In this document: positions 1 to 38,984 of the stretch, piece by piece
How the letters are laid out: each line of letters begins with the position of its first letter
How positions within the stretch are numbered: the stretch's first letter is position 1
NCBI GenBank assembly: GCA_015488325.1
Contig: WFOA01000013.1
Location: 1 to 38,984, forward strand
Length of the DNA: 38,984 bases
Origin: Acidimicrobiia bacterium
GTDB taxonomy: Bacteria; Actinomycetota; Acidimicrobiia; Spongiisociales; ZC4RG35
Direction of reading: 5' to 3'
Notes under the pieces: generated by a model
The model's input: the letters and a program-made list of their open reading frames with translations, nothing else
Told to the model about the DNA's origin: nothing
The model's database searches: none
Made by a program: the position numbers and the translations under genes

Positions 1-2096
1 CCCCCGCCCCCGTGGGGAATGGCGAAGGTCTTGTGGAGATTCAGATGGGAGACGTCGGCCCCCAACTCCCCGAGCCGGGCCACCCCGACGAGGGCGTTCA
101 GGTTGGCACCGTCGACGTACACCTGGCCGCCGTGGCGGTGCACGATCTCACAGATCTCGACGATCCGGGATTCGAACACCCCGTGGGTGGACGGATAGGT
201 CACCATCAGCGCGGCCAGCCGGTCGGAATGCTCTTCCGCCTTGGCGGCCAGGTCCTCCACGTCGACGTTGCCGTCCTCGTCACACGCGACAACCACCACC
301 TCCATGCCCGCCATCGCCGCCGAAGCGGCGTTGGTGCCGTGGGCTGACGAGGGGATCAGACAAACCGTCCGCTGGGAGTCGCCACGGCTACGGTGGTAGG
401 CGCGGATCATCAGCAGCCCCGTCAGCTCCCCCTGGGCACCGGAATTCGGCTGGACGCTGAAGGCGTCGTACCCGGTGATCTCGGTGAGGTAGTCGCAGAG
501 CTCGTCGATGAGCTGGCGGTATCCCCCAGCCTGGTCGAGAGGGGCGAAAGGATGAAGCCCGGTGACCTCGGGCCAGGAGATCGGCTCCATCGCCGTCGTC
601 GGGTTCAGCTTCATCGTGCACGAACCGAGGGGAATCATCGTTCGGTCGAGGGCCAGGTCCTCGTCGGCGAGCCGACGCAGGTACCGGAGCATCTCGTGTT
701 CGGAGTGGTAGCGGTGGAACACCGGATGACTCAGATAGGGGGATGTCCGACGCGCCCAACGGGGGATCCCCGACTCCGACCCATCGACCGGTCCGGCCCC
801 GAAGGCGGCGAGGACCTCCGCGACGACGGCGTCGTCGCAGGTCTCGTCGAATGCCACCGCCACCCGGTCTGCGTCCACCCGCCGCAGGTTGATGCCCCGC
901 TCCCTCGCCGCCGCCACCACCGCGTCGGCCCGCCCGGGGACCGCCACGGTGACGGTGTCGAACCAGCTGTCGGCCGACGGCTCGACACCCCGGGCCCGAA
1001 GGCCTGCCACGAAGCGCGATGTGAGCCGGTGGATCCCCTCGGCGATCCGACGGAGGCCGTCCGGGCCATGCCAGCAGGCGTAGAGGGCCGACACGACGGC
1101 CAGGAGCACCTGGGCGGTGCAGAGGTTGGAGGTGGCCCGTTCCCGGCGGATGTGCTGCTCTCGGGTCTGCAAGGTCAACCGGTAGGCGACCCGGCCGGCG
1201 GCATCCCGGGAAACCCCCACCAGCCTCCCGGGGAGATGACGGACGAACCGGTCACGGGTGGCGACGTAGGCGGCGTGGGGGCCCCCGAACCACAGAGGCA
1301 CCCCGAAGCGCTGGGTCGAGCCGACGACGATGTCGGCCCCCCACTCTCCGGGAGGGCGGAGCAGGGTGAGGGCCAGGAGATCGGTGGCGACCACGGTGAC
1401 GACCCCGGCGGTGCCGGCACGTGTCAGCAGCTCGGCGTGGTCGCGGATCCGGCCCGACGAACCCGGATAGGAGACGAGGAGCCCGAAGGCGTCGGACAGG
1501 TCGAACTCGGCCGGGTCGGCCACCTCGACGTCGAAGTCGTGGGCCTGGGCCCTGGTGCGGAGGACGGCGATCGTCTGGGGATGGGTGTCGGCGTCGACCC
1601 AGAAGATGCGACCACCCCCCTTCGAGATGCGGTGGGCCATCGCCATCGCCTCGGCGGCGGCGGTGGCCTCGTCCAGCACCGACGCGTTGGCCACGTCCAT
1701 GGCGGTGAGGTCCTCCACCATCGTCTGGAACGTGAGGAGCACCTCGAGGCGACCCTGGCTGATCTCGGGCTGGTAGGGCGTGTACGCCGTGTACCAGGCC
1801 GGGTTCTCGAGGACGTTACGGCGGATCACCGGTGGGGTAATGGTGTCGTAGTAGCCGAGGCCGATGAGGGAGCGGAACGGTCGGTTGCGCGCCATGATCG
1901 ACCGCAGCTCCTCCAGCACCTCCACCTCGTCGAGGGTCTCGGGCAGCTCCAACGGTCGGGAGGAGCGGATGGCCTCGGGGACGGCCTGGTCGACCAGGTC
2001 GCCGAGGGAGGTCGCTCCAACGACGGCGAGCATCGCATCGATCTCGGACGGCCGAGGGCCGATGTGACGGGCGGTGAACGTTCTCGGGTCCAGCAT
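1..2096 (-). CDS. gcvP: Glycine dehydrogenase (aminomethyl-transferring), GcvP, partial (C-terminus beyond window)
   Basis: Minus-strand reading from ATG at 2096 gives [46 protein letters not shown], with the RHIGP start typical of GcvP. Further in it reads [24 protein letters not shown] (PLP-lysine region neighbourhood). The ORF is open to the window edge, so it is absent from the ORF track. Confidence 0.95.
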
Positions 2097-2107
2097 CCTC
2101 ACCCCTT

Positions 2108-2290
2108 GGTCGGTCGCTCCCCTGCTGTCCTCGAACACCTGAGAGTTTCACCCCGTACGGGGCTTGCTCCTTCGGCGGCGACGGTTCGCCTTCTCCAGCA
2201 TCGCCTCGCCGGCACGGTCCTTTGTGCCTGAGAGATTCCGGGGAGGTTGCACCTTCGGCGCCCCCGAGATCGGGGGTCTCTCCCGCACCG
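2108..2290 (-). promoter_or_regulatory. Tandem glycine riboswitch upstream of gcvP
   Basis: Minus strand has two aptamer-like modules. The first is GGGAGAG...CGCCGAAGGTGCAAC...AATCTCTCAGGCACAAAGGACCG. The second is TGGAGAA...CGCCGAAGGAGCAAGCC...GAAACTCTCAGGT...GAGGACAGCAGGGG. These match the glycine aptamer core (GCCGAAGG.GCAA / CTCTCAGG / AGGACAG). Confidence 0.95.
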
Positions 2291-2347
2291 GGTCGTCGGC
2301 GGTCCCGATCCTACCGGTTCGGCGGGGCGTTCCGCCCGACCGAACAA

Positions 2348-2381
2348 CCGGTTGCAACCGGCACATACACATGTGTATGAT
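2348..2381 (+). promoter_or_regulatory. Candidate promoter of the 6C-like RNA with two perfect palindromes
   Basis: TTGCAA (2352-2357) - 18 nt - TATGAT (2376-2381). Perfect palindromes CCGGTTGCAACCGG (2348-2361) and CATACACATGTGTATG (2364-2379). Confidence 0.5.
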
Positions 2382-2454
2382 CGCATGCGTCGGTGATGCC
2401 CCCCCACATCGCCGGCACCCCCAACCCCAACGGCAGGGGTGTGCGAGGCGGACC

Positions 2455-2556
2455 CTGGCAGCCCGCACCCGAACAACCCCCCTGTCGTGCTCTTCGTACG
2501 AAGGGCATCGCGGGGCTCCGGTTCCCCCCTTGCCGGAGCCCCGCACTCTTTTCCGG
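2455..2556 (+). ncRNA. 6C-type small RNA (actinobacterial)
   Basis: Two hairpins, each with exactly six C in the loop: GCACccGaACA-ACCCCCC-TGTCGTGC (2465-2490) and GCGGGGCTCCGG-ttCCCCCCttg-CCGGAGCCCCGC (2510-2544). The linker is CTTCGTACGAAGGGC and a CTTTT tract follows. Located in the gcvP/ychF intergenic region. Confidence 0.8.
2510..2554 (+). terminator. Rho-independent-like terminator of the 6C-like RNA
   Basis: 12-bp perfect GC-rich stem (2510-2521 / 2533-2544) followed by ACTCTTTTCC. Confidence 0.7.
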
Positions 2557-2591
2557 GTCTCCGTCGCCGCAAACCGCCGTTCGGTTCCCGG

Positions 2592-3671
2592 TCACACCGA
2601 GAAACGCACCACCATGACGTCGCCTTCGGCCATGACGTAGTCCCGGCCTTCCACCCGTACACGGTTCGCCCGCTTGGCGGCGTCCCAGCCGCCGGCGTCG
2701 ACGACGTCGGCGATCGGTGCGATCTCCGCACGGATGAACCCCCGCTCCATGTCGGAGTGGATCTTGCCGGCCGCCTCGGGGGCGGTGGCTCCCCGCCGCA
2801 CCGTCCAGGCGTGGGCCTCTTTGGGTCCGAGGGTGTAGAAGGTCAACAGTCCGAGGGCTTCGTACGCCGCCCGCACCACCGTCGTCAACGCCCCCTCCCC
2901 CAGTCCCATGGCCTCGAACAGCTCCGCCCGCTCCTCCGGTGTGAGACGAGCGCCCTCCTCTTCGATCTTCACCGAGAGAGCGACGACCGTGTCGGCGGGG
3001 GAGACGGCTTCGGCCACGGCGGCGACCATCTCCTCGGCGCCGACGGTCTCTTCGTCGACGTTCACCACCCACACCACCGGGGCCAGGGTGATCGGAGCGA
3101 GATCCCGGAATGCGGCCCGTTCGGCGTCGCCCCATTCCCGGTCCCGCAGAGGTGAACCTCCGGCCAGCCATTCGGCGGCCTCGGCGATCGCCTCGGCGGC
3201 CGGCCTCTTGGCCGGATCCGCCGTCGCCTCCTTGGCGATCCGTGGTGCCCGCCTGGAGAAGACCTCGTGGTCGGCGGCGGCGAGCTCCAAGGTGAGTTCC
3301 TCTGCCTGGTCGACGGGGTCGGTCCCCGACTCGTCGGCGGGGACGGCCGGGTCGGTGAAGGCCCGCAGGACCACGACGAGGGCCTCCATCTCCCGGAGCC
3401 GACCCAGGTAGGCGCCGGCGAGTCCCCCACCGTGCCCCGGTTTGGCCATCGCCGGGAGGTCGAGGAGCTCGAGGGTGGCGTGCACCACTTTCTTCGACCC
3501 TTCCACCCGGGCCGCCTCTTCCAGACGGGGGTCGGGGACCTTGGCCACCCCGACGTTCGGTTCGGTGGTGGAGAAGGGGTGGGGCGCGGTCGGTGCGTTC
3601 AAGCCGGTGAGGGCGTTGAAGAGGGTGGTCTTTCCGGTGTTCGGTAACCCGACGATGCCGAGTCTGGCCAT
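2592..3671 (-). CDS. ychF: Redox-regulated ATPase YchF / OLA1-type GTPase
   Basis: MARLGIVGLPNTGKTTLFNALTG N-terminus; TGS-like C-terminus VRVEGRDYVMAEGDVMVVRFSV. Confidence 0.95.
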   Translation of the reverse strand: MARLGIVGLPNTGKTTLFNALTGLNAPTAPHPFSTTEPNVGVAKVPDPRLEEAARVEGSKKVVHATLELLDLPAMAKPGHGGGLAGAYLGRLREMEALVVVLRAFTDPAVPADESGTDPVDQAEELTLELAAADHEVFSRRAPRIAKEATADPAKRPAAEAIAEAAEWLAGGSPLRDREWGDAERAAFRDLAPITLAPVVWVVNVDEETVGAEEMVAAVAEAVSPADTVVALSVKIEEEGARLTPEERAELFEAMGLGEGALTTVVRAAYEALGLLTFYTLGPKEAHAWTVRRGATAPEAAGKIHSDMERGFIRAEIAPIADVVDAGGWDAAKRANRVRVEGRDYVMAEGDVMVVRFSV

Positions 3672-3757
3672 GGGGCGAGCAGGCTAGCGACCCCCCGACT
3701 CCCTTTTGACCGCGCGAAACGCCAAATGCTGCCCGTTTATGCTGTCAAAACGCCCGG

Positions 3758-3890
3758 GTCGGCAGTCTTCGCGCCCGGGGTCGGCAGTCTTCGCGCCCGG
3801 GGTCGGCAGTCTTCGCGCCCGGGGTTGGCAGTCTTCCTTCGCGCCGGGGGTCAGCAGTTTTCGCGCCGGGGGTCAGCAGTCTTCGCCCGG
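3758..3890. repeat. Tandem array of six ~22-bp units (GTCGGCAGTCTTCGCGCCCGGG)
   Basis: Units at 3758, 3780, 3802 (identical 22-mers), 3824 (26 bp, with an insertion), 3850 (22 bp) and 3872. The last unit overlaps the stop codon of the DsbA-like gene. Confidence 0.95.
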
Positions 3891-4526
3891 GATGCAGACC
3901 TCACCGACCGGCGCCAGGGCCGACGAGACCAGCGGCGTGATGTCCTCGGCCTTCCGATACCCGAAGGCCAGGGGGACGACCCGAACGCCGTCGCGCAGAA
4001 AGAGGGCCGGGAACCCCTCCACCCCCATCCTTCGGGCCTCGGCGAAGTCCCGCCATGCCGCCTTCCGGCTGTCGTCCCCGATGAGGGCCTCCTCGAACGC
4101 CGCCCCGTCGACGTCGGGGAATTCGGCGACGAGGTCCGGATAGACGGCCGGGTCGGTGATGTCCACCCCTTCGGCGTAAAAGGCCCGCTGGACCCGCTCG
4201 AAGAAGGGCCATGCCACCTCAGGTGCGAACTCCCGGACGACGACCACGGCCCTCGCCGGGAGCTCGGTGTCGTAGACCCAGCCCTCCCGGTCCAAGAACC
4301 CCAGTTCGAAAGGCCGACCGGTGATCTCCGAGATCTTCGTCCAGGTGTCCCTCAGGTAGCGACGCAGCCGGTCGTCGAGGACCTGAGCCGACGGACCCGG
4401 CCGCAGGCCCCCCATCAGCACCCGCACTCCGAGCCCGTGACCTTCGGCCAGCGTCGCCAGTTCCGGACCGAACCCATAGCACCACGAACACATCGGGTCG
4501 GCGACGTAGAGGAGGTGGGCGCTCAT
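3873..4526 (-). CDS. DsbA family thioredoxin-fold protein (FrnE/COG3531-like disulfide oxidoreductase)
   Basis: MSAHLLYVADPMCSWCYGFGPEL: CxxC active site after a DPMCSWC start; GVEGFPALFLRDG cis-Pro region. Confidence 0.85.
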   Translation of the reverse strand: MSAHLLYVADPMCSWCYGFGPELATLAEGHGLGVRVLMGGLRPGPSAQVLDDRLRRYLRDTWTKISEITGRPFELGFLDREGWVYDTELPARAVVVVREFAPEVAWPFFERVQRAFYAEGVDITDPAVYPDLVAEFPDVDGAAFEEALIGDDSRKAAWRDFAEARRMGVEGFPALFLRDGVRVVPLAFGYRKAEDITPLVSSALAPVGEVCIPGEDC

Positions 4527-4594
4527 GGTCGGACCAACCGTAACCGGCCTCCGGATGTTCCCGCGTCGGGTCCGTACCCGGTAGCGTGCAACCG

Positions 4595-5590
4595 ATGCGC
4601 ATCACCGTCGTGGGAGCAGGCTCCTGGGGCACGACCGTTGCCGCCTTGGCTGCCCGTTCGAACCCCACGGTCCTCTGGGCCCGCCGGGCCGAGCTCGCCG
4701 AGAACATCAACACGAGCGCCCAGAACCCCGACTACCTCCCCGGGTTCCGGCTCCCCTACGGCCTGCGCGCCACCGCCGACCTGGCCGAAGCGGTGGAGGG
4801 GGCCGAAGCGATCCTGATGGCCGTGCCTTCCCACGGATTCCGGACGGTGGCGGAGGGGATGGCGCCGGGCGTCGCCGACGACGCCCTCGTGGTCTCGCTG
4901 ACGAAGGGGATCGAACAGAAGACCCTCGCCCGGATGACCGAGGTCCTCGCCGAGGTGCTCACCGACCACGACTCCGACCGGATCGGTGTCCTCACCGGCC
5001 CCAACCTGGCCCGGGAGGTGATGGAGGGCCAGCCTGCCGCCACCGTGATCGCGATGCGCGACACCGAAGCCGCGGCCCGCCTCCAGCACGCCCTCATGGA
5101 TCCGACCTTCCGGGTGTACACGAACCCCGACGTCGTCGGGTGCGAGACTGCCGGCGCGTTGAAGAACGTGATGGCGATCGCCGCCGGGATGGCGAAGGGT
5201 CTCGGGTTCGGTCACAACACCCTCGCCGCCCTCATCACCCGGGCCTTGGCGGAGCTGACCCGGCTGGGGATCGCCCTCGGCGGCAAGCCCGAGACGTTCG
5301 CCGGGTTGGCGGGAATGGGCGATCTCATCGCCACCTGCATGTCGGACCAGTCCCGCAACAACCAGGTGGGCATGAAGCTCTCCCGGGGCCGCCGCCTCGA
5401 CGACATCATCGCCGAGATGAACATGGTGGCCGAAGGTGTGAAGACCACCGAGGCGGTGTTGGAGCTGGCTCGGCGACACCGGGTCGAGGTGCCGATCGCG
5501 ACCCAGGTGGGGAAGGTGCTGTACGAGGGCGCCCACCCTCGGGAGGCGGTCCTCACCTTGATGACGAGACGGCCGAAGGCCGAAGTCTGA
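4595..5590 (+). CDS. gpsA: NAD(P)-dependent glycerol-3-phosphate dehydrogenase
   Basis: MRITVVGAGSWGTTVAALAA Rossmann motif; TKGIE, GPNLAREV, ALKNVMAIAAG and GMGDLIATC motifs of GpsA. Confidence 0.95.
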   Translation: MRITVVGAGSWGTTVAALAARSNPTVLWARRAELAENINTSAQNPDYLPGFRLPYGLRATADLAEAVEGAEAILMAVPSHGFRTVAEGMAPGVADDALVVSLTKGIEQKTLARMTEVLAEVLTDHDSDRIGVLTGPNLAREVMEGQPAATVIAMRDTEAAARLQHALMDPTFRVYTNPDVVGCETAGALKNVMAIAAGMAKGLGFGHNTLAALITRALAELTRLGIALGGKPETFAGLAGMGDLIATCMSDQSRNNQVGMKLSRGRRLDDIIAEMNMVAEGVKTTEAVLELARRHRVEVPIATQVGKVLYEGAHPREAVLTLMTRRPKAEV

Positions 5591-5650
5591 CCTCGGCCGA
5601 AGACGCGATACCCTCCAGCCGGTGCCTCCCGAACCGCCCCTTCTCCCCGT

Positions 5651-6277
5651 GTCACCATCCGGCGTCTTCCGGAACGTGGGCACTACGACCGGGCGACCAT
5701 CGACGCCATCCTCGACGAAGGCTTCCTGTGCCATCTGGGGCTGGTGGTCGACGGGACCCCCCGGGTCGTCCCCACCCTGTACGCCCGCCGGGACGACCAC
5801 GTGCTCATCCACGGTTCTCCGGCGGCGGCGAGCCTCCGGCATCTCCAGGGTGGCACCGAGGTGTGCATCGCCGTCACCCTGATCGACGGTCTCGTCCTTG
5901 CCCGGTCGGCCTTCCACCATTCCGCCAACTACCGGTCGGTGATCCTCTACGGGGTGCCTCGCCGCATCGACGACCTCGCCGAACGGCGGGAGGCTCTCGA
6001 CTACCTCACCGACCGTCTCGTACCGGGCCGTCTCCCCTACCTGCGTCCGATGACCGAGCGGGAGGTCCGGGCGACAACGGTGCTCGAGGTCCCGATCGAC
6101 GAGGCCTCGGCCAAGGTCCGCACCGGTCCCCCGGGCGACGACGAAGAGGACTACACCTTCCCTGTCTGGGCCGGGGTCCTGCCGCTCCGCCTGGAGCCCG
6201 GGGAGCCCATCCCCGACCCCCGCAACCTCGACGGTCTGCAGCCGCCCGACCACGTCCGGGGTTGGAAGAGGAAATGA
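5651..6277 (+). CDS. Pyridoxamine 5'-phosphate oxidase family (FMN-binding) protein; 5' end uncertain
   Basis: Frame reads VTIRRLPERGHYDRATIDAILDEGFLCHLGLVVDGTPRVVPTLYARRDDHVLIHGS...HSANYRSVILYG. No ATG/GTG/TTG lies between the in-frame stop at 5588 and this conserved start, so the ORF track begins only at 5744. Confidence 0.8.
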   Translation, partial: VTIRRLPERGHYDRATIDAILDEGFLCHLGLVVDGTPRVVPTLYARRDDHVLIHGSPAAASLRHLQGGTEVCIAVTLIDGLVLARSAFHHSANYRSVILYGVPRRIDDLAERREALDYLTDRLVPGRLPYLRPMTEREVRATTVLEVPIDEASAKVRTGPPGDDEEDYTFPVWAGVLPLRLEPGEPIPDPRNLDGLQPPDHVRGWKRK

Positions 6278-7182
6278 GTGCCGACCGCCACGCCGTGCTG
6301 TCCACGTCCGAAGGACTCAACCGGGCCGCCTTCACCCCTTTGGACTGGGCCCTGTTCCTGTCGGTGAGCCTCATCTGGGGGTCGTCGTTCCTGCTCATGG
6401 ACATCGGCCTCGACGCCTTCGCCCCCGGGGTGATCACCTGGCTGCGGGTGGCTCTCGGTGCGGCCGTGTTGAACCTGTCTCCCCGGGCCCGGGTGAAGAT
6501 CGCAACGGCCGACCGGCTGCGGCTGGTGGTGCTGTCCTTCGTCTGGGTGGCGATCCCCTTCACCCTCTTCCCCCTCGCCCAGCAGCACATCGACTCGGCA
6601 GTGGCGGGGATGCTCAACGGGGCGATGCCGCTGTTCGCCGGGACGGTCGCCGCCCTCATGCTGCGCCGCCTCCCCCGCCGTCCCCAGCTGGCCGGGCTGG
6701 TGGTCGGATTCGCCGGGGTGGTGGCGATCAGCCTGCCCACGGTCGGTGAAGGACCCAGCGAGGCCTTGGGGGTGGTGCTCGTCCTCGTCGCCACCCTCTG
6801 TTACGGGTTCGCCGTCAACATCGCCGCCCCCGTTCAGCAGCGCTACGGGTCGATGCCCCTCATGGCGAAGATGCTCGCCCTGGCCGCCGTGTGGACGGCA
6901 CCTTTCGCCGTCGTCGACCTCGGCGAGTCCGGCTTCGCCTGGGGGCCCTTCGTGGCGATCGCGATCGCCGGGGTGGTGGGGACCGGCATCGCCTTCGTCA
7001 TCATGGCCACCCTGGTCGGCCGGGTCGGCTCCACCCGGGCGTCGTTCATCACCTACCTCATCCCCGTCGTCGCCCTGGCCCTGGGTGTCGTGTTCCGGGG
7101 CGACCGGGTGACCTCCCTCGCCCTGGTCGGTGTCGCCCTCGTCATCGTCGGCGCGATCCTCGCCAGCCGTCGCGACGTCTGA
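6274..7182 (+). CDS. EamA/DMT family transporter
   Basis: ATGA overlap with the previous stop; MSADRHAVLSTSEG...LFLSVSLIWGSSFLLMDIGLDAFAPGVITWLRVALGA; multiple hydrophobic helices. Confidence 0.9.
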   Translation: MSADRHAVLSTSEGLNRAAFTPLDWALFLSVSLIWGSSFLLMDIGLDAFAPGVITWLRVALGAAVLNLSPRARVKIATADRLRLVVLSFVWVAIPFTLFPLAQQHIDSAVAGMLNGAMPLFAGTVAALMLRRLPRRPQLAGLVVGFAGVVAISLPTVGEGPSEALGVVLVLVATLCYGFAVNIAAPVQQRYGSMPLMAKMLALAAVWTAPFAVVDLGESGFAWGPFVAIAIAGVVGTGIAFVIMATLVGRVGSTRASFITYLIPVVALALGVVFRGDRVTSLALVGVALVIVGAILASRRDV

Positions 7183-7393
7183 GCCTGCCTCTTCGCCACC
7201 GTGCGCGGACGGAAGCTCGTGACCTGCCCGGCGGATTCACCCTTCGGTCTGCGACGCCGCCGTCCCCGTTCCCCGCACCCGGCGCCGAATACGCCCTGCT
7301 CGCGGACGGAAGCAACGCCCTCATCTCCGAGTACCGACGAAACCTGCGGCCATGCGGGCATTTCTTGTCAGAGGTCGGCGATATATTGTGTAT

Positions 7394-8560
7394 ATGGACG
7401 ATGTCGCACGTTGCGCCGTGGAGCTCCTGGGGTCGGGCGTCGAGGCTCTTGCGGCCGAGCAGGTGGAGAACGCCGACGGCTTCCTGTTGGCCGAACAGGT
7501 CGCAGAGCTGCGTCGCCTCGCCGACCGGCTGGAGGCGGAGGTCCTGCGCCGGGTCCGCCGGATCGACGACGAAGCGGTGGCCCCGAGCATCGGATACCCC
7601 TCGACGTCGGCGCTGCTGCGTCACCGGTGCAGGCTCCGCACCGGCCGCGCCCGGCGGATGGTCGCCGACGCCCGCCGCCTCGCTTCGATGCCCCTCACCG
7701 ACAAGCTCTACACCGCAGGCGACCTCTCCACCGACCAGGTGCGGATCCTCATCCAGGCGGCCGAGACCGAACCCGAGGCCTTCGACCGGTGGGAACCGAC
7801 CCTGGCGGACACGGCGCACACGGTGGAGCTCTGCGACGACCTGGCCGCGGTGGTCGCCCTCTGGCGCCAGCAGGTCCATCCGCTCCCCACCGCCGACGAA
7901 CGGCAACTGTTCGAACGGCGAGCCGCGGTGATGTGGCAGAACCTCGACGGCATGACCGAACTGTGGGCCCGGTTCACGCCCGAGGTGGGAGCCCGGATCC
8001 GCCACCTCGTCGACGCCGCCACCGCTCCACCGCGGGTCGGCGACGGTCGATCGGCCGGCCAACGGCGCGCCGACGCCCTCGCCGACCTCCTCCTCGGCGA
8101 CGGCGGCGGGCGGACCGAACTCGTCGTCCACACCGACCTCGACACCCTCACCGGATCCGCCTACACGATGGCCGACCCCGAATCCGGCGGCGTCTTCGGT
8201 CGCCGGGCCTTCGATCAGGCCTGCTGTGACCCGGTCGTCACCCGGGTCGTGTTCGGGCCCGAAGGCCAGCCCGTCGACGTCGGCCGTACCCGCCGGGTGG
8301 TCCCCGGCCACCTGCGCAAAGCGGTCGTCGCCCGAGACCGGCGATGTGCCTTCCCCGGCTGTGCCCGGCCGCCCAAATGGTGCGACGTCCACCACGTGGT
8401 CCCGTGGAGCCGAGGCGGCGAAACCAACGTCGACGGCCTCGTCCTCCTGTGCCGATTCCACCACACCCTCACCCACCTACACCGGCTCGCCATCACCTGG
8501 ACGGGGGACGGTTGGAGCTTCACCGACTCCGACGGCCGCCCCTGGCCGCCGCCGATATGA
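7394..8560 (+). CDS. DUF222 / HNH endonuclease domain protein (13E12 repeat family type)
   Basis: C-terminal HNH: CAFPGCARPPKWCDVHHVVPWSRGGETNVDGLVLLCRFHHTLTH; N-terminal DUF222-like helices. Confidence 0.9.
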   Translation: MDDVARCAVELLGSGVEALAAEQVENADGFLLAEQVAELRRLADRLEAEVLRRVRRIDDEAVAPSIGYPSTSALLRHRCRLRTGRARRMVADARRLASMPLTDKLYTAGDLSTDQVRILIQAAETEPEAFDRWEPTLADTAHTVELCDDLAAVVALWRQQVHPLPTADERQLFERRAAVMWQNLDGMTELWARFTPEVGARIRHLVDAATAPPRVGDGRSAGQRRADALADLLLGDGGGRTELVVHTDLDTLTGSAYTMADPESGGVFGRRAFDQACCDPVVTRVVFGPEGQPVDVGRTRRVVPGHLRKAVVARDRRCAFPGCARPPKWCDVHHVVPWSRGGETNVDGLVLLCRFHHTLTHLHRLAITWTGDGWSFTDSDGRPWPPPI

Positions 8561-8570
8561 ACCCCCGGCT

Positions 8571-9476
8571 CTACCCCGCCGCTGCCTTCAAGGCCCGGAA
8601 CATGAGGTCGGGATCTCCGAGACGGCGGCGCAGCTCCCGTTCCAGACCACCGATCGGGTAGAGGTTCTGGGGGGCACGGGGGTCCTTGTGGGGTGCCGAG
8701 GCGAACCGGGGCAGGGTGGCTGTCACCCGGTCTGCCAGCCCGGCAGCCTCGGCCACGGGTCGGTCAGCCGCGACCTCGCACCGGACGATGCCGCCCGCCA
8801 CCGACCCAGGACCCAGACGGGCGTACCACGAGAAGCGACTCCATGAGGTGGTGGTGAGGAACAGCGGCGTCCGGGTCCCCGGGGTGAGGTCGTCCAGGAC
8901 GGTCCGCAGCGCAGGAGGCAGGTAATGGACCCGTCGGGTCTTCACATACCCGACTGCTCCGGGGACGTGACGGTGATGCGACAACGGTCCGTCGACCACC
9001 ACCAGGCCCGTCCCTGCATGCACCGCCGCCACCGTCCCTTCGAGTTCCCCCATCCGCTGTTGCAACCCCAGCCACAACCGCTCGGGGGTCTCCCCCACCG
9101 TCGGACGGACCTCGTAGGTCCCGTGGCGGGTCACGATCGGAGCTGCGTCCGGAGCCGACGTGAACAGCCCCCGCTCCACCACCGCGTCCACCACCTTCGC
9201 CTCTCCGTCCGTACAGCGCACCGCCCCTGCGGCGTAGACGGCGCAGAGCCCCAGCGTCGCCGGCGGACCGTGGATCCACACGTTGGCGTCGACTCGACGG
9301 ACCCCGTCGACGAACAGCACGTCGTCGACAGGGTCGGACAGGGGACGGCGGGGAGCCCACCGGTCGGCGGGGACCTCCACCGTCGGGTCGACGTTGGATT
9401 CGGGCTCTTCCAGGTCCGCCGAGCCGGGTACCCCGTATTCCGGCGCCCAGGGTTCGACGGTGTACCGGGTGGTCAT
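8571..9476 (-). CDS. NurA domain-like nuclease
   Basis: FVDGVRRVDA (DG motif), LVVVDGPLS (second acidic motif), GYVKTRRVHYLPP, RTPLFLTT, KDPRAPQNLYPIGGLERELRRRLGD resemble bacterial NurA proteins. It overlaps the sbcC stop by 4 nt. Confidence 0.75.
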   Translation of the reverse strand: MTTRYTVEPWAPEYGVPGSADLEEPESNVDPTVEVPADRWAPRRPLSDPVDDVLFVDGVRRVDANVWIHGPPATLGLCAVYAAGAVRCTDGEAKVVDAVVERGLFTSAPDAAPIVTRHGTYEVRPTVGETPERLWLGLQQRMGELEGTVAAVHAGTGLVVVDGPLSHHRHVPGAVGYVKTRRVHYLPPALRTVLDDLTPGTRTPLFLTTTSWSRFSWYARLGPGSVAGGIVRCEVAADRPVAEAAGLADRVTATLPRFASAPHKDPRAPQNLYPIGGLERELRRRLGDPDLMFRALKAAAG

Positions 9477-11803
9477 GCCTCCACCCTCTCCACCGTGGCC
9501 GTGGTCGGCCCCGAACGGACCTCGAAGCGCACCGGCAGCTGGTGGGCCAGGTCCCGGACATGGGTGACGAGCCCCACCATCTTGCCGCCCGCCCCGATCT
9601 CGGAGATGACCGAAGCCACCGTCTCCAAGGTTTCGGCGTCGAGGGTGCCGAACCCTTCGTCGAGGAAGATCGAGTCCAACCGACCCGCCCCGGAGACGGC
9701 CATCGCCGAGATGTGGTCGGCGAGGGACAGGGCGAGGGCCAACGAGACGAGGAAGGTCTCACCTCCCGACAGGGACCGCACCGACCGTCGTTCGTCGGCC
9801 GCCTGATGATCCACCACCTCGAAGGCGAGGTTGGAGGTCACGGCCAGGGAGTAGCGTCCCTCCGCCAGCTGGGCGAGACGCTGGTTGGCGCCGTCGGCGA
9901 GGACCCGGAGGGCCTCGTCGAGCAGCCACCGTTCGAATCCTGCGGCCGAGAGATGACGGGCCAGTGTCTTGGCTACCGCCGCCTGGACTTCGAGATCTTC
10001 GAGGGACCGCTCCCAAGCCTGTTTGCGTTCCAGGTCGGCGGCGAGGCGGTCCCGTATGCCGCGGGCGTCGGTCAGGGCCTCCACGACCACGTCCCGCAGC
10101 TGCCCGGCCGGTTCCAAACCCGCCTCCCGGCAGCGGACCGCCAGTGCGGCTTCGGCTTCGACGTAGGACCGTCGGAGCTCTTCGACTTCGGCCCTCGCCG
10201 CCGCCAGCCGGCTCGTCACCTCCGGTGCCGTCTCGTCACGCCATCGGAGCAGACGATGCCACCCCGCCGCCGGGTCGTCGGGGTCGATGGCGGGTGGAGC
10301 GAGGGAGGCCACGGTGTCCCGGGCGGCGATGAGGTCGGTGGTGAGCCTCTTCGCCGCCTCCTCGGCCTTCTCCAATGCGCCGGTGGCGGCGTCCAGTTCT
10401 CTCCGGGCCTCGTCCCTGGCGTTGCGGGCTGCGGCCAACGCCGTCTCCGCCTCGGCGACCCGGGCCACGAGCCCCTCGAGGTCGTCGGGACGATCGGTCA
10501 GCGACGCGTCGAGCCGGGCGATCCGACCGTCGACCTCCTCCAGGCTGGTCGCCACCCGTGACCGATCCGCCTCGGCGGCGACACGTTCCTCCCGGGCGGC
10601 CGACAGGCGCTGCTCGGCGGCGGCGAGGTCGCCAGACGGCGACGCCGGGGGGACCTCGGCCACCACCTGGCCGCACACGGGGCATTCCTCCCCGGGGCCA
10701 AGGCTCCGCCGCAGGTGGGAAGCGAGGTCGGCGTCCCGCGCCGCGACCAACGCCTCCTCCGCCGCCTGCTCGGCGGCGACCGCGGCCGCCAGGTCGGCCT
10801 CGGCCCGACGCAGCTCCTCTTCCAGCCCGGCTCTCCGCTCGGCCGCCTCCTTCCGTTCCTGCGCCGCCGCCGAGGAGCAGCTGGAGGGTCTCCCCGACCG
10901 TTCCCGGCTGGAACGCTGGCTGGCGGCGGCGACGGCCTGCTCGGCCTCGGCGAGCCGACCCGTGGCGGCGGCCACCGCCTGCCTGGCGTCGGCCAGCCGG
11001 GATCCGAGCTCGTCGAGGTCCTCGGGTGCCGACAACGCGGCGAGGGCGTCGCGGCGGGCCTCGAGCTCCCTCACCCGGCCCGCGGCCTCCCGGCCTCTCT
11101 CCTCCAGCTCCGCCAGCTTCGGGGCGCCCGCTTCGATCTCGGCGAGCAGCGCCGTGAGCTCTTCGACACGGGTCTCGGCGGCGGCCACCGCGCCCGGATC
11201 GACGTCGGCGAGGTCACCGAGACGGGAACGCACCTCGGCGGCCCTGCCTTCGGCCTCCGCCTGCCTGCTGCGGGCGGCCTTCGCCACCTCCTCGTAGATG
11301 CCGAGGTCGAGGAGCGACACGAGGAGATCCTGGCGGGCGGAAGGCTTGTCGTGGAGGAATCGGGCGAACTCTCCCTGGGGTAGCACCACCGATTTGGTGA
11401 ACTGGTCGAAGTCGAGGCCGAGCAGATCGGTGACCCGTTCGGTGACCTCGGCGGCGGTGCCCGCCAGCACGTGGCCACCGGACTCCAGGCGGGCCTCGTC
11501 GGTGTTCGCCCCTCCCCGGGAGGTGCGTCGCACCACCCGCACGACGGTGTGGATCCGTCCCGCCACTTCGAAATCCAGCCGGACCTTCATCTCCAGTCTC
11601 CCGGTGCTGATCACCGGGGCGACATCCCGCCGGCCGTGTCGCGGCACCGCCCCGTAGAGGGCGAACACCATGGCGTCGATGATGGAGCTCTTGCCGCTGC
11701 CGGTGGGTCCGGTGAGGGCGAACAGGTCGACGCCGTCGAAGTCGATCTCGGTGGGTTCCCTGAAGGCGGTGAAGCCTTCCAGCTCAAGTCGTCGTGGGCG
11801 CAC
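9473..11803 (-). CDS. sbcC: Exonuclease subunit SbcC (Rad50-like SMC ATPase)
   Basis: VRPRRLELEGFTAFREPTEIDFDGVDLFALTGPTGSGKSSIIDAMVFALYG; zinc hook CPVCGQ; C-terminal FLDEGFGTLD. GTG start at 11803 is preferred over the ORF-track start at 11866. Confidence 0.93.
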   Translation of the reverse strand: MRPRRLELEGFTAFREPTEIDFDGVDLFALTGPTGSGKSSIIDAMVFALYGAVPRHGRRDVAPVISTGRLEMKVRLDFEVAGRIHTVVRVVRRTSRGGANTDEARLESGGHVLAGTAAEVTERVTDLLGLDFDQFTKSVVLPQGEFARFLHDKPSARQDLLVSLLDLGIYEEVAKAARSRQAEAEGRAAEVRSRLGDLADVDPGAVAAAETRVEELTALLAEIEAGAPKLAELEERGREAAGRVRELEARRDALAALSAPEDLDELGSRLADARQAVAAATGRLAEAEQAVAAASQRSSRERSGRPSSCSSAAAQERKEAAERRAGLEEELRRAEADLAAAVAAEQAAEEALVAARDADLASHLRRSLGPGEECPVCGQVVAEVPPASPSGDLAAAEQRLSAAREERVAAEADRSRVATSLEEVDGRIARLDASLTDRPDDLEGLVARVAEAETALAAARNARDEARRELDAATGALEKAEEAAKRLTTDLIAARDTVASLAPPAIDPDDPAAGWHRLLRWRDETAPEVTSRLAAARAEVEELRRSYVEAEAALAVRCREAGLEPAGQLRDVVVEALTDARGIRDRLAADLERKQAWERSLEDLEVQAAVAKTLARHLSAAGFERWLLDEALRVLADGANQRLAQLAEGRYSLAVTSNLAFEVVDHQAADERRSVRSLSGGETFLVSLALALSLADHISAMAVSGAGRLDSIFLDEGFGTLDAETLETVASVISEIGAGGKMVGLVTHVRDLAHQLPVRFEVRSGPTTATVERVEA

Positions 11804-12938
11804 CGACGTCTCCCAGCAGTTCGGCGAAGAGAGCCTCCACCCGTTCGTCCCGAGCTTCGCGTGCATCCAGGTATTCGGCGAAGAGCTCGACCGGTGTCCG
11901 CCCCACTCGGGTCGGGCCCCCGGCAGGCCGGTGTTCCCGACGTTCGGGCGTCAGGGTCACCTCGACGGCGTCGGGGAGCTCGGCCCGTACCTCGTCGGCC
12001 AGTCCCGCCCGGGCAGGCTCGTCGAGTTCGACCCGGAGGTAGGCGTCGTCGAGTCCCCGACCGGCTTCGATGACCTCTTCCAGGGTGCCGACGAGATGGA
12101 CGAGGCGCCGACCAGACGTCAGCGGCACCTCCTCGACCCGGGCGGGCACTCCCGGCGCCGCCTCGACGAGGAGGACCGCCTTTGTGTGGCCGGCCTCCCC
12201 GAAGTCGAGCTGGAGAGGCGAGCCCGAATACCAGACGGTGGAGGCCGCCGGGATCCGCTGGGCACGATGGAAGTGGCCGAGGGCGACGTAGCTGAGCCCC
12301 CCCGGGAAGGCACCGGCTGGAATCGGGTAGTCGAGGACGGTGTGGGCCCGGCGTTCGCCTCCCCCGGGCGTCGCGCCGACGACGGTGAGATGAGCGACGA
12401 CGACGTTCACCACGTCGAGGTCGGGCTCGCCGACCAGGTGGGCGATGATGCGCTGCAGCCGGGCGGCGTAGGTGCCTTCGTGTTCGGACGCCTCGCCTTC
12501 CATCAGGTCTGCGGCACGGACGATGGCTCGACGCGACACGAAGGGGACGAGGGCGAGCCGAGCCGTCTCCCCCCGTTCGGTGACGACGTCGACCACACCC
12601 CCTTCGTCCGGCCGGGCGAGGGTCGCCGCCATCGTGACCCGACCCAACTCCAGCAGCGGTGTCACCGCCCGGAGCCGCCCCGGATGGTCGTGGTTCCCCG
12701 CGATCGCCACCACCGGCGCCACCTCTGCCAGGTCGAGCAGGGCTCGGTACACGATCCGTTCGGCTTCCGCCGACGGCGCGGCCGTGTCGAACAGGTCGCC
12801 GGCCACCAGTACCAGGTCGACTCGGCGGTCGGCGGCGATCTCGACGATCTCGGTGAGTACGTCGCGGTGTTCTTCGGCGCGGCTTCGACCTCGGATGGTG
12901 CGCCCGACATGCCAGTCGGAGGTGTGGAGGATCCTCAC
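11784..12938 (-). CDS. sbcD: Exonuclease subunit SbcD (Mre11-like)
   Basis: MRILHTSDWHVGRTIRGRSRAEEH, DLVLVAGDLFDTAAPS, IAGNHDHPGRL phosphoesterase motifs. Confidence 0.95.
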   Translation of the reverse strand: MRILHTSDWHVGRTIRGRSRAEEHRDVLTEIVEIAADRRVDLVLVAGDLFDTAAPSAEAERIVYRALLDLAEVAPVVAIAGNHDHPGRLRAVTPLLELGRVTMAATLARPDEGGVVDVVTERGETARLALVPFVSRRAIVRAADLMEGEASEHEGTYAARLQRIIAHLVGEPDLDVVNVVVAHLTVVGATPGGGERRAHTVLDYPIPAGAFPGGLSYVALGHFHRAQRIPAASTVWYSGSPLQLDFGEAGHTKAVLLVEAAPGVPARVEEVPLTSGRRLVHLVGTLEEVIEAGRGLDDAYLRVELDEPARAGLADEVRAELPDAVEVTLTPERREHRPAGGPTRVGRTPVELFAEYLDAREARDERVEALFAELLGDVGAPTTT

Positions 12939-12975
12939 GCCGGCGGATCGTACCGGTCGGGTGTGACGAAACCGG

Positions 12976-13818
12976 TCAGACGCCGACGGCCCCGTAGCGA
13001 CGTTCGAAGGCCGCCGCCTTCGCCAGTACCTGCGCGGGCAACCCCAGGAGTTTCTCCTGGAACTCCTGGGCGGTGGTGGTGAGTCCGGTCAACCCCTCGA
13101 TGTTCCAGTCGCGGATCAGAGGCCGAAGCACCCGGTCGTGATGGATCCGGAGGTTGTAGACCCCGGCTTTGGCGATGGACACCGCCCGTCGGAGGAAGTT
13201 GGGGATCCCCACCCCCGGCATCTTGAAGTTGGACAGCACCGAATAGATACGGGGGAGGACGATGGACGGGTCTTCGTCCAGCATCGCCGAGAGGACCCCC
13301 CGATAGAAGAGGAAATGGTGGTTCTCGTCGGCGGCGATCCTGCTCATGAGCTCGTAGGCGACTTCGTCGTCGGCGAGCTTGCCGGCGTTGCGGTGGCTCA
13401 CCCTGGTGGCCAGTTCTTGGGCGGAGGTGTAGACGAACAGGTCGATCGGGTCGTCGGCGTCGAACTCGTAGCCCCCGGCCATCGTCGCCAGACGGTCGTC
13501 TTCCAGCTCCACCGGGTCGCAGTTGCGGCTCACCAACAGATAGCTGCGCAAGGCGATGGCGTGCTGACCTTCCTCGGCCGTCCAGATTCCGTTCCAACGC
13601 CGCAGGGCGCCGTGGTCCCCGAGGTGCTTCTCGATCGTGGCGTGGTAGTAGGGCAGGTTGTCTTCGGTGAGGAGGTTGAGGACGAGGGCGGTACGGGTCT
13701 CGGGGCTCAACGTCGCCTGGGACTCGTCCCAGGGTTCGTCGCGGAAGTTGCGGCCCTGTTCCCAGGGGACGATCTCGTGGGCGTACCAGTGGGTGCGACG
13801 CTCGACGTGTTCGTCCAT
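12976..13818 (-). CDS. Acyl-ACP desaturase (ferritin-like di-iron)
   Basis: TEDNLPYYHATIEKHLG, WTAEEGQHAIALRSYL, RIAADENHHFLFYRG: E...E..H di-iron motifs of the fatty-acid desaturase type 2 family. Confidence 0.85.
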   Translation of the reverse strand: MDEHVERRTHWYAHEIVPWEQGRNFRDEPWDESQATLSPETRTALVLNLLTEDNLPYYHATIEKHLGDHGALRRWNGIWTAEEGQHAIALRSYLLVSRNCDPVELEDDRLATMAGGYEFDADDPIDLFVYTSAQELATRVSHRNAGKLADDEVAYELMSRIAADENHHFLFYRGVLSAMLDEDPSIVLPRIYSVLSNFKMPGVGIPNFLRRAVSIAKAGVYNLRIHHDRVLRPLIRDWNIEGLTGLTTTAQEFQEKLLGLPAQVLAKAAAFERRYGAVGV

Positions 13819-14113
13819 GAGGCGTTCGATGGCAGGCGAAACGGACGCGAGCAGCTCGACGGATTCGGGGTGAGGAATGAGGAAACTCCAGGGCTCGGGT
13901 GGAATCTCAGCTTAACTCACCCCCACGTTTGCGCCGAAGAACCCTGATGCCGCCCGCCACACCCCTTCGGTCGGGCCCCGTCCCCGACCTGTTTCCCCAC
14001 CCGATGAAACGTCTCGTTCACGCACCGAGTCTGAACACGACGTGATGGCGGATCGAACACCGCAGGGCCGAGCCCAGACGCAACCGCGTGCGCCGGCTGC
14101 CGATCGGAAAGTC

Positions 14114-15484
14114 ATGAGCGCCGAACAGCGTGTCGACGACGCGATGCTCGGAGACTTCGACACCGCCCATCGGGCTCTGGCCGAACGTGCCCGGGAGGTC
14201 CTGGAGTCGAACTGGCTGGGACACGCCACCCGTCCGGCCGCCGGGCTGTATCCACACCAGTGGAGCTGGGACGCCGGGTTCATCGCCATCGGCTACGCCC
14301 GGTTCGACACTCGGCGTGCGGCCGCCGAACTCCGATCCCTGTTCCGAGGCCAGTGGTCCGACGGGATGCTCCCCCACATCGTGTTCAACGGCGGAGGCGA
14401 GTCGTATTTCCCCGGCCCCGACTACTGGGGCACCGAGCGCTCACCCTACGCGCCACCGCGCCCCCGCACCTCGGGGATCGTCCAACCTCCGATCCACGCC
14501 ACAGCGGCCCTCCGCACCTTCCGCCACGCCACCGACCGTGACACCGCCCGGGCGCTCCTGGAGGAGCTGATGCCGAAACTCGCCGCCTGGCACGGGTACC
14601 TGCACCGGGAGCGGGTCCGTCCCGGCATCGGCCTCGTCGAGATCTGGCATCCGTGGGAGTCGGGGATGGACAACTCGCCGCTGTGGGACGAAGCCCTGAG
14701 CCGCATCGTCCCCGCCCGGGTCCGCGACTGGGTCCGGGCGGACCTCGACCATGCCGACCCCGCCGAACGACCCACCGACGAGGACTACCTGCGCTACCTG
14801 CATCTCGTCGACCTGTTCCGAGAGCTCTCCTACGATCCGGAACGGATCCGCGCCGCCACCCCCTTCGCCGTCGCCGACGTCCTCATGAACACCCTGTGGG
14901 TGCAGGCCAACCGGGATCTGGCGTCGATCGCCGACATCATCGGCGCCGACGGGAGCCGGTTCACCGCCTGGGCCGACGAGGCAGCCGCCGCCATGGGCGA
15001 GATCTGTTGGGACGACACCCTCGACGTGTTCGTCGACTTCGACCTCGTCGCCGGTGCCCCGATCTGTACCCGGGTCGGCGCCGCCTTCGCTCCCCTGTTC
15101 GCCGGGATCCCCGACGCCGACCAGGCCCGACGCATGGTGCGCCGCCTCCACGACGAGGTCGGCGAACACCTCGGCGCCACCACCTGGATGGTGCCGAGCT
15201 TCGATCCGTCCGAGCCGGGCTTCATGCCCACCAACTACTGGCGTGGACCGGTCTGGATCAACGTGAACTGGGTCCTCTATCAGGGTCTGCGGCGGTACGG
15301 CTACCACGTCGAGGCGGCGTCGCTGCGAGCTTCGCTCCTCGCCCTCGCCGAACGCTCCGGCTTCTTCGAGCACTACGACCCGGTCACCGGGAACGGACAC
15401 GGCGCCGACCGGTTCGCCTGGACCGCCGCCCTCGTCCTCGACCTGCTGTTCGAATCGGGCGCCGACGACGCCCGGACCGCCTGA
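14114..15484 (+). CDS. GH63-family glucosylglycerate/mannosylglycerate hydrolase-like
   Basis: GLYPHQWSWDAGFIAIGYARFD...GQWSDGMLPHIVFN...WHGYLHRERV...LVEIWHPWESGMDNSPLWDEAL...YWRGPVWINVNW. Confidence 0.85.
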   Translation: MSAEQRVDDAMLGDFDTAHRALAERAREVLESNWLGHATRPAAGLYPHQWSWDAGFIAIGYARFDTRRAAAELRSLFRGQWSDGMLPHIVFNGGGESYFPGPDYWGTERSPYAPPRPRTSGIVQPPIHATAALRTFRHATDRDTARALLEELMPKLAAWHGYLHRERVRPGIGLVEIWHPWESGMDNSPLWDEALSRIVPARVRDWVRADLDHADPAERPTDEDYLRYLHLVDLFRELSYDPERIRAATPFAVADVLMNTLWVQANRDLASIADIIGADGSRFTAWADEAAAAMGEICWDDTLDVFVDFDLVAGAPICTRVGAAFAPLFAGIPDADQARRMVRRLHDEVGEHLGATTWMVPSFDPSEPGFMPTNYWRGPVWINVNWVLYQGLRRYGYHVEAASLRASLLALAERSGFFEHYDPVTGNGHGADRFAWTAALVLDLLFESGADDARTA

Positions 15485-15550
15485 CGCCACCTCCCCATTC
15501 GGGACGAACGCCCATTCCCAAACCGGCCGCCACGGGTACTGTTGGACTTG

Positions 15551-16888
15551 ATGAGACTCGAGTACCCCCACCGGTTCGAACGTTTCGGCGCCGTCCGAAT
15601 CCATGCTCTGCAGCAGGTCATCGAGCTCGATTCGGGCGCCGACGAGGAGGCGCCGGCGACGACCATCCAGGGACGCATGGTGCAGCACGTCTCGGCCCGT
15701 CACCTGGCGAGCGTCGAGAAGCGGATGGCGATCGTCGTGCCCTGCAAGGACGAACGGCGCAAGGTGATCGAAGGGGTCCTGTCGGGGATCCCCCACGACT
15801 GTCTGATCATCCTCGTGTCGAACTCGGTCCGTGATCCGGTGGATCGTTTCGACATGGAGTGCCGCACCGTCGAGCATTTCTGCCATCTGGCGGAGCGGTC
15901 GGCCGTGGCGATCCATCAGCGCGACCCGGGTCTGGCGGAGGCGTTCCGACTGGCGGGATACACCGAGATCCTCGACGACGACGGGCTGGTCCGGAACGGG
16001 AAGGGGGAGGGGATGCTCGTCGGTCTGCTCCTCGCCTCCCTGGCCGGCCGGGACTACGTCGGTTTCATCGACGCCGACAACTACGTCCCCGGAGCCGTCC
16101 ACGAGTACGCCAAGGCCTACGCCGCCGCCCTCCACCTGGCGGAGAGTCCCTATGCGATGGTGCGCATCTCGTGGATGTCGAAGCCGAAGATCCAGGACGG
16201 ACGGCTCTTCTTCAACCGTTGGGGACGCACGTCCCAGGTCACCAACCAGTTCCTGAACCTGCTCATCGCCGAGTACTCGGGGTTCGGCACCGACATCATC
16301 GCCACCGGCAACGCCGGCGAGCATGCCGTCAGCATGGAGCTGGGGCTGCGGATGCGGATCGCCGGAGGCTTCGCCGTCGAACCCTTCGAGTTCCTCGACC
16401 TGTTCGAGCAGTTCGGCGGCGTGATCCCGTCACCGCATCCCGAAGTCCTCAAGCACACCGTGGACGTCTACCAGGTGGAGACCCGCAACCCCCATTTCCA
16501 CGAGAACAAGGGCCACGGCCACGTCCAGGAGATGCGACTGCAGGCCCTCAACGTCCTCTACCACTCCCCCATCTGTCTCGACTCGGTCCGCGACGAGATC
16601 AGGACGTTCCTCACCGAGCAGGGGGTGATCGGAGCTGAGGAGGAGCCTCCGGCCGAACACGTCTACCCGCCCCTCGTCGACCTCGACCGCAGCCGGTTCC
16701 TGGCCGCCCTCGTGGAACACGCCGAGTCCTTCGTGCAGATCAGCCGCCACCGCATCGCCGACATCGTCGTCGAGGAGCCGATCCTCCTCGACACGGGCAG
16801 ACCGATCGACGTCGAAGGGGTCATCGACCTGGGAGAGATCCAGGGCGACCTCGCCGAAGGGCTCACCGAGAGCGATGCCGACGCCTGA
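15551..16888 (+). CDS. mpgS: Mannosyl-3-phosphoglycerate synthase (GT55)
   Basis: MRLEYPHRFERFGAVRIHALQQVIELDSG...MAIVVPCKDERRKVIEGVLSGIPHDCLIILVSNS...GKGEGML...GFIDADNYVPGAVHEYAKAY...GNAGEHAVSMELGLRM. Confidence 0.92.
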   Translation: MRLEYPHRFERFGAVRIHALQQVIELDSGADEEAPATTIQGRMVQHVSARHLASVEKRMAIVVPCKDERRKVIEGVLSGIPHDCLIILVSNSVRDPVDRFDMECRTVEHFCHLAERSAVAIHQRDPGLAEAFRLAGYTEILDDDGLVRNGKGEGMLVGLLLASLAGRDYVGFIDADNYVPGAVHEYAKAYAAALHLAESPYAMVRISWMSKPKIQDGRLFFNRWGRTSQVTNQFLNLLIAEYSGFGTDIIATGNAGEHAVSMELGLRMRIAGGFAVEPFEFLDLFEQFGGVIPSPHPEVLKHTVDVYQVETRNPHFHENKGHGHVQEMRLQALNVLYHSPICLDSVRDEIRTFLTEQGVIGAEEEPPAEHVYPPLVDLDRSRFLAALVEHAESFVQISRHRIADIVVEEPILLDTGRPIDVEGVIDLGEIQGDLAEGLTESDADA

Positions 16889-17681
16889 GGCGCCTCGGGT
16901 CATCCTCTTCACCGACCTCGACGGCACCCTCCTCGACCACGACACCTACCAACCCGGCCCGGCGACCGTCGCCGTGGAGAGGCTCGTCCGAGCCGAGATC
17001 CCCGTCGTGTTCTGCTCGGCCAAGACCGTCGCCGAGCAGCGGGCGCTGGCTCGGGCGCTCGGGCTGCACCCCGGCTTGATCGCCGAGAACGGGGCGGCGG
17101 TGTCGCTTCCGCCCGGGTTCGCCGGTCTGGCGTCGGGGGTGGAACGGACCTTCGGTCTGCGCTACGAGGAGGTCCGCGGCGCGATCGCCGAGGTGGCGGA
17201 GAGCCTCGGATGCTCGGTTCGGGGATACGGCGACATGTCCCGTGCGGAGGTGGCTGCGGTCACGGGGCTCGATCTCGACGCCGCCCGTCGAGCCATGGAC
17301 CGATGCTGCACCGAGACCCTCGTCGAACTCGTCGGGGCCGATCCCGAGTCCTTCGCCCGGAGTCTCGAGGCCAGAGGCCTGCGGCTGCAGCGCGGCGCCC
17401 GGTTCTGGACGGTGCAGGGACCCCACGACAAGGGACGGGCGGTCCGCTGGGTGGAGACGTGGCTCCGAGACCGGGGGACGACCCCGACGACCTGCGGGGT
17501 GGGCGACGCCGACAACGACCTGGAGATGCTGGCGGCGGTCGACCACCCCTTCCTGGTCCGCCGCCCCGACGGCTCGTGGGCGGATCTCCGGCTCCCCCGG
17601 CTCCGTCGCCTGTCCGGGATCGGCCCGGCCGGCTTCGCCGAAGCCGTCGAGGTGATCCTCGCGGAGGTGTCCGGACCCTGA
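16875..17681 (+). CDS. mpgP: Mannosyl-3-phosphoglycerate phosphatase (HAD family)
   Basis: FTDLDGTLLDHDTY, VVFCSAKTVAEQ, LIAENGAAV, GVGDADNDLEML. Overlaps mpgS by 14 nt. Confidence 0.9.
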   Translation: MPTPEAPRVILFTDLDGTLLDHDTYQPGPATVAVERLVRAEIPVVFCSAKTVAEQRALARALGLHPGLIAENGAAVSLPPGFAGLASGVERTFGLRYEEVRGAIAEVAESLGCSVRGYGDMSRAEVAAVTGLDLDAARRAMDRCCTETLVELVGADPESFARSLEARGLRLQRGARFWTVQGPHDKGRAVRWVETWLRDRGTTPTTCGVGDADNDLEMLAAVDHPFLVRRPDGSWADLRLPRLRRLSGIGPAGFAEAVEVILAEVSGP

Positions 17682-17761
17682 CGAAGACATCATTCGTGTC
17701 GGCCCGTCCGGGGCCGCGACGGTTCCGTCTCGAAGCCGGACGCGGCGGGTAGGGTGCGGCC

Positions 17762-18928
17762 ATGGGCACCATGGTCGTCTTCCCTTTCAAGACCGAACGC
17801 CCCGAGGTGGTCCTCCGCAACATCAGGGTCGCCGCCGCCCACGAGGCGGTGAGCGAGGTCCTCTGCGTCGGCTACGAAGAGGAGTCGACCTACCGGGCGA
17901 TCGCCGACGCCAGCCCCGGTATCGCCAAGGCGGCCCGTACCCCGGTGACCCTCCGCCTCCAGGACCGGATCGGCACCCGCCGTCCCGGCAAAGGCGACGG
18001 CATGAACACCGCCCTCCGCCATTTCCTCGACACGCCCCACGACCGCCTCCACTTCTACGACAGCGACATCACCACGTTCGACGGTTCCTGGATCACGAAG
18101 GCGGAGCGCGGCCTCGACCTCGGCTACGACGTCGTCCGCCATTTCTTCCCTCGGGCGGCCACCGACGCCATGATCACCTGGCTGGTGACCCGGACCGGGT
18201 TCGCCATCCTCTTTCCTCGCTCCGAGCTCCCATGGATCGAACAGCCCTTGGGGGGCGAACTGGCGTTGAGTCGGCGGGCCGCCAAGGCCCTCGCTGCCGA
18301 CCATCGGGTCGCCGAACGCAGCGACTGGGGGATCGACACGATGCTCGCCTTCTCGTCGGTGCAGGACCGGATGTCGATCCTCGAGGTCTACGTGCCTCAG
18401 GGCAAGGCCCACAAGCTGTACGGACAGCTCACCGACCTGAAACGGATGCTCGTCGAATGCTTCGCGGCGGTCCGCGACCTGAGGGAGGAAACGTTGGAGC
18501 CGGGCATCGTCCACCACGTCGAATACCCCGACGTGGTCCCGCCGTCCATCGCCGAGAAGGTGGGATACGACGTCGAAGGGACGATACAGCTCCTCCCCGA
18601 GGCCTGGTCCGAACGTCAGATGGAGCTGTTGGAGTATTTCCCCATCCCGATCCGGGATGGGATGGTGGCGGCCCGGCACCGGACCACCTTCTCGTTCCTC
18701 GACGAATGCTCCTGGTACGACGCCTTCGAGGTGCTCCTCCAGCATTTCGACGAGGCCGACGAGGACTGGGCAGACCTGCTGTTCCACCTGTGGACCGTCC
18801 GGGTCCTCGCCTACACCCACGAGGCGGCGCTGCGCGGCTACTCCTACGCCCTGCGCTACCTCCACGGGATGGTGTTCCGGTACCTGTACCGGGCCGCGAC
18901 GGGGAGGGTCCTCCGGCCCGGCGAGTGA
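17762..18928 (+). CDS. mgs: Mannosylglycerate synthase-like glycosyltransferase (GT78, Rhodothermus Mgs type)
   Basis: MGTMVVFPFKTERPEVVLRNIRVAAAHEAVSEVLCVGYEEESTYRAI...RLQDRIGTRRPGKGDGMNTALRHFL...LHFYDSDITTFDGSWITKAE...HFFPRAATDAMITWLVTRTGFAILFPRSELPWIEQPLGGEL...RSDWGIDTM. Confidence 0.88.
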   Translation: MGTMVVFPFKTERPEVVLRNIRVAAAHEAVSEVLCVGYEEESTYRAIADASPGIAKAARTPVTLRLQDRIGTRRPGKGDGMNTALRHFLDTPHDRLHFYDSDITTFDGSWITKAERGLDLGYDVVRHFFPRAATDAMITWLVTRTGFAILFPRSELPWIEQPLGGELALSRRAAKALAADHRVAERSDWGIDTMLAFSSVQDRMSILEVYVPQGKAHKLYGQLTDLKRMLVECFAAVRDLREETLEPGIVHHVEYPDVVPPSIAEKVGYDVEGTIQLLPEAWSERQMELLEYFPIPIRDGMVAARHRTTFSFLDECSWYDAFEVLLQHFDEADEDWADLLFHLWTVRVLAYTHEAALRGYSYALRYLHGMVFRYLYRAATGRVLRPGE

Positions 18929-18938
18929 GGGCGTTCCG

Positions 18939-20618
18939 CTACTCGACCAGGCCTTCGAAGGGATCCTCCGGTCCGGCACCGACGGTGGGACCCACCTCCG
19001 ACGCCCGGGTGGCCCAGGCGGGGAAGGGGAACTCGACGACCATCGGCACGGGCAGCTCCGGTTGGGAGACCAGCATCGTCCCCGGCTTGATGATGGTTGC
19101 CCGCTGGCGTTGCACCGTCGGCAGGAACCCGTACTCTTCCCGGGCCGCCTCCGCCGAGTCGAGCCTGCCCACCACTCGGATCGACGAGTTGGCGATGATC
19201 CTCCGTTCCACCTCGGACGCGGTCTGTTGCGCCCCGATGAGGATCACCCCGAGGCTCCTGCCCCGCTCGGCCACGTCCAGGAGGATCTCCTTGATGGGGC
19301 TGGACCCTTCCCGGGGGGCGTACTTGTTGAGTTCGTCGAGGACCAGCAGCAGCAGCTCCCGGGACTGGCCGGCCCGTTCCTTCTCCTCGAAGGCTCTGCG
19401 TACGGTCACCCCCACCACGAATCGTTTCGCCCGGTCGTTGAGGTTGTGGAGGTCCACCACCGTCACCTGGTGGTCCAAGCCGATGCGGTGCCGTTCGGGG
19501 TGGGGCACGTCGGCCCGGATGAGCCGTTCGACGTGACGAACCGCCCCTTGGAGCCGGCGCACGAAGGCGTTGATCGTCCCCGTCCCGATGGCCGGACCCG
19601 CCCATGAGTAACGGGTCTCGTCGTCCTGGACCTTGCGGGTGATGAGGTCGGCGAGTTCCCGGAAGGTGCGGACCTCGGTGTCTTCGATGCGGACGCCGCC
19701 GTCGCCGATCGGAGCGGCCCGGTGGAGGCGGGCCATGACGTTGTAGACGACCATCGTGTACTGCGCACGGTCGTCTTCGGCGTCGGCGAACAGGAACGGC
19801 AACAGATCGTCACGGCAGAACTCCTCCAAGGTCCAGAAGAAGGAGGTCACCTGGTCGGTCCGGGAGGAGACGTCGGGAGCGGCGGAGGCGGCTCCGATCC
19901 GAGGTGGCGCCCAGATCCCCACCGACCGGAAGGGTTCGGCAGGCAACCCGAGGAGCCGGTACCGGTCCCGCTGGGTGTCGTCGAGGGCCAGGTTGGGCCG
20001 GTCGAGGTGGAGGAGGTCTTCGCCTTTGACGTTGAAGATGAGGGCTTTCGTGTTCACCGCCGAGGCCCCCAACACTCCCGAGGTGAACAGGCCGTGGAGG
20101 AGGAACGTGGCGTAGGTGGTCTTCGTCGCCACCCCGGAGATCCCCGAGATGTTGACGTGGGCGCCGCGGCGGCCGTCGATGAACTCCAAGTTGACGTAGA
20201 GGGGCTCTCCCGCCCGTGACAGCCCGACGGGCAGCCGGTCGGTCATCCGGTCGAAGAAGAGGGCCTGGTCCCGTTCGACGCCGTGAGCCCGTCTCACCTC
20301 TGCACCGGGCCGGGGCGGCACGAAGGTCTCCGGCTCGAACCGGGTGGCGGTCACCTGGGCGGCCTCGGAGACTTCGGCGGGGAGGAGCCCGTCGGAGATG
20401 AGGAAGACGTCGGAGTCGAACCGTGCCCCTTCGTGGCGGGCCCGCACCTGGGAGACCATCCCGTAGATCTTCACGGTCTCGCCGCCGGGGAGTTCCCGTT
20501 CGCAGGCGACGACGTCGTCGAGCTGGAGGTAGCAGCCGTCCGGCACCCCCACCCAGAATTCGAGGGGGGTGGCGTCCTCGGTGCCGATCACCCGGCCGAC
20601 GACGTCGGGGTTGGACAT
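18939..20618 (-). CDS. HerA-like ATPase (HAS-barrel + DUF87/FtsK-like)
   Basis: N-terminal HAS-barrel-like MSNPDVVGRVIGTEDATPLEFWVGV; ISGISGVATKTTYATFLL in the Walker A position; LLLLVLDELNKYAP Walker B; RSLGVILIGAQQTASEV sensor region. Confidence 0.85.
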   Translation of the reverse strand: MSNPDVVGRVIGTEDATPLEFWVGVPDGCYLQLDDVVACERELPGGETVKIYGMVSQVRARHEGARFDSDVFLISDGLLPAEVSEAAQVTATRFEPETFVPPRPGAEVRRAHGVERDQALFFDRMTDRLPVGLSRAGEPLYVNLEFIDGRRGAHVNISGISGVATKTTYATFLLHGLFTSGVLGASAVNTKALIFNVKGEDLLHLDRPNLALDDTQRDRYRLLGLPAEPFRSVGIWAPPRIGAASAAPDVSSRTDQVTSFFWTLEEFCRDDLLPFLFADAEDDRAQYTMVVYNVMARLHRAAPIGDGGVRIEDTEVRTFRELADLITRKVQDDETRYSWAGPAIGTGTINAFVRRLQGAVRHVERLIRADVPHPERHRIGLDHQVTVVDLHNLNDRAKRFVVGVTVRRAFEEKERAGQSRELLLLVLDELNKYAPREGSSPIKEILLDVAERGRSLGVILIGAQQTASEVERRIIANSSIRVVGRLDSAEAAREEYGFLPTVQRQRATIIKPGTMLVSQPELPVPMVVEFPFPAWATRASEVGPTVGAGPEDPFEGLVE

Positions 20619-20692
20619 GGCGGCGAGGGTATCAGGAGGATGAGACAGGTCGTGGGGGGTCGCGCGAAGATGAGGGCGAGGAGGAGAGAACG

Positions 20693-21670
20693 ATGGATTT
20701 TCGACCGCAGACCTGGATCCCTCCGAAGAGCCCCGGGCTCCAGGGGGTGTACGCCCCGAACGACCGGCTCGCCGCCGCCGAGCTGTGGGGGGTGGACGGC
20801 AAGGGCCCCGAGGACGTGGTGGTGGGTCCCGACGACTGGGCGGTGACCGGGCTGGAGGACGGGCGGATGATGCGCCTCTCCCCCGACGGGATGAGCGCCG
20901 AGACCTTCGCCGAGACCGGAGGCAGACCCCTGGGGGTGGAGCTCTACGGTGCCGACTTCCTCGTGTGTGACGCCGATCGGGGCCTGTTGGTGGTGACCCC
21001 GGCCGGCGAGGTGGTGACCCTCTGCGACGCCGACGGCGACGTCCGTTTCGCCATCACCAACAACGCAGCGGTCGGTGCCGACGAGACGGTCTACTTCTCG
21101 GTGTCGAGCCTCCGCTGGTCCCTCGCCACCTACAAGCTGGACCTGTTGGAGCAGTCGGCGACGGGGCGGCTGTACCGCCGCAACCCCGACGGAACCCTCG
21201 ACTTGCTGGCAGACGGACTCTGTTTCGCAAACGGCGTCGCGCTGGCCCCCGACGAGTCCTTCGTCCTCGTCGCCGAGACGGGCCGCTACCGGATCCAGCG
21301 GGTGTGGCTCACCGGCGAACGGGCGGGGACCGTCGACGTGTGGCTGGAGAACCTGCCCGGCTTCCCCGACAACCTGACCTGCGACGGGGAGATCATCTGG
21401 TGCGCCTTTCCCCGTCCCCGGGACCCGGTCCTCGACGCCACCTATCCCCGCCCCTGGGCCCGCAAGCTGATCGCCCGTCTCCCCGATTCGCTGCAACCCA
21501 AACCCTCCCGGCACGGTTTCGTCGTCGGCTACGACCTGGAGGGGAGGGTGGTCCACAACCTCCAGGACACCACCGGCAGGGTGGCGGTCACCACCTCGGC
21601 CCGTCGCCACGGCGACCGTCTCTACGTGGGAAGCCTCTCGGCGCCCCACGTCGCCGTCTTGACACTGTGA
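20693..21670 (+). CDS. SMP-30/gluconolactonase/strictosidine synthase-like beta-propeller
   Basis: GPEDVVVGPDDWAVTGLEDGRMMRLS...FANGVALAPDESFVLVAETGRYRIQRVWL...LPGFPDNLTCDGEIIWCAFP. Confidence 0.85.
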   Translation: MDFRPQTWIPPKSPGLQGVYAPNDRLAAAELWGVDGKGPEDVVVGPDDWAVTGLEDGRMMRLSPDGMSAETFAETGGRPLGVELYGADFLVCDADRGLLVVTPAGEVVTLCDADGDVRFAITNNAAVGADETVYFSVSSLRWSLATYKLDLLEQSATGRLYRRNPDGTLDLLADGLCFANGVALAPDESFVLVAETGRYRIQRVWLTGERAGTVDVWLENLPGFPDNLTCDGEIIWCAFPRPRDPVLDATYPRPWARKLIARLPDSLQPKPSRHGFVVGYDLEGRVVHNLQDTTGRVAVTTSARRHGDRLYVGSLSAPHVAVLTL

Positions 21671-21673
21671 CGC

Positions 21674-22507
21674 TCAGCCGGCGGCGATGAGCGCCACCGC
21701 CGCCAGGGCGGCCACCAGCCCGAACACCTGGCGTCGACGGAGTCGCTCGGCGAGGACGAACCGGGCCAGGGCCACCGTCGCCGCCGGGTACAGCGACGAC
21801 ACCGCGGCGGTGAGCGACAACAGCCCCAACCGGGAGGCGAAGAGGAAGGCGATGTTGGCTGCCATGTCCCCGACCCCGGCGGCGGCCACCACCGCCCGGG
21901 AGGAGCGGGGCGGGGCGGCGTCGCCGGCCACGAACGCGAGGAACGCCACCACCGTGATCGACATCGCCCGGGCACCGACGAGGGGCCACAGTCCGCTGGC
22001 GGCGCCGCTGCGGGAGATGAACACGAAGAACAGCCCGAATCCGACCCCGGCCACCAGACCTTCGACGACACCCGACGGTCCCGGACCGGACACCTCGTCT
22101 CCGCCGACGATCAGCCACAGGGCGGGGATCCCCACCGCCACCCCGGCGAGGGCGACCGGTGACGGGCGTTCCCCCAGACCGAACCCGACCGCCACCGGGA
22201 CGAGCGCCCCTGCCACCGCCGACAGCGGCGCCACCACCGACATGCGACCGACCGCCAGGCCCCGGTAGAGGGCGAGGAGACCGACGGCGCCCAAACCTCC
22301 CGCCGTCGCCCCCCATCCGAGGTCGGCGAGGACGAAGTCGCCGCCGACCAACGGCGCGGCCACCGAGACGATCACCAGCCCGACGGACTGGGACCAGAAC
22401 ACGACTTTCGTGACCGGCACCGTCTTCGAGGCGAGGCCGCCGGCGAAGTCGGACGCCCCCCAGGAGAGGGCGGAGATCCCGGCGAGGACGACGGCGAGCC
22501 CCGACAC
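21674..22507 (-). CDS. EamA/DMT family transporter
   Basis: MSGLAVVLAGISALSWGASDFAGGLASKTVPVTKVVFWSQ; ~10 hydrophobic helices. Confidence 0.85.
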   Translation of the reverse strand: MSGLAVVLAGISALSWGASDFAGGLASKTVPVTKVVFWSQSVGLVIVSVAAPLVGGDFVLADLGWGATAGGLGAVGLLALYRGLAVGRMSVVAPLSAVAGALVPVAVGFGLGERPSPVALAGVAVGIPALWLIVGGDEVSGPGPSGVVEGLVAGVGFGLFFVFISRSGAASGLWPLVGARAMSITVVAFLAFVAGDAAPPRSSRAVVAAAGVGDMAANIAFLFASRLGLLSLTAAVSSLYPAATVALARFVLAERLRRRQVFGLVAALAAVALIAAG

Positions 22508-22510
22508 GGC

Positions 22511-23761
22511 TCAGCGGAGCGGGTCGAGGCGGTACAGGGCGTCGGTGGTGAGGACGTAGACCTCCCCGGCACCGTCGATCCCGAAGGACGTGACACCGTC
22601 GAGGCGACCCACGAGGTCGGTCCAGTCGGCCACCTCCGGCGGTGACGTCCCCTCCCAGCGGAAGGACCGGAGATACCCGGCGCAGTAGTCCGAGAACAGG
22701 TACTGGCCGCGCAGCTCGGGGATGGCCTCGCCCCGATAGACGACTCCGCCGGTGATCGCGCACGTGCCCGGTTCGCTCAACGGGACTTCGAGCACCGGGA
22801 GGGTGATGCCTTCCGGGTCGCACCCCGACGGTGGGGAGAAGCAGTGGAGACCTTCGGTGATCGGCCAGCCGAAGTTGGCGCCGCCGTCTTCGAGGGAGAC
22901 CACGTCGATCTCTTCGTAGGCGTCCTGGCCGACGTCGGCGATGTACACGAACCCGCCCGGTTCGTCGATCCAGAACCGCCACGGGTTGCGCAACCCCCAG
23001 GCCCACACCTCGGGGGCGCCGTCGACGCCGTCGGCGAACGGGTTGTCCGCAGGGATGCGGTATGGGTCGCCATCGGGGTCGATCCGGAGGATCGTGCCGA
23101 GGAGGGTGTCGGGCCGTTGCCCGTGCCCGAACTGGTCACCTGCCCCGCCCCCGTCCCCGAGACCCAGCCAGAGGAGACCGTCGGACGTCACCTGCACCAT
23201 CCCACCGTTGTGGTTCCCGGCCGGCTGGTCGATCCGGAGGAGGACCCGTTCCGATGCCGGGTCGACACGGTAGGGATCGACGAAGCGGAACTCGGAGAGG
23301 ACCGTGTCGCCGTCGGTGGCCGAGTAGTGGAGGAAGAGCCGTCCGGGGTCGCCCGGGTCGAGGGCCAGGCCCAACAGGCCCTGTTCCCCCCGGTTTCGGA
23401 CCTGGTCGCCGATGTCGAGGACCGGTTGGACCTCTCCGTCGTCCAGGACCCACACCTGCCCGTCCTTCGTGGCGAGGTAGGCCACCGGAGCTCCGGGGAG
23501 GGCGGTGAGGAAGACGGGGAAGGGGAGGCCGGCGGCGATCTCGGTGTAGCCGAAGCCGGTCGGTGCCGGAGCAGCCGTGACCGGAGGGCTGGTCGTGACG
23601 GTCGTGGAAGGGGCGAGTGTCCCCGAGGTGGGCGGCGGCGCCTGCTCTCCGGTCGGTGGCACACCAGTGGTGCCCACCGGCTCCTGGGCGGTGACGCAGG
23701 CGGCGGCCGCGAGGGCCGTCGCCGCCGCCATCGCCCACATCGTCGGTCGTCGAAGATTCAC
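22511..23761 (-). CDS. Secreted PQQ-dependent sugar (glucose/sorbosone) dehydrogenase-like, lipoprotein-like N-terminus
   Basis: ALAAAACVTAQ lipobox-like start, Pro/Thr-rich linker, then FPVFLTALPG...RGEQGLLGLALDPG...AGNHNGGMVQ...LWLGLGDGGG...GLRNPWRFWID...DVGQDAYEEIDV. Confidence 0.9.
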   Translation of the reverse strand: MNLRRPTMWAMAAATALAAAACVTAQEPVGTTGVPPTGEQAPPPTSGTLAPSTTVTTSPPVTAAPAPTGFGYTEIAAGLPFPVFLTALPGAPVAYLATKDGQVWVLDDGEVQPVLDIGDQVRNRGEQGLLGLALDPGDPGRLFLHYSATDGDTVLSEFRFVDPYRVDPASERVLLRIDQPAGNHNGGMVQVTSDGLLWLGLGDGGGAGDQFGHGQRPDTLLGTILRIDPDGDPYRIPADNPFADGVDGAPEVWAWGLRNPWRFWIDEPGGFVYIADVGQDAYEEIDVVSLEDGGANFGWPITEGLHCFSPPSGCDPEGITLPVLEVPLSEPGTCAITGGVVYRGEAIPELRGQYLFSDYCAGYLRSFRWEGTSPPEVADWTDLVGRLDGVTSFGIDGAGEVYVLTTDALYRLDPLR

Positions 23762-23826
23762 GAGGTGTCACGCTACCGCCGTCGGAGGATTCGATCAGCT
23801 ACGGTGCCCGGGCGGAGGTGGAGACG

Positions 23827-25146
23827 ATGAAGAACGACCGGCGAACGATTTTCGGGTGGGCGATGTACGACTGGGCCAACTCGGCCTATTCGACGGTGAT
23901 CGCCGGGGCGATCCTCCCCGCCTACTTCGCCAGCGAGGTCGTGCCGGACGAAGGGTTCTGGGGGCAGTCGGGCCAGACGATCTGGGGGTTCGTCACCGGG
24001 TTCGCCGCCTTCGCCCTCTTCCTCTTCATGCCGGTGCTCGGAGCCATGGCCGACTACTCGGCCTCGAAACGCCGCTTCCTCCAGGTCTTCGCCTACGGCG
24101 GAGCCCTCTTCACGACGGTGCTGTTCTTCGCCACCACCGGCAACGTGGTCTTCACCCTCGCCTTCTTCATGCTCGCCCAGTTCGGGTTCGTCGGCGCCAA
24201 CGTCTTCTACGACGGTTTCCTCCCCGACATCTCCACCGACGACACCATCGACCAGGTCAGCTCGAAGGGGTTCGCCTTCGGCTACATCGGAGGCGGCCTC
24301 TACCTGCTGTTCGCCCTCGCCCTCATCCAGCTCTCCTCCGACGGCGCCCTCGCCGCCCGTATCGCCATCGGAGGTACGGGGCTGTGGTGGGCCGGGTTCA
24401 GCCTCTTCGCCTTCAGCCGGCTTCGGGAGACCGGCACGGCCACACCCCTCCCCGAGCGCTTCCGGGACACCTTCCGTCCCCTCGCCTACGCAAAGATCGG
24501 TTTCGGTCGGACCGTGGCGACCGGGGCGAAACTGCTCGGCTTCAAACAGCTCCTGCTGTTCGTCGTCGCCTACATGCTCTACAACGACGGGGTGCAGACC
24601 ACCATCAACATGTCGGCGGTCTACGCCTCCGACACCCTTCGGCTCGACACTTCGGTGATCGCCCTCACCTTCCTCGTCGTCCAGTTCGTCGCCTTCGCCG
24701 GTGCCCTCGGTTTCGGGTGGCTGGCGGCCCGACTCGACGTCAAACGGGCGATCCAGATCAACCTGGTGGTGTGGATCGTCGTCGCCACGGTGGCGTTCTT
24801 CCTGCCCGTCGGCCAGGCCGTGCCCTTCATCGCCACCGGCGCGGTGATCGGGATCGTCCTCGGTGGGGTGCAGGCCTTGAGCCGCAGCCTCTACGGGTCG
24901 ATGATCCCCGAGGAGGCCTCCGCCGAGTTCTACGGGTTCTTCTCGGTGTTCTCCAAGTTCTCGGCGATCTGGGGGCCGATCATCTTCGGGTTCGTCTCGG
25001 CGGCGACCGGTTCGGGACGCAACGCCATCCTCTCCATCGTCGCGTTCTTCGCCCTCGGTCTGGCGCTCTTCTCCGCCGTCGACGTCGACGAAGCCCGACG
25101 CTCCCGGGAGCGGTGGTCCTTCGCCCCTGACCCGACCGAGGTGTGA
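23827..25146 (+). CDS. MFS transporter, UMF1/Atg22 family (paralog 1)
   Basis: MKNDRRTIFGWAMYDWANSAYSTVI...FYDGFLPDISTDDTIDQVSSKGFAFGYIGGGLYLL...QALSRSLYGSMIPEEASAEFYGFFSVFSKFSAIWGP. Confidence 0.9.
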   Translation: MKNDRRTIFGWAMYDWANSAYSTVIAGAILPAYFASEVVPDEGFWGQSGQTIWGFVTGFAAFALFLFMPVLGAMADYSASKRRFLQVFAYGGALFTTVLFFATTGNVVFTLAFFMLAQFGFVGANVFYDGFLPDISTDDTIDQVSSKGFAFGYIGGGLYLLFALALIQLSSDGALAARIAIGGTGLWWAGFSLFAFSRLRETGTATPLPERFRDTFRPLAYAKIGFGRTVATGAKLLGFKQLLLFVVAYMLYNDGVQTTINMSAVYASDTLRLDTSVIALTFLVVQFVAFAGALGFGWLAARLDVKRAIQINLVVWIVVATVAFFLPVGQAVPFIATGAVIGIVLGGVQALSRSLYGSMIPEEASAEFYGFFSVFSKFSAIWGPIIFGFVSAATGSGRNAILSIVAFFALGLALFSAVDVDEARRSRERWSFAPDPTEV

Positions 25147-25164
25147 ACCGATAACCTGTCACCC

Positions 25165-25488
25165 ATGAACGAACAACCAGAGAAGGAACCCCGGCCGCCG
25201 GCGACCGAGCCCGGCGGGGTCCCCTGGGGCCTGGGGACGGCGCTGATCCTGGCGGTGGCCATCATCGTGTTCGCCGTCCAGAACACCCAGGTGGTCGAGC
25301 TCCGGTTCCTCGTGTGGCAGACCACCGCGCCCCTCGTCGTGATCATCGCCGTGGCCGTCGTGGCGTCGATCGTGTTCGACGAGGTCCTCGGCTGGGCCCT
25401 CCGCCGCCGCCGGCGGCGACGACTGGCCGAGAAGGAGGAGCTGCGGCGGCTGCGTGAGCTCCGCAAGGAACAGGACGAAGGGTCATGA
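25165..25488 (+). CDS. LapA (DUF1049) domain membrane protein
   Basis: Two TM helices; AIIVFAVQNTQVVELRFLVWQTTAPLVVII pattern; basic C-terminus. Confidence 0.8.
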   Translation: MNEQPEKEPRPPATEPGGVPWGLGTALILAVAIIVFAVQNTQVVELRFLVWQTTAPLVVIIAVAVVASIVFDEVLGWALRRRRRRRLAEKEELRRLRELRKEQDEGS

Positions 25489-26843
25489 GGGAGCGTCTCG
25501 TCGTCATCGGCGGGGACGCAGCCGGGATGTCGGCCGCCAGCCAGGCCCGACGACGCAGGCCGCCGGAGCGGTTGGAGATCGTGGCCTACGAACGGTCCAG
25601 GTACGTCAGCTACGCGGCGTGCGGCGAGCCCTACCACGTGGCCGGCTACATCGACCCCCTCGATCGTCTGGTCGCCCGGACACCCGAGGAGTTCGCGGCG
25701 GCGGGGATCCAGGTCCACACCCGACACGAGGTGGTCGCCATCGACCTCGCCGCCCGCACCGTCGACGTGGTAGACCTCGACGGCGGCCGGACGTTCACCA
25801 CCGGTTTCGACCAGCTCCTCGTCGCCACCGGGGCGAAGGCGATCCGTCCCCCCATCGAAGGGTTGGACCTTCCCGGCGTGCACGAGCTCCGCACCCTCGA
25901 CGACGCTCGTGTTCTGCGAGCGGTCGCCGACCGCGGCAAGGGTTCGGCGGTGATCGTGGGCGGCGGATACATCGGTCTCGAAGTGGCGGAGGCGTTCTGC
26001 GTCCAAGGCTGGGACGTGTCGGTGCTGGAGGCGGCGAACTCGCTGCTTCCCCGCACCTTCGACCCCGATGTCGGGGACGAGGTCGCCAAAGCCATGGAGA
26101 ACATGGGGATCCGTGTCGAGACCGGTGATCCGGTCGTACGGCTGGTCGGCTCGGAGCGGGTGGTCGCCGTGGAGACCGAACACGACAAGTACGAAGCAGA
26201 CGTCGTCGTCCTCGGCCTCGGCACCCGACCGGAGGTCGCCCTCGCCGCCCCGGCGGGCATCCCCCTCGGCGAGACGGGGGCGATCGCGGTGGACGACCAC
26301 CAGCGGACCGAGATCGACGGAGTGTGGGCGGCGGGCGACTGCGCCGAGACCCGCCACGTCGTCACCGGACGTCCCGTCAACCTCCACCTGGGAACGGTCG
26401 CCAACAAGACCGGACGGGTCGCCGGCATCAACCTGAGCGGCGGTGACGTCGCCTTCCCCGGTGTGCTGGGCACCGCCATCACGAAGGTATGCGACCTGGA
26501 GATCGCCCGCACCGGCCTGCGCGAGTCTGACGCCCACGACGCCGGGTTCGACGCCGTCTCGGCCACCGTGTCGGGCACCACCACCGCCCATTACTGGCCG
26601 GAGGCGTCGAAGGTGACGGTGCGGGCGGTGGCCGAACGGGGTACGGGGAGGTTGCTCGGCGCCCAGATCGTCGGCGGGCCGGGCGCCGGCAAGCGTATCG
26701 ACGTCTTCGCCGCCGCCCTCTGGTCCCAGATGACCGCCGACGACCTCTCCTGGTTGGATCTGGCCTACGCCCCGCCCTTTTCCGGGGTGTGGGACATCAT
26801 CCACATCGCCGCCAGGAAAGCCGCCCAGGCCGCCCGGGGCTGA
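25485..26843 (+). CDS. FAD-dependent pyridine nucleotide-disulfide oxidoreductase (CoA-disulfide reductase / NADH oxidase family)
   Basis: RLVVIGGDAAGMSAASQARR, SYAACGEPY active-site Cys region, VIVGGGYIGLEVAEAF, GVWAAGDCAETRH. Confidence 0.9.
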   Translation: MRERLVVIGGDAAGMSAASQARRRRPPERLEIVAYERSRYVSYAACGEPYHVAGYIDPLDRLVARTPEEFAAAGIQVHTRHEVVAIDLAARTVDVVDLDGGRTFTTGFDQLLVATGAKAIRPPIEGLDLPGVHELRTLDDARVLRAVADRGKGSAVIVGGGYIGLEVAEAFCVQGWDVSVLEAANSLLPRTFDPDVGDEVAKAMENMGIRVETGDPVVRLVGSERVVAVETEHDKYEADVVVLGLGTRPEVALAAPAGIPLGETGAIAVDDHQRTEIDGVWAAGDCAETRHVVTGRPVNLHLGTVANKTGRVAGINLSGGDVAFPGVLGTAITKVCDLEIARTGLRESDAHDAGFDAVSATVSGTTTAHYWPEASKVTVRAVAERGTGRLLGAQIVGGPGAGKRIDVFAAALWSQMTADDLSWLDLAYAPPFSGVWDIIHIAARKAAQAARG

Positions 26844-26882
26844 CCGCCCGTTCGTGTCACACCCTCCACCTACGGTGACGTC

Positions 26883-27707
26883 ATGGCACGTCCCTCGGTC
26901 CCCGGCCGTACCCGAGTCATCCTGGTCGTCTGGTTCGTGGTCGCCGCCGCCTGCGCCGGCGGGGATCCCTCGTCGGCGGTCCCCGTCCCCGTCACCGTCG
27001 TCGAGGTCATCGACGGTGACAGCCTGGTCGTCCGCACCGCAAACGGGGAGATGGAGGTCCGCCTCGTCGGGGTCAACGCCCCCGAACACGACGAGTGCTT
27101 CGGGCCGCAAGCCCGACGGATCCTCGAGGAGGCGGTGTCGGGTCCGGTCCGCCTCGACCAGGTCGGGACCGATCGGTTCGGACGCACCCTCGCCCGGTTG
27201 ACGGTCGCCGGCGGCGACGTCGGCGACGAGCTGGTCGGCGCCGGTGCCGCCCTCGCCTTGTCCGGGGACGGCGACTACGCCCGCCGTCTGATCGCCTCGG
27301 AACGTGACGCCCGGAAGGCGAGACGGGGGCTGTGGAGTCCGGCCGGTTGCGACGCCTCGGCGCCCCCCATCGCCGATGTCGTCGACATATCCGACATCCG
27401 ACCGGATCCGCCTGGACCCGACGAGGACCGTCTCGAGGACGAGTGGGTGGAGCTCACCGCCCGGGCGTCGGTGGATCTCGGCGGCTGGGTCTTGCGGGAC
27501 GAGTCGTCCCGTCACCGGTTCCGCTTCCCCGACGGTTTCGTGCTCGCCGCAGGTGAGCGTCTCCGAATCGTCTCCGGATGCCGACCGCCCCCGGGTGCGC
27601 TGGCATGGTGCGCCCAAGGCCCTGTGTGGAACAACGACGGCGACTCGGTCCTCCTGGTCGACCGGTGGGGCAGGGTGGTGGCCCACCGTCGCTACGACCC
27701 GGGTTGA
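26883..27707 (+). CDS. Secreted staphylococcal-nuclease-like (SNase) domain fused to a lamin-tail-like (LTD) domain, lipoprotein-like
   Basis: VVAAACAGG lipobox; VIDGDSLVVR...EVRLVGVNAPEHDEC...TDRFGRTLARL (SNase); DEWVELTARASVDLGGWVLRDESSRHRFRFPDGFVLAAGERLRI...WNNDGDSVLLVD (LTD). Confidence 0.88.
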   Translation: MARPSVPGRTRVILVVWFVVAAACAGGDPSSAVPVPVTVVEVIDGDSLVVRTANGEMEVRLVGVNAPEHDECFGPQARRILEEAVSGPVRLDQVGTDRFGRTLARLTVAGGDVGDELVGAGAALALSGDGDYARRLIASERDARKARRGLWSPAGCDASAPPIADVVDISDIRPDPPGPDEDRLEDEWVELTARASVDLGGWVLRDESSRHRFRFPDGFVLAAGERLRIVSGCRPPPGALAWCAQGPVWNNDGDSVLLVDRWGRVVAHRRYDPG

Positions 27708-27753
27708 TCGGGTGCTCTACGCTTGGAGGAGTCGAACGACTGTGAGGTGAGGC

Positions 27754-28188
27754 ATGGGTATCGGTGACACGCTCAAACGCTGGTTCGGTCGCGCCAAGGA
27801 AGAAGCCGCCGAACTCGGCGAGAAAGCCAAACCCCTCGTCGAGAAAGCCAAAGAAGAAGCCGCCGAACTCGGCGAAAAAGCCAAACCCCTCGTCGAGAAA
27901 GCCAAAGAAGAAGCCGCCGAACTCGGCGGAAAAGCCAAACCCCTCGTCGAGAAGGCGAAGGAGAAGGCCGGCGACGCCTTCGAGAAGGTGAAGGACGTCG
28001 CCGAGGAGACGTGGGACAAGGTCGAGGACAAGATCGAAGACCTCAAAGGCGAATCCGCCGACTCCACCGCGGCGACGTCGTCCGGAGACGACGCCGAAGC
28101 CTCCGAGAAGCCGGAACCCCCGGCGACGGAGACACCGGCGGCCGCCGAGTCCACGTCGGGAGACGAGGCGACCGAGCCAGAGTCCTGA
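27754..28188 (+). CDS. LEA-like / coiled-coil Lys-Ala-Glu repeat protein
   Basis: Three 18-aa repeats [18 protein letters not shown], then [30 protein letters not shown] and an acidic, disordered, Thr/Ser/Glu-rich tail. Confidence 0.8.
27793..27954 (+). repeat. Three tandem 54-bp in-frame repeats within the LEA-like gene
   Basis: Copies 27793-27846, 27847-27900, 27901-27954: GCCAARGAAGAAGCCGCCGAACTCGGCGRRAAAGCCAAACCCCTCGTCGAGAAR. Confidence 0.97.
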
Positions 28189-28207
28189 ACCGACGTTTCC
28201 GACCGAG

Positions 28208-28243
28208 CGACCTCCGACCGGTATCGTGACCGGTCGGAGGTCG
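28208..28243 (+). promoter_or_regulatory. 15-bp perfect inverted repeat overlapping the Shine-Dalgarno of the aminotransferase gene
   Basis: CGACCTCCGACCGGT-atcgtg-ACCGGTCGGAGGTCG; GGAGG at 28236-28240; ATG at 28247. Confidence 0.85.
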
Positions 28244-28246
28244 CAC

Positions 28247-29437
28247 ATGTCACGAGTCTCACAACGGGTCGGATCGATCCCGCCGTCGGCGACGATGGCG
28301 ATCAGCTCCCGGGCCAAGGCGTTGCGCGCCCAAGGTCGGGACGTCATCGGGTTCGGAGCCGGGGAGCCGGACTTCCCCACCCCCGAGCACATCGTCGAGG
28401 CGGCCGTCGCCGCCTGCCGGGAACCACGCAACCACAGATACACACCGGCGGCGGGACTTCCCGAGCTTCGAGAAGCCGTCGCCGCCGTCACCAAGGCCGG
28501 CTCGGGCGTCGACGTGGAAGCGTCGAACGTGGTGATCACCAACGGCGGCAAACAGGCCGTGTACAACACCTTCGCCGCACTGCTCGACCCCGGAGACGAA
28601 GTCCTCGTCCCCTCCCCCTACTGGGTGACCTACCCCCACGCCATCGCGCTGGCCGGCGGTGTGCCGGTACCGGTCCCCACCGACCGCACCACGGGTTTCC
28701 GGGTCTCCCCGGAGGACCTCGAACGGGCGGTCACCGACCGCACGAAGATGCTCGTCTTCGTGTCCCCTTCCAACCCCACCGGCGCGGTGTATCCCCCCGA
28801 CGAAGTCCGCGAGATCGGCCGCTGGGCCGCAGAGCGTGGCCTCTGGGTGATGACCGACGAGATCTACCAGCATCTGGTCTACGGCACGGCCACCTTCACG
28901 TCGATGCCCGGGGTGAGCCCGGAGCTGGAGGACCGCTGGGTCATCGTCAACGGCGTCGCCAAGAGCTACGCCATGACCGGGTGGCGTGTCGGCTGGCTGG
29001 TAGGCCCCCCCGACGTGGTCGCCGCCGCCACCACCTTGCAGTCCCACTCGACCTCGAACGTCGCCAACGTGTCCCAGCGGGCCGCTCTGGCGGCCCTCAC
29101 CGGCCCCTTCGAACCGGTGGAGCGGATGCGAGCGGCCTTCGACCGCAGACGCCGAACCATGTACGAGATGCTGCGCGACATCCCGGGAGTCGAGATCGTC
29201 GAGCCACAAGGCGCGTTCTACGCCTTCCCCGACGTGTCCGCCCATCTGGGCCGGGAGATCCGGGGGCGCCGGTTCCGCAGCGTCGGCGATCTCGCCGCCT
29301 TCATCCTCGACGAAGTCGAAGTGGCGATCGTCCCGGGAGAGGCCTTCGGGGCCCCCGGGTACGCACGGCTGTCCTACGCCCTCGCCGACGCCGACCTGGT
29401 GCGAGGGGTGGAACGCCTGCAGCGGCTGCTGAGCTGA
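28247..29437 (+). CDS. Pyridoxal phosphate-dependent aminotransferase, class I (aspartate aminotransferase-like)
   Basis: [110 protein letters not shown]. Confidence 0.95.
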
Positions 29438-29500
29438 CCGCGGATTCGGGCACCGCGGCACCCTCTACACTGCCACCGGACGGGGGGATCGAGACCGACG

Positions 29501-30574
29501 ATGGATGGCGTGAAGGCGATGGTGTTGGTGGAGCCCCGCCGGCTCTCGGCGATGGTGCTTCCCGCACGATCCGTCGAGCGAGGCGGCTGGCTGGCCGTGG
29601 AAGCGACCGGGCTGTCCGGACTGGAGGTCCAGGCCTGGAAGGGGGAACGCCGCGACCTTCGCTACCCCCTCATCCCGGGACAGCACGTGGTCGGGCGCAT
29701 CGCCGACACCTTCGACGACTCGATCCCCTACGAGATCGGCACCCGTGTCGTCGTGGAGCCGGTGATCCGGTGCGGCGAATGCAAGTCGTGCCGTGACGGT
29801 CTGGCATCCTGTACCCGACGGCGCCCGATGAACGTCTACGGCGGGCTCCCGTCCACCGAGCCGCCCGGCCTGTGGGGTGGGCTGGCCGAACGCCTCTACC
29901 TCGACCCCAACGCCCGACTGCACGAAGTCTCCGACGACATCCAGGCCGAAGTCGCCACCTTCGCCCATTCCCTCGCCGCCGGATACACGTGGGCCGTCGA
30001 GATCCCCCGCCTGCAGCCCGGGGAGAACGTGCTCGTTCTCGGGCCCGGCCCCCGCGGGTTGGCCTGTCTGCTCGCGGCTCAGGCCGCCGGTGCCGGATGG
30101 CTGGGGATCAGCGGACTCGACGTCGACGGCGACCGGCTCGACCTGGCCGACCGTCTCGGCGCCCACCTCACCGTGGACGTCACGACCCGGGACCTGGGGA
30201 CGGCGGTGGCGAACAGCCTGGGCACCCGTCCCGACGTGGTGATCGACGTCACCTCCGACGACCCCGAAGCGATCTTCTCCGCCATGGACCTGGTCCGCCC
30301 CGGAGGCCGGGTGGTCCTCGCCTCCACCAAGGGAGGACGCGCCCTCGGCAACTTCTTCTCCGACGTGATCATCTCGAAACAGCTCCACGTCGTCGGCGCC
30401 CTCGGAGCCAGCTCGACCGCCTACGCCTGGGCGACCCGCCAGCTGGAGACCGACCCCCGCATCGACGACATGGTCAGCCACGAGTTCCCCCTCGAGGAGG
30501 CGAACCGCGCCATCCAGGCCACGGCCGGCATGTTGGGACACGACGAGCTGATCTCGGTGGCGGTCACCTTCTGA
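29501..30574 (+). CDS. Medium-chain dehydrogenase/reductase (zinc ADH-like) lacking apparent catalytic zinc ligands
   Basis: Structural zinc loop CGECKSCRDGLASC; Rossmann VLVLGPGPRGLACLLAAQAAG; but GLSG in place of GICG and PGQH in place of PGHE. Confidence 0.85.
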   Translation: MDGVKAMVLVEPRRLSAMVLPARSVERGGWLAVEATGLSGLEVQAWKGERRDLRYPLIPGQHVVGRIADTFDDSIPYEIGTRVVVEPVIRCGECKSCRDGLASCTRRRPMNVYGGLPSTEPPGLWGGLAERLYLDPNARLHEVSDDIQAEVATFAHSLAAGYTWAVEIPRLQPGENVLVLGPGPRGLACLLAAQAAGAGWLGISGLDVDGDRLDLADRLGAHLTVDVTTRDLGTAVANSLGTRPDVVIDVTSDDPEAIFSAMDLVRPGGRVVLASTKGGRALGNFFSDVIISKQLHVVGALGASSTAYAWATRQLETDPRIDDMVSHEFPLEEANRAIQATAGMLGHDELISVAVTF

Positions 30575-30579
30575 CCCGC

Positions 30580-31926
30580 TCACTCGATGGTTTCGGCTTC
30601 GGCACCTTCGAACCGCCACCGGCTGCGGGAAGCCCGAGCGGCGTCGACGTCCAGGAAGGCCAAGACCACCCCGCCCAGCACGAAGAAGACGACGATCGAC
30701 AGGATGGCGGACCGTCCCGAACCGGTCCGGAGGCTCACCCACCCGAACAACAGCGGCCCCCAGATCGCCGAGAACTTGGAGAACACCGAGAAGAACCCGT
30801 AGAACTCGGCGGAGGCCTCCTCGGGGATCATCGACCCGTACAGGCTGCGGCTCAACGCCTGGGTCCCACCGAGGACGAACCCGACGGCGGCGGCGAGGAG
30901 GTAGAAGCCCGTCGACGCCCCGGCCGGCAGGAAATAGGCGCCGACGGCGATCCCCACCCACATGGCGAGGGAGACGAGGATCGCCTGTTTGGTTCCGATC
31001 CGCACCGCCAACGCCCCGAACCCGAGGGACCCGCCGAAGGCGATGAACTGGACGACCAAGAAGCCGATGATGATCGTGGTGGCGTCGAGCTCGAGGGTCT
31101 GGTCGGCGTACGCGCCGCTGATGTTGATCACCGTCTGGACACCGTCGTTGTAGAGGAGGAAGGCGACGACGAAGAGCAGGAGCTGGGGGAAACGAACCAG
31201 CCGAACCGTCGTGCCGAAGGTCCGTCCGAACCCGATCCGCGCATAGGCGACAAGGCGCGACATCCGGCCACCGTCGGGGGACGTTCCCGCCTCCCCCGTC
31301 TCGGGGAGACGGCGCAGCGCGACGACGGAGAATCCGGCCCACCACAGGCCGGCTCCGAAGATCGCCGCCCGCACCGCGGTGTCCTGGCCGATCGGGAGGA
31401 CCCCTCCATCCCCCGATGCCAGGATCACCCCCAACGCGACGAGCAGGTAGAGGCCTCCCCCGATGTACCCGAAGGCGAAGCCCTTGGAGCTGACCCGATC
31501 GATGGTGTCGTCGGTGGAGATCTCAGGGAGGAACCCGTCGTAGAACACGTTCCCCGCCACGAACCCGATCTGGGTGAGGAGGAACAGGAGGAGGAACGGC
31601 ACGACCCCGCCGGCGGGCACGAACGGCATGAGCAGGGTCACCGCCGCCCCGAAGAGGGCGAACCCCCGGAGGAACCGCCGCTTGGCGGCCGAGTAGTCGG
31701 CCACCGCACCCAACACCGGCATCGCCAGGAACAGGATGAACGTCCCCACGGACACGAGGAACGCCCACAACGCCTCGGCCGACATCCCCAGGAAACCTTC
31801 GGGGGGAACGATCTCCCGGGTGAAGAACGCAGCGACGATCGCCCCGGTGGTCGTGGCGTAGGCCGAGTTGGCCCAGTCGTACATCGCCCACCCGAAGATG
31901 GTGCGCGGGTCGTTCTTCGGGGCCAC
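30580..31926 (-). CDS. MFS transporter, UMF1/Atg22 family (paralog 2)
   Basis: MAPKNDPRTIFGWAMYDWANSAYATT...FYDGFLPEISTDDTIDRVSSKGFAFGYIGGGLYLL...QALSRSLYGSMIPEEASAEFYGFFSVFSKFSAIWGP. Confidence 0.9.
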   Translation of the reverse strand: MAPKNDPRTIFGWAMYDWANSAYATTTGAIVAAFFTREIVPPEGFLGMSAEALWAFLVSVGTFILFLAMPVLGAVADYSAAKRRFLRGFALFGAAVTLLMPFVPAGGVVPFLLLFLLTQIGFVAGNVFYDGFLPEISTDDTIDRVSSKGFAFGYIGGGLYLLVALGVILASGDGGVLPIGQDTAVRAAIFGAGLWWAGFSVVALRRLPETGEAGTSPDGGRMSRLVAYARIGFGRTFGTTVRLVRFPQLLLFVVAFLLYNDGVQTVINISGAYADQTLELDATTIIIGFLVVQFIAFGGSLGFGALAVRIGTKQAILVSLAMWVGIAVGAYFLPAGASTGFYLLAAAVGFVLGGTQALSRSLYGSMIPEEASAEFYGFFSVFSKFSAIWGPLLFGWVSLRTGSGRSAILSIVVFFVLGGVVLAFLDVDAARASRSRWRFEGAEAETIE

Positions 31927-31929
31927 GGC

Positions 31930-32907
31930 TCAGTCGATGTACTGTTCGGGCCGCGGCAGGATGAAACGTTCCTCGACGGCGTAGGGGACCGGCAGGTCAC
32001 GGACCTCCGGGTTGTTGGCGGCGAGACGCCGACCGATCTCGGCGAACCAGGTGTCGTTCGGCACCACCCACGGCCACCGTCGCAGACCCACCCGTGCGCC
32101 GACGATGCCGCCGACGAGGGCGCCCACGACGCTGCCACCGTAGACGCCGCCGGCCTCGATCGCCTTGATCGGGTCGACGGTCATCGGTGCCGCCACGGTG
32201 AGACCGAAATAGACGCCGTCGGTTCCCTCCACCTTTCCGTCAGGCGCGAACCGCTCCACCTTGTCGGCGATCGGCAGCTCCACGATCTCGGCGAGCTCCC
32301 GTAGCCGGCCGGGGATGCCACGAGCCTGGTCGACGGCGCCGAACCGGTACCGTTCCTCGTCGATGCGGGCGAGGGCCCATTCGGCGGTCTCGGCACCGGC
32401 GAACAGCAGATCCCGGCCGCCCTGCGCGAAACACGCTGCCGCCACCGCCGCGGCGGCGGCAGCGGCCAGCACCACGGTGGAGGCGTCCAGATGGGTCATC
32501 CGCGCCACCTCGACGGCTGCCACCACCAGGTCTTCGGGTTTGCGCCGGAGCCACACCGCCAGCGGCGCCACCCGGGATGCGGGTTCCGCCGACGGCTCCG
32601 TCCAGGCGGCCGCTTCGCCCTCCTTCGCCGAGTCGAGCCACGAGCGCAGCTCTTCGGAGACACCCCGCAGCGTCGGTACGTCCCCTTCGAGGTGCCCGTC
32701 CATCTCCAGGAACTCGTGCTCCAGCGCCGAACGGTCGACCTCACCTCGAACCATGATGTGGTAGGCGACGACGGTGGCGCACTGGGTGACCGCCGAGTAT
32801 CCCGTGGGGTCGGCGCCGCCGGCGACGTCCCCAGCCACGGCGGCCAGCATCGAGCCCTCGCCTTCCCCGAGGGGCAACGAAAAGAGCGGTTCGTTGGGAT
32901 CGGTCAT
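31930..32907 (-). CDS. ADP-ribosylglycohydrolase-fold protein, apparently without canonical metal-binding Asp motifs
   Basis: GSMLAAVAGDVAGGADPTGYSAVTQCATVVAYHI; SRVAPLAVWLRRKPEDLVVAAVEVARMTHLDASTVVLAAAAAAAVAA; EAGGVYGGSVVGALVGGIVGARVGLRRWP; C-terminal PEVRDLPVPY. Confidence 0.75.
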   Translation of the reverse strand: MTDPNEPLFSLPLGEGEGSMLAAVAGDVAGGADPTGYSAVTQCATVVAYHIMVRGEVDRSALEHEFLEMDGHLEGDVPTLRGVSEELRSWLDSAKEGEAAAWTEPSAEPASRVAPLAVWLRRKPEDLVVAAVEVARMTHLDASTVVLAAAAAAAVAAACFAQGGRDLLFAGAETAEWALARIDEERYRFGAVDQARGIPGRLRELAEIVELPIADKVERFAPDGKVEGTDGVYFGLTVAAPMTVDPIKAIEAGGVYGGSVVGALVGGIVGARVGLRRWPWVVPNDTWFAEIGRRLAANNPEVRDLPVPYAVEERFILPRPEQYID

Positions 32908-32952
32908 CGTCGAACGCGGTTGACGGACGGCACCACGGTAGCCTGCGCCGCC

Positions 32953-33888
32953 ATGGATCGTCTTCTTCTCGTCGCCAATCCGGCGGCTTCGGGGTTCACC
33001 GGGGGGCTCCACCGGACCATCTGCCGGATCCTGTCCCGCCGCTGGGAGGTCCACCCGGCATGGCCGCAGTCGGCGGACCATGCCCGGGCGTTGACGGCCG
33101 AAGCGGTCCAGGCGGGTTGCCCCCTGGTGGTGGCGACCGGTGGTGACGGGATCGTCCACCACGTGGCGCAGGCCGTGGCCGGCACCGAGACGGTGCTGGG
33201 GATCATCCCCGTCGGCACCACGAACGTCTACGCCCGTCTCGCCGGCCTCCCCCGCCGACCGTCCGCCGCCGCCAAGATGCTGGCGTCGGGCTACGACGTC
33301 TCGCCGACCCCCGTGGTCTGGGTGACGGCGGAGAGCGGCGACGGGAACGCGGCCCGTTGGGTGACCCTGTTCGCCCTCGGCGTCGGCCACGACGCCGAGA
33401 TCGTGCGGCGAGCCGAAGCAGAGCCGTACCGAAAATACCGGTTCGGTTCGCTCCACTACGCCCGGACGGCGGTGGCGACGGTGTGGTCGGAGCTGCGACG
33501 GGTGCCCCTGCGGCTGCATCTGGAAGGCGACGGCGTCGAGACCGACACGGCGGGACTGATGGTCCAGTTCCACGACACCTACACCTTCTTCGGGCGTGCC
33601 CCTCTGCGGCTGGGCCCACGCGGAGGACCTCCGATGACGGTGCTGGCGATCGACGCGCTCCGCCTGCGCCGAACCCCCGTGATCCTTCGCCGCATCCTGG
33701 CCGGTGACGGGATGCAGGGGGTGAAGGGGATTCGGGTGTGGTCCGGGGTCAGGCGTCTCACCGTCCGGGCCGAAGATCCCGTCCTCACCCAGGCCGACGG
33801 TGAGCTGCGCGCAGCGTGGCGAAAGCTGGAGCTCAGATACGTACCGGACGGTCTGGCGGTGGCGACCCCGCCGTCTCCGACCGGGTGA
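32953..33888 (+). CDS. Diacylglycerol kinase-family (YegS/BmrU-type) lipid kinase
   Basis: LLLVANPAASGFTGGLHRTI, VVATGGDGIVHHVAQAV, LGIIPVGTTNVYARLAGLP. Confidence 0.88.
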   Translation: MDRLLLVANPAASGFTGGLHRTICRILSRRWEVHPAWPQSADHARALTAEAVQAGCPLVVATGGDGIVHHVAQAVAGTETVLGIIPVGTTNVYARLAGLPRRPSAAAKMLASGYDVSPTPVVWVTAESGDGNAARWVTLFALGVGHDAEIVRRAEAEPYRKYRFGSLHYARTAVATVWSELRRVPLRLHLEGDGVETDTAGLMVQFHDTYTFFGRAPLRLGPRGGPPMTVLAIDALRLRRTPVILRRILAGDGMQGVKGIRVWSGVRRLTVRAEDPVLTQADGELRAAWRKLELRYVPDGLAVATPPSPTG

Positions 33889-35251
33889 GGACCAGTTCGA
33901 ACTCGGTGAACGCGGCCAGGGCGGAGCCACGGCGGCGCAGCACGTCCCTCACCCGGCGACCGATCTCCTGGTCGAGTCGCCGTCGGAGCCGTGCCTCGAC
34001 CTCCGCCCGTCGTTCCTCCATGCGGTCGCGGATCCGTCGGCGATCCCAGGATCGGACCACCGGGCCGACCACCCACACCCCCACGACGGCGACGGCGCCG
34101 ACGACCGCCCATCCGACACCTCCGCCGACTCCGAGACCGACGGCGAGGGCCGCCGAGGCGACGACGACCCGCAGCCACCGTGTCACCGTCGCCGCCTTCG
34201 ACGGGATCGGTGCGACCCCGACCTCGGCCACGCAGCGCCGGACCTCGGCGGCCACGTCCACCGCCGCGAGTTCTTCACCGGCCTCGCCGCCCACCTCCCC
34301 CGCCACCGCGGCGACCAACTCCTGGATCTCCTCGACGCCCCTCCACCAGTCGCCGACCCTCCCGGGGTCGAGACACGCGGTGGCGAGATGTTCGGCCGCG
34401 TCCGCCAAGGTCCCTTGCCAGCGGTGCCCGAACCCCGTCCCTCTGTCCGCTCCGGCGGCAGCCGCCAGCGCTCGGGCGGACCGTCGGAGCACCGTGGTGG
34501 CATGCCGCCACACCAGCGTCTTGGCCTCCCATCGTGTCTCCAGCTCGGCGACGAGGGTGTCGATCCCTTCGGGGTCGCCGAGCTCGGGGTCGGCGGCGGT
34601 GAGGACGATCGGCGGCTCGACGAACCCGGCCACCCGAAGCGAAGCCCGCAAGTCGGCGGCCACCGCCTCCACCTCGTCGGTGGTGAGCCGGTCGACCTGG
34701 TTGAGGACGAACACGAACCGGTGCTGGTCCCCGACGAGGGACGCCAGATAGTCGAGGTGGATTCGGGCGTCCTGGTACTTCTCCGGATCGAAGACCCAGA
34801 CCACGGCGTCGATCCGTGACAGCAGTGCGTCGACCTGGAGGGCGTGCTCGGTGACGAAGGAATCCAGGTCGGGGAGGTCCACCACCGTGAGCCATCCTCG
34901 GTGGCCCTCGCCGACGCGGTCGGTGATCCCCAGATCGTCGAGCAGTCGTACGATGCCGGGCTCGGGATCGGCCGGCAGCCAGGCAACGGGGCGTTCGGTG
35001 GTGGGTCGTCGGGGCGAGACGGGTGCGACCTCCCGACCGGCGATGGCGTTCAGCAGGCTGGTCTTGCCCGATCCCGTGCCTCCCGCCAAGGCGACCACCA
35101 GCGAATCGCCCAGGTAGCCGAGCCTCCGTCGAACGTCCCGTCCGATCGCGGCGGCCTCCTCCACCGTCCCGGGAGGGGCGACGTCACGACAGAGGGCGAC
35201 CAGCCGGTCGTAGGCGTCGAGGATCGCCAACGCGTCAGACGGAGCCGGCAC
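33833..35251 (-). CDS. Dynamin/Era-like GTPase with C-terminal TM hairpin (second of a tandem pair)
   Basis: SLVVALAGGTGSGKTSLLNAIAG (G1), VVDLPDLDSF (G3), FVLNQVDRL (G4-like), TM segment VVVASAALAVGLGVGGGVGWAVVGAVAVVGVWVVGPVV. GTG start at 35251 overlaps the upstream stop. Confidence 0.8.
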   Translation of the reverse strand: MPAPSDALAILDAYDRLVALCRDVAPPGTVEEAAAIGRDVRRRLGYLGDSLVVALAGGTGSGKTSLLNAIAGREVAPVSPRRPTTERPVAWLPADPEPGIVRLLDDLGITDRVGEGHRGWLTVVDLPDLDSFVTEHALQVDALLSRIDAVVWVFDPEKYQDARIHLDYLASLVGDQHRFVFVLNQVDRLTTDEVEAVAADLRASLRVAGFVEPPIVLTAADPELGDPEGIDTLVAELETRWEAKTLVWRHATTVLRRSARALAAAAGADRGTGFGHRWQGTLADAAEHLATACLDPGRVGDWWRGVEEIQELVAAVAGEVGGEAGEELAAVDVAAEVRRCVAEVGVAPIPSKAATVTRWLRVVVASAALAVGLGVGGGVGWAVVGAVAVVGVWVVGPVVRSWDRRRIRDRMEERRAEVEARLRRRLDQEIGRRVRDVLRRRGSALAAFTEFELVLTRSETAGSPPPDRPVRI

Positions 35252-36680
35252 GGCGTCGCTCCTCGACGACGGATACGGCCTGTCGGAGCGCGACGGTGCG
35301 TGCCGGCGGGTCCCGACGGGCGAGGGCGACGGCGACGATGCCGTCCCGCTGTCGCTCGAACAGCTCCCCCACCACGGCGACGAGGCGGGCACGCGCCGAA
35401 CGTCCACGCCGGTCGGTTCCCCCCGGTTCGGTGAGGGCGGCGAACGCCGACCGTTCGACCGACGAGCGGGTCCACCGCCGGGACCGGTCCGCCACGTCGG
35501 CCAGGTCGTCGAGCCAGACATCGACCGCCCGGCGGACCTCGGCGGTCCCCACCCCGGGCACCGGAACCAACTCGTCGCCGCCCGGATGCCGGGACCACGC
35601 CGCCTCCGTCGCTCGGCGGGCTGCGGCCAACCGGGCCGCCACGGCCCGGACCAGCTCTTCGGACCATCGGACCGCCCCGACGTCGGAGGCCGACCCCATC
35701 TGCACCGACGTCCCGTGGCCGACCGCTTCGGGACGTACGAGGTCGGCGCCTTCGAGATCCAGAACGAGGTCTTCGAGATGGGCTTCGTGGACTTTGGCGA
35801 CGATCGAGACCAGCTCCTCCGAGGTCGCCTGGTGCTGTTCCAAAGCCGCCAGCAACCGCCGGCCCCCGGCGACCACCTCCTCCAGGGTGGCGGCGAAGGC
35901 GGCGTCGACGAACTCCCGGCGGTCTCGTGCGACGCCTTCGAGCAGTGAGGCGAGCCGACGAAGCGACGGCCGCGGGAGCAGCCGTTCATCCCCCTGGAGC
36001 CGCTGTTCTTGGATCTCGACGATCCCCCCGAGGGGGACGACCCCGGCACGGTCGAGGAGACGAGCCAGGTCGCTGCGGACCGCCTGGGTGCGTCGGCTCA
36101 TCCGGTTGAGCACCACCATGAGCGCCATGCCTCGCCGTCGCAGCCGTTCGAGCATCTCCCAGGGGGCGGCGTCGGCGTACCGCTGGGGGGTGGTGACGAA
36201 CATCGCCAGGTCCGCCCGGTCGACCACCGCCTCGGCGATCCGACGGTGGCCGCTGACCTGGGAGTCGATGTCGGGGGTGTCCACCACCGTCAGGCCCCGC
36301 AGCAGCGGGTGGTCGTCGAGACGGGTGTCGACCGACAGGTCCTCGAGGTCGGGAAGCTGGGGTGAGTCCCGATGTCGCCAGACGACGGGGCGGCCCGTCG
36401 TCGGCCTCAGCACCCCCGCCGGGCTGATCACCGCTCCGGCCAGGCTGTTCACCAGCGTCGACTTGCCCCCTCCGGTCGGTCCGACCACCGCCACGGTGAC
36501 GGGGGCATCTCCGGACACGAGACGCGGCATCAGGTACCGCCGGACGACCTGCACGGTCCGATCCCGGAGCGCACGGTCCGCCGGCTGGGTGGGGCCCGCC
36601 AGGTCGAAACGGAGGGCGGCTGCGGCGTCGGCGAGAGCGTCGAGGGCCGCCCCGAGGTTCGGTGCGTTCGAGATCGACAC
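35235..36680 (-). CDS. Dynamin/Era-like GTPase (first of a tandem pair)
   Basis: VTVAVVGPTGGGKSTLVNSLAGAVISPAGVLRPTTGRPVVW (G1/G2), LTVVDTPDIDS (G3), MALMVVLNRMSRRT (G4 position). GTG start at 36680 (VSISNAPNLGAALD) preferred. Confidence 0.8.
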   Translation of the reverse strand: MSISNAPNLGAALDALADAAAALRFDLAGPTQPADRALRDRTVQVVRRYLMPRLVSGDAPVTVAVVGPTGGGKSTLVNSLAGAVISPAGVLRPTTGRPVVWRHRDSPQLPDLEDLSVDTRLDDHPLLRGLTVVDTPDIDSQVSGHRRIAEAVVDRADLAMFVTTPQRYADAAPWEMLERLRRRGMALMVVLNRMSRRTQAVRSDLARLLDRAGVVPLGGIVEIQEQRLQGDERLLPRPSLRRLASLLEGVARDRREFVDAAFAATLEEVVAGGRRLLAALEQHQATSEELVSIVAKVHEAHLEDLVLDLEGADLVRPEAVGHGTSVQMGSASDVGAVRWSEELVRAVAARLAAARRATEAAWSRHPGGDELVPVPGVGTAEVRRAVDVWLDDLADVADRSRRWTRSSVERSAFAALTEPGGTDRRGRSARARLVAVVGELFERQRDGIVAVALARRDPPARTVALRQAVSVVEERRRAGSV

Positions 36681-36810
36681 GGGAGGGGATTGTCGCACAC
36701 CGGCGAGATGACGGTCGGCCGGAGCGTCGGCTGCGTTCCCGGGATGCCTCCGGGCGGTTCGCCTCCCACCGATCCCGGTGACCGATACCGACGAACGGCT
36801 CGGGTCGGCT

Positions 36811-37599
36811 TCAGCCGGGTCGGGGACCTGCACGGTCGATGATCGACGCGGCCGACCTCCCTTCGGGGCAGGTGTCGAGGACCGGACAGTACCGGCACCA
36901 TGGTCCCGCCTCACGCCGGAGGTCCGACCCTCGCTGCCAGGCCCGGCGCACCTCCCCCACCAGCCGTGACACCGCCTCGGCGACCCGGGTGAGGCCTTCG
37001 ACGGTCGGCCGGGCCTCGTAGCGTTCTCCCGTCCTCACCGACAGCGCCTCCACCACCTGCGGTGCCCGGCCCCGCTCCAGGGCCCAGGTGAGGGCGTAGA
37101 AGTCGAGCTGATCCGCCGGGTCGCCGAGGCCTCCCGTCTTCCAGTCGACCAGGCGCACCCCCGTGGGGTCTTCGAACACGGCGTCGACGGCGCCGACCAG
37201 GGTCACCCCGGTGGCGGGTTCCGCCGACACCGACACCTCCACCCCTTCGGGACGTCCCGTCGCGAGGCGTCGGAACCGGCGGTAGAGGTCTCCGACCTCG
37301 TCGATGACCTCCCGGAGCTGGGAGGGCCGCAGACCCAGGTCGGACATCTTCGGGTTGAGGGCGGCGCCGATCTCTTCACGACATACCTGTTCGAGCATGG
37401 GGTCTTCGACCGGGCCCCGTAGGAGATGACGGGCGAACACCCTGTGAGCCAAGGCTCCCACGAAGCCGTGCCGGGTCTCCGGCCCGTAGTGGCCGTCGAG
37501 GCGCGCCCGGGCCGATTCGGGGCAGCGCCGCCAGGTGACGAACGTGGTCGCCGACACCTTGACGGGGTCGCCCGGGGGCGGCGACGGGAACGGAATCAT
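36811..37599 (-). CDS. PD-(D/E)XK nuclease superfamily protein (RecB/Cas4-like) with putative Fe-S cluster cysteines
   Basis: FVTWRRCPESARARLDG; GFVGALAHRVFARHLL; LVGAVDAVFEDPTGVRLVDWKTG (D-x(n)-DxK); CRYCPVLDTC. Confidence 0.88.
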   Translation of the reverse strand: MIPFPSPPPGDPVKVSATTFVTWRRCPESARARLDGHYGPETRHGFVGALAHRVFARHLLRGPVEDPMLEQVCREEIGAALNPKMSDLGLRPSQLREVIDEVGDLYRRFRRLATGRPEGVEVSVSAEPATGVTLVGAVDAVFEDPTGVRLVDWKTGGLGDPADQLDFYALTWALERGRAPQVVEALSVRTGERYEARPTVEGLTRVAEAVSRLVGEVRRAWQRGSDLRREAGPWCRYCPVLDTCPEGRSAASIIDRAGPRPG

Positions 37600-37695
37600 C
37601 GGTCCGATCCTACGGTGCGCCCCCGGCGATCGGGAAGGTGATTTGTGACAGAACCCTTTGGGCGTAGACTTCCCGCCCCCAGGGATCGTCTATCC

Positions 37696-38984
37696 ATGTC
37701 CCGCCTGAACGGCATCCTGTCCAAGAGTCTCGTAGGGATCGCCGCGGCCCTGCTCCTGGTCGTGGGCGGTTTCGTCGTGTCCAGGGCCCTGTCGTCCGGG
37801 GAGGTGATCGCCCGGGTGACGGTCGGATCCACCGACCTCGCCGGCCTCTCCCGTGACGAAGCCATCGCCGCCGTCGTCGCCTACGAGGATCTCCTCACCA
37901 CCACCCCGGCTCGGTTCATCGTCGACGGCGCCGAGGTGGTCCTCGACCCGGTCCAAGTCCGCTTCGACCTCGACGAGGAGGCGATGGTCGACCAGGCGAT
38001 GACCTTCGGCCGCGAAGGCAACATCTCCGAACAGTTCCGCTGGTGGCTCACCCACTTCTTCCGAACCGAGACCCTCCCGGTCGTCGGATCGATCGACGAA
38101 GCGGCCCTCGATCAGGTCCTCGAGGTGTGGGACGCCGACGTCGTCGGAGACCCTCCCTTCGATGGTGCCGTCGAGATCGAAGGGACGCGGGCGGTGGCCC
38201 GCTACCCGCAACCGGGACGCATGGTGGACCGCAGCGCCGCCGCCGATCTGATCCTCGCGCAGCTCGTCACCGAGGACCGTGTCCCCGTCGAGCTGCCCAT
38301 CGTCCACGCCGCCCCCCGCCTCACCGACGCCGACGTCGACGCCGCCGTCGCCGAAGCGAACCTGTGGCTGTCGGCCCCGGTGACGCTGGTGTCGGCCGAG
38401 GGGAACCCGACGGTGGAGTTCTCCGTCGCCGACATCGCCCGGGCGCTCCGGTCCGAGACCCGGGACGGGCGCATCGAGCTGTCCCTCGACACCGAGGAGG
38501 TCGCCCGTCGGCTCGAGGCCCTCCGGGACGAGATCGAATCCCCGCCGGTCGACGCCCGCCTCGAGGTCGTCGGATACGACGTGGTGGTGGTAGCCGGACG
38601 TCCCGGCACCCTCATCGACCCCGAAGAGACCGCCCGCAACCTGGCGATCGCCGCCGGGACCGCGTCGCGGCGGGGCGTCCTTCCCTTCGAAGAGGGTGCT
38701 CCACCCGAGGTCACCGCCGAAGAGCTCGAGGCCCTCGGCATCAAACATCTGGTGTCGGCCTTCACGACCTACCACCCCTGCTGCCAGCCGCGGGTGAACA
38801 ACATCCAGCTCTTCGCCGACATCGTCAACGGTGCCATCGTCATGCCCGGCGAGACCTTCGAGCTCAACGAGTACGTCGGCGAACGGACGGCCGAACGCGG
38901 GTTCGTCCCCGCCGGCACGATCATCGGTGGGGAGCTGGTGGACACGGTGGGAGGCGGCGTCAGCCAGTTCGCCACCACCTTCTA
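37696..38984 (+). CDS. VanW family protein (PG-binding/YoaR-like + VanW), partial (3' end beyond window)
   Basis: N-terminal TM segment; repeated YoaR-like domains (ADIARAL..., PPVDARLEV); FTTYHPCCQPRVNNIQLFADIVNGAIVMPGETFELNEYVGERTAERGFVPAGTIIGGELVDTVGGGVSQFATT. Confidence 0.92.
   Translation, partial: MSRLNGILSKSLVGIAAALLLVVGGFVVSRALSSGEVIARVTVGSTDLAGLSRDEAIAAVVAYEDLLTTTPARFIVDGAEVVLDPVQVRFDLDEEAMVDQAMTFGREGNISEQFRWWLTHFFRTETLPVVGSIDEAALDQVLEVWDADVVGDPPFDGAVEIEGTRAVARYPQPGRMVDRSAAADLILAQLVTEDRVPVELPIVHAAPRLTDADVDAAVAEANLWLSAPVTLVSAEGNPTVEFSVADIARALRSETRDGRIELSLDTEEVARRLEALRDEIESPPVDARLEVVGYDVVVVAGRPGTLIDPEETARNLAIAAGTASRRGVLPFEEGAPPEVTAEELEALGIKHLVSAFTTYHPCCQPRVNNIQLFADIVNGAIVMPGETFELNEYVGERTAERGFVPAGTIIGGELVDTVGGGVSQFATTF

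Follow-up and report, generated by a model that had tools for sequence, protein, structure and literature searches.

For three of the four proteins described here, the nearest homologues of solved structure are MpgS, MpgP and MgH of Thermus thermophilus (2wvk, 3ztw and 4wva), an organism that to our knowledge has only the two-step route to mannosylglycerate (MG). Rhodothermus marinus is credited with a dual MG pathway, consisting of MpgS/MpgP plus MGS (PMC8490865 and PMC1224877, citing Borges et al. 2004), whose two routes reportedly play specialised parts in osmo- and thermoadaptation (PMC8490865, citing Borges 2004). In the R. marinus MGS, Glu11 is assigned to the ribose, Gln66 to the guanine, Thr139 to the glycerate and Asp102 and His217 to the metal, while Lys76, Asp100 and Asp192 form a network; Leu163, Trp189, Tyr220 and Met229 are listed as well (PMC2581804). 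The glucosylglycerate hydrolase of M. hassiacum (MhGgH) acts on both glucosylglycerate (GG) and MG, binding the two through nearly the same contacts (PMC6608630).

Four consecutive and intact plus-strand genes, mgH, mpgS, mpgP and mgs, occupy positions 14114-18928 of the window, the whole stretch of 38,984 nucleotides that was analysed, which is contig C13 of a 2.89-Mb, 98% complete Acidimicrobiia MAG (Table 1). They very probably make up an MG osmolyte/thermolyte locus with two routes and a hydrolase, for which the enzyme activities, promoters, differential regulation and stress role are all predicted. The first-pass annotation had assigned the four products to the GH63-type, GT55, MpgP (HAD) and GT78 families, and each assignment is borne out by strong family matches and kept catalytic residues. 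Its claim that both MG routes and a hydrolase sit in one place also holds, and the gene order recurs in another species of this genus. The mpgP gene overlaps mpgS by 14 nt, and mgs starts 80 nt past mpgP. All four genes look coding by codon-position composition, and chance is excluded as the source of the four-gene arrangement. The start of mgH is placed at ATG 14114; a longer start at 14042 or 14045 is possible, but the sequence there shows poor conservation with the sister species. ATG 15551, rather than TTG 15542, is the most likely start of mpgS, Met1 of the Thermus MpgS lining up with this ATG in the alignment to 2wvk.

Table 1. Features of the MG locus (positions in the window)
Feature	Position	Strand	Description	Basis
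mgH	14114..15484	+	GH63-type mannosylglycerate/glucosylglycerate hydrolase, 456 aa	PF22422; Thermus MgH match; residues kept
candidate leaderless -10 box TACTGT	15537..15542	+	8 nt before mpgS ATG	inferred
mpgS	15551..16888	+	GT55 mannosyl-3-phosphoglycerate synthase, 445 aa	TIGR02460; 2wvk
mpgP	16875..17681	+	HAD-IIB mannosyl-3-phosphoglycerate phosphatase, 268 aa	TIGR01486; 3ztw
candidate leaderless -10 box TAGGGT	17750..17755	+	6 nt before mgs ATG	inferred
mgs	17762..18928	+	GT78 one-step mannosylglycerate synthase, 388 aa	PF21969 + PF21967; 2bo4

The two-step route is represented by well-supported family members. MpgS matches PF09488 (E 6e-158) and the Thermus MpgS 2wvk (E 1e-119), scores 496.6 bits against TIGR02460 (equivalog cut-off 351.2), and keeps the DxD motif D167-A-D169, the AGEH stretch and the equivalent of H309. 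It also runs about 50 residues past the end of the Thermus protein, in a C-terminal extension with an acidic end that is conserved in the sister species (window 16739-16888). MpgP matches 3ztw (E 1e-31), carries the HAD motifs DLD (DxD) and GDADND (GDxxND), and scores 214.9 bits against TIGR01486, the MPGP subfamily model (cut-off 164.75). Because its 177.8 bits against the equivalog TIGR02461 fall below the cut-off of 244.35, it is best described as a member of the MPGP subfamily whose substrate is suggested by linkage to mpgS.

The one-step enzyme is closer still to its described counterpart. MGS matches PF21969 (MGS_GT) over residues 4-238 (E 1e-104, 349 bits) and PF21967 (MGS_C) over residues 263-371 (E 4e-34), aligns with the R. 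marinus MGS 2bo4 over 378 residues (E 9e-151), and shares 57-58% identity with the MGS proteins from Rhodothermus MAGs. A check of the GDP-mannose residues had been proposed for this GT78 homologue, and all the active-site residues checked are unchanged from R. marinus, guanine and glycerate contacts included (E11, Q66, K76, D100, D102, T139, L163, W189, D192, H217, Y220 and M229). Membership of another GT family can be rejected, since the protein scores 349 bits with MGS_GT and just 20 bits with GpgS. A more distant clade of MGS, with about 40-48% identity to the window protein and the active site largely kept, was found mostly in the window's family (L021, L101-L106, L108, L111); in many same-family genomes its genes stand head-to-head with the HerA-like gene that flanks the cluster, on the other side of that gene from the window's mgs.

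The order mgH-mpgS-mpgP-mgs is also that of a MAG of the same genus (JALSJV010000149, from sample 354-166, the source of a Rhodothermus MAG as well), in which the cluster has the same flanking genes. In both species these are a gene of the fatty-acid-desaturase family and a HerA-like gene, the latter without a Pfam match and so named by us. Between the two species dN/dS is 0.17 for mgH, 0.07 for mpgS, 0.37 for mpgP and 0.12 for mgs, with dS at 0.5-0.7 throughout. Signs of decay of either route were sought in the sister-species copies, and no internal stops were found, with dN/dS below 0.4 for all four genes. All four are thus under purifying selection, which argues that both routes are maintained and neither is decaying. 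The fastest-evolving of the four is mpgP (window 16875-17681), at 67-68% amino-acid identity to the sister species as against 86-94% for the others, with no motif lost and no break. One route alone might nevertheless make MG, the other enzyme having drifted to a related product (MGS using another acceptor, for example, or MpgS giving a glucosyl solute), and in keeping with such drift R. marinus accumulates mannosylglyceramide as well (PMC1224877) and MpgP changes faster than its neighbours. With MpgS strongly constrained and well over its equivalog cut-off, and with every checked MGS residue unchanged, including the contacts to guanine and glycerate, we consider this unlikely.

The hydrolase completes the proposed set of two MG routes and a breakdown enzyme. 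MgH matches the Pfam profile PF22422 'MGH1-like' (E 1.2e-109); among solved structures it matches Thermus TTHA0978/MgH best (2z07, 4wva; E 9e-113), at 48% identity. It belongs to the same enzyme family as the mycobacterial MhGgH, keeping the catalytic acid Asp182 and base Glu419 and also, as substrate residues that MhGgH has in common with characterised MgH enzymes, Y36, W40, W42, D43, Y88, Q115, G180, R216, Y222, Y375 and W376 (MhGgH numbering). It differs from MhGgH in being only 39% identical to it and in its genomic setting, there being no GpgS above cut-off in the window's genome. Since a characterised family member takes both substrates (PMC6608630), MgH may, as far as sequence goes, prefer either MG or GG. 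Conceivably the protein has no part in MG turnover and hydrolyses glucosylglycerate or alpha-glucosides in general, lying beside the cluster by chance; among the Acidimicrobiia clusters mgH is present only in the window's genus, and other Acidimicrobiia MgH homologues sit in genomes without an MpgS or MGS match. The association recurs, however, mgH adjoining mpgS-mpgP in Rhodothermus and overlapping mpgP in a genome of the same family. The window protein is also nearer to Thermus MgH than to the mycobacterial GgH, and at 413.3 bits it stays under the cut-off of 550 for the glucosylglycerate hydrolase equivalog NF047898, so that a chance neighbour is improbable. In the same-family genome (G247; L169:5289-8445) mgH, which overlaps mpgP there, is divergent from a gene for a sigma-70-type factor, and mpgS is on another contig.

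Short upstream motifs bear on how a locus of two routes and a dedicated hydrolase might be expressed. A TANNNT hexamer close before the start codon marks leaderless promoters in other Actinomycetota. Among 215 genes from 375 kb of the window's genome, TANNNT occurs 6-10 nt before the start codon in 22 cases, as against about 5 expected, and a gap of 6 is the peak. The TACTGT box before mpgS is kept in the sister species; so is the TAGGGT box before mgs, within an intergenic stretch that is otherwise hardly alignable. As motif evidence, these conserved boxes suggest separate leaderless promoters for mpgS and mgs. Scans for a sigma-70 consensus and for terminators gave nothing above shuffles. 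The two routes are probably regulated apart, and three transcription units (mgH, mpgS-mpgP and mgs) would be a plausible arrangement.

In the most likely pathway MpgS would join GDP-mannose to 3-phosphoglycerate and MpgP would take off the phosphate, giving MG, while MGS, from what is probably its own leaderless promoter, would make MG from GDP-mannose and D-glycerate in one step. MgH would split MG, and possibly GG, to hexose and D-glycerate once the solute is no longer needed, and the freed glycerate would enter metabolism through a GckA-type glycerate kinase. The genome has a mannose-1-phosphate guanylyltransferase (GDP-mannose pyrophosphorylase) above the TIGR01479 cut-off, and it encodes a glycerate kinase domain of the GckA type (PF13660), so that both a supply of GDP-mannose and an outlet for glycerate are available. 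Glycerate kinase PF02595 was not found in the genome; its absence was considered as a hint of a closed glycerate cycle and rejected, the GckA-type domain being present. The earlier idea that MGS re-mannosylates the D-glycerate freed by MgH has in its favour that mgH and mgs share a locus, but such a cycle would be wasteful, spending GDP-mannose for no gain when the kinase domain offers glycerate another outlet, and with no MgH match in four of the six dual genomes from Acidimicrobiia it is highly improbable. What stands of the proposed module that synthesises and recycles MG is the combination of both routes with a hydrolase; the recycling is better understood as breakdown once the stress has eased. 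Keeping both routes probably enables the cell to respond to different stresses or to differing supplies of precursor, in line with what is reported of R. marinus. Heat adaptation of the host is weakly suggested by a 16S core GC of 59.1% (56.8-59.2% in relatives) and by a somewhat raised charged-residue bias in amino-acid composition.

A survey of how often GT55 and GT78 co-occur, suggested in the first-pass annotation, found both in 6 of 396 genomes of the class, with the MGS and MpgS genes neighbours in all six, and found linked loci in other phyla too. Within the class, MGS was found in 35 genomes, MpgS in 11 and MgH in 23. Without removal of relatedness, the six dual genomes compare with 0.97 expected (P 1e-4), and by genus the count is 3 against 0.76 (P 0.03), again with relatedness not removed. 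The window's genus and three genomes from a different family have the order mpgS-mpgP-mgs, and G237 has mgs-mpgS-mpgP; MgH joins the dual cluster in the window's genus only. In family f3 the dual loci have genes for ABC-2-type transporters next to them (L045:5714-7476, L046:6737-8502 and L047:10262-12048), with ABC_tran and ABC2_membrane domains in L045 and ABC2_membrane in L047. By its MGS, the window's genus stands next to g14, a genus with MGS only, and close to the duals of family f3, and the window's MpgS groups weakly with solo MpgS of the same family. These MGS and MpgS groupings do not support the idea that the cluster moved between Acidimicrobiia families as a single unit.

Of 46 named genomes with a close MGS, 13 have MpgS too. 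Beyond the Acidimicrobiia, linked dual loci occur in Desulfohalobiaceae (L082, L085), a Desulfobacterales MAG (L088) and Sumerlaeota (L095), and also in Desulfothermus okinawensis (L109), with frames broken in the draft record. The Desulfobacterales MAG (G421) has a second MGS copy on a different contig, cut by the contig end (L257). The differing layouts of the dual loci (tandem, divergent and convergent) suggest that such loci were assembled repeatedly. A more far-reaching reading, which we offer tentatively as possible rather than probable, is that two separately promoted routes and a dedicated hydrolase were selected together as a compact MG homeostasis locus, with route switching and regulated breakdown setting the solute level, and that dual loci arose repeatedly in unrelated phyla with the routes being complementary and not redundant. 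With these results an actinobacterial lineage joins the few organisms having both MG routes, and the reason for keeping two routes to one solute becomes testable in cultivable dual-route organisms.

The Desulfobacterota loci (L082, L085, L088 and the broken L109) resemble the window in bringing GT55, MpgP and GT78 together. Unlike the window they have no MgH, and their layout is divergent, with MpgP-MpgS on one side and MGS-glycerate kinase-ManC on the other. The families of the two genes after MGS (glycerate kinase PF02595 and ManC) were identified in L082, and genes of matching size follow MGS in L085 and L088; this content fits a D-glycerate/GDP-mannose pathway. Beyond MpgP lies a myo-inositol-1-phosphate synthase gene, within a larger thermolyte island (L082:2329-9731; also L085 and L088). 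At least three types of locus, each with its own arrangement, link the routes physically (in Acidimicrobiia, Desulfobacterota and Sumerlaeota), and in Rhodothermus the routes are apart. The linkage of both routes with a hydrolase is uncommon, having been found in one genus only in these searches, although linked dual loci may conceivably have been described before.

R. marinus, put forward earlier as the best-known dual case, does have the same gene content as the window (GT55 MpgS, MpgP, GT78 MGS and GH63-type MgH); its MGS is unlinked, and linkage is not unique to the window. In two Rhodothermus MAGs mgH adjoins mpgS-mpgP but is divergent from it, whereas the window genes are co-directional, and MGS lies on a different contig from this group, whereas in the window it is linked. 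Three Rhodothermaceae genomes with long contigs have no mpgS, mpgP or mgH within about 18 kb of MGS. The enzymes and the gene combination are thus already known from Rhodothermus, and the arrangement is the uncommon part: the window packs the gene content of Rhodothermus more tightly.
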